Below are positions 1-64,000 of a stretch of DNA of 64,000 nt, in pieces. The DNA comes from Neolewinella litorea (lineage in GTDB: Bacteria; Bacteroidota; Bacteroidia; Chitinophagales; Saprospiraceae), in the NCBI RefSeq assembly GCF_004803465.1, contig NZ_SRSF01000002.1, positions 186,001 through 250,000 of the forward strand, given 5' to 3'. Made by a program: the position numbers and the translations under genes. Numbering within the stretch: position 1 is the first letter of the stretch; every line of letters starts with the position of its first letter. The notes under the pieces were generated by a model. The model was not told the origin of the DNA. It saw only the letters and a list, made by a program, of their open reading frames with translations, and did no database searches.

Positions 1-752
1 AAGGTGACATCCCACCGCAGAGCACCCTGAGCATTGGCGACCTCCCGGTGATCGGGGCCGGGCGCGTCCTGATCGTGGAGGATAATCGCACCAACTCTTT
101 TCTCGTCGCGCGCTATTTCCGCAGGTGGAAAGTGGATTTTGATCTGGCAGCCAACGGAAAGGAGGCCCTGGAATGTGTTGAGGCCAACGACTACGATCTC
201 GTACTGATGGACCTGAAAATGCCGGTAATGGACGGCTATACCGCCTCGAAAAGGATCCGCTCCATGCCCCCGCCCAAAAATCAGGTGCCCATCATCGCCT
301 TCTCCGCCAGCGCCCGCATGGCCATGACGGAAAAAATGCACGACGCGCACATCGACGATTTTGCCCTCAAACCTTTTGACCCCCGCCAACTACACGCTTT
401 CGTACGGCGCTACCTCAGCCCTCCCGCCATGAATTTTCCCGAACTACGCAGCACCCTCGACCACGACCCCGCCGAGCTTGAGGCCTTCTCCATCATCCTG
501 CAGCAGGAACTCAACCAGGCATCCGATGCCCTCACCAAGGCGTTCGCCGACGACGACGTACACGAGATCGGCGACCTGAAGCACAAGCTCAAAACCACGC
601 TCCAGATCCTCGAAGCCGAAACGGTTAAACAGAACCTGCAGGAGATCGTCGACGACCTCCGCGCCGGCCGTTCACCGGACAAAAAAACCAAAGCCACCGT
701 CCGCCAGGAACTCGACAAACTATCCCGCCGCCTCGCCCGGCAACGGTGGTAG
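1..752 (+). CDS. Hybrid sensor histidine kinase, C-terminal part (receiver + Hpt domains), cut by window edge
   Basis: The frame is open to the left edge, so the start lies outside; a GTG at 48 is an internal codon rather than a convincing start. Numbered from that GTG, residues about 5-123 form a response-regulator receiver: acidic pocket VEDN, phospho-acceptor Asp55 in LVLMDLKMP, conserved Ser in the AFSAS strand, and Lys108 in ALKPF. Residues about 140-230 are a helical Hpt-like domain with a candidate phospho-His179 in KHKLKTT. Receiver followed by Hpt at a C-terminus is the usual tail of a hybrid phosphorelay kinase; the sensor and kinase parts are not in the window. It would relay phosphate from the kinase core to a separate regulator that cannot be named here. 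It is followed by the dyad repeat array. Confidence 0.75.
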   Translation, partial: GDIPPQSTLSIGDLPVIGAGRVLIVEDNRTNSFLVARYFRRWKVDFDLAANGKEALECVEANDYDLVLMDLKMPVMDGYTASKRIRSMPPPKNQVPIIAFSASARMAMTEKMHDAHIDDFALKPFDPRQLHAFVRRYLSPPAMNFPELRSTLDHDPAELEAFSIILQQELNQASDALTKAFADDDVHEIGDLKHKLKTTLQILEAETVKQNLQEIVDDLRAGRSPDKKTKATVRQELDKLSRRLARQRW

Positions 753-814
753 GGCGACGTAGCGCTTAGAGGTACGCGTAGAGATATCTGCCGCCAGTTG
801 GCAGCGGTGCGCTC

Positions 815-1470
815 ACGCGGTACCTGGAGGTGCGGGACCGTTCGTGCGCCACCTGGAGGTGACCAACCGCCCACGCGTCACCTGGAGGTGACGAACCGTC
901 ATGCGGTGCCTGGAGGTGACGAACCGTCATGCGGTGCCTGGAGGTGACGAACCGTCATGCGGTGCCTGGAGGTGACGAACAGCCCACTCGCCACCTGGAG
1001 GTGACGAACCGTTCATGCGGCGCCTGGAGGTAAAGGACAGCCCATGCGCCACCTGGAGGTGACGAACCGTCATGCGGCACCTGGAGGTGACGAACCGTCA
1101 TGCGGCACCTGGGGGTGACGAACAGCCCACTCGCCGCGTGGGAAATATTCCTCTCTACCAATTGCTTTATTAACCCTGCACTCGGTAACTGGAGGTGCTG
1201 AATCGTGCCTGCGCCACCTGGAGGTGACGAACCGTCATGCGGTGCCTGGAGGTGACGAACAGCCTATGCGCCACCTGGAGGTGACGAACCGTCATGCGGT
1301 GCCTGGAGGTGACGAACAGCCCACTCGCCACCTGGAGGTGACGAACCGTTCATGCGGTACCTGGAGGTAAAGGACAGCCCATGCGCCACCTAGAGCTGAC
1401 GAACCGATTATGCGGCACCTGGAGGTGACGAACCTTTCACGCGACACCGGGAGGCGACGGACCGCCCACG
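815..1470. repeat. Tandem 28/29-bp dyad repeat array, about 21 units in two blocks
   Basis: Each unit reads roughly CACCTGGAGGTG followed by ACGAACCGTCATGCGG. The core cctggaggt recurs at 823, 852, 881, 909, 937, 965, 994, 1023, 1052, 1080, 1108 (slightly changed), then about 1188, 1217, 1245, 1274, 1302, 1331, 1360, 1389, 1418 and 1446, that is, every 28 or 29 bp. Each unit carries two dyads: CACCT-GG-AGGTG and TGACG-AAC-CGTCA. About 55 bp of AT-richer unique DNA (1139-1187) separates the blocks, and both blocks end in CGCCGCGTGGG. The array lies between the 3' ends of the convergent kinase and hscA genes. The period is not a multiple of three and there are no spacers, so it is neither coding nor CRISPR. 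Function unknown: protein-binding array, attenuating hairpins or a REP-like element are all possible. Confidence 0.9.
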
Positions 1471-1508
1471 CGCCGCGTGGGCAAAATCTCTTTTATCCGA
1501 GCTTAATA

Positions 1509-3392
1509 CTACGCCAGGTCCTGCCCCTTCATCGCGGCGGCCACGTTACGGTCCAGCGCCTCATGCGCCAGGGGGGTCGTGAAGGTGTTGAGTTCCTCCA
1601 GCCGCCGGTTGATCTCGTCCTTGTCCGAACCCTGTACGCTTTCGGCCAGGGCGTCGGCGTAACGGTTGATTTCCGCCACCTGGTTGGGGGTGAGCCAGCT
1701 TTCGTTCTGCCGGATGAATTTGCGGGCGCTCAACAAGACATTGTTGGCCTCCGTGCGCGCTTCGGCCAGGGCCCGCGCCGCCATATCGGCTTCGGCGTTC
1801 TGCAGACTGTCCATCAGCATCAGGGCCATTTCCTCCTCGCTGATGCCGTACTGGGATTTGATCGTAACGCTCTGTTCGGTGCCGCTCCGGTGTTCGGTGG
1901 CCTTCACCCGCAGGATGCCGTCGGCGTCAAGGTAGAAATGGATCTCGATCTGGGGGATACCGGCCGGCATGGGCGGAATATTCTCCAGGATAAATTCACC
2001 CAGCTTGCGGTTATCGGCCACCATGTCGCGCTCACCCTGGTAGACAGCGACTTTCAGCTTCACCTGTCCGTCGACACTCGTGGTGTATTTCCGCCCCACC
2101 TTGGTGGGCACCTTGGAGTTGCGGGGAATGATGGGGTCCATGAGCCCGCCCACCGTTTCAATTCCGAGGCTTAGGGGGGTAATGTCCAGCAGCAGCACGT
2201 CCTTTTGGTTGCCGGCCAGCACGTCGGCCTGGATGGCGGCACCGAGGGCCACTACCTGATCGGGGTCTAGGCTGTCGTTAACCTCCCGCCCGAAGAATTC
2301 ACTCACCGATCGCTTCACCAGGGGTACACGGGTACTCCCCCCCACCATGATGACGTGGTCGATATCTTCCTTCTGCAGTCCGGCATCTTTCAGGGCGCGG
2401 TCGCAGGAGCCGAGCGTACGCTCCACGAGCGGGGCGAGTCGGTTCTCCAGTTCAGTGCGCGTCAGGTGCAGGGAAATACCGTTGAAGTCGGCCGTGAATT
2501 CCGTTTCGGAGGAAAGCGCCTTCTTCGCCCGTTCGGCCAGCAGTCGGATCGTGCCGCGCGATTCGGGGCTGTCGAGCTGCAGCGAATGGTTCTCCCGCCA
2601 GTAATCCACGATGGCCTGGTCAAAATCATCGCCGCCAAGGAAGGTATCGCCGTTGGTACTCAGCACCTCGAAGATTCCCTGCTCGATCCGCAACAGCGAG
2701 ACGTCAAAGGTGCCCCCACCCAGGTCGTAAACGGCAATGGTGCGCCCCTCATCCTCGTCGGTAAGACCGATACCGTACGCCAGACTGCTGGCCGTAGGTT
2801 CGTTCACGATGCGCAGCACGTCCAGGCCGGCCAGCCGGCCGGCGTCGCGGGTAGCTTGCCGCTGGGCGTCGTTGAAATAGGCCGGCACGGTGATCACCGC
2901 CCGGCTGACGGTGGTACCCAGCTCCGCTTCGATGCGGGCCTTGAGCGTCTTGAGGATCTCGGCCGACAGTTCAATGGGACTATAGTAGCGATCCCGGCCA
3001 TCGGCGGTCTGTACCGCGATCTTCACCAGGCGGTCCTCGTCTTCGTCGATGATGCGGTAGCCGAAGCGGTCCTTCACTTCCGACAGGTCGCCGTAGCTTT
3101 TTCCGAGCAGCCGCTTCACGGAGTAAATGGTGCGTTCGGGGTCGGTTTCCAGGTGGGATTTCGCCGCCTCACCGACTACCGTCGTGCCGTCCGCACGAAA
3201 GTGCACGACGCTCGGTACGAGTACGCTCTTGCCATCGGGGCCCGCAACGGCCACGGCGTGGCCGTCCTTGACGTGGGCCACCAAACTATTGGTTGTGCCC
3301 AGATCGATGCCGACGATCGTTTCTCCTACGGAGGTAACCGCTTCGTCTTCCTTTACTTTACCTGCCTGCAGGTCGATGCTATACTTTGCCAT
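1509..3392 (-). CDS. hscA: Hsp70-family chaperone, HscA type (Fe-S cluster assembly)
   Basis: A 627-residue Hsp70. The ATPase domain starts [14 protein letters not shown] and contains the phosphate-binding [12 protein letters not shown] and the adenosine motif [10 protein letters not shown]; the substrate domain begins [17 protein letters not shown]. The [19 protein letters not shown] stretch and the short C-terminus without the EEVD/GGG tail of DnaK favour the HscA branch, which helps a J-protein transfer Fe-S clusters from IscU. The reading frame continues upstream to 3587, but the family N-terminus fits the ATG at 3392 (MAKYSIDLQ). No isc or suf genes are next to it, so HscA rather than a DnaK paralogue is judged from sequence alone. 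It is divergent from the Sua5-family gene and convergent with the kinase across the repeat array. Confidence 0.75.
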
Positions 3393-3567
3393 AGTGGGTA
3401 TACGCGCAGGGGCGGGGGGTGGTTGGCGGAAATTCAATCCGCCTGATCCACCGCAAACCCGTCCCCGGCAAAAACTGCCCCGCATACCGGCCGCGGCCTG
3501 CGAACAATAATCGTGCCCGCCCGATTGATGGAGCATAACCGCAGGCGAGCCGATCGACCTTCCTGTG

Positions 3568-3575
3568 TATATTGC
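3568..3575 (+). promoter_or_regulatory. Candidate -7 element (TATATTGC)
   Basis: It matches 7 of 8 positions, counting the two free ones, of the Bacteroidota -7 consensus TAnnTTTG. It lies 15 nt before the ATG at 3591. No clear -33 TTTG is seen, so this is a weak call. Confidence 0.3.
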
Positions 3576-3590
3576 CACAAAACCCACGCT

Positions 3591-4202
3591 ATGCTAGTAA
3601 GTATCAATCCCGACAACCCGCAGCCCCGCCTCATCAAGCAAATGGTTGACATCCTCGAAGCGGGCGGCGTGATCATCTATCCTACCGACACCGTATACGG
3701 CATCGGCTGCGACATCACCAACAAGAATGCCGTGGAACGCGTGGCCCAGATCCGCGGTATCGACCCCAATAAGGCCATGTTCAGCTTCATTTGCCAGGAC
3801 ATCAGTCAGGTCACTGAATACTCCGCCACCATCAACAATGACATCTTCCGGGTGATGAAGCACAACCTGCCCGGCCCCTTCACCTTCATCCTCAAGTCCA
3901 ATAACCGCACCCCCAAGGTGCTGAAGAACCGGAAGGAAACGATCGGTGTCCGGATCATCGACAACAACATCGTGGATGCCCTGGTACGCGGACTCGGCCG
4001 CCCCATCCTCACCGCCAGTGTAAAGCACAGCGACTCGGTAAAGGAATACTACACCGACCCCCACGAGATCAACGACGCCTACGGAAAGCGCGTGGACGCC
4101 GTAATCGACGGGGGAATCGGCGGCAACGAGGCCAGTACCATCATCGACTGTACCGGGGAAGAAGCCCTGCTGCAACGCGAGGGGATCGGCGTGCTCAAGT
4201 AG
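3591..4202 (+). CDS. Sua5/YciO/YrdC family protein (threonylcarbamoyl-AMP synthase type)
   Basis: A 203-residue protein with the family core GGVIIYPTDTVYGIGCD near the N-terminus, PGPFTFIL in the middle and VRIIDNN further on. Members bind ATP, L-threonine and bicarbonate and make threonylcarbamoyl-AMP for the t6A37 tRNA modification; the short YciO subgroup is less well characterised. In the usual KxR position the protein has NKAMFSF, which resembles the YciO subgroup more than classic TsaC/Sua5, so a direct role in t6A is uncertain. The start is the ATG at 3591; the frame runs further upstream but there lacks family similarity. The next gene begins about 8 bp after the stop. Confidence 0.85.
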   Translation: MLVSINPDNPQPRLIKQMVDILEAGGVIIYPTDTVYGIGCDITNKNAVERVAQIRGIDPNKAMFSFICQDISQVTEYSATINNDIFRVMKHNLPGPFTFILKSNNRTPKVLKNRKETIGVRIIDNNIVDALVRGLGRPILTASVKHSDSVKEYYTDPHEINDAYGKRVDAVIDGGIGGNEASTIIDCTGEEALLQREGIGVLK

Positions 4203-4209
4203 ATTTCAT

Positions 4210-6564
4210 TTGGCACTTCAATCGTCAGTGGACCGGCCGCCGCCCGGCCCTACCCCGCGCGGCCCGCTGCTGCGAATCATCCTGCTCTGCCTTACCATAC
4301 TGGCCGGCACCTGCGCCCGCGCCCAGAACGGAATCGTGCGCGGCAACCTCTACGATGCGGAGGACGGCGCCCCGGTACCCTTTGCTACCGTACGCCTGCA
4401 GCCCCTCGGCCGGGGCACTAACACGGACGCCGATGGCTTCTTCACATTCGGCAACCTCCCCCCCGGGGACTACCGCGTGGTGGCCACCTATGTCGGCTAC
4501 GACAGTACAACCGCCCGGGTGGTCCTGGAGGTGGAAAATGAAATCGAGTACCTGCGCCTGCTGCTCCCCCCCGCCGCGGTGAACCTGTCTGCGGTGAACG
4601 TTTCGGCCCGGCGACAAAGACAGCGCGAGGACGTGGCCGTCTCCCGAGTGACCCTGCTGGCTTCCGATATCCTGGAGCTGCCGTCCATCGGCGGCACGCC
4701 CGATCTGGCGCAGTACCTGACGGTGCTGCCCGGGGTCGTCAGCAGCGGCGACCAGGGTGGGCAGCTGTACATCCGCGGGGGCAGTCCGGTGCAGAACAAG
4801 ATCCTGCTGGACGGAACAACGATTTATAACCCCTTTCACAGCATCGGCCTATTCTCCGTCTTCGAAACGGAGGCGATCGGCGTGGCGGAAGTACACACCG
4901 GGGGCTTCAACGCCGAATACGGTGGCCGCACTTCCGCAATCGTCGACCTGCAGACCCGCACCGGCAACAAGCGCCGACTGGCGGGACTGGTAGCGGTAAG
5001 CCCCTTTCAGGCCAAGGCTCTGGTGGAAGGTCCCCTGCGCCCACTGGGGGAATCCGGCGGCAGTATATCCTTCCTCCTGACCGGCAAGCAGAGCCTGTTG
5101 CCGCAAACCAGTCCACGGCTGTACGAATACGCCACGCCGGAAGGTTTTTTCCGCACCGGCGGCGACAGCACCGCCGCGCCGCGGGGGCTTCCTTATGACT
5201 ACCGTGACCTCTACGGCAAGGTGACCCTCTCCGGGGGGAACGGCTCGGCCCTGGACGTATTCGGCTTTCAGTTTACCGACGACTTCGCGATCGAGGGATT
5301 GGCCGGGCTCAATTGGTCGAACACCGGAGGCGGCGGACGATTCACGCTGGTGCCCCCGACCAGCGACGTGGTCATCGACGGGGTGTTGTCGGCTTCCTCC
5401 TACTCCGTCAACCTGCTTGAGACTGACCGTGGCCCACGCAGCAGCGGGATTGCTCAGTATACCGCGCGTCTGGACTTTACCTACTTCGGGGGGCGGGAAC
5501 AGGTGGCCTACGGATTTGAATTCAACGGCATCAACACCGACTTCATCTTCCTCAACGCGAGTGGGATCACTTTCCGACAGGAGGATTTCACCTCGGAGAT
5601 CAACGGCTACGCAAAGTACAAGCGCAGCCTGGGCGACCTGATCGTGGAGCCGGGCCTCAGGGTACAGTACTACGCCTCCCTGAACACCGTTTCGTTGGAA
5701 CCGCGCCTGGGACTAAAGTACGCGGTGCACGAAGGGTTGCGGCTGAAGGCGGCCGGCGGCTGGTACAGCCAGAACCTGATCGCCACGCAGAACGACCTGG
5801 ACATCGTCAACTTCTTCCAGGGCTTTCTGGTGGGGCCGGAGAGTCGCATAACGGAGGGCGAGAACAACTTGCAGCGGGCGATACACGGCGTTGGGGGCGT
5901 GGAATACGACGCGAGTGACCGGCTGAGCTTCAACCTGGAGGGATACTACAAGGGCTTCACCCAACTGCTGGAACTCAACCGCGGGAAGTTGTCGGCCGCC
6001 GACCCCGACTTCGTGGCCCTCTCCGGCACGGCCTACGGCGGCGACGTATCGGCGGAATACCGCTCCGGCCCCCTGCGCCTGGCGGGCAATTACGGACTGG
6101 CCTTCGTAGACCGCAACGACGGGACGGAGGTGTACCCCACCAGCTTTGACCGGCGCCACACGGTCAATCTGTACGGCAGCGTAGGGTTCGGAAGCCAGGA
6201 GCAATGGACTACCGGCTTCCGGTTCACCTTCGGTTCCGCTTTCCCCTTTACCCAAACGGTGGGCGTCATCGAGGACCCCGGGGTAGCGGATAACCCCGTA
6301 CTGACGGATTTTCTGACCGGTAACGGGAACCCCCTAGTATTGCTGAGCACCGACCGCAACGGGGGGCGCCTCAGCGACCTGCACCGGCTGGATGTCAGTC
6401 TGAGTCGTGAATTTATCTTCGGATCGCACGCACGGCTGGAAATTGCGGCCAGCGTGACCAATGCCTACAACCGCGAAAACATCTTTTACGTCGATCGCCT
6501 CAGCGGTGGACGCGTAGACCAGCTTCCGGTCCTCCCCGCCCTGGCGGCAACCTTCTACTGGTAG
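4210..6564 (+). CDS. TonB-dependent outer-membrane receptor with carboxypeptidase-regulatory-like domain
   Basis: About 784 residues. A hydrophobic stretch (IILLCLTILAGTCARAQ) serves as signal peptide, followed by a CarboxypepD_reg-like domain (about 40-115: IVRGNLYDAEDGAPVPFATV, GYDSTT), a plug domain (about 145-260: LPGVV, LYIRGGSP, ILLDGTTIYNPFH, GGFNAEYGGRTSAIVD) and a 22-strand-type barrel ending in aromatic F-Y-W. Such receptors import ligands through the outer membrane using TonB energy; the ligand cannot be told from this sequence, and there is no SusD partner. The start is uncertain: the frame opens at a TTG (4210) that overlaps a promoter-like TTCATTTG, and a GTG at 4228 is an alternative. 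It ends 4 bp from the convergent small membrane gene. Confidence 0.88.
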   Translation: MALQSSVDRPPPGPTPRGPLLRIILLCLTILAGTCARAQNGIVRGNLYDAEDGAPVPFATVRLQPLGRGTNTDADGFFTFGNLPPGDYRVVATYVGYDSTTARVVLEVENEIEYLRLLLPPAAVNLSAVNVSARRQRQREDVAVSRVTLLASDILELPSIGGTPDLAQYLTVLPGVVSSGDQGGQLYIRGGSPVQNKILLDGTTIYNPFHSIGLFSVFETEAIGVAEVHTGGFNAEYGGRTSAIVDLQTRTGNKRRLAGLVAVSPFQAKALVEGPLRPLGESGGSISFLLTGKQSLLPQTSPRLYEYATPEGFFRTGGDSTAAPRGLPYDYRDLYGKVTLSGGNGSALDVFGFQFTDDFAIEGLAGLNWSNTGGGGRFTLVPPTSDVVIDGVLSASSYSVNLLETDRGPRSSGIAQYTARLDFTYFGGREQVAYGFEFNGINTDFIFLNASGITFRQEDFTSEINGYAKYKRSLGDLIVEPGLRVQYYASLNTVSLEPRLGLKYAVHEGLRLKAAGGWYSQNLIATQNDLDIVNFFQGFLVGPESRITEGENNLQRAIHGVGGVEYDASDRLSFNLEGYYKGFTQLLELNRGKLSAADPDFVALSGTAYGGDVSAEYRSGPLRLAGNYGLAFVDRNDGTEVYPTSFDRRHTVNLYGSVGFGSQEQWTTGFRFTFGSAFPFTQTVGVIEDPGVADNPVLTDFLTGNGNPLVLLSTDRNGGRLSDLHRLDVSLSREFIFGSHARLEIAASVTNAYNRENIFYVDRLSGGRVDQLPVLPALAATFYW

Positions 6565-6568
6565 CGGT

Positions 6569-6790
6569 TCATATCTCCTCCTGCTCCCAGTCCGTTTGGG
6601 CCAGATAAATCAGAATAATCCCCCCGATGACCATGAGCAGTCGTACGATGAAGGAGATGCCTACGCCGAGTTCATACAACCAGGTCAGAAAGAAAATGTC
6701 CACGCCCACGAAATTCAGCAACAGCGAGATCAATCCCAGGAAAAGAAGCAGGAAGCCGATGACGGTAAGGGTGGTGGAATGCTTGAACAT
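6569..6790 (-). CDS. Small two-helix membrane protein, unknown function
   Basis: It encodes 73 residues with two strongly hydrophobic segments (about 9-30 and 41-64) separated by a short loop, and an acidic C-terminus (TDWEQEEI). The ATG start at 6790 is clear. The hydrophobic pattern and codon use resemble real small inner-membrane proteins found next to housekeeping genes in this phylum, but no specific family is recognised. It is convergent with the TonB receptor, with only 4 bp between the stops. Confidence 0.7.
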   Translation of the reverse strand: MFKHSTTLTVIGFLLLFLGLISLLLNFVGVDIFFLTWLYELGVGISFIVRLLMVIGGIILIYLAQTDWEQEEI

Positions 6791-6873
6791 GGGGGCAAGT
6801 TTCCAAGGAAACTACCCGGGGGGCGGGGGTGTTGTCGCAGCAATGGTGATATTGCCTTCTAAATTATCTCTCT

Positions 6874-7722
6874 TTGGCTAACGTCAAGCTTATCGAATGT
6901 CCGCGCGACGCCATGCAGGGTCGGCACGAATTTATCCCCACCGAGGTCAAGACCGCCTATCTGCAGGGCCTGCTCGCCTGTGGTTTTGACACCCTCGACT
7001 TCGGAAGTTTCGTCTCCCCTAAGGCCATCCCGCAGATGCGCGACACCGCCGCGGTGGTGGCCGGACTGGACCTTAGCCAGACCAGGACCAAACTGCTGGC
7101 CATCGTAGCCAACCGCCGCGGTGCCGAGGCCGCCCTTACCCATCCGGAGATCGACTACCTGGGCTACCCCTTCAGCGTAAGCGAGACCTTCCAGCTGCGC
7201 AACACGAACGCCAGTCTAGCCGACAGCCTCGAGCGCGTCAAGCAGATCCAGGAGCTCACCGTCGCCGCCGGACGGCAGATGGTGGTGTACCTCAGTATGG
7301 GCTTCGGCAATCCCTACGGCGATCCCTGGAACGCCGAGGTCGTAGAGCAATGGCTGGAGCGACTGGCGGCCCTGGACATCACGATATTTCAACTTTCCGA
7401 TACCATCGGCGTGAGTTCGCCGGCGAGCATCAGCTACCTGTTTGCCAACCTCATCCCCCGCTACCCGGAGCTCGAGATCGGTGCGCACCTGCACACCACC
7501 CCGGATACCTGGCGGGAAAAGGTGGTGGCCGCGGAGGAGGCTGGCTGCCGCCGCTTCGACGGAGCCATCCGCGGTTTTGGCGGCTGCCCGATGGCCCGCG
7601 ACGAGCTTACCGGCAATATGCCCACGGAGCACCTCGTTGATTACTTTGGAAGCCAGGCTACGGGGGTGGATCCCGACCGCTTTGCGGCGTCGCTGGGCGC
7701 GTCGCTGGAGGTCTTCCGCTAG
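6874..7722 (+). CDS. Hydroxymethylglutaryl-CoA lyase family protein
   Basis: A 282-residue DRE-TIM metallolyase. It shows the N-terminal ECPRDAMQG (catalytic Arg-Asp), FDTLDFGSFVSPKAIPQM, the metal-binding GAHLH, and the Cys loop FGGCPMARDELTGNM near residues 234-248. HMG-CoA lyase splits 3-hydroxy-3-methylglutaryl-CoA to acetyl-CoA and acetoacetate at the end of leucine breakdown. The start has to be the TTG at 6874: upstream in-frame codons contain no ATG or GTG, and the family N-terminus begins right there. Other leucine-degradation genes are not adjacent. A related acyl-CoA lyase activity is the only real alternative. Confidence 0.85.
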   Translation: MANVKLIECPRDAMQGRHEFIPTEVKTAYLQGLLACGFDTLDFGSFVSPKAIPQMRDTAAVVAGLDLSQTRTKLLAIVANRRGAEAALTHPEIDYLGYPFSVSETFQLRNTNASLADSLERVKQIQELTVAAGRQMVVYLSMGFGNPYGDPWNAEVVEQWLERLAALDITIFQLSDTIGVSSPASISYLFANLIPRYPELEIGAHLHTTPDTWREKVVAAEEAGCRRFDGAIRGFGGCPMARDELTGNMPTEHLVDYFGSQATGVDPDRFAASLGASLEVFR

Positions 7723-7772
7723 GCTTATTGAGGAAGCTGTACCTTTATACTGCACCGCCCCGCCTTTCGTTT

Positions 7773-7780
7773 TATATTCG
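7773..7780 (+). promoter_or_regulatory. Candidate -7 element (TATATTCG)
   Basis: It matches TAnnTTTG at all but one position and lies 13 nt before the DUF4294 ATG. Another candidate, TACCTTTA, lies about 34 bp further upstream. Confidence 0.35.
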
Positions 7781-7793
7781 GAACTAATCCCCC

Positions 7794-8405
7794 ATGCGTC
7801 TACTCCTTCCCGGTTTACTGGTCTTCTGCTGTTCGCTCCTGCTGGCCCAGGAGGGCTATACCCGGCTTAATGGACAACTGTACCCCTACACCCTCGACGA
7901 TTGCGGCGACACCATCATCATCGCTCAGTTGAATGATATTTCCGTCAGCTCACCGGAGTTCTTTGCCTCCGACGAGGAGTACAAACTCTACCGCCGGTAC
8001 CGGATCTACGCCCAGCGCGCCTACCCCTACGCCGTGGATGCCATCCGCATCTTCCGGGAAACGGAGTACATGACGCAGAACATGAGCAAGCGCGATCGCC
8101 GGCGCTACATCAAACGCCTGCAAGACGAGTTGGAGGAGAAATTCGAGGAACCGCTCAAGAAGATGTCCAAAACCCAGGGTAAAGTGCTCATCGCCATGAT
8201 CGAAAGGGAAACCGAAGAGCCCATTTACGATCTCATCAAGGAACTGCGTGGAGGCCTCACGGCCCGCTACTGGGCTACCCTGGCTGGCTTTTACGGTCAC
8301 AAACTCAAACAGCAGTACACCATTGGCGACGACCGCATCCTGGACTCCGTGCTGGATGATTTCGATATCAGCTATGAGTTGCCGGAGCGGCAGGTGCGTA
8401 GGTAG
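7794..8405 (+). CDS. DUF4294 domain-containing exported protein
   Basis: 203 residues: a signal peptide (LLLPGLLVFCCSLLLAQ) followed by a DUF4294-type region with GDTIIIAQLNDISV, a charged helical middle (EEYKLYRRYRIYAQRAYPYA) and the conserved IERETEEPIYDLIKELRGG. The family is restricted to Bacteroidota and has no known function. The conserved helical, charged body after a signal peptide suggests a periplasmic protein. The stop is followed by a repeat-rich convergent spacer. Confidence 0.85.
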   Translation: MRLLLPGLLVFCCSLLLAQEGYTRLNGQLYPYTLDDCGDTIIIAQLNDISVSSPEFFASDEEYKLYRRYRIYAQRAYPYAVDAIRIFRETEYMTQNMSKRDRRRYIKRLQDELEEKFEEPLKKMSKTQGKVLIAMIERETEEPIYDLIKELRGGLTARYWATLAGFYGHKLKQQYTIGDDRILDSVLDDFDISYELPERQVRR

Positions 8406-8690
8406 GGGTTTAGGTGGTGAATTTCTGAGTTGGTGAGTTCTTGAATTAGTGGGCATTCTTGCCTCGCTTTGCTGGACCCGCGTGATTGATTTTCTGACTT
8501 GGTGAATTATTGAATTGGCGGCCATTCTTGCCTCACTTCGCTCGGCGTGCGTGGTTAGGTTCCTGAGTTGGTGAGTTAACGGGCATCATTGCCGTGCTTA
8601 GAGGAGTTTTCCGACCCGAGCGAAGCGAGGGACAACCCCCAGACGGCAAACTCACCAATTCAAAAATTCACCAACTCAACAACCCAGAGA
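8406..8690. repeat. Convergent spacer with three 68-bp direct repeats and an inverted copy
   Basis: Segments beginning tgagttggtgag or close variants occur at about 8426, 8495 and 8563 (spacing 69 and 68 bp). Each is followed by a gcattcttgcctc-like stretch. At about 8650-8681 a related sequence appears in inverse orientation (ctcaccaattcaaaaattc, caccaactcaac), so long imperfect hairpins can form. A gagcgaagcgag motif at 8619-8630 is shared with the 32.3-32.7 kb repeats. No gene is seen. The location between converging stops fits a bidirectional terminator or REP-like element. Confidence 0.75.
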
Positions 8691-9257
8691 CTACTCCTCC
8701 CAGATCTGAATATCCTCAATGAGAAATTCCAGGGGCTCATGCGCCGGCACCAGGGTATCGCCGTTGGGGGCGGCAAGGCCGGCGGCACCGTAGGCCAGGT
8801 CGCTCGGAGTGAGAATGCGGAGTCGGGCACCGGGCCGTACGCGCTGCAGGGCCAGGTTCCAGGCGGGAATGAGGTCACCGACGCGGAAGCGGAGGGGGGT
8901 GCCGCGGCGGCGACTGTTGTCGAATTCCGTGCCGTCGAGGAAGTTACCGGTGTAGTGGACCGTCACGATGTCGCCCGAGTCCAGGGGATTGAAATTGCCC
9001 TCTTCCAGGATTTCGTAGAAGTAGCCTTCCGGAGCCGCGTACACGTCGTAGTTGCGGTCGATCGCCCGGTTGATGATGGCATTGCGCTGGCGGCCGGCCC
9101 GGTCGTCGGAGGGGCTGAGCTCACCGATGAGGCGCGATTCTATGGCGGAGCGTTCCCCTTCCGGTCGATCCGGTTCCGGGGGGGAGTCGGCGGGGCCGCA
9201 GGAGCAAAAAAACAGTAGCAAAAGCAGCGCAAGCGGGCGGGGGCAGAGGGGGGTCAT
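8691..9257 (-). CDS. FKBP-type peptidyl-prolyl cis-trans isomerase, lipoprotein
   Basis: It starts with a hydrophobic leader and Cys-rich lipobox (LLLLLFFCSCG), then a low-complexity linker, then an FKBP domain in the C-terminal two thirds: VTVHYTGNFLDGTEFDNS, PLRFRVGDLIPAWNLAL, ILTPSDLAYGAAG and PLEFLIEDIQIWEE. FKBPs catalyse proline isomerisation and assist folding, here in the periplasm. The ATG at 9257 is preferred over the GTG at 9266 because it gives a compact signal peptide. It lies 9 bp after the upstream exported-protein gene and is probably co-transcribed with it. Confidence 0.9.
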   Translation of the reverse strand: MTPLCPRPLALLLLLFFCSCGPADSPPEPDRPEGERSAIESRLIGELSPSDDRAGRQRNAIINRAIDRNYDVYAAPEGYFYEILEEGNFNPLDSGDIVTVHYTGNFLDGTEFDNSRRRGTPLRFRVGDLIPAWNLALQRVRPGARLRILTPSDLAYGAAGLAAPNGDTLVPAHEPLEFLIEDIQIWEE

Positions 9258-9266
9258 GGCAAACAC

Positions 9267-9944
9267 TTATCCGTTGTAAAGATCATCGGCGTACTGCAGG
9301 ATGCGTAGCAGGTCGGCCCGGCGCGCGGGGTCAAGGCCGTGCTCCTTGATGAAGCGACTGACGGGTCCCTTCAGCCCTAGGTCGGAAGGCAGGCGACGGG
9401 CACTCATGCGCAGGGCGACGAGCTCCCCGTCCACGAAGGCGTAGTACAGCGGCTTGGGATTGAACCGCCGCAGGCGTACCGTCTTGCCGACATCCTGTAC
9501 TACCTTTTCGTCATTGATGACGTCGTAAACCAGCGTGGCCGTGACGAAGTCGCCGGTGTAGATCAGTTCGGCGTACTTGTCGGGAAACTTGGGGTTGATG
9601 CCGAAGGCGTAAATATGCGGCTCCCCCGCGTCGCCGGTGGTTTGCACTCGCAGGAAGTGCCGGTTGGCGAGTTCACGCAGTTCGCCGTTCGCGCGGTACT
9701 CGAACTGACTCGTAAAACCGTTGAAATTCAACGAATCGACCACGTAGCGATTCAGCGCCCCGTCAAAGAGAATGCCGGAACGGAAGGTGGAGTAGCGGTA
9801 AGGATCGCCGCGCACCTCGCGGTAGCGGTTGGGGTCCACCTCCCGGCTGGACGTGAGCAAGTACTCGGCCTCGGTCTGCTGGCCGGCCAGCCCCAGGGGT
9901 AGGCAAAGTACGAGAAGCAGGCGGCACAACGTTGGGACGAACAT
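9267..9944 (-). CDS. Exported protein of unknown function
   Basis: 225 residues with a signal peptide (LLLVLCLPLGLAGQQ). The mature part is rich in beta-prone, aromatic stretches (YRYSTFRSGILFDGALNRYVV, IYTGDFVTATLVYDVI) and ends in a short helical tail (ADLLRILQYADDLYNG). I do not recognise the family. It is immediately upstream of the FKBP lipoprotein on the same strand, so the two may form a small operon of envelope proteins. A candidate -7 element TAACTTCG lies at 9966-9973 on the minus strand, in the divergent gap shared with the MORN-repeat gene. Confidence 0.75.
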   Translation of the reverse strand: MFVPTLCRLLLVLCLPLGLAGQQTEAEYLLTSSREVDPNRYREVRGDPYRYSTFRSGILFDGALNRYVVDSLNFNGFTSQFEYRANGELRELANRHFLRVQTTGDAGEPHIYAFGINPKFPDKYAELIYTGDFVTATLVYDVINDEKVVQDVGKTVRLRRFNPKPLYYAFVDGELVALRMSARRLPSDLGLKGPVSRFIKEHGLDPARRADLLRILQYADDLYNG

Positions 9945-9986
9945 GATCGGGGGTACTTGTATTCACGAAGTTAAACAACATATGCC

Positions 9987-10646
9987 ATGCCGATCCGTGC
10001 CCTGACCGCCCTGCTCCTGCTTACCCTGCTCAGCACCTGCGGCCCCGCCAACGAGACCCGCGAGGAAACCGATGCTTTGGGCTTCCGTACCGAATATGAG
10101 GTTTCGCCAGAAACGGGGGAACGGGAAGGCTTCGCCCGCCGATATGACCCCGCCGGCAACCTAATTGCCGAGGAGCTCTACGCCGACGGCCAGCTGGACG
10201 GGACGCGCAAGACCTTCTACGCCGACGGCAATCCGGAAATCGTGGAAAACTACCGCGCCGGACAGTTCGAAGGCGACTACATGACCTACGACTCCCTGGG
10301 GAACCTGCGGTTGCACGGCCAATACATCAATGGCGTAATGGGCAAAGTGTGGACCCGCTACTGGCCCAGCGGAACGGTACGTGAAGTGGTCACCTTCGCC
10401 GATAACCGCGAGAACGGACCCTTCCGGGAGTGGTACGAGAACGGTAAGCCACGCGCGGCGGGGGCCTACGCCGACGGAAAAGAACAGGGTATGCTATGGC
10501 AGTTCGACGAAAGCGGGCAACTAAGCGCGATCCGGGATTGCCAGGCCGGCGCCTGTACCGCCGTGTGGAGGGCCTCCGACGGCACCCCGCCGCCGGCCGA
10601 AGCCCCGAACATGACGCGGCCCGCCGACGCCGAGGCCACGAAGTAG
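9987..10646 (+). CDS. MORN-repeat (YwqK-like) lipoprotein
   Basis: 219 residues with a lipobox (LLLTLLSTC) and about five MORN_2-type repeats of some 22-25 residues (YADGQLDGTRKTFYADGNPE, GQYINGVMGKVWTRYWPSG, FREWYENGKPRAAGAYADGK). Automatic annotation often calls such proteins YwqK-family antitoxins; nothing here suggests a toxin partner. A surface or periplasmic lipoprotein with beta-hairpin repeats is the safest reading. It precedes porQ on the same strand with a 36-bp gap, but a separate promoter-like element precedes porQ. Confidence 0.8.
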   Translation: MPIRALTALLLLTLLSTCGPANETREETDALGFRTEYEVSPETGEREGFARRYDPAGNLIAEELYADGQLDGTRKTFYADGNPEIVENYRAGQFEGDYMTYDSLGNLRLHGQYINGVMGKVWTRYWPSGTVREVVTFADNRENGPFREWYENGKPRAAGAYADGKEQGMLWQFDESGQLSAIRDCQAGACTAVWRASDGTPPPAEAPNMTRPADAEATK

Positions 10647-10669
10647 GTCGGAAAGGCGGTGTCCTTGCG

Positions 10670-10677
10670 TACCTTTA
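10670..10677 (+). promoter_or_regulatory. Candidate -7 element (TACCTTTA) upstream of porQ
   Basis: It matches 7 of 8 TAnnTTTG positions and lies only 5 nt before the porQ ATG. Used as a promoter it would give a nearly leaderless transcript. Confidence 0.3.
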
Positions 10678-10682
10678 CTTCC

Positions 10683-11732
10683 ATGCGAATATGCGTACTC
10701 CTAGGCCTGTTGCTGCCCGCCGCGCCCCTGCTGGCGCAGATCGGCGGGATCTCGGCGTACGAGTTCCTGAACCTGCCCAACTCCGCCACCGTGTCGGCCC
10801 TAGGCGGCCACCACATTGCGGTGCAGGACGACGACCTTTCGCTCGCTGCCCGCAATCCGAGTCTGCTGAACCCCAGCCATAACGGCGCGCTCCAACTCAG
10901 CCACGCTTTCCTGCCGGCGGGCATCAACAACAGCTTCCTGGCTTACGCCCGGCACCGCGAGGACCTGCGGACTACTTTTTCTGCCGGATTACAGTACGTG
11001 GGCTACGGCAACGACCTGGTGCGGCGCGATCCGACTGGCCAGGACCTGGGCACCTTCAGTGCCGCCGACTACTCCGTGACGGTGGGGGCCGCCCGCAGCA
11101 TTGAGGAAAGATTGACCGTGGGCCTCAACGTAAAAGTCATCGCCTCCCAGTTGGCGGGCTACGGTAGCTTGGGCATGGGCATGGACGCGGCAGTGCATTA
11201 CCGCGACACCTCCGGACGGTTCGGGATCACGCTGCTGGCCCGCAACTTCGGTCGGCAACTCACCCACTACGCCGCCGACGGCCGGCGCGAGCCCATGCCC
11301 TTCGAACTGCAGGCGGGCCTGAGCCGGGAACTGAAGTACCTGCCCTTCCGCTTCTCGGTAGTGTACCGCTACCTCGACCGCTGGAACGTGCTGTACGACG
11401 ATCCGGAGGCCGCCGACGATTTTCAGCTGCTCAGTCCGGACGGGGAAGAAACGGGGGTGCGCGGACCCGGGGCCCTGTTCTTCGACAACCTGGCCCGTCA
11501 CTTCGTTTTCAGCGGGGAATTGCTCATCGGCAAACAGCGCAACCTGCGCCTGCGGGCGGGGTACAACCACGGACTGCGCCGGGAGCTGCGACTCTCGGAA
11601 TTCCGGTCCGCCGCCGGCTACAGCTTCGGCTTTGCCTGGAATACGCGGCGCTTCCGGCTGGCTTACGGTCGGGGTACCTACCACCTCGGCGGGGGCGTCA
11701 ACCAAATTACCCTCGGCACCGTGATCCGGTAG
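10683..11732 (+). CDS. porQ: Type IX secretion system protein PorQ
   Basis: 349 residues with signal peptide (VLLGLLLPAAPLLAQ) followed directly by the PorQ hallmark: IGGISAYEFLNLPNSA, VSALGG, a DDDLSLAARNPSLLNPS block, then a beta-barrel of the PorV/FadL-like type. PorQ is an outer-membrane partner of the type IX secretion machinery and acts with PorZ in anchoring cargo. It fits the exported protein with a type IX sorting tail at 60.6-62 kb. The start is the ATG at 10683 rather than the GTG at 10659, because it places the signal peptide at the N-terminus. No other por genes are adjacent, as is usual in this phylum. Confidence 0.88.
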   Translation: MRICVLLGLLLPAAPLLAQIGGISAYEFLNLPNSATVSALGGHHIAVQDDDLSLAARNPSLLNPSHNGALQLSHAFLPAGINNSFLAYARHREDLRTTFSAGLQYVGYGNDLVRRDPTGQDLGTFSAADYSVTVGAARSIEERLTVGLNVKVIASQLAGYGSLGMGMDAAVHYRDTSGRFGITLLARNFGRQLTHYAADGRREPMPFELQAGLSRELKYLPFRFSVVYRYLDRWNVLYDDPEAADDFQLLSPDGEETGVRGPGALFFDNLARHFVFSGELLIGKQRNLRLRAGYNHGLRRELRLSEFRSAAGYSFGFAWNTRRFRLAYGRGTYHLGGGVNQITLGTVIR

Positions 11733-11792
11733 GGGAACCTTTTGCCCCGACTTCCGTATAAGAGTACCCATGACGTATCGTACCTTCCGCCC

Positions 11793-12791
11793 ATGAAAGC
11801 CATCATCCCCGTTGCCGGGGCGGGCATGCGTCTGCGACCCCTCACCTACACCCAGCCCAAGCCCCTGATCCCAGTGGCCGGCAAGCCCATCATCAGCTTC
11901 ATTGTCGATCAGCTGATCGAATTGGGGGTGTCGGACTTTATCTTCATCATCGGCTACCTGGGCGAAAAGATCCGGGAGTACATCGAGCGGGTGTACCCGC
12001 AGCTGGATACGGTATTCGTCAACCAGGAAGAGCGCATGGGTTCGGCCCACGCCATCTGGCTGGCGCGCGACCACTACGTCGACGCCGGCGAGATCATGAT
12101 TTTCTTCGGCGACGCCATCATCGATGCCGACCTGAGCGAGTTCGTGGACTCGCGCGTCAGCTGCATTGGCGTAAAGACCGTGGAGGACCCCCGACAGTTC
12201 GGCGTAGTAGAGCAGGACAGCGAGGGCAACATCCGCGGGCTGATCGAGAAACCCACTATCCCGCGATCCAATCTTGCCATGGTAGGTTGCTACAAGATCC
12301 GGGAGGTGCAGAAATTCATCGAGGCCTGCGCCCACAACCTGGAACATAAGATCCGCAGCATCGGGGAGTACCCGTTAACGGATGCCCTGGCGCGGATGCT
12401 GGAATGGGGCGTCGAGCTGCGCACCATTCGGGTCGACAACTGGTTCGACTGCGGCCGCCGGGAAGTACTGCTGCAGACCAACGCCATCTTCCTCGACCGG
12501 CCGGGCTTCGCAACCGACGATCCCCCACCCTACGACAACAGCATCATCATCCATCCGGTACACATTGGGAAGGACTGCATCATCAGCAACTCGATCGTCG
12601 GGCCCCACGTCACGGTTGGCGCCAACACCAAGCTGGAAAACGCCATCGTGTCCGACAGCATCATCGGCGATTACGCGCGTATTCACGACATCGTCCTGCG
12701 GAAGTCCGTCGTCGGTAACGACGCCAGCATCGGCGGCATGCGGCAAAGTCTCAACATCGGCGACAATACCGAAATTGACTTCGGCGGATAG
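11793..12791 (+). CDS. Sugar-phosphate nucleotidyltransferase
   Basis: 332 residues. The N-terminal nucleotidyltransferase domain shows GAGMRLRPLTYTQPKPLIPVAGKPI (NTP binding), a metal-binding FFGDAIIDADL and GLIEKP. The C-terminus is a left-handed beta-helix of hexapeptide repeats (HIGKDCIISNSIVG, VTVGANTKLENAIVS). It transfers a nucleoside monophosphate to a sugar-1-phosphate, making a precursor for surface polysaccharides; glucose-1-phosphate thymidylyltransferase-like and mannose-1-phosphate guanylyltransferase-like specificity cannot be separated by eye. The ATG at 11793 is chosen, and a promoter-like TACCTTCC (11781-11788) precedes it. Confidence 0.85.
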   Translation: MKAIIPVAGAGMRLRPLTYTQPKPLIPVAGKPIISFIVDQLIELGVSDFIFIIGYLGEKIREYIERVYPQLDTVFVNQEERMGSAHAIWLARDHYVDAGEIMIFFGDAIIDADLSEFVDSRVSCIGVKTVEDPRQFGVVEQDSEGNIRGLIEKPTIPRSNLAMVGCYKIREVQKFIEACAHNLEHKIRSIGEYPLTDALARMLEWGVELRTIRVDNWFDCGRREVLLQTNAIFLDRPGFATDDPPPYDNSIIIHPVHIGKDCIISNSIVGPHVTVGANTKLENAIVSDSIIGDYARIHDIVLRKSVVGNDASIGGMRQSLNIGDNTEIDFGG

Positions 12792-12810
12792 ATATGCCTA
12801 AATTCACCCC

Positions 12811-14076
12811 ATGAGCCTGGCGATCGCCATTATAATTTGCCTGTTGATGTCCGCCCTCTTCAGCGGGGCCGAGATCGCCTACGTCTCGGCCAACAAATTG
12901 AGGGTCGAACTGAAGAAGAAGCGGAACAACACCCGCAGCCGCATCCTCACGCGCTGGTTCGAGCAGCCGGCCCAGTTCCTGAGCACGATGCTGGTGGGCA
13001 ACAACATCGCCCTGGTGGCCTTCACCTCCCTGGTCACCGTGCCGCTCACCTACGTGCTCAACGCTTACCTCAATATCGGTTCGGATGTCGCGGTACTGTT
13101 GCTCAATACCCTGGTCATCACCATCACGGTGCTGATTTTCGGCGAGTACGTGCCCAAGACCATCTTCCGGTTGTACTCCGACAACGCCCTCTACTTCTGG
13201 GCGCTGCCCCTGCGCGCGCTGCAGGCCCTGCTCTACCTCCCCAGCCGGGTGATGACCACGACGAGCGACTGGGTGCTGCGGCTCTTCTTCAAGCGCCCGA
13301 GTGAGGAACTCGACACGGTGCTGACCCGCCTTGACCTGGAGAACTTCGTGAACCGCAGCCAGACCAGCGAGGAGCAGGAGGCGGCCATCGACACCAAACT
13401 TTTCGGCAATGCCCTCAACCTGGCCGACGTGCGGATCCGCGATTGCATGGTGCCCCGCACCGAGATCGAGAGCATCGACGTCAACGCCACCGTTGAGGAA
13501 CTGGAACAGAAATTCATCGACACCCACCTGAGCCGCCTGCTGGTGGTCGACGGCGACGCCGACAATGTACTGGGCTACGTGCACCACCAGCAGTTGCTGG
13601 ACTACCCCGCCACCATCCGGCAGTGTATCCTGGAGCTCACCTTCGTACCCGAAGTGGGCCGGGTGGCCGACCTGCTCGACCGGGCCGTAAAGGACCAGCT
13701 CAGCATCGCCTGCGTGGTAGACGAATTCGGCGGCATCGCCGGCGTGGTGACCATGGAAGACCTGCTGGAAGAGATATTCGGGGAAATTGAGGATGAGTAC
13801 GACGAGGACGACTACGTCGAGATCGACGAAGGCAATGGCTATTACCGCTTCAGCGGCCGCCTCGAGATTAGTTACCTCAACGACAAATACAACCTGGGAC
13901 TGCCCGAAGGGGATTACCAAACCCTCTCCGGCTTCATCGTGACCACCGCCGAACGGGTACCCGAACCCGACGAATGCCTGGAACTGGAAGGCTTCCACTG
14001 CCGGATGCTGGAAGTGAGCAATACACGCATCGAAGTGGTCCACCTGCACGTGCTCCCACCACGGGAACAGGACTAA
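12811..14076 (+). CDS. CNNM/CBS/CorC-domain membrane protein (hemolysin-family, GldE-like)
   Basis: 421 residues. An N-terminal DUF21/CNNM region with 3-4 membrane segments contains LFSGAEIAYVSANK and GEYVPKTIF; two CBS domains follow (about 200-330: MVPRTEIESIDVNATVEEL, FGGIAGVVTMEDLLEEIFGEI), then a CorC_HlyC domain ends the protein. Proteins with this plan are implicated in Mg2+/Co2+ movement; in gliding Bacteroidota the homologue GldE stands near GldD, which I do not see here, so the gene symbol is withheld. It begins 19 bp after the nucleotidyltransferase and is probably co-transcribed. Confidence 0.85.
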   Translation: MSLAIAIIICLLMSALFSGAEIAYVSANKLRVELKKKRNNTRSRILTRWFEQPAQFLSTMLVGNNIALVAFTSLVTVPLTYVLNAYLNIGSDVAVLLLNTLVITITVLIFGEYVPKTIFRLYSDNALYFWALPLRALQALLYLPSRVMTTTSDWVLRLFFKRPSEELDTVLTRLDLENFVNRSQTSEEQEAAIDTKLFGNALNLADVRIRDCMVPRTEIESIDVNATVEELEQKFIDTHLSRLLVVDGDADNVLGYVHHQQLLDYPATIRQCILELTFVPEVGRVADLLDRAVKDQLSIACVVDEFGGIAGVVTMEDLLEEIFGEIEDEYDEDDYVEIDEGNGYYRFSGRLEISYLNDKYNLGLPEGDYQTLSGFIVTTAERVPEPDECLELEGFHCRMLEVSNTRIEVVHLHVLPPREQD

Positions 14077-14131
14077 GCGAACCCGACCGGGCCTCACCCG
14101 TTACCCGTTTTTGACTTAGCCCCGGAGACGC

Positions 14132-15280
14132 ATGGAATACTTGATTAACTACATCAATGATACCCCGCTTTACGTACAATTGGCCATTTTCGTTGGCCTG
14201 GCCCTGATCCTCGCTACCCTGGTCACCTCCATCCTTTACGCCGTAGTCGCCGGATGGGCCAAGCGTACAGACAGCTACACCCTGGATGCCATTCGAAAAA
14301 AGTCGTGGAACGCCTTCTTCTGGGTGATCGCGTTTACCCTCATCGTGGTCTTCTGGAACGGCCTGGAGGTATTCGACTCCGAGGGCGATCCGGATAATCC
14401 GTGGTACCTCCACCCGCTCATCCTGGTGGCGCGCACGGCCCTATACATTTCCGGCGCGATGCTGCTGATCCGCATCGTCAACATTGCCGCCGACACCGTT
14501 CGCCACCGCTACAACATCGACGATCAGAACAACCTGCGGGAGCGCAAGATTCTCACCCAGCTGCAGTACATCCAGCGCATCGTGGGGATCATCATCTTCA
14601 TCGTGACCCTGGCCTTCATCCTGCTGCAATTCGATGCCGTGCGCAGCATCGGTACCGGTCTGCTCACCTCGGCCGGGGTCGGCGGCATCATCATCGGCTT
14701 CGCGGCCCAGAAGTCCATCGCCAACCTGCTGGCCGGTTTTCAGATCGCCTTCACCCAGCCCATCCGCATCGACGACGCCCTGATCGTGAACGGCGAATTC
14801 GGCCGTGTGGAAGAGATCACCCTGACCTACGTGACCCTCAAGATCTGGGACCAGCGCCGCATGATCGTCCCCCTCAACAAGTTCATCGACGATACCTTCC
14901 AAAACTGGACGCGCAACACTACCCAACTGATCGGCAGCGTCTTCATGTACGTCGACTACACCTTCCCGGTGAACAAGCTCCGCGAGGAAGCCCAGCGCTT
15001 CGTTGAGACTCAGGAGCTCTGGGACAAGCAGGTATTCGGCGTGGCCGTGACCGACAACAGCGCCGACGTGATGACCATCCGCATCATCGCCAGCGGCGCG
15101 GATTCCGGTCAGACCTTCAACCTGCGCTGCGCCATCCGCGAACACCTCATCGGCTGGATCCAGGAAAACTACCCAGATCACCTGCCCAAGACCCGCCTGG
15201 AGATGAGCCCCTCCCCCACCACGCACGAGCGGAGCCCGGCAGCGGAAGAATTACCCATTCAGGAGGGCGACCGCAGCTAG
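14132..15280 (+). CDS. Mechanosensitive ion channel family protein (MscS type)
   Basis: 382 residues with three to four N-terminal membrane helices and then the MscS pore helix and beta domain: GTGLLTSAGVGGIIIGFAAQKSIANLLAGFQIAFTQPIRIDD, with the glycine/alanine packing typical of the TM3 pore. The cytoplasmic C-terminal domain follows (LTYVTLKIWDQRRMIVPLNKF). It opens under membrane tension to release solutes in hypo-osmotic shock. Its TAG stop overlaps the stop of the convergent esterase gene at CTAG (15277-15280). Confidence 0.9.
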   Translation: MEYLINYINDTPLYVQLAIFVGLALILATLVTSILYAVVAGWAKRTDSYTLDAIRKKSWNAFFWVIAFTLIVVFWNGLEVFDSEGDPDNPWYLHPLILVARTALYISGAMLLIRIVNIAADTVRHRYNIDDQNNLRERKILTQLQYIQRIVGIIIFIVTLAFILLQFDAVRSIGTGLLTSAGVGGIIIGFAAQKSIANLLAGFQIAFTQPIRIDDALIVNGEFGRVEEITLTYVTLKIWDQRRMIVPLNKFIDDTFQNWTRNTTQLIGSVFMYVDYTFPVNKLREEAQRFVETQELWDKQVFGVAVTDNSADVMTIRIIASGADSGQTFNLRCAIREHLIGWIQENYPDHLPKTRLEMSPSPTTHERSPAAEELPIQEGDRS

Positions 15281-16077
15281 GGCAGCCTTCCGCGGATGAA
15301 GTCGAGCGTCAGCACACTCGCCGGCCGCGCCATGCCGCCGTGGTCGAAGCCCTGCAGTTCGTAAAGCCAGGTGCGGGGGTGGCCGCTGAGCTTCAGCATC
15401 CGCCAGAAGTAGGCGTTCTCCTCGTACCGCCCGTAAAGTTCCCGCTCGCGGTCACCGGTAATGATCAGCAGGGGCGGCGCGTCGGGCCGCAGGTGAGTAA
15501 TTGGCGCGTAGCGGTCTACTACCACGTCGTTCCACTCCAGTCCCCGTTCCTGCCGGGGCGTGAAGTGCGTAATGGTGTGCCCGCTGAAGGGGATGAGACC
15601 GGCCAGGCTGTCGGGGTGCTTACCGTGGGCTGCCAGGTAGCTGGTGTCCAGTCCGATCATACTGGTCAGGTAGCCGCCGGCCGAGTGGCCGCTGACGTAA
15701 ATGCGTGAGGGATCGCCGCCGTACGCTTCGATGTGTTCCATCACCCAGGCCACTGCGGCGGCGGCGTCGCGGATGTAGGTCGGATTCTTCACCCGGGGGT
15801 GCAGGCGGTAGTTGGCGGTGGCTACGGCGATCCCCTGACCCAGCCAGGCTTCCGGGATGAACTTGGCACCCGCGCTGAGTCCGCCCCCGTGAAAGAACAC
15901 CACGGTGGCAAAGCCGCTGCTGTCGGTCGGATAGTAGAGGTCCAGCACGCAGCGTTCCCGCACGTAGGCGTCCGTGCTGTCAGGGCGGTAGTTGAGGTCG
16001 GTGAGTGTTTCGTACGCGGTTTGGGCGCTGACGCAGGTGCCAAGGGCCAGCAAGAGGCCGAGAAAAGTGGTTCGCAT
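15277..16077 (-). CDS. Exported alpha/beta-hydrolase (carboxylesterase-like)
   Basis: 266 residues from the ATG at 16077, which gives a clean signal peptide (LGLLLALGTCVSAQ); the frame runs 36 codons further upstream without support. The alpha/beta-hydrolase features are an oxyanion-hole HGGG in VVFFHGGGLSAGA, nucleophile Ser in YVSGHSAGGYLTS, and catalytic His in LQGFDHGGMA. The hormone-sensitive-lipase/BD-FAE-like fold usually cleaves short acyl or acetyl esters; in a polysaccharide-degrading setting deacetylation is possible but unproven. Its stop overlaps the mscS stop by 4 bp. Confidence 0.85.
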   Translation of the reverse strand: MRTTFLGLLLALGTCVSAQTAYETLTDLNYRPDSTDAYVRERCVLDLYYPTDSSGFATVVFFHGGGLSAGAKFIPEAWLGQGIAVATANYRLHPRVKNPTYIRDAAAAVAWVMEHIEAYGGDPSRIYVSGHSAGGYLTSMIGLDTSYLAAHGKHPDSLAGLIPFSGHTITHFTPRQERGLEWNDVVVDRYAPITHLRPDAPPLLIITGDRERELYGRYEENAYFWRMLKLSGHPRTWLYELQGFDHGGMARPASVLTLDFIRGRLP

Positions 16078-16225
16078 GCCGGAAGTTACCACCCTCCCGG
16101 AAAGTGGACGTCGGTGCAGAAACCGGGGATCGTCCGCCCGCTTACCACCCCGCAATGTATGTCCCGCTGCCGCAACCATACGCACCCCACCGGGTTACCC
16201 TATCACTGATCAACACCACGGGAAC

Positions 16226-17725
16226 ATGAGCAAAAGAGCGGCGATAGTATGGTTCAGGCGGGACCTCCGGCTCCACGACAACGAAGCGTTGACGGATGCC
16301 ATGAAGCACGCCGACGAGCTCCTTCCCGTCTATATTTTCGACCCCCGGGAATGGCGGGGCACGCTGCCCCTGACGGGCCTGCCGAAGATCGGCGCCCACC
16401 GCGCGAAATTCATCCTGGAAAGCGTAGCCGACCTGCGCCGCAACCTGCGCGAGCGCGGGGCCGACCTGGTGGTCCGCACCGGCCACCCCGAAGATATCCT
16501 GCCCGAGCTGTCAAAACAGTGCCAGGCCAGCTGGGTATTCTGCAACCGCGAGCGCACCAGCGAGGAACTAAGAGTTCAGAACCTGGTCGAGCAGAACCTC
16601 TGGACCATCGGTCGGGAGGTGTACTACTCCCGCGGCAAGCTGCTCTACTACACCTCCGACCTGCCCTTCCCCATTACCCAGACGCCGGATACTTTCAGCC
16701 AGTTCCGCAAGGAAACCGAGCGGCTGACGCCCGTACGCGACCCCTTCCCTACCCCGGCCCGAATTCCCCTGGCAGAGAACACCGGCATTAACCCCGGGGA
16801 GATTCCCCAACTGAACGACTTCGGCATTCCGGAGCCGCCCGAAGACGAACGCGCGGCCATCGAGTGGCACGGCGGTGAAACGGCCGGACTGGACCGCCTC
16901 CTGTACTACCTCTTCGGAAGTCAGGCCGTCTCGACCTATAAGGAAACCCGCAACGGACTCATCGGCGGCGACTACAGCACCAAGTTTTCCGCCTGGCTGG
17001 CCCTGGGGTGCCTGAGCCCCAAGCGCGTGTACGCCGAGATCCGCGCCTACGAGGCCAAGAACGGCGCCAACGACAGCACCTACGCCGTGATTTACGAGCT
17101 GCTGTGGCGCGACTTCTTCCGGCTGATGGGCAAGAAACACGGCGACAAGATCTTCCACAAGAACGGCTTCCGGGAGGAAGAGCACCCCGAATGGACGAAG
17201 GACCGCTCGCTGCTGCAGCGGTGGATCGACGGGCAGACCGGCACCCCCTTTATCGACGCCAATATGCGGGAGATCGCCCGCACCGGGTTCATGAGCAACC
17301 GCGGCCGGCAGAATGTGGCCAGCTACCTGGTCAAGGACCTCAAGGTCGACTGGCGCCTCGGGGCCGAGTACTTCGAGCATATGCTGATCGACTACGACGT
17401 GACCAGCAACTGGTGCAACTGGAACTACGTGGCCGGCGTGGGCGCCGATCCCCGCGAGAACCGCTATTTCAACATCCTCAGTCAGGCCGAACGCTACGAC
17501 TCCGGTGGGGAATACGTGAAAAGGTGGTGCCCCGAGCTCAGCGATCTGCCCTCGGAGTACGTCCACCAGCCCGATGCCCTGCCTACCAATGAGCAGACGA
17601 CCTACGGACTGGAGCTTGGTCGCAACTACCCCTGGCCCCTCGTGCCCAGTGAGCGGTGGCGAGACCGGCCCGCCGGCAGTTCCGGCGGCGGCGGTCGACG
17701 CAAGAAGCGGCGTCGCACGGCCTGA
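16226..17725 (+). CDS. DASH-family cryptochrome/photolyase
   Basis: 499 residues. The N-terminal photolyase domain starts AAIVWFRRDLRLHDNEAL. The FAD-binding domain shows STKFSAWLALGCLSPK, LLWRDFFRLMGKKHG, the active-site region TGTPFIDANMREIARTGFMSNRGRQ, and WNYVAGVGADPRENRYFN. The family N-terminus fixes the start at the ATG at 16226. DASH proteins repair cyclobutane pyrimidine dimers, mainly in single-stranded DNA, and bind FAD plus methenyltetrahydrofolate; a light-sensing role has been proposed for some. The C-terminus is a basic Gly/Arg/Lys tail (GGGGRRKKRRRTA) that may bind nucleic acid. Confidence 0.93.
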   Translation: MSKRAAIVWFRRDLRLHDNEALTDAMKHADELLPVYIFDPREWRGTLPLTGLPKIGAHRAKFILESVADLRRNLRERGADLVVRTGHPEDILPELSKQCQASWVFCNRERTSEELRVQNLVEQNLWTIGREVYYSRGKLLYYTSDLPFPITQTPDTFSQFRKETERLTPVRDPFPTPARIPLAENTGINPGEIPQLNDFGIPEPPEDERAAIEWHGGETAGLDRLLYYLFGSQAVSTYKETRNGLIGGDYSTKFSAWLALGCLSPKRVYAEIRAYEAKNGANDSTYAVIYELLWRDFFRLMGKKHGDKIFHKNGFREEEHPEWTKDRSLLQRWIDGQTGTPFIDANMREIARTGFMSNRGRQNVASYLVKDLKVDWRLGAEYFEHMLIDYDVTSNWCNWNYVAGVGADPRENRYFNILSQAERYDSGGEYVKRWCPELSDLPSEYVHQPDALPTNEQTTYGLELGRNYPWPLVPSERWRDRPAGSSGGGGRRKKRRRTA

Positions 17726-17732
17726 AGCGCTC

Positions 17733-20700
17733 CTAAAACGACTGGATAGAAACTGTAATTTGGTGCTCTCCGGGCCCCAGTCGTAGTGTCGGAAAGGCCG
17801 GATTCACCAGCTCGCCGTTTAGCGACATGACCTGCTCTTCGCGCAGGTCCACGGAAAACTCCGCCACCATATTGGCGGGAATGGTAACGGTATAGGATTC
17901 TTCCCGCGCATTTTCCCGGCGAAAGGTCGCACGGATCGGCCCGCCCAGCGTCGGTACGGTGATTTCACTGCGGGTCAACCCGCCCAGCCGGGGATGGATG
18001 CGGGCTACGGCATAACCCGGCTCCTGCGGTTGAATGCCCCAGAGGTAGCGGGGGATGATGTTGGCGGGCACCGCCCCCCAGGCGTGATTCAGGTCCAGGT
18101 TGGGTTTGTATTTGATATCCCACGCCTCCATGGTCATCGTCGAGCCGCTGCGGATCATATTGTACCAGCTGCGGTCGGAGGTGGAGGTAAGCAGCTCCAG
18201 GGCATAGTCGTCCATGCCGGCATTGTAGAGTGCTTCCAGCAGGTATTGGGCGCCGTAAACGCTGGCTGCCATGCCGCGGCTTTTGATGTACTCCCCCACC
18301 GACCGTTCGTGGCCCGCGGGTACGAGCCCGAAGGCCAGGGGGAACATATTGGCGTGCACGGAGGCGTGGTCGGTTCCCTCTCCGTCGACGTAGATGCCGC
18401 GCTCGGCGTCGAACAGTTTCTCGTTGATGGCGCGCTTCGCCTGCAGGGCGAGTAGCCGGTAGTGCAGGGCTTCGTCGGACTTGCCCAGGAGTCCGGCAAA
18501 CTCCGCCATGATCTCCATATTGCGGTAGAAGAGGGCGTTGATGACGGTGTTGTTGGGTCGGAAAACGAAGCCGTCCCGTTCACCTTCGGCCGTGGCCAGT
18601 TTCCAGCCGGTGTCTTTCTGGGCGGGGGGCCAGTCGACAATGTCGCGCAGCGTTTCGGTGCTGTCCCGGAACCCCAGCTTACGCATGTATTCGGGCGTGA
18701 CGCGGGCCGAGCTGACGAGGTGGTCTTCCCCCACGAGTCCGACCAGCGTCTTCCATTTTAACTCGTCGTAGTAGCGCTCGATCAGTTCCGTATTGCCCGT
18801 GTACATATAGTCGGCGTGGAACATCAGCGCTACGTGCAACTGCCACTCCGTGGGCCAGGTCGGGTGCTCCATGAAGTACTCGATGGTGCGCCGGGCGATG
18901 GCGTATTCCCGGTCGGTGGTGTAGTGGCTCAGCTGGTTAAGGTAGGCATCCGCTTCGTAGGGAATGCGCTCGCGGTCGCCGTCGACATAGAGTCCGGCGA
19001 AGGTGGTGGCCTTGATCGTGTACTTGCAGAGGTCCCAGATCCGGTTCAGCAGGGTATCGTTGCTGGAGAAGTGACTGGCCTCCTCATCCCAGTAGCCGTG
19101 GTAAGCCAGTTGCACGGCGGAATCGACCGTCCCGCCCCGCGGCCCGATCACCTCCGCGTAGCGGAAGGGCAGGAGCACGGGAAAGGAATCGGGCAGGGCC
19201 ACGGCGGCCGGACCGGTATTGCGGTCATCCGGCGGCAGCGGCAGGATGTAGGCGTGGGTGCCGGGGCGGACGGGCAGTTCTACGGATTGGTAGCGGATGG
19301 TGCCGCCGGGAGCGGGATCGATGGCCCCGTCCTTGAGCAATTCCCCTACCCTCACGGTCACCGTACCCGAGCGCCTGGCCGTGTAAGTCAGTTCCAGGTT
19401 CGCGAAGGCCGCCCGACCGAAGTCAAGGAAGACGCCCTGCCGCGTGTCGCGCCGCACCACCGGTGCCACGCGGTCGACCTGAAAAACATTGGGGGTGGTG
19501 AGGTAAGCCGCATCCGCTTTCGGCCCCTGGAACGACTGAGCCGCCGAGTAGCTGGACAGGCGGTTGAGGTGGTCCCAGATGCGCACCTTCCAGTGATAGC
19601 GGTGACCCGGCTGCAGGGGCTTTCCGGCGTAGGGGATCCCGGTGTTAACGTTGGTAGCTTGCCGGCCGCTGTCCCACACGTCGCCGCGGTTCTCGGCCAG
19701 CATTTCGGGGGTAGAAGCCACCAGCACCTGGTAGGCCACCTGGCGGACGGCACCGTCGGGCACTTCCCAGGCGAACTCCGGAGTAGTGTCGTGCAGGGCT
19801 ACATTCGCGGGGTCGCGCAGGTATTCCACGGAAAGCCCCCGGGGGCTGGCGGAAGTCGAATCGCTGTAGGCTTCAATCCTGTTCTCCAGCGCCCGGCGGA
19901 GCGTGAGCAGTTGCGCGCGGTAGGCAGGGTTGCGGGCCAGGTTGGTCGATTCCCGGGGGTCGTCGGGGAGGTAGTGCAGTTCCTCAGCCGATCGGTCGTT
20001 CACGTAACGGAAGTATTTCCACTCTGCCGTGCGGACGCCCTCGCTGGGTGGGATGTCGGGAAATTCCCAGAGGTGCTCGATCAGGACGGTATCCAGCGGG
20101 GCTGGAGCAGGCTTGCCGCGCAGGAGGGGTTGCAGCGATATTCCCTGGTAGCCGTCAGGTACCGGGGTACCGGCCAGGTCGAGGATGGTGGCGGGCACGT
20201 CGACATTGCGGGCGAGGGCGGCGGTGGGGGTGCCGCCGGGGGTGCGGGGGTCATAGACGATCAGCGGCACGCGTACCGAGTTATCGTACATCAGCCACTT
20301 GCCTGCCAGTTGCCGCTCGCCCAGGAAGTAGCCGTTGTCGCCCATCACGATGATCACGGTATTCTTGTCGATCCCTTTCTCGGCCAGTTTCTTGCGCAGT
20401 TTGCCGATCTCCAGGTCGATGCCCGCGACCATCCGGTAGTACCCCTTCACGCTGTGCTGGTACTTTTCGGGGGTGTCGTAGCGCCAGGTCCACCGCAGGC
20501 GGTTGAAGCCTTCGCGCACCGGGAGGGGCAAAGCGTCAAAATCATTTTGGGCGCCGAGCGCGGGTGCCGGGGCGGAGACGTCTTGCAATAAGGCGTCGGT
20601 TTCCGGCTGCCAGAAGTACTGTTCCGGGGCCGGGTCGTGGGCGTGCGGTGCGCTGAAGCTCAGACTGAGGCAGAAGGGTCGTTCATCGTCGGCGTGGCGA

Positions 20701-21230
20701 TCCACGAAGTCGAGGGCCTGCTGACCGGTATAGCGGGTCAGGTGGACGGTATCGCCGTTGAGGGTCTTGTACCAGTAGCCGCGGCGGTCGGGGTAGGCGT
20801 TGTTGCGGTCGTAGAAATCGGATTCGTCGAATTGCTCCCCGGCCCGGGCGTAGCGTACCCCATACTTGCCGTAGAAGCCGGTGCGGTAGCCGGATCGGCG
20901 CAGCACGGCCGGGTAGGCGTATTGCATATAGGATTCGGGGATGTCGCCCGTCTGGAAATTAAAGCGGTGGGTGCGTTCGTGGAGGCCCGTGAGCAAGGTG
21001 GCGCGGCTGGCCGCGCAGATGGGCGTGGTGACCAAGGCGTGGCTGAAGTAGGTGCCCTCCCGGGCCAGGCGGTCCATTTCCGGGGTATGCGCCAGGGGGT
21101 TACCCGTGTAGCCCAGCGCGTCGTGCCGCTGGTCGTCGGTAAGGATGAAGATAATATTCGGTCGGTCGTCGGCCTGGGCGCGGAGGTTGGTCGCCCAGAG
21201 GGCCAGCAGCAGCGGAAGGAATCGGTACAT
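17733..21230 (-). CDS. Bifunctional sulfatase / GH78 alpha-L-rhamnosidase fusion
   Basis: A single 1165-residue reading frame. A signal peptide (FLPLLLALWATNLRAQ) is followed by an S1-family sulfatase (about 24-480): metal ligands TDDQ (32-33) and VMGDNGYFLGE, and the formylglycine Cys72 in ICAASRATLLTG. After a short linker comes GH78: an N-terminal beta-sandwich (FAWEVPDG, AYQVLVAST, DVWDSGRQ, YHWKVRIWD), then the (alpha/alpha)6 domain with DGDRERIPYEAD, TEWQLHVALMFHADYM and GSTMTMEAWD, and a C-terminal beta domain. A sulfatase/rhamnosidase fusion is known from the ulvan-degradation locus of Formosa agariphila, so removal of sulfate and rhamnose from ulvan-like polymers is the likely job. 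Activation needs a formylglycine-generating enzyme elsewhere. A -7-like TAAGTTTA lies at 21237-21244. It is divergent from ftsK. Confidence 0.88.
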   Translation of the reverse strand: MYRFLPLLLALWATNLRAQADDRPNIIFILTDDQRHDALGYTGNPLAHTPEMDRLAREGTYFSHALVTTPICAASRATLLTGLHERTHRFNFQTGDIPESYMQYAYPAVLRRSGYRTGFYGKYGVRYARAGEQFDESDFYDRNNAYPDRRGYWYKTLNGDTVHLTRYTGQQALDFVDRHADDERPFCLSLSFSAPHAHDPAPEQYFWQPETDALLQDVSAPAPALGAQNDFDALPLPVREGFNRLRWTWRYDTPEKYQHSVKGYYRMVAGIDLEIGKLRKKLAEKGIDKNTVIIVMGDNGYFLGERQLAGKWLMYDNSVRVPLIVYDPRTPGGTPTAALARNVDVPATILDLAGTPVPDGYQGISLQPLLRGKPAPAPLDTVLIEHLWEFPDIPPSEGVRTAEWKYFRYVNDRSAEELHYLPDDPRESTNLARNPAYRAQLLTLRRALENRIEAYSDSTSASPRGLSVEYLRDPANVALHDTTPEFAWEVPDGAVRQVAYQVLVASTPEMLAENRGDVWDSGRQATNVNTGIPYAGKPLQPGHRYHWKVRIWDHLNRLSSYSAAQSFQGPKADAAYLTTPNVFQVDRVAPVVRRDTRQGVFLDFGRAAFANLELTYTARRSGTVTVRVGELLKDGAIDPAPGGTIRYQSVELPVRPGTHAYILPLPPDDRNTGPAAVALPDSFPVLLPFRYAEVIGPRGGTVDSAVQLAYHGYWDEEASHFSSNDTLLNRIWDLCKYTIKATTFAGLYVDGDRERIPYEADAYLNQLSHYTTDREYAIARRTIEYFMEHPTWPTEWQLHVALMFHADYMYTGNTELIERYYDELKWKTLVGLVGEDHLVSSARVTPEYMRKLGFRDSTETLRDIVDWPPAQKDTGWKLATAEGERDGFVFRPNNTVINALFYRNMEIMAEFAGLLGKSDEALHYRLLALQAKRAINEKLFDAERGIYVDGEGTDHASVHANMFPLAFGLVPAGHERSVGEYIKSRGMAASVYGAQYLLEALYNAGMDDYALELLTSTSDRSWYNMIRSGSTMTMEAWDIKYKPNLDLNHAWGAVPANIIPRYLWGIQPQEPGYAVARIHPRLGGLTRSEITVPTLGGPIRATFRRENAREESYTVTIPANMVAEFSVDLREEQVMSLNGELVNPAFPTLRLGPGEHQITVSIQSF

Positions 21231-21394
21231 GATCCCTAAACTTACTGTGCCGGGCAGTGGGGGGTGTCCTGTTGTGGGGGGTAGGCTTCTTATTGATACC
21301 GCATGCCTTCAGGTCGAGTGTTGAAATTGCCGGACCATTGCGGGTCGAGCGGGGCAACGACCGGTCACTTGCAGGTGCTTGCCGGATAACAGGC

Positions 21395-21960
21395 GCGCGT
21401 AGCGATGGCTTCAGCGGTCATGCTGCATTTGTCACTTGCCTTTCCGGCAGCTTGCCGACTCAAGTCGGCGCTACACACAAATCAACGCCACTTGTAGCGA
21501 TGGCTTCTGCCGTCATGCTGCTTTTGTTCTTGAGGGTGATGGCAGCTTGCCGACTCAAGTCGGCGCTACACACATGTCGGCGCTACCCGTAGCGATGGCT
21601 TCAGGCGTCACGGGTCATTTTTTCCTGGCCGTGCCGGCAGCTGGCCGACTCAAGTCGGCCCTACACTCAAATCGGCGCCACCCGTAGCGATGGCTTCAGC
21701 CGTCACGCTGCATTTTTTCATGCGGCGCAGGCAGCTTGCCGACGCAAGTCGGCGCTACGCTCAAGTCGGCGCTACCCGTAGCGATGGCTTCAGCCGTCAC
21801 GCTGCATTTTTCCATGCGGCGCAGGCAGCTGGCCGACTCAAGTCGGCGCTACGTGTAGCGATGGCTTCAGCCGTCACGCTGCTTTTGTTCCTCGCCGGAC
21901 CGGCAGCTTGCCGACTCAAGTCGGCGCTACACGCAAGTCGGCGCTACGCGCGAATTACAC
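21395..21960. repeat. Alternating palindromic repeat array (two REP-like elements, 6 + 6 copies)
   Basis: Element A, GTAGCGATGGCTTCAGCC plus GTCACGCTGC (imperfect dyad around GGCTTCAGCC), starts near 21399, 21494, 21599, 21684, 21778 and 21854. Element B holds the near-perfect palindrome GCCGACTCAAGTCGGC at 21454, 21549, 21654, 21738 (one change), 21832 and 21910. A and B alternate with a period of about 78-105 bp, and several gaps carry an extra half-site caagtcggcgctac. It lies in the 855-bp divergent gap between the fusion gene and ftsK. The layout resembles REP/BIME clusters of other bacteria; no RAYT transposase is in the window. The 21231-21394 part holds no clear feature beyond the fusion gene's promoter. 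Confidence 0.9.
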
Positions 21961-22049
21961 GCCGGGCCACAGGCCCGACGGCCCGACGGCCCGGATGTAT
22001 CATTTGTTAACTTCCTTCCCCCCCACCCCGGCGTTCTCCCCTTTTATCG

Positions 22050-22057
22050 TAATTTCG
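22050..22057 (+). promoter_or_regulatory. Candidate -7 element (TAATTTCG) of ftsK
   Basis: It matches TAnnTTTG at all but one position and lies 28 nt before the ftsK ATG, downstream of the palindromic array. Confidence 0.35.
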
Positions 22058-22085
22058 CCGCCCGGCCCCACAAGCCACTTACTGC

Positions 22086-24554
22086 ATGGCCAAAGCACAA
22101 AAAAAGAGCGGACAACTGGGTCTCCGAATGGGACTGAAAGACGAGCGCATTCCGAAACTGTTCGGACTGTTGCTACTCTTCATTGCCGTCTACCTCACGG
22201 TAGCCTTCGTCTCCTACCTCTTCACCTGGAAGATCGATCAGGACCGCGTATTGCGCTTCAGCTGGAAGCTGCTGAGCGAGGATGCCGCCTCGGTGGACAA
22301 CTGGTTGGGGAGGCTGGGGGCTTTCCTCTCGAATTTCTTTATTTATTTCTGCTTTGGACTGCCGAGCTTCCTGCTGGTGTACTTTATCGGCCGGCTGGGC
22401 CTGAACCGTCTGCGCCGGGCGCCCCTGAAGCCAATGGCCAACCTGTTCGTAAAGCTCATGCTCTTCACGATCGGCCTGGCCGTACTGCTGAGCTTCGCCT
22501 TCGGCGGGCTGACCGACTTCCCACTCGGCGGCGGCGTAGGCGATTACCTGGTCTCCCACCTCAGCGGCGTACTGGGTGGCTTCGGGGTGATTTTGCTGCT
22601 GTTGTTGCTGTTCGGACTGTACCTCATCTTCGAGGCGCGGATCGACTTCAACGGCTCGCCCGGCCAGATCCGCAACGACGTGGTCGACCACTTTTCCGAG
22701 ATGATGCGCCTGGGCCGCAAACCACGCCGCCCGGCACCCCCGGCGGCCCGTACCCCGGCACCCGCGGCCGCGCCCAAGGAACGCCCCGCTACGCCACCCT
22801 CCCTTTCGCCCGGCGACCGCGGCAACTTTGAGATCGACAGTCCGCGCACCCTTTCCGAAAAAGGCCTGGAACAGATCCGAGGCGACCAGATGGAAATGCC
22901 GCTGGAATCCGTGGGCGACGTCACTCTCGTGAACCCCGACCCCCTGGCGGCCGGCGCCGACAACCTCATCGTAGCCGACGGCGATACCGGCATCGATACC
23001 AGTCTGGCAGTAACCGAAGAGAACCAGGACCACACCGAGCCCTACGACCCCACCCTGGACCTGCCCGCCTACGAGAAGCCACACCTACAGCTGCTGGTGG
23101 AGGGCGATACCAGCAAGCACGAGGTAGACCGCGCCGAACTGGAGGCCAACAAGGACCAGATCATCGAGACGCTGCTCAACTACAAGATCGAGATCACCAA
23201 GATCCGCGCCACCATCGGGCCCACGGTCACCCTGTACGAAATCGTACCCGCCCCCGGCGTGCGCATTTCCAAGATCAAGAACCTGGAGGACGACATCGCC
23301 CTTTCCCTGGCCGCCCTCGGTATCCGGATCATCGCGCCCATCCCCGGCCGCGGCACTATCGGTATCGAAGTACCGAACACCAACCCCCAGATGGTGAGCA
23401 TGCGAGAGGTGCTGGAGAGCGAGAAGTTCCGCAACGCCAAGATGGACCTCCCCCTGGCCCTCGGCAAGACCATCAAGAATGAGGTACTGATCGCCGACCT
23501 GGCCAAGATGCCCCACCTGCTGGTGGCCGGCGCAACCGGACAGGGTAAGTCGGTGGGCATCAACTCGATCATCATGTCGCTGCTCTACAAGAAGCACCCC
23601 AGCCAGGTCAAACTGGTAATGATCGACCCCAAGAAGGTGGAACTCTTCCCCTACGCCAAGCTCGAGAGCCACTTCCTGGCCTTCCTGCCCGGACAGACGG
23701 AGCCCATCACCACCGAGACCACCAAGGTGATCCACATCCTGAACTCGCTCTGTATCGAGATGGACCAGCGCTACGACCTGCTCAAGAAAGCGGCCTCGCG
23801 CAACATCAAGGAGTACAACGAGAAGTTCGTGGCCCGCCGCCTGAACCCGGAGAAGGGCCACAAGTTCCTGCCCTTCATCGTGCTGGTGATCGACGAATTC
23901 GCCGACCTCATCATGACCGCCGGCAAGGAAGTGGAAATGCCCATCGCCCGCCTCGCCCAGCTGTCGCGCGCTGTAGGCATCCACCTCGTGATTGCTACCC
24001 AGCGGCCCTCGGTGAACATCATCACCGGCGTCATCAAGGCCAACTTCCCGGCCCGGATCGCCTACAAGGTGACGGCCAAGGTCGACTCCCGCACCATCCT
24101 CGACTCCGGCGGCGCCGACCAGCTTATCGGCCGGGGCGACATGCTGCTGAGCAACGGCGGCGACGTGGTGCGCCTGCAGGGCGCCTTCGTGGACACGCCC
24201 GAGGTGGAAGAGGTCATCAACTTCATCGGCAATCAGCGCGGCTACGTGGAGCCCTATCTGCTGCCCGAGTACAATACCGACGAGGAAATGGCCGGCTCCG
24301 GGGCGCTGTCGTATGCCGACCTTGACGACATGTTCGAGGACGCCGCCCGCCTCATCATCCAGCAGCAACACGGCTCCACCAGTATGGTGCAGCGCCGCCT
24401 CAAGCTGGGGTACAACCGCGCCGGCCGCATCATGGACCAGATGGAGCAACTCGGCATCGTTGGTCCGGCCCAGGGCTCCAAACCACGCGAAGTACTGGTG
24501 TACGACGAGATGGAACTTACGCGCTTCATCGACGACTTGCGGAATCGGGGGTAG
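22086..24554 (+). CDS. ftsK: DNA translocase FtsK
   Basis: 822 residues. The N-terminus has four membrane helices (about 24-48, 78-101, 118-142, 157-183), then an acidic, Pro/Ala-rich linker (about 200-330) much shorter than in E. coli. The motor follows with Walker A VAGATGQGKSVGIN (about 480), MIDPKKVEL, Walker B FIVLVIDEFADLIM and the ATQRPSVNIITG stretch. The C-terminal gamma winged-helix domain (TSMVQRRLKLGYNRAGRIMDQ) recognises orienting DNA sequences and activates XerCD at dif. FtsK anchors at the division septum and pumps chromosome dimers apart. The start ATG at 22086 gives the basic N-terminus MAKAQKKSGQ. Confidence 0.96.
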   Translation: MAKAQKKSGQLGLRMGLKDERIPKLFGLLLLFIAVYLTVAFVSYLFTWKIDQDRVLRFSWKLLSEDAASVDNWLGRLGAFLSNFFIYFCFGLPSFLLVYFIGRLGLNRLRRAPLKPMANLFVKLMLFTIGLAVLLSFAFGGLTDFPLGGGVGDYLVSHLSGVLGGFGVILLLLLLFGLYLIFEARIDFNGSPGQIRNDVVDHFSEMMRLGRKPRRPAPPAARTPAPAAAPKERPATPPSLSPGDRGNFEIDSPRTLSEKGLEQIRGDQMEMPLESVGDVTLVNPDPLAAGADNLIVADGDTGIDTSLAVTEENQDHTEPYDPTLDLPAYEKPHLQLLVEGDTSKHEVDRAELEANKDQIIETLLNYKIEITKIRATIGPTVTLYEIVPAPGVRISKIKNLEDDIALSLAALGIRIIAPIPGRGTIGIEVPNTNPQMVSMREVLESEKFRNAKMDLPLALGKTIKNEVLIADLAKMPHLLVAGATGQGKSVGINSIIMSLLYKKHPSQVKLVMIDPKKVELFPYAKLESHFLAFLPGQTEPITTETTKVIHILNSLCIEMDQRYDLLKKAASRNIKEYNEKFVARRLNPEKGHKFLPFIVLVIDEFADLIMTAGKEVEMPIARLAQLSRAVGIHLVIATQRPSVNIITGVIKANFPARIAYKVTAKVDSRTILDSGGADQLIGRGDMLLSNGGDVVRLQGAFVDTPEVEEVINFIGNQRGYVEPYLLPEYNTDEEMAGSGALSYADLDDMFEDAARLIIQQQHGSTSMVQRRLKLGYNRAGRIMDQMEQLGIVGPAQGSKPREVLVYDEMELTRFIDDLRNRG

Positions 24555-24627
24555 ATCGGCGGCCAACGTCACTCGGGCGGAAGGTCCCCGATGCTTTATC
24601 GTTTCCCAACTAGCCCATCGTTTCCCC

Positions 24628-25710
24628 TCAGGGGTGAAACACATCCCCCAGCACCGCCTCTTCTCCCACCAGCCGTTCGGGAAGGGGGCTGTCGTAAATG
24701 ACCAGGTGGGTGCCGTCGGCCAGAATGGCCATTCCCTCCGCCTTGTCCTTGCCGTAGGCGTGCTCCCCACCGTGGGTAACGTCGTACAGCCGCTCCGGGC
24801 GGTGGCAGACGGTAACTTCCATTTCTGGAAAGCCGCCGCGGATGCACCAGGCGCTGATGGTGCCGTCGAGGTCCATGGTGGGGCCCGCCAGGAGGAGGAC
24901 GTCGCCGGTGCGGTGGTCGATGTTGATTTCGCGGATGCCCATGCCAGCCAGCTTGACGAAGTGTTTGCGGTAGGGCTTGTCGTCGTGACCGCGGCCATCG
25001 AGGTGGAGGAAGTCTCCCCGCTCATGCACACCGAACTCCAGTATTACGGCCCAGCCGCCGATCACGGGTCCACGCAATCCGATAAAGATGCGGTCGTGGT
25101 GGACGGCCAGCCCCTCGATGTCGAAGCCATTGTCCTTGCAGGGGATGTGCATGAACTTGCTAATATGTACGTCGGTGCTCAGCAGTTCGGTCAGCACGGT
25201 GCTGTCGGAACCCCCTTCCAAGAGTTTGGCGGTGTGTTTCTTTCCCTCGATGGTGACCTGCCGCAGGGGCGTCCAGATTCCCGTTTTCCGGTTTACCCGA
25301 CAGGGGATGCGCCCCATGGAGAAGCGGTTGCGGTCCACGCTGATGGTACTCAGGGCCGCAGCGCCGGCCAGATCGTCGTCGTCCTCGTCCGGGGTATGCC
25401 GCTTCAACGACATACTCCCGGTGAACCACAGATAGGGCGTTTCCCAGGCCAGCCCCTCGATGTCCATCTCCCCTTCGCTGCCGTCGGGCAGGTCAAAGAA
25501 GTCGGCCAGTTCAAAGGTCTGGTGGCTGCCGTAGCCCCCCTCCTCCTCGAGCAGCCGCTCGATCGCCGAGCTTTCGTCATAGGCCACGAAAAGGGTGTTG
25601 TCCACCACCACCGAGGTAGACAGCTGGCAGCGGATTTCCTGGAGGTTTTTCGCCTTCTTGTCAAAGGTCAGCCTCACCTGACGGACGGGATCGCGGCGTT
25701 TCATTTTCAT
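24628..25710 (-). CDS. DUF3616 domain-containing protein
   Basis: 360 residues without a signal peptide. DUF3616-type signatures include a repeated IEGLAW / DIEGLAVHHDRIFIGLRGPV pattern, INIDHRTGDVLLLAGPTMDLDG and EGMAILADGTHLVIYDS, which look like blades of a beta-propeller. The family has no proven activity. The ATG at 25710 (MKMKRRDPV) is chosen; the frame continues upstream through non-conserved sequence. The ending is convergent with ftsK, with a 73-bp gap. Confidence 0.82.
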   Translation of the reverse strand: MKMKRRDPVRQVRLTFDKKAKNLQEIRCQLSTSVVVDNTLFVAYDESSAIERLLEEEGGYGSHQTFELADFFDLPDGSEGEMDIEGLAWETPYLWFTGSMSLKRHTPDEDDDDLAGAAALSTISVDRNRFSMGRIPCRVNRKTGIWTPLRQVTIEGKKHTAKLLEGGSDSTVLTELLSTDVHISKFMHIPCKDNGFDIEGLAVHHDRIFIGLRGPVIGGWAVILEFGVHERGDFLHLDGRGHDDKPYRKHFVKLAGMGIREINIDHRTGDVLLLAGPTMDLDGTISAWCIRGGFPEMEVTVCHRPERLYDVTHGGEHAYGKDKAEGMAILADGTHLVIYDSPLPERLVGEEAVLGDVFHP

Positions 25711-26039
25711 GCGAGTAGAATCTCCGGATGCGCTGATTTGTGCACGGGGGGCGGCGGCGCGCGGGTGCCATGACCGTCGGAAAAGCGGAATGGACAAAGG
25801 AAGCTGGAATAGCAGCCACCCCAGGCAAAACCCCGCCGGGCTCGCTTCGCCTCGCCCGGATAGTTGAACCAAAGCGCCACAGCGAATCACCACGACGGTG
25901 CAATTACAGCTTCCGTGGCTCCATAGGTAGAAAGGAGGAGGGTAGTAACGGCATAAAGTGGGTGAAAATTCAGTGTCCGGAATAGCTTCAGGAAGTATTC
26001 CCGTAGAGTATTCATTCCATCGCTACGTCTACCCCACCG
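25711..26039. other. Intergenic region between DUF3616 and the sigma factor
   Basis: This divergent spacer of 329 bp contains the 20-mer repeat (25750-25769) and a hairpin with arms CCGGGC (25836-25841) and GCCCGG (25854-25859) around a tcgcttcgcctc loop. The part at 25890-26030 is AT-richer and probably holds the promoters of the sigma factor. A 42-codon minus-strand frame from 26015 (MNTLREYFLKL) exists but is not supported further. Confidence 0.5.
25750..25769 (-). repeat. 20-mer GGCACCCGCGCGCCGCCGCC, copy 1
   Basis: This is an exact copy on the minus strand, about 40 nt upstream of the DUF3616 start and pointing toward it. Other copies are at 27046, 36946 and 45948. Confidence 0.8.
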
Positions 26040-26564
26040 ATGCGCGAACCGAAATTCCAGACCTGGCAGGTGATCTACGACCGGCACGCCGCCGAGGTGG
26101 AGGCGTTCGTGCGCGGTCGGGCTCCGGCGGGGGAAGCCGATGACTTGCTGCAGGAGGTGTGGTCGGCACTGACCGGAGCATTGGAGGAACAGGAGTTGCG
26201 CGACCCCCGGGCCTGGCTCTTCCGCGTGGCCCGCAACCGCCTTACCGACCTCTACCGCCGCCGCGCCGCGCGGCCACCCATTCAGGACATTACCGCTGAA
26301 TTGGAGGTGACCGACGCGCCAGTATCCATTGGCTACCTGTCCGACGAGGACGTGGATGAAGAGATCACCGCGGCCCTGGCCCTGCTCCCGGAAGCCCAGC
26401 GGGAGGTATTCGTCCGCAACGAACTCGGCGGAGAAACCCTGCGAGAGATCGCCGTCGATCTCGGTATTCCGCTGAAGACCGCCATTTCGCGCAAGGGGTA
26501 CGCGCGCCGGCGGCTGCAGGGGGCGTTGCGGGAGGTGTACGAGGATTATTTCGGGATCGACTAA
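26040..26564 (+). CDS. ECF-type RNA polymerase sigma factor
   Basis: 174 residues. The sigma region 2 part has EADDLLQEVWSAL and DPRAWLFRVARNRLTDLYRRR. The region 4 helix-turn-helix has LLPEAQREVFVRNELGGETLREIAVDLGIPLKTAISRKGYARRRL. These redirect RNA polymerase to stress or envelope promoters. No anti-sigma gene follows; instead an Hsp20 gene begins 52 bp downstream, so a stress-response unit in which the sigma factor drives hsp20 is plausible but inferred only from proximity. Confidence 0.9.
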   Translation: MREPKFQTWQVIYDRHAAEVEAFVRGRAPAGEADDLLQEVWSALTGALEEQELRDPRAWLFRVARNRLTDLYRRRAARPPIQDITAELEVTDAPVSIGYLSDEDVDEEITAALALLPEAQREVFVRNELGGETLREIAVDLGIPLKTAISRKGYARRRLQGALREVYEDYFGID

Positions 26565-26616
26565 AGTAATCGGTATGGTCTCTCGTCAACAGGGGTAAGA
26601 GCAAAACCTAAACACC

Positions 26617-27012
26617 ATGCGTCATTTCCATCGCAACCAGGAAGGCGGTCAACGTCGCCGTCGCCCGCAGTACGGTCCCCGCCGTCCGAAGCACAACGTT
26701 CCCGTCAACATCGAAGAAACGGAAAACGGCTTCGAGGCCCGGGTGTACTGCGTCACCTTCGCCAAGGAGGACGTCAAGATCCAGTTGACCGACAACCTCA
26801 TCTACATCAGCGGCACGCGCCGGCCGGAGAACGACCGCCCCGACTTCCTGCTGCAGGAGTACCCCATCAAGAGCTTCGAGCGCTGGTTCGAACTCAGCGA
26901 GGCAGTGGACCAGGCGGCCATCACCGCCCGTTTTGAGGATGGTGTGCTGGTCATCACCGCCCCGAAGATCCCGGAAGCGCAGCGACCTGAGCGGGAAGTC
27001 GTGATCGATTAG
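26617..27012 (+). CDS. Hsp20/alpha-crystallin family small heat-shock protein
   Basis: 131 residues: a basic, Arg-rich N-terminus (HRNQEGGQRRRRPQYG), then an alpha-crystallin domain (about 28-122: VNIEETENGFEARVYCV, LIYISGTRRPEN, FERWFELSEAVDQAAITARFEDGVLVI) and the conserved beta-strand end ITAPKIPEAQ. Small heat-shock proteins hold unfolding proteins in an ATP-independent way. The usual I-x-I C-terminal anchor appears only weakly (VVID). It follows the sigma factor on the same strand. Confidence 0.88.
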   Translation: MRHFHRNQEGGQRRRRPQYGPRRPKHNVPVNIEETENGFEARVYCVTFAKEDVKIQLTDNLIYISGTRRPENDRPDFLLQEYPIKSFERWFELSEAVDQAAITARFEDGVLVITAPKIPEAQRPEREVVID

Positions 27013-27045
27013 GCGTCGGATATTCCAGGCCTTGCCGACTTCCCC

Positions 27046-27065
27046 TGCACCCGCGCGCCGCCGCC
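27046..27065 (+). repeat. 20-mer GGCACCCGCGCGCCGCCGCC, copy 2 (one mismatch)
   Basis: 19 of 20 bases match (T in the first position). It lies 145 nt upstream of the serine-hydrolase-like gene and points toward it. Confidence 0.7.
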
Positions 27066-27103
27066 CCGTGTCTCCGCTTATCGGTTTACAATACGCTACA
27101 AAA

Positions 27104-27130
27104 CCCGGGCGGGGGGAGAGGACGCCCGGG
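27104..27130. terminator. GC-rich hairpin, possible terminator
   Basis: Perfect 8-bp arms CCCGGGCG and CGCCCGGG enclose an 11-nt loop between the Hsp20 gene and the next gene. There is no U-run on the plus strand; on the minus strand the hairpin is followed by TTTT. Whether it ends the sigma factor-Hsp20 transcript is unclear. Confidence 0.35.
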
Positions 27131-27210
27131 ATGAATTGGCATTTCGGCGCTTACGGGTCCCGGCCACTGGCCATACCGCAGTAACTTAATTCCAACCAAT
27201 ACCCTGCGGC

Positions 27211-28512
27211 ATGAAATATTTACTTCCACTGTTGATCTTGCTGACCGCTCCCCTGTTGGCCCAGGAAACGGGCATTGAATCCGCCGCCATGGCCGTCGAG
27301 CGGCTGCTGGATCAGGAAAGTGGGGAGGACATTACGACCTTCATCAATACCTACATGGGCAAGGTGGAAGACCGACCGGCGCTCGTAACCCAAATACGCA
27401 CCCTGCAACAGGAGCTTGCCGGACTGCGCGACGGTATCCTGCTGGATGTGGAAGATGTCGGGGCCATCCTGACCCTCATCGGAAACGGTGTGGAAAAGCG
27501 ACTGCTCGTTGCCTATGATTTTGACGCCCAGCGGGTGACCGGCTTGTCCGTACTGCCACCAGAGGAGCGGCTCGCCTTCGATTTGGAGCGTCCGGAAAGT
27601 GCCGTGGAGTATATGCTGGATCGGGGCATGGCCGGACTGCTTTACGTCGAATCCGACGGCGAGGTACTGATCGAGCAACCCTTCGGAATGGCTAACGAAA
27701 GTCTGGGTGTCGCCAACGACACAGCCACCATCTTCGCCATCGGATCGCGGCCGATAGACTTCACCGTGGCAGCGATCCTGCTGCTGGACCAACGGGGCGA
27801 ACTAAGTCTGGACGATACCCTGGGGGTACACCTGCAAGGGGTGCCGGTCGCAAAGCGCGACATCACATTGCGCCATCTGATGACCGGCCGTTCGGGGCTG
27901 CCGGACTTCTTCCACAACGAATCGGATTGGGACGCCGACCTGCAGTGGATCGGTCGCGACGAGGCCCTCCGCCGGCTGCTGGACCAGCCCCTGATCTTTC
28001 CGCCCGGTACTGGTCGCGCTCACTCGCACGGCGCCTACGGGATGTTGGCGGCTATCGTGGAACTGGTCAGCGGGCAATCGTACATGAATTTCCTCGGCGA
28101 AAACTTCTTCACCCCCGCGGGGATGACCCGCACCGGGGAGTACGGTGACCGCCAGGGATTTAGCATGCAGGATTTTGCCGTGGGCGGCGGCCCCCAGTTC
28201 GTGGGACTGCCCAATATCCCCCCGAACTGGGGTCCGACATCCTGGCTGATCAAGGGAAGCGGGGGGATGTACTCCACCCTCGGAGACTTGCGGCGATTCT
28301 ACGCCCTGGTCCGGGGGGACCGGGTGTTCGACGAAGAGCACTCCCGCCGCTTTCGCGGCTCGTCGGTGGAGGTGGATGGCTCCATGCGGGGATTTGAACT
28401 GTTCAGCGTTTCCGAGCCCCCCGGGGGCCAGGTTTACCTCTTCCTTAACCGACCGGGCGACCAGGCGGAGCGGAGGAAGATCTTCCGGGGGCTGGAGGGA
28501 CTGGTGAATTAG
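27211..28512 (+). CDS. Beta-lactamase-fold (serine hydrolase family) protein lacking catalytic residues
   Basis: 433 residues with signal peptide (LLPLLILLTAPLLAQ), an N-terminal helical region (about 20-125) and a class C beta-lactamase/DD-peptidase-like domain (about 130-400: LRHLMTGRSGLPDF, YGMLAAIVELVSGQSY, FFTPAGMTRTG). The SxxK catalytic motif reads S179-R-P-I182, so the general-base Lys is absent, and the YxN motif is replaced by H271-S-H273. Enzymatic hydrolysis by the standard mechanism is therefore unlikely; the protein is probably a binding or regulatory pseudoenzyme. The frame is intact, with codon use like its neighbours, so it is not a recent pseudogene. Confidence 0.8.
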   Translation: MKYLLPLLILLTAPLLAQETGIESAAMAVERLLDQESGEDITTFINTYMGKVEDRPALVTQIRTLQQELAGLRDGILLDVEDVGAILTLIGNGVEKRLLVAYDFDAQRVTGLSVLPPEERLAFDLERPESAVEYMLDRGMAGLLYVESDGEVLIEQPFGMANESLGVANDTATIFAIGSRPIDFTVAAILLLDQRGELSLDDTLGVHLQGVPVAKRDITLRHLMTGRSGLPDFFHNESDWDADLQWIGRDEALRRLLDQPLIFPPGTGRAHSHGAYGMLAAIVELVSGQSYMNFLGENFFTPAGMTRTGEYGDRQGFSMQDFAVGGGPQFVGLPNIPPNWGPTSWLIKGSGGMYSTLGDLRRFYALVRGDRVFDEEHSRRFRGSSVEVDGSMRGFELFSVSEPPGGQVYLFLNRPGDQAERRKIFRGLEGLVN

Positions 28513-28660
28513 CTTTTCTCCCCACTTTCTCACGGCGAGGGCCGGGTGAGAGGTGGGGCCAGTTGATACTTTACGACGTTTGCTGTTGGGTGGGAACCCA
28601 TTGGGTTTCAGCTATCGTTTCCGCTCCGCCATTTCCAGTTGTTGCCTCACCCCCGAATCC

Positions 28661-30130
28661 ATGAACCTTACCATTGAAAACATCCTGCTGATTGGCTCTA
28701 TTCTGCTGCTGATCAGCATAGTTGCGGGGAAGACGTCCTACAAGTTTGGCGTCCCTACCCTGTTGCTGTTCTTGGCTATCGGCATGCTGGCGGGGTCGGA
28801 TGGTATCGGTGGAATCCTTTTCGACGACCCAAGCCTCGCCCAGTTCATCGGGATCGTTTCGCTCAATTTCATCCTGTTTTCCGGCGGACTGGACACCAAC
28901 TGGGCCACCGTAAAACCCATCCTGCGGGAGGGCGTGGCGCTATCCACCATGGGCGTCCTGCTGACGGCGGTTTCCCTGGGAACCTTCGTGTGGTACGTTA
29001 CCGACTTCACCATTTACGAAAGCATGCTGCTGGGGTCCATTGTATCCTCGACGGATGCCGCGGCCGTTTTTTCCATCCTGCGGTCGAAGAACCTGGCCCT
29101 GAAAAGCAACCTTCGCCCCACCCTGGAGCTGGAAAGCGGGAGTAACGACCCCATGGCTTACGTGCTGACGCTGGCCTTCCTGACGCTGGTGGTCAACCAG
29201 GACCAGGGCCTGGCCTCAGTCATTCCGATGTTTCTGCTGCAAATGGCCCTGGGCGGCGTTGGGGGATTCGCCTTTGGCCACCTCAGCAAGCAGATCATCA
29301 ACCGGATCAAACTCGACTTCGAAGGACTATACCCGGTGCTCGTCATTGCCCTTATGTTCATCACCTTCTCCGCCACCGACGCGGTGGGCGGCAACGGCTT
29401 CCTCGCCATCTACATCTGCGCGGTGTACCTGGGCAACCAGGACCTGATCCACAAACGGACCATCCTGAAGATGTTTGACGGTTTGGCCTGGCTCATGCAG
29501 ATTGTCCTGTTCCTCACCCTGGGGCTGCTGGTCTTCCCGTCCCAGATGATGCCCTACGCCGGCATCGGAATGCTGGTATCACTCTTCCTGATTGTGGTGG
29601 CCCGCCCCGTTGGGGTGCTGGTCAGCCTAATCTTCTTCAAGATGGAAATGAGGAGGCGCTGGTATATCTCCTGGGTGGGGCTGCGGGGGGCGGTACCGAT
29701 CGTATTTGCCACCTACCCCCTGCTGGCCGGCATCGACAAGGCCACGGCCATTTTCAACATCGTCTTTTTCATTTCCGTATCCTCCGTTCTCATCCAGGGT
29801 ACCACTCTTTCGCTGTTCGCCAAATGGCTGAAGGTTGCCCTGCCCGAGCAGGCGAAGAAGTTGAACGCCACCGACCTGTTGCTGGCGGATAATCCCAAGG
29901 CCGAGATGGAGGAATTTACCATTACCCCGGACTGCTACGCGGTGGACAAGGAGATCGTGCAGCTGGGGTTCCCGAAGAACGCCATCATCGCCATGATTAA
30001 GCGGGAGGGAAACTACCTCCTGCCCAATGGCTCCACGAAACTGGAAACGGGAGATTCCCTGATCGTCCTGGCCGACGGGCCGGGCGTCCTGGATGCCGTT
30101 GCCAAAACGCTGAAGGGGGGCAATGCCTGA
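28661..30130 (+). CDS. K+/H+ antiporter, NhaP2-like (CPA1 family with TrkA-C domain)
   Basis: 489 residues. About 12 membrane helices form the Na+/H+-exchanger domain (GVPTLLLFLAIGMLAGSDG; ion-binding region SSTDAAAVFSILR and ELESGSNDPMAYVL with the conserved Asp). The C-terminal cytoplasmic RCK_C/TrkA-C domain is at about 405-485 (FTITPDCYAVDKEIVQLGFP, LETGDSLIVLADG). NhaP2-type antiporters expel K+ or Na+ in exchange for protons and use the C-terminal domain for nucleotide sensing. The start is the ATG at 28661 by family alignment; the frame continues upstream to 28553 without support. Confidence 0.9.
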   Translation: MNLTIENILLIGSILLLISIVAGKTSYKFGVPTLLLFLAIGMLAGSDGIGGILFDDPSLAQFIGIVSLNFILFSGGLDTNWATVKPILREGVALSTMGVLLTAVSLGTFVWYVTDFTIYESMLLGSIVSSTDAAAVFSILRSKNLALKSNLRPTLELESGSNDPMAYVLTLAFLTLVVNQDQGLASVIPMFLLQMALGGVGGFAFGHLSKQIINRIKLDFEGLYPVLVIALMFITFSATDAVGGNGFLAIYICAVYLGNQDLIHKRTILKMFDGLAWLMQIVLFLTLGLLVFPSQMMPYAGIGMLVSLFLIVVARPVGVLVSLIFFKMEMRRRWYISWVGLRGAVPIVFATYPLLAGIDKATAIFNIVFFISVSSVLIQGTTLSLFAKWLKVALPEQAKKLNATDLLLADNPKAEMEEFTITPDCYAVDKEIVQLGFPKNAIIAMIKREGNYLLPNGSTKLETGDSLIVLADGPGVLDAVAKTLKGGNA

Positions 30131-30239
30131 GGCTGGATGGCTACTACCCCGGGGGGACGTATCAATAACTAATAATTATCTTAATCCCGGGCATTCCGCC
30201 CGCAGCCCAGACCGTCACCCCTTTACCATTGACCTCATC

Positions 30240-30977
30240 ATGCTAACCCCACAGGAAAAAGACTTCTTGGATACTCACGGCTACCTCAACCTGGGCCAGT
30301 TGCTCACGCCCGCGGAAGTCGACCGCATCAACGCCCGCCTGGCGGAACTACAGCAACAGGAAGGCGACCGCGCGGGAGCCGAACTGGCTGAATCAAAGTA
30401 CATCCGGCATCCGAAGGAGGAGGGCGCGGACCGGCTAGCCGACTTGGTCAACAAGGGTTTCGTCTTCGACATCTGCTACACCCACCCCCGCGTCCTTGCC
30501 GGCATCGAAGCCGTGCTGGGCGCCGACTACAAGCTATCGTCGCTGAACTACCGGGCCGCCAAACCCGGGATGGGCCAGCAGAAACTACACGTAGACTACA
30601 AAAATGCCGTGGCAGGAGATGGCTTTAAGGTATGCAACACCATCTGGTTACTCGACGACTTTACCGAACGCAACGGCGCCACCCGGATCGTGCCGGGCAC
30701 CCACCGGTCGAAGGAATTGCCCGACGCCGCCATGCCCGATCCCCACGCCAGCCACCCGGATGAAATCCTCATCACCGCGCCCGCCGGTTCCGTCGTGATC
30801 TTCAATTCCCACGTTTGGCACGGCGGCACCACCAACCATACCGACCGCGACCGCCGGAGCATCCACAGCTACTTCTGCACCCGGGACCAACCCCAGCAAA
30901 TCGACCAGCGGAAATACATCACCCCGGAGACCCGGGAGCGGATCGGGGAAAGGGGCCGGGCTATCCTGGATGTGTAG
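30240..30977 (+). CDS. Phytanoyl-CoA dioxygenase family protein
   Basis: 245 residues with the family start EKDFLDTHGYLNLGQLLTPAEVDRI. The iron triad is visible: His and Asp in KLHVDYKN and the distal His in VWHGGTTNHT, with the 2-oxoglutarate-binding Arg shortly after (DRDRRSIHSYF). An insertion NGATRIVPGTHRS is typical. Such Fe(II)/2-oxoglutarate oxygenases hydroxylate small molecules or fatty-acyl chains; the substrate cannot be assigned here. The ATG at 30240 is chosen. It lies between an antiporter and an Nramp-like transporter, all on the plus strand. Confidence 0.87.
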   Translation: MLTPQEKDFLDTHGYLNLGQLLTPAEVDRINARLAELQQQEGDRAGAELAESKYIRHPKEEGADRLADLVNKGFVFDICYTHPRVLAGIEAVLGADYKLSSLNYRAAKPGMGQQKLHVDYKNAVAGDGFKVCNTIWLLDDFTERNGATRIVPGTHRSKELPDAAMPDPHASHPDEILITAPAGSVVIFNSHVWHGGTTNHTDRDRRSIHSYFCTRDQPQQIDQRKYITPETRERIGERGRAILDV

Positions 30978-31043
30978 GGGGCTGCTCCCCTCACCTTGCG
31001 GGGCCTTTCCCCGGGAGGAAATTCTTAACCCTACCTTCCCTCC

Positions 31044-32285
31044 ATGCGCAAACTGCCCTCCCTTTCTGCCGGACTGCTGGTGGCCGCCACCGGCGTCGGG
31101 GCGGGCGACCTGGTGATTTCCTCCCTGAGCGGGGCGCGCTACGGCCTCACGCTGCTCTGGGCCATCGCGCTCGGGGCGGTACTGAAGTTCACGCTTAACG
31201 AGGGACTGGCCCGCTGGGAACTCGCCACCGATACAACGCTGCTGGAGGGGTGGGTGGAGCGGCTGCCATGCGTTGTCGTGCTCGCTTTCGGGGCCTACCT
31301 CTGTTTCTGGGCCTTGCTCGTGGCGGGTACCCTCATTTCCTACAACGGCGTGGTGGCCAACAGCATCTTCCCGCTGCCCGTTTCCGACCAGACGGGTACC
31401 ACGGTGTGGGGCGCCCTGCAGTCCGTACTGGTCCTGGCGCTGGTCCGCTGGGGCGGGTTCCGGGGTGTGGAGAGCCTCATGAAAGGCGTCATCGCCCTGC
31501 TGTTCGTGGTGGTGATCGGCTGTGCCTTGGTGGTGGCGCCGTCTTACGGGGCGGTCCTGACGAACACCCTGCTGCCGTCCGTACCCGAGTCTACCGATGC
31601 GCTCTTCTTCAGCTTTGCCCTGATCGGGGGCGTGGGCGGCACCCTGACGATCATGTGCTACGCCTACTGGCTGCGGGAGAAGCGGCAGCTACGGGAGGTA
31701 CGCCTGCACGAGATCCGGCTCGACCTGGGCGTGGCCTACGTCCTGACCGCCCTTTTCGGGATCGCGGTGACCGTCATCGCGGCCGGGGTGCGTCCGGAAG
31801 CCGTGGGTGGCTACGCGCTGGTGACCAGCATTGCCGGACAACTGGCGAAGGTGATGGGCGACTTCGGGTACTGGTGCTTCCTGGTCGGCTTCTGGGCCGC
31901 GGTGCTCACCTCCATGATCGGGGTATGGAGCGGGGTACCGTATCTCTTCGCAGACCTCTGGCGGCGGTACCGCAAACGGTACGGGAACACCGCCCCCCTC
32001 GACCAACCACTGCGCCACACCCGTACCTACCGTTGGTTCCTGGTCTACCTGGCGCTGCCGCCCATCCTGCTGACCGTTTACCAGCGCCCCGCCTGGATCG
32101 GAGTGGCCTACGCGGTTTCCGGCGCGGCCTTCATGCCCTTCCTGGCCCTTACCCTGCTTTACATGAACAACCGATCGCGGTGGGTAGGCCGCCTGAGCAA
32201 CGGCTGGATCACCAATACGCTGCTGGGCATTTGCCTGCTGCTTTTTCTGGTGTTGCTGGGGGTTCAATTGGAGGTTTTTGGGTAG
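31044..32285 (+). CDS. Nramp-family (divalent-metal transporter-like) membrane protein
   Basis: 413 residues with about 11 hydrophobic helices of the Nramp/LeuT-like fold. The first helix reads LLVAATGVGAGDLVISSL where classic Nramp proteins carry the metal-binding DPGN; the TM6 region reads ALIGGVGGTLTIMCYAYWL. The family assignment rests on the overall hydrophobic pattern and on the GAGD clade seen in many Bacteroidota. Because the canonical TM1 metal ligands differ, the substrate could be Mg2+ or something other than Mn2+/Fe2+. There are no obvious regulator sites. Confidence 0.75.
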   Translation: MRKLPSLSAGLLVAATGVGAGDLVISSLSGARYGLTLLWAIALGAVLKFTLNEGLARWELATDTTLLEGWVERLPCVVVLAFGAYLCFWALLVAGTLISYNGVVANSIFPLPVSDQTGTTVWGALQSVLVLALVRWGGFRGVESLMKGVIALLFVVVIGCALVVAPSYGAVLTNTLLPSVPESTDALFFSFALIGGVGGTLTIMCYAYWLREKRQLREVRLHEIRLDLGVAYVLTALFGIAVTVIAAGVRPEAVGGYALVTSIAGQLAKVMGDFGYWCFLVGFWAAVLTSMIGVWSGVPYLFADLWRRYRKRYGNTAPLDQPLRHTRTYRWFLVYLALPPILLTVYQRPAWIGVAYAVSGAAFMPFLALTLLYMNNRSRWVGRLSNGWITNTLLGICLLLFLVLLGVQLEVFG

Positions 32286-32299
32286 GTAAGAGGTTGATT

Positions 32300-32700
32300 A
32301 TCGATTATCGATTCTCGATTTTCGATACTCGATTCCTGATTTGGCTGCCGCTGCTACCTGCTCGCTTCGCTCGTTCAGGGGCTTCGTCCGGAGGTTAATC
32401 TTTGATTCGTGATTCTCGATACTCGATACTCGATTCCTGATTTGGCTGCCGCTGATGCCTGCTCGCTTCGCTCGTTCATGGGCTTCGTCCGGAGGTTGAT
32501 CTTTGATTCGTGATTCTCGATACTCGATACTCGATTCCTGATTTGGCTGCCGCTGATACCTGCTCGTTTCGCTCGTTCATGGGCTTCGTCCGGAGGGTGA
32601 TTTTGGTTCGCGGTTCTTGATACTTGATTCCTGATTTGGCTGCCGCTGATACCTGCTCGCTGCGCTCGTTCAGGGGCTTCGTCCGGCGAGTTCCGGTACA
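32300..32700. repeat. Four tandem copies of a roughly 101-bp repeat
   Basis: Copies are marked by gattcctgat at 32331, 32432, 32533 and 32626 (spacing 101, 101 and 93). Each holds a run of tcgattctcgatactcgat, the sequence tggctgccgctgatacctg, a ctcgcttcgctcg palindrome-like core and gggcttcgtccgg. They fill the gap between the Nramp-like gene and the second sulfatase. They are not coding: 101 bp is not a multiple of three, so the apparent peptides change frame. The ctcgcttcgctcg core recurs, inverted, in the 8.4-8.7 kb spacer. Confidence 0.88.
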
Positions 32701-32779
32701 TGCCCGCTCGTCGGATGGGTTGCCCGGCCTGCCCGATTACTCGCCGCGAGCTACCTTAACCGGAACAACCCGTCCCGCA

Positions 32780-36826
<4,047 letters not shown>

Positions 36827-36930
36827 CCGGGGCGGGTGAATGATCGGTGCGTGTCGGTTCTTGATGGCGGCTTGGGCTTGGTGGGGTGAGTAAAGAACCG
36901 GTGAGGTCCGGCGGGGTTTATCCCCACCCG

Positions 36931-36938
36931 CAAAGGTA
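36931..36938 (-). promoter_or_regulatory. Perfect -7 element (TACCTTTG) upstream of the M16 gene
   Basis: It matches TAnnTTTG exactly on the minus strand, about 105 nt upstream of the GTG at 36826. The 20-mer repeat (36946-36965) lies directly upstream, across the -15 to -35 region. Confidence 0.5.
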
Positions 36939-36945
36939 ACTTCCA

Positions 36946-36965
36946 GGCGGCGGCGCGCGGGTGCC
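36946..36965 (-). repeat. 20-mer GGCACCCGCGCGCCGCCGCC, copy 3
   Basis: An exact copy on the minus strand, 7 bp upstream of the -7 element TACCTTTG of the M16 gene and oriented toward it. Confidence 0.85.
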
Positions 36966-37011
36966 GGGTGCGGTGGACTTTCGGGCCGCGCGTGCCGGTT
37001 CCGCCCTTCCG

Positions 37012-37458
37012 CTAGGGTGTGGTCTCCGGATCTCCCTCTTGCTCGATGGAGTCCGCAAAGGGGATCCAGGAGTTTTCCGTGAAGGAGGAATCAAAGGTCG
37101 TGGACAGCGAACCGTTGACCCCGGCCAGGAGGGCTATTTCCTCCGCGGACAATTCCGTCGGCAGGTGCGGATCGTCGGTGGAATAGGTGAGGTAAACCTG
37201 CACCTTCTCAACCCCGGCTTCCCGCAGCTTTGGATAGCGCTCGTGGAGGAGCACCAGGTGCTGATGCAATTTCTCGTACGGCGAACGGGGCGGTGCGGCG
37301 TAGCCCTGAAATCGGGCTCGCCAGGGCAAGCGGTGGTGCGGATCGTCGTCGTCCTTCGTCGTACCGACGTCGCTGATTTCCGGCACGGCTGAGAGTAGGC
37401 CACGGTCGAGGGTTCTTCCCATGACCAGGCTCCCTACGTTGATTTTTATTCTTCTCAT
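37012..37458 (-). CDS. Conserved-looking hypothetical protein, unknown
   Basis: 148 residues from an ATG at 37458, soluble with no signal peptide. It has an acidic DDDDPHHRLPWRARF segment and a helical-looking part (SPYEKLHQHLVLLHERYPKLREAGVEKVQVYLTY). I do not recognise a family. It is flanked by the M16 gene upstream region and a divergent tricorn-like protease. Codon use matches the genome, so it is probably real. Confidence 0.55.
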   Translation of the reverse strand: MRRIKINVGSLVMGRTLDRGLLSAVPEISDVGTTKDDDDPHHRLPWRARFQGYAAPPRSPYEKLHQHLVLLHERYPKLREAGVEKVQVYLTYSTDDPHLPTELSAEEIALLAGVNGSLSTTFDSSFTENSWIPFADSIEQEGDPETTP

Positions 37459-37576
37459 GATTCAGTTTTAGGGCGGTCGGCCCGGGGGCGGGGGCTACAC
37501 TTTCGGCTTAATCGCCGACACAATTACACGTCTAAGTTCTTCGCCGGCCGGCCACGGTACTAAAAGTACTTCCTCC

Positions 37577-37584
37577 TATCTTTC
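37577..37584 (+). promoter_or_regulatory. Candidate -7 element (TATCTTTC)
   Basis: It matches TAnnTTTG at all but one position, 20 nt before the ATG of the tricorn-like protease. Confidence 0.35.
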
Positions 37585-37604
37585 CGTTCAAAACCAACCG
37601 ATAC

Positions 37605-40600
37605 ATGCACCCGCGTCCCCGCCTCCTGATGCTGCTGTTCAGCTGCTGCTCGATTATGCTCGCCGCTCAAAGCACCCGTCTGCTCCGGCAACCCGACCTG
37701 GGGGCCGACAAGATCGCTTTCGCATATGGGGCCGACATCTGGACCGCCGACCGCGATGGGAGCAACGTGCGCCGCATCACCAGTACCCCGGCCGTAGAGT
37801 CCAACCCGCACCTGAGCCCGGACGGTCAATGGCTGGCTTTCACCTCGGATCGCGACGGCAGCGAAGACGTTTACGTGGTACCCCGGGCAGGCGGCATCCC
37901 CACCCGGCTGACCTGGCACCCGGCCGCGGACCAGGTGCGGGGCTGGACACCGGACGGCAGCCGTATCCTCTTTGCTTCCAACCGGGAATCCGCCCCCGTC
38001 CCCTTCCACCGCCTCTACACGGTGGCCACCGGCGGCGGCCCGGTTGAAAGGGTGAGCGAACAGTGGGGCTACGACGGCAGCTACTCCCCCGACGGACAAC
38101 GGATTGCCCTGGACCGGATGAGTCGCTGGGACAGCGAGTGGCGCGCCTACCGCGGTGGGCAGAATACGCCCCTGATCCTGCTGGATCTGGCCACGCAGGA
38201 GGAAGTGCTACTAACCAACGAGCAGACCACCGACGTGCAACCCACCTGGATTGGCGAAATAGTGTACTTCCTCTCCGACCGCAACGGTGCTATGAATGTT
38301 TGGGCCTACGATCCTGCAGCGGAAGCACTGCGGCAGGTTACCCAACTTACCGGCTCCGACATCAAGTGGCTCAGCGGCCACGGCAGCGACCTGATCGTGG
38401 AACGCGATGGCTACCTGCACCTGGTCGATCCCGCGACGGGGACTCTCGAGCAACTGACCATCGAAGTCGTGGGCGACTTCCCCTGGGCCGAACCGGAATG
38501 GAAAGACGTGGGTAAGCAGGCTACCTCGGTATCCCTCTCGCCCACGGGCAAGCGGGCGCTGATGGAAGCCCGCGGCGAAATCTTTACCGTTCCCACCGAA
38601 AAGGGGGATTCCCGCAACCTGACCCGCACCTCCGGCGCGGCCGACCGCGCGCCGGTATGGTCGCCCAAGGGAGACCGCATTGCCTGGTTCACCGACGCGA
38701 GCGGTGACGGTTACACCCTACACCTCGCCGACCAGACGGGCCGGGGGGACACCACCAACATCCCCATCGGGGAATCCAAAATGGCCTGGAACCCGGCCTG
38801 GTCGCCCGACGGGAAGTCCATCGCGTTTGTCGACGACGACGTACGCATCCGGGTCGTGGACCTCGCCTCCAAGCGCATCCGCACCGTAGATACCGGCACC
38901 AATAACATGGACCGCAGCCGAACCGAGCCGGTCTGGTCGCCCGACAGCCGCTACCTGGCTTACGTAAAAAGCGGCAGCAACCGCTTCCGGCAGATTTGGA
39001 CCTGGAACCGGGAAACCGGTGAACGAAACGCGCTGACCGACGCTTTCGCCGATTCATTCTCGCCCGCCTGGGACCGCGACGGCAAGCACCTCTACCTCCT
39101 GGCCAGTACAGATCTGGCCCTGGGCGCCGGCTGGGCCAACACCAGCTCGATGCAGGCCGACCCGAACTACAAGGCCTACGTGGTCGTACTACCCGCCGAC
39201 CTGGAGAGCCCCTTCCTGCCCGAAAGCGACGAGGAAGCCGTGGCCGAGGAGGACGATGACGATGACGATGACAATGAAAAGGGGCAAGAAGAACCTGAGG
39301 CGGCATCGGAAAAGGCCGACACGGCGCGGGCAACCCGCGTAGTGATCGACTTCGACCGCATCAGCCGCCGCATCATTGCCCTGCCGGTATCGGGTGCCAA
39401 CTACTACGCCACGGCCGCGGGCCCGGCCGGCACCCTCTTCCTGGCCGAAGAAAACCCCGGCGGTGAGGGCGCTACGCTGAAGAAATTCACCCTGGAGGGA
39501 CGGGAGGCCAAGGACTTCGCGAAGAACGTCCGCAACTTCGCCGTATCCGCCGACGGGCAGGCCATCCTGTTCCAGTCCGGTGAGCAGTGGACGCTGGCCA
39601 AAACCGGCGCCGACAGCGGAGAGTCCGGCAAAGCCCTCAAACCCGACTTGAGCATGAAGCTCGACCGGCTAGCTGAGTGGCAGCAGATTTTCGAGGAGGC
39701 CTACCGCTACGAACGCGACTACTTTTACGATCCGGGGCTGCACGGGCGCGACTGGAAGGTCGTCTACGAACGCTATGCCCCGCTGGTGCCCTACATCCGC
39801 CACCGCGACGACCTCACTTACGTGCTCGACCAGCTTGGCGGGGAGCTATCCGTGGGCCACAGTTTCGTATTCGGTGGCGACACCCCCGAAACCGAGAAGG
39901 TTAAAGTGGGCCTGCTGGGGGCCGACCTGGTACGGGACCAGGGCCGCTGGCGCATCGCCCGTATCTACACCACGGAAAGCTGGAACCCGAACCTGTCAAG
40001 TCCGCTCGACCGGCCCGGCCTCGACGTGCGGGAAGGCACCTACCTGGTGGGCATCAACGGCGTGGAGCTCACCGCCGAAGACAACCCCTTCCGCCTGCTC
40101 GACGGCACGCAGGGAAAGCAGACGGTACTGCACCTCAATAGCGTCCCCGCCTTCGCCAATAACCGCGAAGTCATCGTGGAACCCATCGACAGCGAGAACG
40201 CCCTGCGCCAACGCGCCTGGGTAGAGGACAACCGCCGCAAGGTGGATTCCCTTTCGGACGGCCGCTTGGCGTACGTCTGGGTGCCGAACACCGGTGGGTC
40301 GGGATTCGTGAACTTCAACCGCTACTACTTTGCCCAGCAGGACAAGGAGGGCGCCATCATCGACGAGCGCTTCAACGGTGGCGGACTGCTCGACGACTAC
40401 ATGGTGGACCTGATGACGCGCTCCCTGCGCGCCGCCCTAACCAACGAAGTGCCGGGCGGCACGCCCTTTACCCTGCCGGCCGGCATCCTCGGTCCGAAGG
40501 CGCTGCTCATCAACGAACGCGCCGGCTCGGGGGGCGACTTCTTCCCCTGGGCCTTCCGGCAGCAGGGGGCCGGCCCGCTGATCGGCGTCACCACCTGGGG

Positions 40601-40886
40601 CGGGCTGGTAAAATCTTCCGTGCACTACCCCTTCATCGACGGTGGTGCCATGACGGCTCCGGACAACGCCGTTTTCGACCCGATCAAGGGACAGTTCATC
40701 GCCGAGAATACGGGAATTGCCCCCGACATCGTCGTGCGTCAGGATGCCCGCTCCCTGAGCCTGGGCGAAGATCCGCAGTTGCAGCGCGCGGTGCAGGAAG
40801 TCCTGCGCCTGCTGGAAGCGCAGAAAAAGGTGGAGGTGGTCAATCCGCCCTACCCCCGTCCGGCTTTGGGAGATGAAAGAAAGTGA
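37605..40886 (+). CDS. Tricorn-like S41-family peptidase
   Basis: 1093 residues with a signal peptide (LLMLLFSCCSIMLAAQ). Two beta-propeller regions of TolB/WD40-type repeats (YSPDGQRIAL, WSPKGDRIAWFTDASGDG, WSPDSRYLAYVKSG) cover about residues 25-500. A highly acidic insert (about 540-575) follows, then a C1 helical part (about 690-750), a PDZ domain (about 760-860, GTYLVGINGVELT) and the S41 core with nucleophile Ser in INERAGSGGDFFPWAF. Tricorn homologues degrade peptides released by other proteases; Bacteroidota members are exported. The start ATG at 37605 yields a neat signal peptide. Confidence 0.9.
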   Translation: MHPRPRLLMLLFSCCSIMLAAQSTRLLRQPDLGADKIAFAYGADIWTADRDGSNVRRITSTPAVESNPHLSPDGQWLAFTSDRDGSEDVYVVPRAGGIPTRLTWHPAADQVRGWTPDGSRILFASNRESAPVPFHRLYTVATGGGPVERVSEQWGYDGSYSPDGQRIALDRMSRWDSEWRAYRGGQNTPLILLDLATQEEVLLTNEQTTDVQPTWIGEIVYFLSDRNGAMNVWAYDPAAEALRQVTQLTGSDIKWLSGHGSDLIVERDGYLHLVDPATGTLEQLTIEVVGDFPWAEPEWKDVGKQATSVSLSPTGKRALMEARGEIFTVPTEKGDSRNLTRTSGAADRAPVWSPKGDRIAWFTDASGDGYTLHLADQTGRGDTTNIPIGESKMAWNPAWSPDGKSIAFVDDDVRIRVVDLASKRIRTVDTGTNNMDRSRTEPVWSPDSRYLAYVKSGSNRFRQIWTWNRETGERNALTDAFADSFSPAWDRDGKHLYLLASTDLALGAGWANTSSMQADPNYKAYVVVLPADLESPFLPESDEEAVAEEDDDDDDDNEKGQEEPEAASEKADTARATRVVIDFDRISRRIIALPVSGANYYATAAGPAGTLFLAEENPGGEGATLKKFTLEGREAKDFAKNVRNFAVSADGQAILFQSGEQWTLAKTGADSGESGKALKPDLSMKLDRLAEWQQIFEEAYRYERDYFYDPGLHGRDWKVVYERYAPLVPYIRHRDDLTYVLDQLGGELSVGHSFVFGGDTPETEKVKVGLLGADLVRDQGRWRIARIYTTESWNPNLSSPLDRPGLDVREGTYLVGINGVELTAEDNPFRLLDGTQGKQTVLHLNSVPAFANNREVIVEPIDSENALRQRAWVEDNRRKVDSLSDGRLAYVWVPNTGGSGFVNFNRYYFAQQDKEGAIIDERFNGGGLLDDYMVDLMTRSLRAALTNEVPGGTPFTLPAGILGPKALLINERAGSGGDFFPWAFRQQGAGPLIGVTTWGGLVKSSVHYPFIDGGAMTAPDNAVFDPIKGQFIAENTGIAPDIVVRQDARSLSLGEDPQLQRAVQEVLRLLEAQKKVEVVNPPYPRPALGDERK

Positions 40887-40888
40887 AT

Positions 40889-40948
40889 TGGTGAATGGGT
40901 GATTGAGTGAATTAGTGAATGCGTGCCAATTCACCCATTCACTAATTC
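40889..40948. terminator. Long inverted repeat between convergent genes (bidirectional terminator candidate)
   Basis: GAATTAGTGAATG (40909-40921) and CATTCACTAATTC (40936-40948) form a perfect 13-bp stem. GTGAATGGGTGA (40891-40902) and TCACCCATTCAC (40931-40942) form an alternative 12-bp stem sharing the right arm. It lies between the tricorn-like stop (40886) and the dnaN stop (40958). The sequence style resembles the 8.4-8.7 kb spacer. Confidence 0.6.
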
Positions 40949-40957
40949 ATTCCTTCA

Positions 40958-42076
40958 CTAATTACTGAGCATAACCGGCATAACCAGCATCATAATGTCC
41001 TGCCCGTTTTGCTGCTCGGTGGGCAGCAAGATGCCGGCGCGGGTGGCGGTGGACATCTCGAGGCGAACCTCTTCACCTTCCAGGACGCCCAGCATTTCCA
41101 CGAGGAACTTGGCGTTAAATCCGATCTGCAGCGGGGCACCTTCATAGGAACAGCTGAGTTGCTCGGTGGCCTCGTTGCTGAAGTCGAGGTCCTGGGCGCT
41201 GACCGTCAGGCTGCCATCGGCGATGTTAAGGATGACCTGGTTGGTGGTCTTGTTGGCGTAGATGACAATACGCTTCAGGCTGTTCTGAAAATCGGCGCGA
41301 TTGACCAGCAGCACGTTGGGGTTATCGACGGGGATGACCGCATTGTAGTCTGGGTAACGGGCGTCGATCAGGCGGCAGGCCAGTTTGGTGTCGCCGTATT
41401 CAAAGAAGGCATTTGACTTGTCGAAGGTGACGGTCACTGCCACGTCGGAGTGCGGCAGGGCACCTTTAAGCAGGTTGAGTGCCTTTTTGGGGATGATGAA
41501 GCTGCTGGTCACCTCTCCGCTGAGGTCGTTGAGGCTGAACTTGACCAGTTTATGGGCGTCGGTGGCCACCATGGTCAGTTTGGAGAAATCAACCTGAAAA
41601 AACACGCCCGTCATGGCGGGCCGCAGCTCGTCGGTACTGGTGGCGAAAAGGGTCTTGTTTATCCCTTCCTGCAGGGCGGCGGCCGTTACGCTTACTTCAT
41701 CCGCCTCGGCAGGCTCGGGGATATTCGGGTAGTCACCACCGGGTTCACCCGCCAGCTTGTACTTACCGTAGGCGGAGGTGATCGAAATTCCGTAGTTGTC
41801 CTCGTTCACGTCGAAGGTGATCGGCTGCTGCGGCAGGGCCTTCAGCGTGTCGATCAGGATCTTGGCGGGTACGGCCACCTCGCCGTCGCCGTCGGCGTTC
41901 ACCTCAAGGCTGGTGACCACGCTGGTCTCCAGGTCGGTGGCGGCAATTTTCAGCGTATTGCCCTCGATCGTAAAGAGGAAATCTTCCAGGATCGGCAGCA
42001 CCGGGTTGGAAGCAATAGCACCCCCGGCGAGTTGTAACTTTTTCTGCAGATCGGAACTGGAAACGGAAAATTTCAT
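40958..42076 (-). CDS. dnaN: DNA polymerase III beta subunit (sliding clamp)
   Basis: 372 residues of the three-fold repeated clamp fold, starting MKFSVSSSDLQKKLQLAGGA, with FLFTIEGNTLKIAATDLETS, TGVFFQVDFSKLTMVATDAHKLVKF and the C-terminal ILLPTEQQNGQDIMMLVMPVML. The ring tethers the replicative polymerase to DNA. The ATG at 42076 is the family start. dnaA and recF are not adjacent, as is common in this phylum. Confidence 0.96.
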   Translation of the reverse strand: MKFSVSSSDLQKKLQLAGGAIASNPVLPILEDFLFTIEGNTLKIAATDLETSVVTSLEVNADGDGEVAVPAKILIDTLKALPQQPITFDVNEDNYGISITSAYGKYKLAGEPGGDYPNIPEPAEADEVSVTAAALQEGINKTLFATSTDELRPAMTGVFFQVDFSKLTMVATDAHKLVKFSLNDLSGEVTSSFIIPKKALNLLKGALPHSDVAVTVTFDKSNAFFEYGDTKLACRLIDARYPDYNAVIPVDNPNVLLVNRADFQNSLKRIVIYANKTTNQVILNIADGSLTVSAQDLDFSNEATEQLSCSYEGAPLQIGFNAKFLVEMLGVLEGEEVRLEMSTATRAGILLPTEQQNGQDIMMLVMPVMLSN

Positions 42077-42093
42077 AGTGGTTAAGGTTTTGG

Positions 42094-42101
42094 CAAACTT
42101 A
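42094..42101 (-). promoter_or_regulatory. Perfect -7 element (TAAGTTTG) of dnaN
   Basis: An exact TAnnTTTG match on the minus strand, 17 nt upstream of the dnaN ATG. No clear -33 TTTG lies upstream. Confidence 0.5.
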
Positions 42102-42193
42102 CGCATTTACCCGGTTTGCTGGTAAACTCCTTGCGGACGGCCCCGGCCCCTTCCGGGGGCTGCCATGCGGTGAGAATTTACTCGTGCCGGAGC

Positions 42194-44815
42194 TTAAAAA
42201 TTGGCTCCGCCCGGTCGCCACCGCAGGCCCAATACGCCCCACACGCCATACTGGGTGGTGGAGAGCAAGAGGGAATTGTCCTGGTCCGGCTTGCCGATGT
42301 AGCGCTCGGAAGCGTGGTCGGTAGCGTTGTTGAGGCGGGCGTAGGCGGAGATGTCCTTGAACAACTCGTAGTCCGCCGCGAAATCCAGACTGATTACCGC
42401 GTTGATCCATACGGGCTGGCCGTCCTGAAGCAGATCGAGCGTAGAACTGCGGTAGTTGCCCGCGATGACGAGGTTAAGGCGCTGCTTGGGGTTGCTGTAT
42501 ACCACGCTGAGGTTGGCGGAACGGCGCGGGGCCTGGGCCAGGGTGGCGTCTTCACTGCTTTGCCCGTCAAGCTTGTAGCTGTTGAAGTTGACGTTGCCGT
42601 TGAGGTTAAGGAAGCGCCAGCCCGGATTGAGGAAGGCCAGGTTCTGGTAGAAGCCCAGTTCGAGGCCCAGCAGCGTAGCGTCGGCGGTATTGGCGATCGA
42701 GTACCCCAGGGAGGGCTGCTGGTTGATGAGGGCGAACTCGGCAGTGCGGACGGTGGGGTTTTCCAGAAACTTGGCGTAGGCACCGATGCTGATTAGCCCG
42801 TCGTTGCGACCGTAGCGCTCGAAGCCCACGTCGATGTTGCGGCTGTAGGTCGGCGCGACTGTCGGATTACCGATGGAAAACACGTCGAGACGGGCCTGCC
42901 GGCGTTCGGCGTAGTCCAGGGTGGGCACCAGGGTGGCGTAAGGTACCCGCGCGATGGCTTCGTAGTAGGCCAGGCGGAACTGGCGGTCGCGGCGGACCCG
43001 GTAAGTGACGTTTAGGCTAGGGAAAAGGTCATTATAGCTGCTGGAGTCTACCTGACCGGAGAGCGCGAGGGCGTAGTCGAGATCGGTATACTCGTAGCGG
43101 AGGCCCATGGAGGTACTTAGCTTGGCATTCCAGTTGTTGACGTACATCAGGTAACCGGCGGCGATCTTCTCCCCGGCGGTGTAATTGGGGCCGGCCTCCA
43201 GGTCTGGATTTTCGACCAGCCTGGCTTCACTGTCCAGGTCCGCAAACCCGCCCGGCCCCACGTCGGGACCGCGGTCGCCGGTCTGCCGGACGAAAAATTC
43301 CTGGTAGCTGCGCTCCTTGATCCGGTAGCGGGCCCCGGCACGGAAGAAACTGGACCGGTTCGCGTTGGTGTAGCGGGTGTAGTTAATGCCACCGATGGCG
43401 ATGTCCTCCTCCAGGTTGAGGCGCTCTTGTTCGGTGGCCGTGCGGGGTAATCCCTGTCCCGGATAGCGCGTATCGTCGGCGGTGAGCGACAGATACTCCT
43501 CCGGCGTCAGGGGTTCCGCGTTACCGCCCGCTACGCTGTTGACGGCCCGCTGCCGGTCGGTCAGCCGCTCACTGGTACTGGCGAAGCTCAGGGCATAGGC
43601 CAGCTGGGCGTTGGGGAAGTTGTTCTCCACCTCCAGGGCCACCATGTTCAGGCGGCGCTGTTCCTGCCACTTGGTGGCGATGCGGTTTTCCCGGGCGTTC
43701 TCGCGCCCCCAGAAGTTGACCTCACGGGTATAGACGTCTTCGTCGACCGCGCTATAGTTGTAGCTCAGCCGCAGGCGGTTGTAGATGCTGGGCCGCAACT
43801 CGATGGCCCCGATCATGCCTTTCTTGGCCGTTACCCGGTCGGTGTCGATGGGCCGCACCCGGCTGACTTCCTGGCCGGTCACGCCGTCATCCCCGTAGTC
43901 GAAGCGCTGCATCCGGTTACCGCGGGCGTGTCGGAAGTAACTGCCCGCAATCAGCCCGTAGATGGTCTCGTCGCTGAGCTCGGAATTGAGTACCGCAGCC
44001 CCCTGCTGGATCCCGGAACCCTGCGGGTTAAAGCGGTCGAACCCGAAGTTCGAGCCGCCGCCGCCCTGCAACAATACCTCAAACTGCCGCTCCGGCTGCC
44101 GGATCCGGAAGTCTACCGTACCCCCGATCGCATCGGCGTCCATATCGGCACTACGTGCTTTGATGACGCGCACTTGTTCCACCAGGTTGGACTGGATAAT
44201 ATCCAGACTGCCCGCGCGGTCGGCCTCGGGCTGTACCGCCGGCAGCCGTTGGCCGTTAAGGGAAATGGCGGTGTACTGCTCGGGGAGTCCCCTGACCTGC
44301 ACCAGCTCTCCCTCCCCCCGGTTGCGGGTGATCGTCACGCCGGGCATCCGCTGCACGGTCTCCGCCAGCGTGATGTCCGGGTACTTATTGAAAAGCTCGG
44401 AGTGGATGATCGTTTGCTGGGTGATGGCCGATTGCTGCAGCCGCAGGGCCTGCGCCTGGCCGGAAGCGCGCCGACCGAAGACGATCACTTCCCCCATCTC
44501 CACGAAGGATTCCCCCATCCGGATGTCGAGCTCAATATGACGGTCGGTGGGCGTGACCCGGATGGTCGTATCGAAATTCTCGTATCCAATATAGGAAGCC
44601 AGGATACGGATGCGGCCCGGCGGCACCTCCAGTCGGTAGTGGCCGTCCACGCCGGTGACGTCGCCGATGACCGACCCCACGACCTGTACGGAACACCCCA
44701 CCAGGGTATCGCCATTGACGCCCGTAACCGTGCCGGAAACCTCGGCCTCCTGGGCCGCGAGCGGAAGGGAGAACAGGACCAGCAAGAGAGAGTGAAACAA
44801 GGAAAGGTGACGCAT
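42194..44815 (-). CDS. TonB-dependent outer-membrane receptor
   Basis: 873 residues. Signal peptide (LLLVLFSLPLAAQ), CarboxypepD_reg-like domain (about 25-105: VSGTVTGVNGDTLVGCSV, LASYIGYENFDTT), plug (about 125-230: LAETVQRMPGVTITRNRGEG, VQVRGLPEQYTAISLNGQRLP, ADAIGGTVDFRI) and a barrel ending in WRPGGANF. The MPGVTI/RGL.Q.T plug type belongs to the FecA/CirA-like receptors that often take up siderophores or carbohydrates; the ligand is not evident. It is followed downstream by dnaN after a 117-bp gap and is divergent from the D-2-hydroxyacid dehydrogenase. Confidence 0.92.
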   Translation of the reverse strand: MRHLSLFHSLLLVLFSLPLAAQEAEVSGTVTGVNGDTLVGCSVQVVGSVIGDVTGVDGHYRLEVPPGRIRILASYIGYENFDTTIRVTPTDRHIELDIRMGESFVEMGEVIVFGRRASGQAQALRLQQSAITQQTIIHSELFNKYPDITLAETVQRMPGVTITRNRGEGELVQVRGLPEQYTAISLNGQRLPAVQPEADRAGSLDIIQSNLVEQVRVIKARSADMDADAIGGTVDFRIRQPERQFEVLLQGGGGSNFGFDRFNPQGSGIQQGAAVLNSELSDETIYGLIAGSYFRHARGNRMQRFDYGDDGVTGQEVSRVRPIDTDRVTAKKGMIGAIELRPSIYNRLRLSYNYSAVDEDVYTREVNFWGRENARENRIATKWQEQRRLNMVALEVENNFPNAQLAYALSFASTSERLTDRQRAVNSVAGGNAEPLTPEEYLSLTADDTRYPGQGLPRTATEQERLNLEEDIAIGGINYTRYTNANRSSFFRAGARYRIKERSYQEFFVRQTGDRGPDVGPGGFADLDSEARLVENPDLEAGPNYTAGEKIAAGYLMYVNNWNAKLSTSMGLRYEYTDLDYALALSGQVDSSSYNDLFPSLNVTYRVRRDRQFRLAYYEAIARVPYATLVPTLDYAERRQARLDVFSIGNPTVAPTYSRNIDVGFERYGRNDGLISIGAYAKFLENPTVRTAEFALINQQPSLGYSIANTADATLLGLELGFYQNLAFLNPGWRFLNLNGNVNFNSYKLDGQSSEDATLAQAPRRSANLSVVYSNPKQRLNLVIAGNYRSSTLDLLQDGQPVWINAVISLDFAADYELFKDISAYARLNNATDHASERYIGKPDQDNSLLLSTTQYGVWGVLGLRWRPGGANF

Positions 44816-44888
44816 ACCGACTAAAGCGACCCGAAGGATTCTTTTGTTTACCGCCGGATTTATAATTTGTCCGGTTCAAACCCCAACC

Positions 44889-45830
44889 ATGCCCCAACCG
44901 CCGAAAATAGTATTCCTCGACGCCGCTTCCCTAAGCGACCTTCCCGCCTTTGACCGCTTTCGGGAACTGGGGCACTTCGTTACCTACGACTATAGTACCC
45001 AAGATGAGGTAGCGACCCGCGCGGCGGACGCTCAGGTGATCATCACCAACAAGCTGCAAATCGACGCGGAGGTAATCGGGCAGCTGCCCGACCTGAAACT
45101 GATCTGCATCGCCGCCACCGGCACGAATAATGTCGATCACGACGCCGCCGAAGCGCGCAGCATTCCCGTGCGCAACGTGGCCGGGTACAGCACCGACTCT
45201 GTTGCCCAGCTTACCCTCACGGCCTACTTTACCGTGGCCATGGACCTGTTGCACCTCAACGAATCGGTCTACAACGGAGAATACAGCAAAGCGCGCGACT
45301 TCACGATGTGGCGCCACCCCTTTCACGAGCTAAATGAGAAACGCTTCGGCGTGATCGGGCTCGGGGCCATCGGTACGCGGGTGGCCGAGCTGGCGGCGGC
45401 CTACGGCGCCGAGGTCGTCTACCACAGCATCAGCGGCAGCGACCACGACGTGCCCTACGCACGGTTGGAACTGGACGAATTGCTGGAAACCGCCGACGTA
45501 GTGAGCCTCCACTGCGCGCTCTCGGATGAGACCCGCGACCTGCTGGCCTACCCGCAGCTGCAGCGGATGAAGTCCTCCGCCTACCTGATCAATATGGCGC
45601 GCGGCGGCATCGTCGTGGAAGCCGACCTGGCCCGTGCCATCGACGCCCGCGAGATCGCCGGGGCGGCGGTCGACACCTTCACCACCGAGCCCCTGCCCGA
45701 CCATCATCCTTACCTCAGCGTCGAGAAGCGGGAGCACCTCCTGCTCACTCCGCACGTCGCCTGGGCCAGTGTAGAAGCACGCACCCGCCTGATCGACGGC
45801 ATCATTCAGAACATTCGCGAAGGCTGGTAA
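44889..45830 (+). CDS. D-2-hydroxyacid dehydrogenase (NAD-dependent, glycerate dehydrogenase-like)
   Basis: 313 residues. The substrate domain starts KIVFLDAASLSDLPAF. The NAD-binding fold has GVIGLGAIGTRVAELAAAYGAEV; catalytic Arg is in LINMARGGIVVE, Glu in TTEPLPDHHPY and His in LLTPHVAWAS. These oxidise or reduce 2-hydroxy acids such as glycerate, lactate or hydroxypyruvate. A -7-like TATAATTTG precedes the gene. It lies 8 bp before the helix-hairpin-helix gene, perhaps in the same transcript. Confidence 0.92.
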   Translation: MPQPPKIVFLDAASLSDLPAFDRFRELGHFVTYDYSTQDEVATRAADAQVIITNKLQIDAEVIGQLPDLKLICIAATGTNNVDHDAAEARSIPVRNVAGYSTDSVAQLTLTAYFTVAMDLLHLNESVYNGEYSKARDFTMWRHPFHELNEKRFGVIGLGAIGTRVAELAAAYGAEVVYHSISGSDHDVPYARLELDELLETADVVSLHCALSDETRDLLAYPQLQRMKSSAYLINMARGGIVVEADLARAIDAREIAGAAVDTFTTEPLPDHHPYLSVEKREHLLLTPHVAWASVEARTRLIDGIIQNIREGW

Positions 45831-45838
45831 TATCTAGG

Positions 45839-47980
45839 ATGTTCTTCTTGTGCGTTCCGGCGACCAAATCACGGCAAGTAGCCCCGCAAACTGGGCCACA
45901 CCCCCCGGGTACGCGTAACCGACCGGCACAGCCTTCCCGCTTTCTGCGGCACCCGCGCGCCGCCGCCCTGCTGTTGTTTTTGGTGCTGGGCTGGCCCGTG
46001 GGAGCGCAGACGGAACCCGTGGACCAACTGATCGAGGACGTTGTGGCGCAGCAGGCCGAAGAAGGAGGTGAGTTCACCTTCAATGCGGCCTTCGATGTGC
46101 TGGAAGCCTACGCGCGCCGGCCACTCGACCTGAATGCGGCCACCGCCGAAGAACTCGGGTCCCTGTACCTGCTCTCCCCGCTGCAAATCGACCGGCTGCT
46201 GGCCTACCGCGAAGCGCTCGGGCGGTTCATCAGCATCTATGAGTTGCAGGCTGTGCCGGGTCTGGACCTCGAGACGATCCGCCGGCTGCTGCCCTACGTG
46301 AAGGTGGGTACCGGCCTCGACGATGTGAGCGTGCCGCTGTCCACCTTGCTTACCCAGGGCACGCGGGAGGTGTACATCCGCGCCGGCCGGCGACTGGAAC
46401 GGGCGCGCGGCTATACCCCGCCCAACCCGGCCTACGCAGGAAGCCCCCTGCGCCTCTACACCAAATACCGGCAGCGTTACGGCAACCAACTCAGCCTCGG
46501 CGTGGTAGCCGAGAAGGATCCGGGGGAGCCCTTTTTTCGCGGGGGGCGGGGCTTCGATTTTTACAGCGCCCACCTGTTCCTGCGCAACCTCGACCGGCGG
46601 GTGCGCGCGGTGGCCCTCGGTGATTTTACGGTCAGCATGGGCCAGGGGCTGATTCTGTTCACGGGATTCGGTTTCGGGAAGAGTAGCTATACGACGAGCG
46701 TGGCGCGCACCTCCCCTACCCTGCAGCCCTACGCCAGCGTCAACGAGTTCAACTTCATGCGCGGGGCGGGCACGACCCTGGCCCTAGGGGAAGATCTTGA
46801 GTTGACCCTCTTCGGTAGTCATCGCCGCCGCACCGCCAACCCGACGCGCGACTCCCTCGGCGTCACCTCTCTGAACCTCAGCGGCTACCACCGTACCGTG
46901 GGGGAACGTATGGACCGCAACGCCCTCACCCAGACCAGCTACGGCGGCAGCTTGCGGTACCGGCCCACCCCCCGACTCCACCTCGGCCTGAATCTGCTGG
47001 GCGAGCACCTGAGCCGGCCACTACTGCCTACGCCGCGACCCTACAATCGCTTTTACTTCCGCGGCACCGACCTGCAGAACGTGAGCCTGGACTACCGCTA
47101 CCGCCTGCGCAACTTTTCCTTTTTTGGCGAGGTCGCGGGTGCCGTAGGCGCGGGAACGGCCATGCTGCATGGCGTCAATCTCGGCATCGACCGACGCACC
47201 GACGTGGCCGTGGTTTACCGAAAGTACGACCGCGATTACCAGGCCCTGAGCGCGCAGCCCTTCGGCGAATCCGGCGGCGGTCGCAACGAAGAAGGGCTGT
47301 ACGTAGGCCTGGAAGTGCGTCCCGCGGCCCGCTGGCGCATCAACGCCTACTACGACCTCTGGCACCACGACTGGGTGCGCTATAACCTGGACGCCCCCAC
47401 CGCCGGACGGGAGTACCGCCTGCGCCTGAGTTACGCCCGCAAGCGGAAACTCGACAGTTACCTCGAGATCCGCACCGAAACGAAGGGCGCAACGCTGCGC
47501 AGCGACCAGGACGACCGACTGGACGCCGTGGTGGACCGTACCCGATTCCAGGCGCGCCTGCACGCCGGATACCACCTTAGCCCCACCCTGGAGTGGCGCA
47601 GTCGACTGGATATGGGCTTCACCCGCTATGCAGGTACGGACGCGCGTCGCGGCATTCTACTCTTCCAGGACCTGCACTACCGACCCATGGGGCCCCTGAG
47701 TTTTTCCGCTCGCCTTGCCGCCTTCGCTACACCGGGATACGAGGTTCGCTTTTACGAGTACGAGAACGGACTCACCTACAATGCTTACGTACTGCCTTAC
47801 TACGGCGAAGGTGTGCGCGGGTATTTGCTGTTGCGCTACAAGGGCATCCGGGGACTGACGCTGGAGGCCCGGGCGGCCCGCAGCCAGTCCACCGACGGCA
47901 ATACCTTCGGCACCGGACAAGAAGCAACCGGAAAGACGCACCGGACGGATCTCAGCGCACAGGTGATCTGGCGTTGGTGA
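45839..47980 (+). CDS. Helix-hairpin-helix protein with a predicted outer-membrane beta-barrel
   Basis: 713 residues from the ATG at 45839. That start leaves a 35-residue polar stretch before an otherwise textbook signal peptide (AAALLLFLVLGWPVGAQ); the in-frame CTG at 45944 would place the signal at the N-terminus, so the start is uncertain. After the signal comes a ComEA-like helix-hairpin-helix pair (about residues 95-155: LDLNAATAEELGSLYLL, FISIYELQAVPGLDLETI). The rest (about 180-713) has alternating aromatic beta strands ending VIWRW, consistent with a beta-barrel. The family is common in Bacteroidota and its role is unknown. Confidence 0.72.
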   Translation: MFFLCVPATKSRQVAPQTGPHPPGTRNRPAQPSRFLRHPRAAALLLFLVLGWPVGAQTEPVDQLIEDVVAQQAEEGGEFTFNAAFDVLEAYARRPLDLNAATAEELGSLYLLSPLQIDRLLAYREALGRFISIYELQAVPGLDLETIRRLLPYVKVGTGLDDVSVPLSTLLTQGTREVYIRAGRRLERARGYTPPNPAYAGSPLRLYTKYRQRYGNQLSLGVVAEKDPGEPFFRGGRGFDFYSAHLFLRNLDRRVRAVALGDFTVSMGQGLILFTGFGFGKSSYTTSVARTSPTLQPYASVNEFNFMRGAGTTLALGEDLELTLFGSHRRRTANPTRDSLGVTSLNLSGYHRTVGERMDRNALTQTSYGGSLRYRPTPRLHLGLNLLGEHLSRPLLPTPRPYNRFYFRGTDLQNVSLDYRYRLRNFSFFGEVAGAVGAGTAMLHGVNLGIDRRTDVAVVYRKYDRDYQALSAQPFGESGGGRNEEGLYVGLEVRPAARWRINAYYDLWHHDWVRYNLDAPTAGREYRLRLSYARKRKLDSYLEIRTETKGATLRSDQDDRLDAVVDRTRFQARLHAGYHLSPTLEWRSRLDMGFTRYAGTDARRGILLFQDLHYRPMGPLSFSARLAAFATPGYEVRFYEYENGLTYNAYVLPYYGEGVRGYLLLRYKGIRGLTLEARAARSQSTDGNTFGTGQEATGKTHRTDLSAQVIWRW
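45948..45967 (+). repeat. 20-mer GGCACCCGCGCGCCGCCGCC, copy 4 (within coding sequence)
   Basis: An exact copy, located just upstream of the signal peptide of the helix-hairpin-helix gene and in the same orientation as it. Confidence 0.85.
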
Positions 47981-47999
47981 GAGGTTTGCGCGAATGCCT

Positions 48000-48902
48000 T
48001 TACGGCCGGAGTCCGCACCGCACCCGCAGGCGCTGCCCGATGAGTTCGGCCCGCACCGGCGTAGTACCCAGGTACTCGCCGTCGGCCTCCAGGCCGGTAG
48101 GCCCGCTGACCGATATGACCCGCGCGTGGCAGGTGGTCACGCCCTCCACCCGGCCAATGCTGCCCGTGTAGAAGCGCCAGCTGTTGGTCACGATGCGGTG
48201 CAATGGTACACCGGTGGCGTAGGTCAGGGCAAGGGTGTCAGCGGTGGGACTGGCCTGGGGCAGGAGTTCCATGCCGCCTCCCTTATAGCGTCCCAGTCCG
48301 ATGTTGATGGTGTGGAAGGTGCCCACGACTTGGGTCCCGTTGTAATCGAGGGTCAGTCGCGGAGGTTGAAAGGCGGGCAGGTGCAGGGCGGTCAGGACCG
48401 GATAGATCAGCCGGTGCTTGTAGTCGGAGTCGGCGCAGCGCCGGACCACTGCCGCATCGTAGGCCAGTCCGGCGGCGTTCACGAAGTGGCGTTCGCGGCC
48501 TTCCCCGTAGGTGAGTTTACCGACCCGGTGGTCGATGACGGTACTCTTTTCCAGCATTTCCAGCCACTGCAGGATGTGGCGCGGCACGCGGAGGGTGCGG
48601 CACCAGTCGTTCCCGGAGCCCAGGGGCAGGGGCGTATAGGTAAACGCGGAGGTCAGGGCGTGATCAACTGCGGCGTTCACCAGGTCATGGTGGGTGCCGT
48701 CGCCGCCCACGCCCACGATCTCGGTGTGCCCTGCGGATACGGCCGCGGCAAGACGGTCGGCGAGCGGATGTTGACGGTCGGAAAGGGTAAAGGTGGCTCC
48801 CGTCAGGCGCTTGTTCAGTACCGGCCAGGCGTACTTCCACCACCGCGCGGCGCGGCCGCCGGCGGCCGCGGGATTTACGATGAAGTGGGGGTCGGTCGTC
48901 AT
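48000..48902 (-). CDS. Diacylglycerol/lipid kinase family protein (YegS-like)
   Basis: 300 residues. It shows FIVNPAAAGG at the N-terminus, the nucleotide loop EIVGVGGDGTHHDLVNAA and PLPLGSGNDWCRTL, and the C-terminal domain with GLEADGEYLG. These kinases phosphorylate diacylglycerol, sphingoid bases or related lipids. The ATG at 48902 is the family start; a -7-like TACTATTG (48907-48914, minus) is immediately upstream. It is convergent with the helix-hairpin-helix gene and divergent from the ABC pair. Confidence 0.9.
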   Translation of the reverse strand: MTTDPHFIVNPAAAGGRAARWWKYAWPVLNKRLTGATFTLSDRQHPLADRLAAAVSAGHTEIVGVGGDGTHHDLVNAAVDHALTSAFTYTPLPLGSGNDWCRTLRVPRHILQWLEMLEKSTVIDHRVGKLTYGEGRERHFVNAAGLAYDAAVVRRCADSDYKHRLIYPVLTALHLPAFQPPRLTLDYNGTQVVGTFHTINIGLGRYKGGGMELLPQASPTADTLALTYATGVPLHRIVTNSWRFYTGSIGRVEGVTTCHARVISVSGPTGLEADGEYLGTTPVRAELIGQRLRVRCGLRP

Positions 48903-49032
48903 GTTACAATAGTACGGCAGCGAATGTTGGGGCCGCAACGTTCGTCTATGCAGTCGAACCACTCGTCCTTATTGGCATGGATTCTCCGTATTATAGGTGA
49001 TCTTGGTGCCCACTACTCATTGAATTTACCCC

Positions 49033-50007
49033 ATGACAGCTCACTCCAGTGCACCCGTGATCGAGGTCCGGAACGTTCGCAAGACCTACGGCGAAAAAGT
49101 TGCCGTCGACGATGTATCCTTCGCCATGCCGCCGGATGCGATCCTGGGCTTACTCGGCCCCAACGGTGCCGGTAAGACAAGCCTGATCCGCATGATCACG
49201 ACCATCACGGCCCCCGACAGCGGAACGATCTACTTCTCCGGGGCACCCCTGAGCGGTTACCACCCCACCCAGATTGGCTACCTGCCGGAGGAGCGGGGAT
49301 TGTACAAGTCCATGTACGTAGGCGAGCAACTACTTTACCTGGGCCAGCTCAAGGGCATGAGTGCGCGCGACGCCGAAGACCGCGCCCGCGAATGGCTCGC
49401 CAAGTTTGAGCTCGGAGGGCACTGGAAGAAAAAGGTGGAAGAGCTCAGCAAGGGGATGCAGCAGCAGGTACAGTTCATCGCCACCGTGCTGCACGACCCG
49501 AAACTGCTGATCCTTGACGAACCATTCAGCGGACTCGACCCCGTGAACGCCAACCGGATGCGGGCCGAGATCCTGCGCTTGCACGCGCAGGGCACCGCCG
49601 TGATCTTCAGCACCCACCGCATGGAACAGGTGGAGGAACTCTGCGAATACATCGTGCTCATTGACCAGGGTCGGAACATCCTGCAGGGCAAAGTGCGCGA
49701 GATCCGTCGGGAATTCAACGAGCACCGCTACCGCATCACCTACGCCGGTCAGTTACCCCCCGCCGTGGGCCAGCATCATCACCTGCTGAATCCCACGGTT
49801 TCCACCGTCGACATCAAGCTGCAGCCCGGTGAAGACAGCAACGACCTGCTCCGCAGCCTCCTGAACCTGGGCGTACAAATTCAGGGATTTCAGGAATTGC
49901 TGCCCAGCCTGAATGAGATATTCATCAAGCGGGTGACCCGACTCGACCAATCCACCCCCGAGGAAGCCCTCATGGCCACCCCTTCTTCCGCCCACGCCAA
50001 CCGCTAA
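49033..50007 (+). CDS. ABC transporter ATP-binding protein (NatA-like)
   Basis: 324 residues. Walker A GLLGPNGAGKTSLIRM, Q-loop IGYLPEERGLYKSM, signature ELSKGMQQQVQFI, Walker B LLILDEPFSGLDPVNA and switch His in FSTHRMEQV. The C-terminal extension (about 215-320) is of the DUF4162 kind found in NatA-type exporters. It pairs with the permease starting 4 bp after its stop. Together they form an ABC-2 exporter, possibly for Na+ or lipid/drug-like compounds. Confidence 0.93.
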   Translation: MTAHSSAPVIEVRNVRKTYGEKVAVDDVSFAMPPDAILGLLGPNGAGKTSLIRMITTITAPDSGTIYFSGAPLSGYHPTQIGYLPEERGLYKSMYVGEQLLYLGQLKGMSARDAEDRAREWLAKFELGGHWKKKVEELSKGMQQQVQFIATVLHDPKLLILDEPFSGLDPVNANRMRAEILRLHAQGTAVIFSTHRMEQVEELCEYIVLIDQGRNILQGKVREIRREFNEHRYRITYAGQLPPAVGQHHHLLNPTVSTVDIKLQPGEDSNDLLRSLLNLGVQIQGFQELLPSLNEIFIKRVTRLDQSTPEEALMATPSSAHANR

Positions 50008-50010
50008 CTT

Positions 50011-51333
50011 ATGTCCAACCTCTGGCTCGTCATCCGCCGTGAGTACCTCACCCGCGTCCGCCGCCGTTCCTTCATCCTGGCCACCCTGCTCACCCCTATC
50101 GGACTGGCCCTCTTCGTCGTGATCGCCAACGCGGTCTTCAGCTACGAAAACGACGACGTCAAACGCATCGCGGTCATCGACGACGGCAACCTGTTTAATG
50201 GTGCCCTACCCGACGAAAACGGGCTCTACTTCCGCTTCGTGGATCAGCCGCTGGATGAACTGCGCGAGCACCCCGAGGAAGACCGCGACTTTTCCGGCAT
50301 CCTTGTAGTTCCGGAAGTGGTCAACCCACGCAACCGCAATTTCCGCGTCCAGCTCTTCAGCGACGAAACCCTGAGCATCGACGCCCAGTCGCGCATTAAG
50401 CGCCGGGTAGAGGACGCCCTGCGGGAATACAAGATCGAGGCTCTGGAGATTGACCAAAACACCCTGGCCAGCCTGGATACCGACGTGGACATCAGCGTGC
50501 GCAGCCTCACCGCTACAGCGGAGGGCGAGTCCGACGACCGCAGCATGGCCGCCGCCATCGGGGCCGGGATCGGTACGGTAATGGGTTTCCTGATGTACAT
50601 CTCGGTGTTCGTCTACGGCATGATGGTCATGCGCTCCGTGATGGAGGAAAAGACCAACCGCATCGTGGAGGTGGTCATTTCCTCCGTTCGCCCCTTTACC
50701 CTCCTGCTCGGCAAGATCATCGGGGTCGGCGCCCTCGGGCTCACGCAGGTGCTGGCGTGGATGATCATGATCCCCGGACTCCTCTTTCTGGTGGGCCTCT
50801 TTTTCGGTCTCGACGCCGAGCCCAGCCAGATGCCGAACAGCCCGGACATTGACCCGGAGGAAATGCAGTCCATGGTCGCGAAACTGGCCGGCGGGCTCAC
50901 CGACCTTAACTGGTGGCTTATTCTGCCCTGCTTCATCCTGTACTTCCTGGGGGGCTACTTCATGTACGCGGCCCTCTTCGCAGCCGTCGGCAGTGCCATG
51001 GGCGACGATATGGGCGAGAGCCAGACGCTCACCATTCCCATCACGATTCCGGTCATTCTGGCCTTCTACATTATGATGGCGGCCATCCAGAACCCCAATT
51101 CCAGTCTGGCGGTCTGGTCTTCCATTTTCCCTCTATTCGCCCCCATCGTGATGCCGGCGCGGCTGGCTTTCGATCCGCCGCTCTGGCAGGTCGCGATCAG
51201 TCTGGTTGTGGTCTTCCTTTTTGCCGCGCTGATGGTTTGGATGGCCTCGCGCATCTACCGCATCGGCATCCTCAATTACGGCAAGAAATCCAGCCTCAAG
51301 GACATGGGCCGCTGGATTACCGCCAAGTACTAG
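50011..51333 (+). CDS. ABC transporter permease (NatB-like, ABC-2 type)
   Basis: 440 residues. An N-terminal helix (RRSFILATLLTPIGLALFVVIA) is followed by a large extracytoplasmic loop (about 50-185) and then five to six helices (YISVFVYGMMVMRSVMEEKTNRIVEVVIS, GALGLTQVLAWMIMIPGLLFL). The EEK.NR..E...S motif is typical of NatB/ABC-2 permeases. It shares an operon with the ATPase. Its stop overlaps the stop of the convergent YkoF-like gene at CTAG (51330-51333). Confidence 0.92.
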   Translation: MSNLWLVIRREYLTRVRRRSFILATLLTPIGLALFVVIANAVFSYENDDVKRIAVIDDGNLFNGALPDENGLYFRFVDQPLDELREHPEEDRDFSGILVVPEVVNPRNRNFRVQLFSDETLSIDAQSRIKRRVEDALREYKIEALEIDQNTLASLDTDVDISVRSLTATAEGESDDRSMAAAIGAGIGTVMGFLMYISVFVYGMMVMRSVMEEKTNRIVEVVISSVRPFTLLLGKIIGVGALGLTQVLAWMIMIPGLLFLVGLFFGLDAEPSQMPNSPDIDPEEMQSMVAKLAGGLTDLNWWLILPCFILYFLGGYFMYAALFAAVGSAMGDDMGESQTLTIPITIPVILAFYIMMAAIQNPNSSLAVWSSIFPLFAPIVMPARLAFDPPLWQVAISLVVVFLFAALMVWMASRIYRIGILNYGKKSSLKDMGRWITAKY

Positions 51334-51593
51334 ATCTCCACCCGCTCGCCGGGCGCAATGGCCACGTTAAGGATCTTGATCACGAAGGAACAGGCGGCGT
51401 CACCGGCCAAGGTGGGGCGCATCGCCTCGGTAAGTGCCCGCATTACGACATCGTAGTCGCCCGTCAGCTGAGTACTTAGGGGGTTGGTGGCTACTTCTAT
51501 GCCACCGTCCTGCAGTCGCTTGATAAAGTCGATGATCACCGGTTTATAGTCGGGCGTCAGTGGATAAAGGGAGAGTTCTACGGCTACGTTCAT
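51330..51593 (-). CDS. Small YkoF/MTH1187-like protein (thiamine-precursor-binding family)
   Basis: 87 residues (MNVAVELSLYPLTPDYKPVI, RLQDGGIEVATNPLSTQLTG, DYDVVMRALTEAM) matching the small alpha-beta fold of the YkoF/MTH1187 group, some of which bind thiamine or its pyrimidine precursor. Function here is a family guess. It lies at the 3' end of the minus-strand cluster downstream of the receptor remnant. A GCACCCGCG motif (minus strand, 51601-51609) is immediately upstream of its ATG. Confidence 0.65.
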   Translation of the reverse strand: MNVAVELSLYPLTPDYKPVIIDFIKRLQDGGIEVATNPLSTQLTGDYDVVMRALTEAMRPTLAGDAACSFVIKILNVAIAPGERVEI

Positions 51594-51617
51594 GGGCGGG
51601 TTCGCGGGTGCAATGGC

Positions 51618-51840
51618 TTACGGTAAAAACGTAAATTTATAGGCTAGGGAGAGAATGGGCGCCCCGAAGATGGATAACCGGTAAGCCGCGAAGGGACTGC
51701 CCTGAAAAATGCCCAGCGGCTGCGTATTCGCGTCCTTGGGCTGAAAGAATACGTAGTAGGCGTCGTCCCGGCCAAACGGCGAGGACGCGGTGACCCTCCC
51801 CGCTCAGGTTGAACAGGTTACCGATCAGGGAAACGGGCAT
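51618..51840 (-). pseudogene. Remnant of a TonB-dependent receptor or related barrel C-terminus, frameshifted
   Basis: From an ATG at 51840 the first frame reads MPVSLIGNLFNLSGEG. After the G-rich stretch GGGGAGGG the barrel-like sequence continues one base out of frame as VTASSPFGRDDAYYVFF, then QPKDANTQPLGIFQGSPFAA, and ends in ILSLAYKFTFLP with a TAA at 51618. The length, 223 bp, equals 74 codons plus one base, consistent with a single-base insertion. The aromatic beta-strand ending is typical of TonB-dependent receptors. Only about 73 residues remain, so most of the gene is missing. It sits directly after the mbnP-like gene, where a receptor gene is often found. Confidence 0.5.
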
Positions 51841-51856
51841 GGTCGGCTACCATTCC

Positions 51857-52669
51857 TTACTGCGAAAGGCCCACGGGAATGAGAAAGTCCACCGGCTGGT
51901 TGAGGTCCGCGGCCACGCTGGCGGAGTCGGCCGCCAGATCGATATCTCCAAGAAGATCCGCCAGACGCGCGTCGAGGTCGATGCGCAGATTAAAGCCCCG
52001 CAGCGGCTCGAGGTCTTGTCCAAAATCCAGCACGAAGGGTTGGCTGCCGAAGGAACTTACCGAGAGGGTATCGCCGCCGGGTTCCAGGGTGTACTCCAGG
52101 CGGGCCTGCACGTAGCCGCGCCCATCGCGGAAATTCAGGCGCCCGGGTTGGGTGCGCAGGGCATCCCCGGAGGGTGCGCTGGCCGGCACCACCGGTCGGT
52201 AGCGATCGGGCAGTCCGTAGGTGCCGCCCAGCCCGTTGACCGAGGCCGCACCGATCTGCAGCGCGCCGACCATCGTGGTGGCCGTTGCCGCCGATGCGAG
52301 CAGGTAATTGCCGTTGACGACTGAGGTGAGAGTATCGGTTCCATTTAAGACGCGCACCTCCACCGGCCGGACCGGGGTGGGCAGGTCGCCCTCAGACGAG
52401 AGCAACACCAGGTCTCCCAGATAGTAGCGGAAGCGGACGATCTGAAAGGGGTTGCCCGCCCCGTCGGTGTAGGTTTGCCCGATGACGATGGTCGTGTCTT
52501 CCCAGGTCGGGCGGATTCGGATCGACAGTTGGGGATAGGTGCAGCAGTCGGGACAGGCCACATCGGCCCGCAGTTCATAATTCGCGGCGTCGGGGTCCAG
52601 GCACCCTACCCGCTCCTCGTAACAGGCAGACAGCAAACAGGCGAGGCCGGCGGCCAGGAGGAGACGCAT
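51857..52669 (-). CDS. MbnP-like lipoprotein
   Basis: 270 residues. Lipobox in LLLAAGLACLLSACYEE, then CLDPDAANYELRADVACPDCC and beta-rich sequence typical of the MbnP family (QIVRFRYYLGDLVLLSS, PVEVRVLNGTDTLTS, QPFVLDFGQDLEPLRG). MbnP proteins are linked to copper handling, usually next to MbnH-like di-heme enzymes and TonB receptors, which here are missing or decayed. The ATG at 52669 (MRLLLAAG) is preferred over an upstream TTG because it starts at the signal peptide. It follows cysN after 14 bp on the same strand. Confidence 0.78.
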   Translation of the reverse strand: MRLLLAAGLACLLSACYEERVGCLDPDAANYELRADVACPDCCTYPQLSIRIRPTWEDTTIVIGQTYTDGAGNPFQIVRFRYYLGDLVLLSSEGDLPTPVRPVEVRVLNGTDTLTSVVNGNYLLASAATATTMVGALQIGAASVNGLGGTYGLPDRYRPVVPASAPSGDALRTQPGRLNFRDGRGYVQARLEYTLEPGGDTLSVSSFGSQPFVLDFGQDLEPLRGFNLRIDLDARLADLLGDIDLAADSASVAADLNQPVDFLIPVGLSQ

Positions 52670-52683
52670 AGTACTGATTTTGC

Positions 52684-53946
52684 TCAAATGATCATCCCCG
52701 CGGCGACCGTTTCGTTGGTCTGTTCGTCCACCAGGATAATGGATCCCGTGATGCGATTTTTACGGTAGGGGTCGGTCAGCAGGGGGGCCGTGGTGCGGAG
52801 CAGGACGCGGCAGATGTCGTTCATCTTGATCTCCTTGTTCTCCTCGTCCCGGTGCAGGGTGTTGATGTCCAGGCGGTAGCGCACGTCCTTGATGATGCAG
52901 CGGGCCTCCTGGGTGGTGTGCATGATCGCGTACTTGCCACGGGGCTGTAGCGGCCGTTCGTTAAACCAGCAGAGCATGACCTCCACGTCCTGGGTCACGT
53001 CGGGCTGGTTGTTGGGCCGCACGATCATATCGCCACGACTGATGTCGATGTCATCCTCCAGAAGCAGGGTGACGGACATCGGGGGAAAGGCCTCCTCAAG
53101 TTCTCCGTCGTAGGAATCGATCTTGGCGATGCGGGAGGAAAATCCGCTGGGCAGGACGACCACCTCATCGCCTTTCTTGAAGACGCCCCCGGCGATGCGG
53201 CCGGCGTAACCGCGGTAATCGTGGTATTCGTCGCTGTAGGGCCGGATGACGGTCTGTACCGGCAAACGGCAATCGATGAAATTGTTATCGCTGCCGATGT
53301 GAACGTTTTCCAGGGCGTAGAGCAGGGTGCTGCCGCCGTACCAGTCCATGTTGGTACTGCGGTCCACCACGTTGTCGCCGAGGAGGGCCGACATAGGGAT
53401 AAAGTCGACGTCCTTGACGTCCAGGCGGTGGCTGAAGGCGCTGAAATCGTCCTTGATGCGGTTGTACGCTTCTTCATTGAAATCAACCAGGTCCATCTTG
53501 TTGATGCAGACGATCAGGTGGGGGATCTGCAGCAGGGAGGCAATAAAGGCGTGCCGCCGGGTTTGCTCTACTACCCCTTTGCGGGCATCTACCAGAATCA
53601 GGGCCACGTTGGCGGTGGAGGCGCCGGTGACCATGTTGCGGGTGTACTGGATGTGTCCGGGGGTATCGGCGATGATGAACTTCCGCTTGGGGGTTGCGAA
53701 GTAACGGTAGGCCACGTCAATGGTGATTCCCTGTTCGCGTTCGGCCTTGAGCCCGTCGGTGAGCAGGGCGAGGTTGACACCCTCTTCCCCACGCTTTGCG
53801 CTGGTCTGAGAGATGGCCTCGTACTGGTCCTCGAAGATGGACTTCGAATCGTACAGCAGGCGCCCGATGAGGGTAGATTTACCGTCATCGACCGATCCGG
53901 CGGTGGTGAAGCGAAGCAGCTCGGTATGCGCTAGAGAATTGACCAT
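52684..53946 (-). CDS. cysN: Sulfate adenylyltransferase subunit CysN
   Basis: 420 residues, an EF-Tu-like GTPase: P-loop TTAGSVDDGKSTLIGRLLYDS, G2/G3 with EREQGITIDVAYRYF and DTPGHIQYTRNM, G4 NKMD. Two beta-barrel domains follow. GTP hydrolysis by CysN drives formation of adenosine 5'-phosphosulfate by CysD. The length ends with the barrels, so no CysC kinase is fused; a separate cysC is present at 54940. It is in the cysC-cysD-cysN order with an 88-bp gap after cysD. Confidence 0.95.
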   Translation of the reverse strand: MVNSLAHTELLRFTTAGSVDDGKSTLIGRLLYDSKSIFEDQYEAISQTSAKRGEEGVNLALLTDGLKAEREQGITIDVAYRYFATPKRKFIIADTPGHIQYTRNMVTGASTANVALILVDARKGVVEQTRRHAFIASLLQIPHLIVCINKMDLVDFNEEAYNRIKDDFSAFSHRLDVKDVDFIPMSALLGDNVVDRSTNMDWYGGSTLLYALENVHIGSDNNFIDCRLPVQTVIRPYSDEYHDYRGYAGRIAGGVFKKGDEVVVLPSGFSSRIAKIDSYDGELEEAFPPMSVTLLLEDDIDISRGDMIVRPNNQPDVTQDVEVMLCWFNERPLQPRGKYAIMHTTQEARCIIKDVRYRLDINTLHRDEENKEIKMNDICRVLLRTTAPLLTDPYRKNRITGSIILVDEQTNETVAAGMII

Positions 53947-54034
53947 GAAAATAAAAATTTACGAGAATCGATATACAAAGGGCGCAGTGCGCGGGAACGC
54001 CGGCGCGATCGGTGAAAACGGGGCAGGGGGCCCT

Positions 54035-54943
54035 CTAGAAATACCCCTGTTTTTTGCGGTCTTCCATGGCGGTTTCCGAACGCTTGTCGTCGGCACGTCC
54101 GCCGCGTTCGGTTTGCCGGGCGATGCTGACTTCCGCGATGATGTCTTCCAGGGTTGAAGCCTCGGATTTCCACACACCGGTGCAGGTGATGTCGCCAATG
54201 GTGCGGCAGCGCACGGTCATTTTTTCCAGTTTTTCCTCTGGCCGGCGGGGAAGATATTCGGATTCGGCCAGCAGCATGCCGTCGCGACGGAATACGTTGC
54301 GCTCGTGGGCGAAGTAGAGGCTGGGCAGTTCCACTTCCTCAACCGCCAGGTACTGCCATACGTCGAGTTCCGTCCAGTTGGAGATCGGGAACACGCGGAA
54401 GTGCTCGCCGTATTGCTTGCGGCCGTTGAAGAGGTTCCAGAGTTCGGGGCGCTGGTTCTTGGGGTCCCACTGACCGAACTCGTCGCGGTGGCTAAAGAAT
54501 CGCTCCTTGGCGCGGGCCTTCTCTTCATCGCGGCGGCCACCCCCCAGAGCGGCGTCATACTTTCCTTTTTCGAGCGAGTCGAGCAGCACGGCCGTCTGCA
54601 GGTAGTTGCGGGTGGCGTTGTAGCCCGTTTCCTCGCGGACCATCCCGTTATCTATGGCTTCCTGGACGGAACCGACGATCAGGTTGGCGCCGATGTGGTC
54701 GACCAGCCGGTCGCGGTAGTCGATCGTTTCTTGAAAATTGTGTCCGGTATCGACGTGTAGGAGGGTGAAGGGGATCTTGGCGGGGTAAAAGGCCTTTACG
54801 GCCAGGTGGACCATCAGGATCGAGTCCTTGCCGCCGCTGAACAGCAGCACGGGGTTTTCGAACTGGGCGGCGACTTCACGCAGCACGAAGATGCTCTCGG
54901 ATTCGAGCTCGCGCAGGTGGTTGAGCTGGTAGTTGCTGGTCAT
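54035..54943 (-). CDS. cysD: Sulfate adenylyltransferase subunit CysD
   Basis: 302 residues, a PP-loop ATP pyrophosphatase: VLLFSGGKDSILMVHLAVKAF, HVDTGHNFQE, DAALGGGRRDEEKARAKERFFSHRDEFG and RNVFRRDG. It attaches AMP to sulfate to give adenosine 5'-phosphosulfate together with CysN. The start overlaps the cysC stop by the 4-bp ATGA (54940-54943), a sign of translational coupling. Confidence 0.95.
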   Translation of the reverse strand: MTSNYQLNHLRELESESIFVLREVAAQFENPVLLFSGGKDSILMVHLAVKAFYPAKIPFTLLHVDTGHNFQETIDYRDRLVDHIGANLIVGSVQEAIDNGMVREETGYNATRNYLQTAVLLDSLEKGKYDAALGGGRRDEEKARAKERFFSHRDEFGQWDPKNQRPELWNLFNGRKQYGEHFRVFPISNWTELDVWQYLAVEEVELPSLYFAHERNVFRRDGMLLAESEYLPRRPEEKLEKMTVRCRTIGDITCTGVWKSEASTLEDIIAEVSIARQTERGGRADDKRSETAMEDRKKQGYF

Positions 54944-55524
54944 AGGGGGAGTGCTTCAATGAGTTCGTCGGCGGCTTCCTCGACCGTGAGGTTGGCCGTC
55001 CGCAGTTCCAAAAATGGGTTCTCCGGTGCCTCGTAGGGACTGTCAATACCGGTGAAGTTCTTGATTTCGCCGGCGCGGGCCTTGGCGTACAGCCCTTTGA
55101 CGTCGCGCTGCTCGCAGACCTCCAGGGGGGCGTTGACGTACACTTCCAGGAAATCGTCGTTACCCACGATGTCGGCCACCGTGGCGCGCATCTCCCGGGT
55201 AGGACTAACGAAGGAGCACAGGACCACCGCGCCGGTATCGGCAAACAGCTTGGCAACTTCCGCGACGCGGCGGGTGTTTTCGGCGCGGTCCTCGAGGCTG
55301 AAGCCGAGGTTACCGTTGAGGCCGTCGCGCACGTTATCGCCGTCGAGCACCCTGACCAACACACCGCGCTCGAACAGCTTGCGTTCGGCAGCGGCGGCGA
55401 TGGTGCTTTTTCCGCTGCCCGACAGGCCGGTGAGCCAAACCACCGCGCCGCGGTGGCCGTGGGCGGCTTCCCGCTCCTCGCGTTGTACCAGTTGGTCGTG
55501 TATGGGGTGAATATTATCGGCCAT
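54940..55524 (-). CDS. cysC: Adenylylsulfate kinase CysC
   Basis: 194 residues. P-loop GLSGSGKSTIAAAAERKL, VLVRVLDGDNVRDGLNGNLGFS, and SFVSPTREMRATV are those of APS kinases, which make PAPS from APS. PAPS serves sulfotransferases or assimilation through PAPS reductase; neither is in the window. It is the first gene of the minus-strand cluster and has a perfect -7 element upstream. Confidence 0.94.
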   Translation of the reverse strand: MADNIHPIHDQLVQREEREAAHGHRGAVVWLTGLSGSGKSTIAAAAERKLFERGVLVRVLDGDNVRDGLNGNLGFSLEDRAENTRRVAEVAKLFADTGAVVLCSFVSPTREMRATVADIVGNDDFLEVYVNAPLEVCEQRDVKGLYAKARAGEIKNFTGIDSPYEAPENPFLELRTANLTVEEAADELIEALPL

Positions 55525-55540
55525 ATCTTGGATTAGGCCG

Positions 55541-55548
55541 CAAAGATA
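55541..55548 (-). promoter_or_regulatory. Perfect -7 element (TATCTTTG) of the cys cluster
   Basis: An exact match to TAnnTTTG on the minus strand, 16 nt upstream of the cysC ATG at 55524. Confidence 0.55.
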
Positions 55549-55618
55549 GGGCTACCCCCAGCTTCGAGGGTACCGTTTTGCTAGGTTTAAGCAGGATGAA
55601 ACGTTCATATAAAACACT

Positions 55619-56293
55619 TTACACGTAGGCTATCGGGTTGGGCGCAATGGCCTTCAACTCGCGAATGACCCCAGCGGGATCTTCGGCTCCAAACACCGCG
55701 CTGCCCGCCACGAGCACCCGGGCGCCGGCCTCCAGCACCTTCTGGGCGTTCTGCAGGCCGATGCCGCCATCTACCTCAATGATTGCCCGGGCGTTGCGCA
55801 CCGTGATGAGCTCTGCGGTCTGCCGCACCTTCTGCAGGCTGTGGTAGATGAACTTCTGGCCGCCAAAGCCCGGGTTAACCGTCATGATCAGCACGAGGTC
55901 CAAGTCCTCGATCACGTTCTCCAGGATACTGACGGGGGTATGCGGGTTCAGGGCCACGCCGGCCTTGGCACCGGATTCCTTGATCATCTGGACGACGCGG
56001 TGGAGATGGGTACAGGCTTCGGCGTGTACCGTGATCCCGTTGGCGCCGGCCCGGGCGAAACTGTCGATGTAGCGTGCCGGGTCGTCAATCATCAGGTGTA
56101 CGTCGACGTACTTCTTGGCCTCCGCCGCTATCTGCTCGATGATGAATTGACCGAACGAGATGTTGGGCACGAAACTGCCGTCCATCACGTCGAGATGGAA
56201 CCAGTCCGCCTCCGAGGTATTCACCAGTTCAATCGCTTGGTCGAGGCGGCGGAAATCGGCGGCAAGCAGGGAAGGAGCAACGAGGTGTGCCAT
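55619..56293 (-). CDS. rpe: Ribulose-phosphate 3-epimerase
   Basis: 224 residues of the ribulose-phosphate-binding barrel: VAPSLLAADF, HLDVMDGSFVPNISFG (metal and catalytic Asp), VDVHLMIDDP, TVNPGFGGQKFI and IEVDGGIGLQNA. It interconverts ribulose 5-phosphate and xylulose 5-phosphate in the pentose phosphate pathway. The ATG at 56293 fits the family; a -7-like TACATTTA is at 56320-56327 on the minus strand. Confidence 0.95.
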   Translation of the reverse strand: MAHLVAPSLLAADFRRLDQAIELVNTSEADWFHLDVMDGSFVPNISFGQFIIEQIAAEAKKYVDVHLMIDDPARYIDSFARAGANGITVHAEACTHLHRVVQMIKESGAKAGVALNPHTPVSILENVIEDLDLVLIMTVNPGFGGQKFIYHSLQKVRQTAELITVRNARAIIEVDGGIGLQNAQKVLEAGARVLVAGSAVFGAEDPAGVIRELKAIAPNPIAYV

Positions 56294-56368
56294 AAATGGG
56301 GTTTTAAATCTGAGGGACGTAAATGTAACCACGGCGTGCGTCGGAAACCGGGAATCTACGCGTCAAAA

Positions 56369-56391
56369 TGGCAGACGTCCGACGTCTGCCA
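56369..56391. repeat. 23-bp perfect palindrome with 1-nt centre
   Basis: Arms TGGCAGACGTC and its reverse complement GACGTCTGCCA flank a single C, in the divergent gap between rpe and the DUF2279 gene. It could be a REP-like element or an operator. No second copy is noticed in the window. Confidence 0.8.
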
Positions 56392-56456
56392 GAATGACAG
56401 TCTCCGCCGCCATGCTAAAATCCCTCCCCGATACGTTATCCCCCAAGCCCATTCCT

Positions 56457-57482
56457 ATGAAGCGAGCCCTACCCCTATTGCTCTGCCTGCTGTTCCTGGC
56501 ACCCGCGTGCAACGCCCTGCTGTCTCAGACGGACGGCCGGCAGCGCTACGACTACACCCAGCGGGACCCCCTGGCCGAGGTGGCCGAAGATAATTGGTTG
56601 CGGCCCGCGGAAGAGTTCCATGGCGGTCGCTTCTATACCGCAGCGGGCATCGGTGCCGGCGCGTACGCGGCCTTCGGGGTCGGGCTCTACTCGATCTGGT
56701 ACAAGGGCTACGAGCTGGAAAGCTTCCACACCTTCAACGACTGGCCGGAGTGGGAACAGATGGACAAGGCCGGCCACCTGTTTACCGCCTATTTTTTCAA
56801 CCGGACGGCCTTTGCCGGACTACGCTGGACGGGCCTCAAACGACCCGCCGCCCGCTACACCGCTCTCGGCGTGGCCAACCTGCTGCAGGCAACCATTGAA
56901 ACCATGGACGGCTTCTCCTCCAACTGGGGTTTCAGCCTGAGCGACATGGGCGCCAACCTCGCCGGCAGCCTGGTATTTACCGCGCAGGACGCGCTCTGGC
57001 GAGAGCAGCGGATTCTGCTCAAAGTGTCGAATGATTTTCGACCGCCACCCGATATAGTAGTTGAACATCCATCTGGAGCATCCTCAAATTTAGGTAACAT
57101 CAGTCGTCTGCGATTTGGGTCATCTGTTGCCGAGCGGTACCTGAAAGATTACAATGCGCAAACGATCTGGGCCTCGATTAATATAGCCTCCATTGTTCAG
57201 GCACACACCCTCCCCCCCTGGTTAAATATTGCCGTTGGTTATGGAGTTGAGGATGTGTATGGCGCCTATGGGAATGTCTGGCGGGAGAACGGTGTGGGCT
57301 TCGGCTATCGTACGGGCGACCGCCGCCGCCAGTGGTTCCTCAGTCCGGACATCTACCTCAGCCGCATCCCCACCCGCAAGCGGTGGGTACGCCTCGCGCT
57401 CGGCATCCTCGATTTTGTGAAAGTACCCGCCCCGGCCCTCGAGTACAGCCGCGGCCGCTTTTACGGTCACTGGATCATGTGA
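56457..57482 (+). CDS. DUF2279 family lipoprotein (YfiM-like)
   Basis: 341 residues. Lipobox in LLLCLLFLAPACNA. The core motif family is visible: FNDWPEWEQMDKAGHLFTAYFFN, TIETMDGFSSNWGFSLSDMGANLAGSL, and ends FYGHWIM. The family is of unknown function in the envelope of Bacteroidota. The start ATG at 56457 gives the signal peptide. Bases 57001-57250 fall to about 43-50% GC while the flanks are 65-72%, so the middle looks like a recombined patch although the frame is intact. Confidence 0.85.
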   Translation: MKRALPLLLCLLFLAPACNALLSQTDGRQRYDYTQRDPLAEVAEDNWLRPAEEFHGGRFYTAAGIGAGAYAAFGVGLYSIWYKGYELESFHTFNDWPEWEQMDKAGHLFTAYFFNRTAFAGLRWTGLKRPAARYTALGVANLLQATIETMDGFSSNWGFSLSDMGANLAGSLVFTAQDALWREQRILLKVSNDFRPPPDIVVEHPSGASSNLGNISRLRFGSSVAERYLKDYNAQTIWASINIASIVQAHTLPPWLNIAVGYGVEDVYGAYGNVWRENGVGFGYRTGDRRRQWFLSPDIYLSRIPTRKRWVRLALGILDFVKVPAPALEYSRGRFYGHWIM

Positions 57483-57493
57483 GGGCGGTAGCC

Positions 57494-57501
57494 TACCTTG
57501 C
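57494..57501 (+). promoter_or_regulatory. Candidate -7 element (TACCTTGC)
   Basis: Close to the -7 consensus and only 5 nt before the endonuclease ATG. Confidence 0.25.
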
Positions 57502-57506
57502 GTTTC

Positions 57507-58406
57507 ATGGCCAAATTACGCAGGAACCATGCGCGGCGCGGGGCGGCGGCTTCCGGCAGCACCATCCTCAAGCTCACCCTCTTTGCCCTTATCCTCTTCG
57601 GACTGGTGTGGGCTTTCCAGCATTGGAATCGGGCGCGGACGCCGGTGCAGTACGGTCCCGATTACGCCGCGGAAGGGTGGTTCCTGCCCGGCGGCACCTC
57701 GGGGGAGGTCGTTGCGCATAACGGTTTCACGCTCTCCTACCGCGAAGACTGGGAGCAGGCCGAGTGGGTGGCCTACCTGCTTACCCGCGACCAACTGCAG
57801 AAGGAATGGAGTGACCGCCGCGACAATTTTCGCGACGACCCACGCGTCTCCACCGGATCGGCCACCGACTTCGACTACCGCGGCAGCGGCTACGATCGTG
57901 GGCACCTGGCCCCCTTCGCCGATTTTGCCTGGGACGAAGCGCTGGCCGACGAAACCTTTTACTTCTCCAACATCAGTCCGCAGGACCCCGCCTTCAACCA
58001 GGGCATCTGGCGGGAACTGGAAGAACTAGTGCGCGACTGGGCCCGTCGCGACGGCCGCTTGTACGTGGTGACGGGTCCGGTGACCAGTGAGCCTCCGCTG
58101 GCCTATATTGGCCGTGACAACAAGGTAGCCATCCCCCGCGCCTACTATAAAGTGGTGCTGGACCTGGATGAGCCGCAGCAAAAAGGGATCGGTTTCGTCA
58201 TCCCGAATGCCGTCAGTACCCAACCCCTGGCCGACTACGCCATGAGCATCGACGAAGTGGAAGCGCGCACCGGCATCGATTTCTTTCCCGAACTTATGCC
58301 CCCCGACCTGGAGGCGGCCATCGAGTCCTCCAGCCAAGCCAGGGACTGGTACTACGATCAGAAAAAATTCGACCGTCGCATCGGTCAATGGAACCACGTA
58401 AAATAA
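57507..58406 (+). CDS. DNA/RNA non-specific endonuclease, membrane-anchored
   Basis: 299 residues. An N-terminal helix (LKLTLFALILFGLVWAF, about 23-39) anchors the protein. The NUC1-type nuclease domain has the signature YDRGHLAPFADF (catalytic His and metal-binding His), the downstream Asn in FYFSNISPQDPAFNQGIW, and VVTGPV. The enzymes cut single- and double-stranded DNA and RNA with Mg2+. Anchoring on the outer face may serve nutrient scavenging or biofilm DNA removal. It is 25 bp after the DUF2279 gene. Confidence 0.92.
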   Translation: MAKLRRNHARRGAAASGSTILKLTLFALILFGLVWAFQHWNRARTPVQYGPDYAAEGWFLPGGTSGEVVAHNGFTLSYREDWEQAEWVAYLLTRDQLQKEWSDRRDNFRDDPRVSTGSATDFDYRGSGYDRGHLAPFADFAWDEALADETFYFSNISPQDPAFNQGIWRELEELVRDWARRDGRLYVVTGPVTSEPPLAYIGRDNKVAIPRAYYKVVLDLDEPQQKGIGFVIPNAVSTQPLADYAMSIDEVEARTGIDFFPELMPPDLEAAIESSSQARDWYYDQKKFDRRIGQWNHVK

Positions 58407-58413
58407 AAGAGTA

Positions 58414-59979
58414 ATGGAGCAGCGGCAGGCGTTTCGCCAGACCATTGAGGAAGGATACACATTCGAAGGACCGTCGTTCGTGCTAGGCGGTGCGATGCTG
58501 GGCGAAGAAACCCAAACGGGCACCCTCGTGCGCATTCCCCTGGGCACCCTCAATCGCCACGGCCTGATCGGCGGGGCCACGGGTACGGGAAAAACCAAGA
58601 CGCTGCAGATCATCGCCGAGCAGTTGAGCCGCGAAGGCGTGCCGAGTCTGCTCATGGACATCAAGGGTGACCTCAGCGGCATTGCCGTGCCGGCGGGGGG
58701 CCACCCCAAGATCGACGAGCGCCACGCGGCGATTGGCATTCCCTTCTCCGCCAGCGGAACACCGGTCGAACTGCTCAGCCTGAGCGATGAGCCGGGGGCC
58801 CGCTTACGGGCTACCGTGCTGGAATTCGGCCCCGTGCTGTTCTCGAAGATGCTGGACCTGAACGATACCCAGTCGGGCATCATCGCCGTAGCCTACAAGT
58901 ACGCCGAAGACGAGGGCCTGCCCCTGCTCGACCTCAAGGACCTGCGCAAGGTGCTGCAGTACATGACCAACGAGGGTAAGGACGCGGCAGAAAAGGAATA
59001 CGGAAGGATCTCGACGGCCTCCGTGGGAGCAATTATGCGGCGGGTGGTCGAACTGGAGGGCCAGGGAGCCGAGAAATTCTTCGGAGAACGGAGCTTCGAG
59101 GTGGAAGACCTCTTGCGCCTCGACGAGAACGGCCGCGGCATCGTCTCAATCGTGCGGCTGACCGACGTGCAGGACCGCCCCAAGCTTTTTTCCACCTTTA
59201 TGCTGCAACTGCTGGCCGAAATCTACGCCACCTTCCCCGAGGAAGGCGATCTGGACCGGCCCAAACTGATGGTGTTTATTGACGAGGCGCACCTCGTGTT
59301 CGAGGAGGCTACGGATGCCCTGCTCGACCAGCTGGAGGCCATCATCAAGCTGATCCGGTCAAAGGGGGTGGGACTGATATTTGTGACACAGAACCCCGCC
59401 GACATCCCCTCGGATGTACTCGGCCAGCTCGGACTCAAAGTGCAGCACGCCCTGCGCGCCTTTACCGCCAAGGATCGCAAGGCCATCAAACTGGCGAGTG
59501 AGAACTATCCACTCAGCGACTTCTATAATATCGATCAGACGCTGACCGAACTGGGTACCGGAGAGGCTTTCGTGACCGCCCTGGACCGCAAGGGACGCCC
59601 TACCCCGCTCGTCCGGACCATGTTGCGCGCGCCCGAGAGCCGGATGGATGTACTGACCGACCAGGAGATCTCGCGGCTGGTCTCCTCATCCTCCCTGGTG
59701 CGTAAGTACAATGAGTCGATCGACCGGGAAAGCGCCTACGAGATTCTGGAAAAGAAACTCGAACGGGCGCGGGCCGAAGAACACCGCGCGGAGATGGAGG
59801 AGCAGCGGGAAAAGGCCCGGGAGACGACCAGTAGCACGTCGCGGCGCAGGACCGGCCGGGAAAAATCAATGCTCGAGGAGATCATGTCCAACACCATGAC
59901 CCGGCAGATCGGCCGCACGGTGGCCCGCGAAGTGGCGCGGGGAATTCTTGGGGTATTGGGCATCAAGCGGCGGCGGTGA
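58414..59979 (+). CDS. HerA-like ATPase (DUF853/YjgR type)
   Basis: 521 residues. Walker A LIGGATGTGKTKTLQII, LLMDIKGDLSGIAVPAG, Walker B LMVFIDEAHLVFEEAT and VTQNPADIPSDVLGQLG belong to the DUF853 family of HerA/FtsK-type ATPases. The C-terminus is a charged coiled-coil stretch (about 435-485: ILEKKLERARAEEHRAEMEE) and a basic tail. Homologues have no proven role, but a DNA-translocating or chaperoning function is assumed. It starts 8 bp after the endonuclease and may be co-transcribed. Confidence 0.9.
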   Translation: MEQRQAFRQTIEEGYTFEGPSFVLGGAMLGEETQTGTLVRIPLGTLNRHGLIGGATGTGKTKTLQIIAEQLSREGVPSLLMDIKGDLSGIAVPAGGHPKIDERHAAIGIPFSASGTPVELLSLSDEPGARLRATVLEFGPVLFSKMLDLNDTQSGIIAVAYKYAEDEGLPLLDLKDLRKVLQYMTNEGKDAAEKEYGRISTASVGAIMRRVVELEGQGAEKFFGERSFEVEDLLRLDENGRGIVSIVRLTDVQDRPKLFSTFMLQLLAEIYATFPEEGDLDRPKLMVFIDEAHLVFEEATDALLDQLEAIIKLIRSKGVGLIFVTQNPADIPSDVLGQLGLKVQHALRAFTAKDRKAIKLASENYPLSDFYNIDQTLTELGTGEAFVTALDRKGRPTPLVRTMLRAPESRMDVLTDQEISRLVSSSSLVRKYNESIDRESAYEILEKKLERARAEEHRAEMEEQREKARETTSSTSRRRTGREKSMLEEIMSNTMTRQIGRTVAREVARGILGVLGIKRRR

Positions 59980-60090
59980 TCGTGGCCGGATGCCGAAAAG
60001 TTCAGCGGGGAAAAATTTTTATCAGCTCGACCATTACTTCCTGTAAATTGAGCGTCGGAAGCGGACAGACGCTTTTGTACAACTCCCACA

Positions 60091-60519
60091 TGACACAACA
60101 TCAACCTGCGCTGATCAACTGGTCGGCCCTGTTTTCAGCGCTTCTCGGGCGGCTAGTCCCGGTTGCGCACCACGGCACCACCGATTTGCCGTTCGAGGCT
60201 CACCCCTGGCCAGAGTCGAATCCCAACGGATGGCATATTGGAGGCGGTTCGCCGGCCACCCAACTTCCGCCTTGGCGGTGGGAGCGGTAGGAAACTCTCC
60301 TTTCTGACTTTTGAAAAGCTGAAACTGGTGGGTTCTCCTACCGTCATCAGCTTCACCGGATACGGTCAGGTGCGTACCTCAATTGCAGGGCAAGAACCAC
60401 CCAACGGAATGAGCACCACGTTCACACTTCTCCAGGAAAAGTTGGCCCCTATCAAATCTCACCTGCGGGGCACCGTGAACTACGAGGTGTGGGTGACATT
60501 AGTGCAGGACCCGCATTAA
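60091..60519 (+). pseudogene. Decayed reading frame(s) in low-GC intergenic region
   Basis: The 672-bp gap 59980-60651 has lower GC than its neighbours in places. From an ATG at 60091 a frame reads MTQHQPALINWSALFSALLG and ends at a TAG near 60290; the next frame then continues as KLSFLTFEKLKLVGSPTVIS and on to 60519 (YEVWVTLVQDPH). One frameshift near gcggtgggagcggtagg would join them. The family is unknown. It may be a broken gene that arrived with the adjacent low-GC segment. Confidence 0.35.
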
Positions 60520-60651
60520 CCATACCGCGGACTGGAACCTGTCAGACAAAATAAATTTCTCGCCAGGAACAATATTTGTCATTTACACTATCTTAGTACA
60601 TCGTTTTTCTCATGTCTGAGACTTTTGTACACTTTGAACACACAATTAGCT

Positions 60652-62058
60652 ATGAAACAACTTTACCTGCTTCTGATTTTTGTTCTATCCTCGGTAACCC
60701 TTCTTTTTGCACAGAACGGCATAAAAGGAGAGGCCCCGTTTGGCAGCGTTGCAGTCAACGGTACCATTAGTAATTCGACTATAATCCCTTTTAACCCAAG
60801 TATTGGTATTACTAGGATATTGACGATTACTGTGTCGAGTAATGCGAGCGGTCAGAGACGGTTCCGATTAGTCACCAAAAACGCGGTTGGTACTGATCAG
60901 GAGGTAGCCCATCTTGCGGGTAATGGTAACTGTAGTCAAAACTATCAAATCGTTAGTTTTGACGGGACGGAGATCGTGGGGAAGTATCCTTGTGGCCCCG
61001 CAAACAATCAATCCTTCCAGACGGGTTCGGCTATTGCCAATAAAACCTATGTTTTCAAAACACCAGCATCAAATGAGTCTGCAAAATTTGTTTTTTGGAG
61101 GCTAGATGAACCTGTCCGGGAAGTCACAAGTGTAACTGCAAAAGACCGTACTGGGGCTACCGTTGCAAATGGAGGAAGCCACCCGGAGAACCAGACCGTG
61201 ACCATTACCGCACAGCTCGGTACTTCCGGTCAGACCACCTCTAACGGCCAAACCATGTGGCTACGCTACACTACCGATCCCACCTTTACGGCCACCAATT
61301 CTACGGTGTTGGCGATGGCCAATACCAGCGGCACCAATGTTTACACGGCAAATATTCCCAAGACCGTAGGTACCAATGGCCAGACGGTTAGATACTATGT
61401 GTTTTCCTCCGGCAGCAGCACAAACAACCCGGCCCTTGCAACGCCCTCGAGTGCCGACGCCGACCTGCGCACCATTACTTTCAACAATAACGGTGGAAGC
61501 AACTTCAGCTACGTAGTCGCCGCCCCCCTACCCGTCACCTACACCAGCTGGCTGGGCGAGCGCCGCGGCGGTGAGGCGCAACTGGAGTGGACCACCGGAT
61601 CCGAGGAGGATGCGGAACTCTTTGAAGTACAGCGTAGCGTCGACGGCGGCCGCAACTGGTCGTCCGTAGGCGAAGTAGCTGCTATGAACCGTAGCACGGG
61701 GGCGGATTACGAATTCACCGACTACGGCGTACCGGGTACGGAATTGCAGTACCGGTTAAAGCAAATCGATTTTGACGGGGCCTTCCATTTCTCCGACATC
61801 ATCACCATAGCGGCGGCTGATAATGCCCAGGCGCTGTCTGTCTGGCCCCAGCCGGCTCCCGTGGGGGCCATCCAGCTGCGTGCGGCGGGTTTTGCCGGCC
61901 ACACGGCCAGTCTGTACTCCATCACCGGCAGGATGCTGGTCACCTTCCCACTAACCGGGGAAGTACAGCCCCTGCCCGCCGCCGACTTGCCGAAGGGAAT
62001 TTACCTCCTGCGCATCAACGGCGAGCGGGGACTGACCCAGCGCATCCTGATCGACTAA
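60652..62058 (+). CDS. Secreted protein with type IX sorting (Por secretion) C-terminal domain
   Basis: 468 residues with signal peptide (LLLIFVLSSVTLLFAQ). The N-terminal region (about 24-160) is not recognised. A middle beta-sandwich follows (about 165-295: VTITAQLGTSGQTTSNGQ, VYTANIPKTVGTNGQTVRYY). A linker LPVTYTSWLGERRGGEAQLEW and EVQRSVDGGRNW lead to the tail (about 395-468: ALSVWPQPAPVGAIQL, PKGIYLLRINGE), the type A sorting signal. It is exported by the type IX system and probably attached to the surface or released. Base composition changes from about 35-48% GC (60652-61130) to about 65-70% (after 61500), so the gene looks mosaic. Confidence 0.82.
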   Translation: MKQLYLLLIFVLSSVTLLFAQNGIKGEAPFGSVAVNGTISNSTIIPFNPSIGITRILTITVSSNASGQRRFRLVTKNAVGTDQEVAHLAGNGNCSQNYQIVSFDGTEIVGKYPCGPANNQSFQTGSAIANKTYVFKTPASNESAKFVFWRLDEPVREVTSVTAKDRTGATVANGGSHPENQTVTITAQLGTSGQTTSNGQTMWLRYTTDPTFTATNSTVLAMANTSGTNVYTANIPKTVGTNGQTVRYYVFSSGSSTNNPALATPSSADADLRTITFNNNGGSNFSYVVAAPLPVTYTSWLGERRGGEAQLEWTTGSEEDAELFEVQRSVDGGRNWSSVGEVAAMNRSTGADYEFTDYGVPGTELQYRLKQIDFDGAFHFSDIITIAAADNAQALSVWPQPAPVGAIQLRAAGFAGHTASLYSITGRMLVTFPLTGEVQPLPAADLPKGIYLLRINGERGLTQRILID

Positions 62059-62066
62059 GAAAGGCT

Positions 62067-63026
62067 TTATTGCCCCTTGTACTTCTTGACGGCCTCCGTC
62101 AGGCGGGGCAACACTTCGAAGAGGTCGCCGACTACCCCGTAGTCGGCGGCCTTGAAGAAGGGCGCCTCGGGGTCCTTGTTGATTACCACGATCGTCTTGC
62201 TGTTGTTGACACCCGCCAGGTGCTGGATGGCACCGCTGATACCGGCCGCGATGTACAGGTTGGGGCGAATAGCTACACCGGTCTGTCCGACGTGCTCGTG
62301 GTGGGGCCGCCAGTCGCTGTCGGCTACGGGCCTGCTGCAGGCGGTGGTGGCGCCCAGGGCCTCGGCCAATTCTTCGATCACCGACCAGTTTTCGGGTCCT
62401 TTCAAGCCGCGGCCGCCACTGACGACCAGCTCTGCTTCGGGTAGGGGCACCCGACCGGTGGCCACCTGGTGCTTCACGACGCGGGTTTTCGGCTCCGGCA
62501 GCTCGAGGGAGAGTTCTTCGACGGGTGCTTCCGCGCCGGATTCCACAACCGGGATTGAGTTACCGGCCAGGCTGATCACCTTCACGTCGGTGAGTAGCTG
62601 TACATCCGCGAAGGCCTTGCCCGAGAAGACGGGCTTCGTAACGGTGAAGTAGCCGTCTTTCATCATCGGCACGGAATTGGCTCCGGCTACCGAACCGGCC
62701 TCCAGCCGCGCGGCCAGGCGGCCGGTGACGTTCTTCCCGGTGCTGTTGTGGGGCAGGACCACCACCGTGGCGCCCAATTTCTTGGCCGCTTCCGAAAGGG
62801 CCACGGTGTAAACCGCCGCGTCAAACTTTTCCAGCTGCGGGCCGGTCACCCGGTGCACTTTCGATGCCCCGTACTTGCCGAGGGCTTCGGCGCCGGGGGT
62901 GTTGCCCAGCACGACAGCGTGGCACTCCGTGCCCAGCACATCGGCCGTTTTCTTTCCGTAAACCGTGACCTCCTGGGCCACTTTCCTGAATTCTCCGTTG
63001 GTCGCTTCCGCGTAAACGAGTACCAT
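62067..63026 (-). CDS. etfA: Electron transfer flavoprotein subunit alpha
   Basis: 319 residues. N-terminal MVLVYAEATNGEFRKVAQEV; the C-terminal FAD domain has VVSGGRGLKGPENWSVIEELAEALGA, SRPVADSDW, QTGVAIRPNLYIAAGISGAIQH and INKDPEAPFFKAADYGVVGDL. With EtfB it carries electrons from acyl-CoA dehydrogenases to ETF:quinone oxidoreductase. It follows etfB after 47 bp. Its stop is 8 bp from that of the convergent sorting-tail gene. Confidence 0.95.
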   Translation of the reverse strand: MVLVYAEATNGEFRKVAQEVTVYGKKTADVLGTECHAVVLGNTPGAEALGKYGASKVHRVTGPQLEKFDAAVYTVALSEAAKKLGATVVVLPHNSTGKNVTGRLAARLEAGSVAGANSVPMMKDGYFTVTKPVFSGKAFADVQLLTDVKVISLAGNSIPVVESGAEAPVEELSLELPEPKTRVVKHQVATGRVPLPEAELVVSGGRGLKGPENWSVIEELAEALGATTACSRPVADSDWRPHHEHVGQTGVAIRPNLYIAAGISGAIQHLAGVNNSKTIVVINKDPEAPFFKAADYGVVGDLFEVLPRLTEAVKKYKGQ

Positions 63027-63073
63027 TTCTTTTTCTTTAGTTGGTGATTGTATAAGCCGGGGGGGGGAGTGGA

Positions 63074-63817
63074 TCAGATCACCTTGGCCTCCTCGTGGAG
63101 CAGGCGGACGAGTTCGTCCATGTTCTCGGGATCGATGAGTTTTACGCTGCCTTTCTCCTCCGGCTTGTGGTAGGCGGCAATGCGGGTGGTGTCGGGGAAG
63201 TCGACGGGTTGAACCACCTCCAGGGGCTTGCGCTTCGCCATCATAATGCCCCGCATATTGGGAATGCGCTGCTCGGCCATGCCTTTGGCCGCACTCAGGG
63301 CCAGGGGGGTCTGGACTTCGATCACTTCCTCGCCGCCTTCGATGTCGCGGGTTACCGTGGCGGAGGTTCCGTCCACTTCGAGGTGGATGGCGTCGCCCAC
63401 GTAGGGCAGGTCTAGGAACTCGGCCACCATGGCACCCACTTCCGAGCCGTTGTAGCTGATGGTTTCCTTGCCGAAGAGGATCAGGTCGTAATCCTTGCCG
63501 CGGGCGAATTCGGCGATCTGCCGGGCGGTGTAGAGACTGTCCTTTTCGTCGGAAACGTCGATGCGTACGGCGTCGTCGGCACCGATGGCCAGGCCCTTAC
63601 GGATGATGGGGTCGTTGTCGGCGGGACCGACGTTGAGAATGGTGACGGTACCGCCGGCTGACTCCTTGAGTTCGAGGGCGCGTACCAGGGCGTACCATTC
63701 GTCGTAGGGGTTCATGATGTACTGTACGCCGGACCGGTCGATCTCGGTGCCGTCGGAAGTAAGCTGGATTTTGGTGGTGGTCTCGGGCGTCTTACTGACG
63801 CACACTAGCAATTTCAT
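63074..63817 (-). CDS. etfB: Electron transfer flavoprotein subunit beta
   Basis: 247 residues: MKLLVCVSKTPETTTKIQL, ALVRALELKESAGGTVTILNVG, LILFGKETISYNGSEVGAMVAEFLDLPYV, and RIPNMRGIMMAKRKPLEVV. It binds AMP/FAD and pairs with EtfA. It is the first gene of the etfBA pair. A promoter with two dyad elements lies upstream. Confidence 0.95.
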   Translation of the reverse strand: MKLLVCVSKTPETTTKIQLTSDGTEIDRSGVQYIMNPYDEWYALVRALELKESAGGTVTILNVGPADNDPIIRKGLAIGADDAVRIDVSDEKDSLYTARQIAEFARGKDYDLILFGKETISYNGSEVGAMVAEFLDLPYVGDAIHLEVDGTSATVTRDIEGGEEVIEVQTPLALSAAKGMAEQRIPNMRGIMMAKRKPLEVVQPVDFPDTTRIAAYHKPEEKGSVKLIDPENMDELVRLLHEEAKVI

Positions 63818-63832
63818 AGAATTGGTTTAAGG

Positions 63833-63857
63833 CAAATATAAAGTAGGCTTTCGCCTA
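63833..63857 (-). promoter_or_regulatory. etfBA promoter: perfect -7 element with adjacent dyad
   Basis: TATATTTG (63833-63840, minus) is an exact TAnnTTTG match 15 nt before the etfB ATG. Directly upstream, TAGGC-TTTC-GCCTA (63844-63857) forms a 5-bp-arm dyad, a possible operator. Farther upstream, CCGAACGTTCGG (63894-63905) is a perfect 12-bp palindrome. Confidence 0.5.
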
Positions 63858-63910
63858 ACAGTGCGAGCCGCGAATTTTCGCCAATGGAACGGCCCGAACG
63901 TTCGGATGGT

Positions 63911-64000
63911 TTAGGGAACGGTTGGCTCGTTAACCAGGTGGGACGGCCGGTGGAGTCTGATCACGGCACCCGCGACCGCGCCCCCCAGCAGTATGCCCGC
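63911..64000 (-). CDS. Partial membrane-protein C-terminus (window edge)
   Basis: On the minus strand, 29 codons from the right edge to a TAA at 63911 read AGILLGGAVAGAVIRLHRP and end HLVNEPTVP. The Gly/Ala-rich hydrophobic start looks like a terminal membrane helix. The rest of the gene is outside the window; the family cannot be named. Confidence 0.35.
   Translation of the reverse strand, partial: AGILLGGAVAGAVIRLHRPSHLVNEPTVP

Follow-up and report, generated by a model that had tools for sequence, protein, structure and literature searches.

Between two convergent genes of Neolewinella litorea, 21 direct copies of a short palindromic unit form an array (positions 821–1482 of the window, by which we mean the whole 64,000-nt stretch analyzed, contig NZ_SRSF01000002.1 from 186,001 to 250,000). 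The array is probably a non-autonomous tandem in which a REP-like hairpin, similar to those that surround the RAYT-type (REP-associated tyrosine, HUH/Y1) genes of the genus, is repeated head to tail in the manner of satellite DNA. No RAYT gene adjoins it, and no transposition was seen. The description of the array as palindromic, non-coding, and growing by unit duplication is right.

Organization of the array

The preliminary description had counted about 21 tandem units of 28/29 bp at strict spacing. The count stood: 21 copies with a CCTGGAGGT-like core were found at 821–1473 (17 exact, two with one mismatch, and two with two mismatches), a number taken from one assembly in which the array could be collapsed or mis-sized. 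The first core lies at 823 and the last at 1447. The spacing was less strict than described, with 19 of the 20 core-to-core steps measuring 28 or 29 bp and the remaining one, of 80 bp, splitting the array in two. TRF reported a period of 29 (23 copies, score 492) and a period of 57 (score 587) in the window. A 20-base unit pattern allowing up to three mismatches gave 17 matches, compared with a mean of 0.04 and a largest value of 1 in 100 shuffles of the window. All 21 units point the same way.

Sub-array 1 (units 1–11, 821–1142, minus strand) is closed by the palindrome CCCACTCGCCGCGTGGG (1126–1142), and sub-array 2 (units 12–21, 1186–1482, minus strand) by the palindrome GCCCACGCGCCGCGTGGGC (1464–1482); the last unit of each runs into a CCCAC(T/G)CGCCGCGTGGG palindrome. 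The stretch between them (1143–1185) holds about 36–43 bp of non-repeat DNA, and its last 7 bases align with the left end of sub-array 1. No likeness beyond shuffles was found between this stretch and the DNA that follows sub-array 2 (1843 of 2000 shuffles scored as high). The earlier statement that there are no spacers thus holds inside the sub-arrays, where units abut, and fails between them; the unique spacers between repeats that mark a CRISPR were not found, since the units abut inside each sub-array. Compared with each other, the left ends of the two sub-arrays agree at 32 of 39 positions, a match reached by 0 of 2000 shuffles; they differ from the inner units. The inner units barely differ, whether compared inside one sub-array or across the two, and the outer ones are diverged. 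Units 3–5 and 9–10 are runs of identical or near-identical copies, and the block of units 6–8 is repeated as 16–18. A homogeneous center, diverged edges, and matching sub-arrays are the pattern expected from duplication of a whole sub-array.

Two dyads had been attributed to each unit, which proved too generous. The first, CACCTGGAGGTG, was exact in 9 of 21 units and had all five pairs Watson-Crick in 10, the other 11 palindromes being imperfect; the second, TGACGAACCGTCA, was exact in 7 of 21. Conservation had also been placed mainly in the dyads, and for the second dyad this is incorrect. Hairpin stems in the array are 4–5 bp long. In a typical unit (1050–1077), the minus-strand hairpin reads GGTTCG-T-CACC-TCCA-GGTG. 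Ten array hairpins have at least four pairs, and their 5′ flank is GGTTCG in eight, GGTTGG in one, and TGTCCT in one.

As had been stated, no coding frame runs through the array: no ORF of at least 60 aa spans it as a whole, and three merely overlap it (410–874, minus; 955–1161, minus; 1410–2174, plus), the first and the last of these antisense to the adjoining genes. Neither an Rfam family at gathering score nor a tRNA was found in the array.

The folding energy of the whole array as RNA (20 shuffles per strand) was at the shuffled mean on the plus strand (z = −0.22) and mildly below it on the minus strand (z = −2.34), so that the RNA hairpins proposed earlier were not supported. Single units folded as DNA were no better than shuffles (z about −0.8), and the closing palindrome as DNA folded well (z = −2.77). 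The single terminator-like site in 600–1700 lies outside the array, at 746–725, with a shuffle average of 0.9. Neither RNA folding nor the predictions of promoters and terminators spoke for an RNA-level or regulatory function. Most units (821–1473) carry GGAGGTGA, which we take to be a match to the extended Shine-Dalgarno complement of 16S rRNA; a plus-strand transcript would offer many copies of it.

Other repeats were observed in the window. At 21398–21951, a tandem array with a 95-bp period combines GTAGCG-headed palindromes (GTAGCGATGGCTTCAGCCGTC) with inverted GTAGCGCCGACTTGAGTCGGC; these look like GTAG REPs in a BIME-like order. At 32296–32686, a 101-bp unit that contains GATTCTCGATACTCGATTCC runs and a GCTCGCTTCGCTCG palindrome is repeated in tandem about four times. 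Tandem units of 69 bp and 16 bp lie at 8418–8683, with partly complementary ends (TTGGTGAGTT and AACTCACCAA).

The convergent gap and the distribution of the core

The array lies between convergent genes, as first described. The upstream neighbor is the 3′ part of a response-regulator/Hpt gene (3–752, plus strand; Response_reg, E = 8.1e-27) that runs off the start of the window; its Hpt Pfam match is weak (E = 8.4e-4, below the cut-off). The downstream neighbor is an Hsp70 (DnaK-like) gene (1509–3395, minus strand; Pfam HSP70, E = 4.9e-186) with an open frame to 3587. The distance from stop to stop is 756 bp. Among 15 congeneric loci downstream of the Hsp70 gene, the same convergent pair was kept in eight, with gaps between stop codons of 0, 0, 0, 1, 4, 7, 7, and 9 bp; no Hpt neighbor was found at the other seven. 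A gap of 0–9 bp in relatives, compared with 756 bp here, makes the array look like an insertion. We conclude that it is a real insertion, found in one genome only.

The exact 16-mer core CCTGGAGGTGACGAAC was present in 1 of 21 genomes of the genus, with 13 copies, all inside the array, and was absent from all 20 congeners. Absence from relatives, which the preliminary description had regarded as speaking against its reading, was therefore found for the exact core but not for the wider hairpin family described below. The array DNA matched 1 of 298 genomes drawn from the family, a draw in which five congeners were listed and in which the closest relative by Hsp70 identity (G016, 91%) was not among the genomes listed. 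The array was unmatched in the plasmid collection. A two-core pattern gave 24 stretches in genome contigs, none with the array unit on inspection (one, L086, holds a different palindrome of GTAGCG type), and four stretches in IMG/VR, of which three were another 14-bp repeat and one an isolated pair; both scans possibly left the own genome or very near genomes uncovered. With these scans and the plasmid search negative, no phage or plasmid home was found for the array. No Y1 transposase was found in the window (C12:186001-250000), in agreement with the earlier remark that none lies nearby; on the same contig, Y1 transposases occur at C12:24630 and C12:366942.

Relatives of the unit and the closing palindrome

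The sequence CCNGGAGGTNACGANCCG, with up to one mismatch, occurred at 48 places in the own genome, and its reversed control at none. The array accounts for 14 of these places. Of the remaining 34, 31 fall at seven loci, and 16 of the 31 surround a single RAYT gene on contig C36, on both of its sides. Each of 29 other genomes had zero to seven places, with one recurring match that we take to be rRNA. All seven kin loci carry recurring GCGACCGGAGGTCACGARCCG-type units, compact at L178 and L181 and elsewhere set within longer composite repeats.

The C36 gene (C36:120292-120936) encodes 215 aa. The protein scored 30.1 bits against Pfam Y1_Tnp (cut-off 23) and 61.8 bits against NCBIfam NF047646 (REP_Tyr_transpos), below the cut-off of 80. 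When its predicted model (pLDDT 91.6) was compared with PDB folds, the top match was 4er8, in which the E. coli RAYT is complexed with a REP hairpin; a sequence search of PDB with the protein found nothing. The motifs N-H-x-H and Y-x-x-x-N-P were invariant across 46 aligned sequences (N112, H113, H115, Y175), and named relatives include Neolewinella and Lewinella proteins, some of them called RayT. By its predicted fold, the C36 protein is a RAYT.

Each flank of the C36 RAYT holds eight copies of GACCGGAGGTCACGA, whose hairpin is related to, but not identical with, that of the array. The minus-strand array hairpin is GGTTCG-T-CACC-TCCA-GGTG-GCG, and the C36 hairpin is GGTTCG-T-GACC-TCC-GGTC-GCG. 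The two share their inner pairs and flanks; one base separates the loops (TCCA vs. TCC), and the outer stem pair, C-G in the array and G-C at C36, is swapped as a pair. When the commonest 28-mer unit was aligned with the C36 unit, from a repeat family picked by eye, the match ACC(T)GGAGGT(G/C)ACGAACCGT had a score of 28, reached by 6 of 20,000 shuffles; the score against the C38 unit was reached by 5 of 20,000. With three other RAYT repeat families, the 28-mer unit matched no better than shuffles did. The C36 arrays also hold a second palindrome, GGTTCCCGACATCCTGTCGGG, which is absent from the array at 821–1482. A profile of the 21 units matched no tested locus at E ≤ 0.001: it scored 7.2 bits at the C36 RAYT locus, at most 8.0 at the other kin loci, and at most 10.8 at loci with the closing palindrome, compared with up to 8.4 in control DNA. 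Because the profile did no better on RAYT arrays than on control DNA, the case for kinship is built on a common architecture and on matches that are short.

The closing 21-mer (1462–1482) recurs exactly at three further places in the genome, and the palindrome that closes sub-array 1 is a 3-mismatch member of the same dispersed family. With up to three mismatches, CCCACGCGGCGCGTGGGCNGTCCGG was found at 37 places in the own genome (two in the array) and at 17 in G016, and in none of the other 58 of 60 genomes. This palindrome often lies in arrays together with a second one, ACCTCCACCCGCCGGGTGGAG. In G016, variants of both alternate in the two flanks of a RAYT frame that contains a single internal stop, those of the first palindrome having two to three mismatches. 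The closing palindrome is the only part of the array securely tied to the dispersed composite. The preliminary description knew of no named family with this unit, which is only partly correct; relatives of the closing palindrome, and of the hairpin together with its 5′ flank, do occur around RAYT genes.

We also considered the whole unit as a shortened form of the two-palindrome composite and rejected this, since consensus alignment gave no support (53 and 69 of 300 shuffles as good). Elsewhere, at L122:2700-3900, L123:2080-2720, L124:1760-2500, and L212:1400-3500, arrays with periods of roughly 84–186 bp are built of CCCACGCGGCGCGTGGG-type palindromes in alternation with different ones, CTCCACCCGCCGGGTGGAG among them; those at L212 bracket a RAYT frame with one internal stop.

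Repeats around RAYT genes of the genus

RAYT relatives were found in 20 of 21 genomes of the genus and in 1 of 39 others (49 matches). Thirty of these matches formed the first set of loci, and the other 19, three of them already inspected, were held out. A 12-mer repeated at least three times in the 1.5-kb flanks was present at 23 of 30 RAYT loci and at 16 of 19 held-out loci, compared with 1 of 32 controls (1 of 20 Hsp70 loci, which is the array itself, and 0 of 12 other loci). A 12-mer present at least twice in each flank was found at 18 of 30 RAYT, 9 of 19 held-out, 0 of 20 Hsp70, and 0 of 12 other loci. In the first set and its controls, some loci had short flanks (four of the RAYT loci, two of the Hsp70 loci, and one of the others). 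At Y1 loci of other genera, taken from their scores to be mostly IS200-like, repeated 12-mers occurred at 13 of 30 loci (both flanks, 6 of 30) and CC-TCC(A)-GG hairpins at 3 of 30. Repeats in the flanks are thus not unique to the RAYT genes of the genus.

Within the arrays, 4729 of 4820 copies of repeated 15-mers ran one way, the copies not being independent. Across the flanks of the 23 loci, the commonest 15-mer was direct at 12, inverted at three, mixed at six, confined to one flank at one, and absent at one.

Hairpins with CC-TCC(A)-GG and two further pairs numbered 74 in 84.9 kb, at 14 of the 30 RAYT loci, whereas mono-shuffled sequence gave a mean of 1.66 and a largest value of 7. The held-out loci had 11 in 56.6 kb (7 of 19 loci) and the control had 5 in 125 kb (4 of 31 loci). 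The rates per kb were 0.87 in-sample, 0.19 held-out, and 0.04 in the control; since the motif had been derived from the first 30 loci, the fair figure is the held-out one. The constant core was accompanied by eight types of outer stem that differ by paired changes. The commonest hairpin instance had a 5′ flank of GGNN[GC][AG] type at 9 of 21 loci, compared with 1.65% of background positions. Within the 14 nt examined beside 83 such hairpins at 19 RAYT loci, GTAG was seen five times and GTGG eight times; CGTC was near 2 of the 83.

Five Y1-type transposase genes were seen in the own genome (L118, L119, L120, L121, and L213:1400-3700), four RAYT-like and one IS200-like, and each stood, by eye, among its own palindromic repeats. 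The RAYT-like frame at L213 had no Pfam match at E 0.001, yet it is 45% identical to the C36 RAYT.

Origin of the array

If the array is a tandem of a RAYT-type hairpin, as we consider probable, then a RAYT may have moved or copied the hairpin, or a short run of it, in single-stranded form into the space between the stop codons of the convergent genes, where an insertion would do little harm. Slippage and unequal exchange would then have lengthened the run, one step being the duplication of an entire sub-array. Any present effect of the array is likely passive, that of a 3′ spacer with hairpins.

Growth by replication slippage alone is what a plain minisatellite would require, a 28/29-bp unit having arisen by chance and its likeness to RAYT repeats being convergence of GC-rich palindromes. 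The runs of identical units (3–5 and 9–10), the return of block 6–8 as 16–18, and the duplicated sub-array all agree with such an origin, as do the lack of a significant profile match to any RAYT array and the confinement of the exact core to one genome. It is nevertheless unlikely, if a serious competitor, since the match to C36 reaches past the palindrome into ACGAACCGT with the outer stem changed as a pair, the closing palindrome belongs to a dispersed family, and the 0–9 bp gap of the relatives offers little starting sequence. Transcribed hairpins that end or stabilize the convergent transcripts would suit a position between two 3′ ends, and the closing palindrome folds well as DNA, the minus-strand RNA mildly better than shuffles. 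The plus strand has no extra stability, however, the sole terminator-like site is outside the array, and eight congeners with the same gene pair have no array, all of which makes an RNA-level element highly improbable. We give still less credence to the multi-site binding platform suggested earlier (for a nucleoid protein, gyrase, or a regulator), for which no support was found. With a DNA helical repeat of 10.5 bp per turn, units placed every 28/29 bp do not fall at whole helical turns; more than half of the palindromes are imperfect, and the exact core is missing from all 20 congeners compared. What speaks for a platform is the regular spacing of 21 palindromes and the reported binding of several proteins to REPs and BIMEs (PMC2817692, in the portion available to us).

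Beyond the origin of this array from a RAYT-type hairpin, a RAYT system proper to the genus can be sketched, which we regard as a doubtful and speculative extension. Its enzymes would read a constant head, CC-TCC-GG, behind GGTYGA/GGTTCG; the outer stem would drift, its changes coming in pairs. Through rolling or repeated copying of a single strand, the enzymes would deposit direct head-to-tail runs of hairpins in places such as the space between convergent genes. Were this true, the arrays of the genus would be enzyme-made bacterial satellites, with the array at 821–1482 a compact, strongly amplified example.

Apart from that extension, the constant TCC loop, the pair-varying stem, and the GGTY-type 5′ flank are a concrete candidate for the feature that Bacteroidetes RAYTs recognize. 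This candidate recurs around many RAYT genes of one genus, and both recognition and amplification are directly testable.

Comparison with known systems

In the portions of the literature available to us, RAYT-linked REPs were first defined by a GT(A/G)G head and by inverted orientation flanking the gene, in a first survey with cases in gammaproteobacteria only (PMC2817692). Pseudomonas fluorescens SBW25 was described as having ordered tandem arrays with as many as 12 REPs, along with REPIN clusters adjoining RAYTs (PMC3116915). The array shares with the REP/REPIN and RAYT systems of P. fluorescens SBW25 and E. coli its short extragenic palindromes. It may also share with them dispersal through the genome (the exact core is confined to the array, a related hairpin recurs at seven further loci, and the closing palindrome occurs at 37 places) and a Y1/HUH gene among repeats of its own kind (the hairpin that brackets the C36 RAYT is related to that of the array, not identical). 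It differs from the GTAG class in that no GT(A/G)G head was found, and from REPINs and BIMEs in that all 21 units are direct, with no inverted pair. Compared with classical REPs, its stems are short (4–5 bp) and its 21 units are spaced at 28/29 bp; across the RAYT flanks of the genus, repeats are more often direct than inverted.

Within the same phylum, RAYT (TnpAREP) subclasses 2.4 and 2.6 are frequent in Bacteroidetes, and those of subclass 2.6 are reported to lie beside "atypical secondary structures" that have further copies in the genome (PMC6006769, in the part accessible to us). The resemblance is that RAYT genes stand amid atypical hairpins with copies elsewhere in the genome; that part of the paper speaks neither of tandem arrays nor of a constant TCC loop. 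The C36 protein has NHVH and YLLNNP, and W-A where the table of PMC6006769, as accessible, gives W-Q. CGTC-tagged REPs, reported from five phyla including Bacteroidetes, have stems of 8–9 bp, loops of 4–5 nt, a short tail, rare clusters, and no transposase gene in the available portion of their description (PMC3733652). Like them, the array has no GTAG, and its minus strand has TTCGTC before ACC; the CGTC tag with an 8–9 bp stem was not found, the array stems being 4–5 bp.

With bacterial minisatellites (VNTRs) the array has in common direct tandem units, a homogeneous center, and diverged edges, and it differs from them in that kin of its unit and of its closing palindrome stand around transposase genes. 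Queries of the openly licensed literature, made without the genus name, found no account of such arrays in the genus. Although it is not a classical REP, the array behaves as a REP cluster would, and it fits an under-described branch in Bacteroidota.
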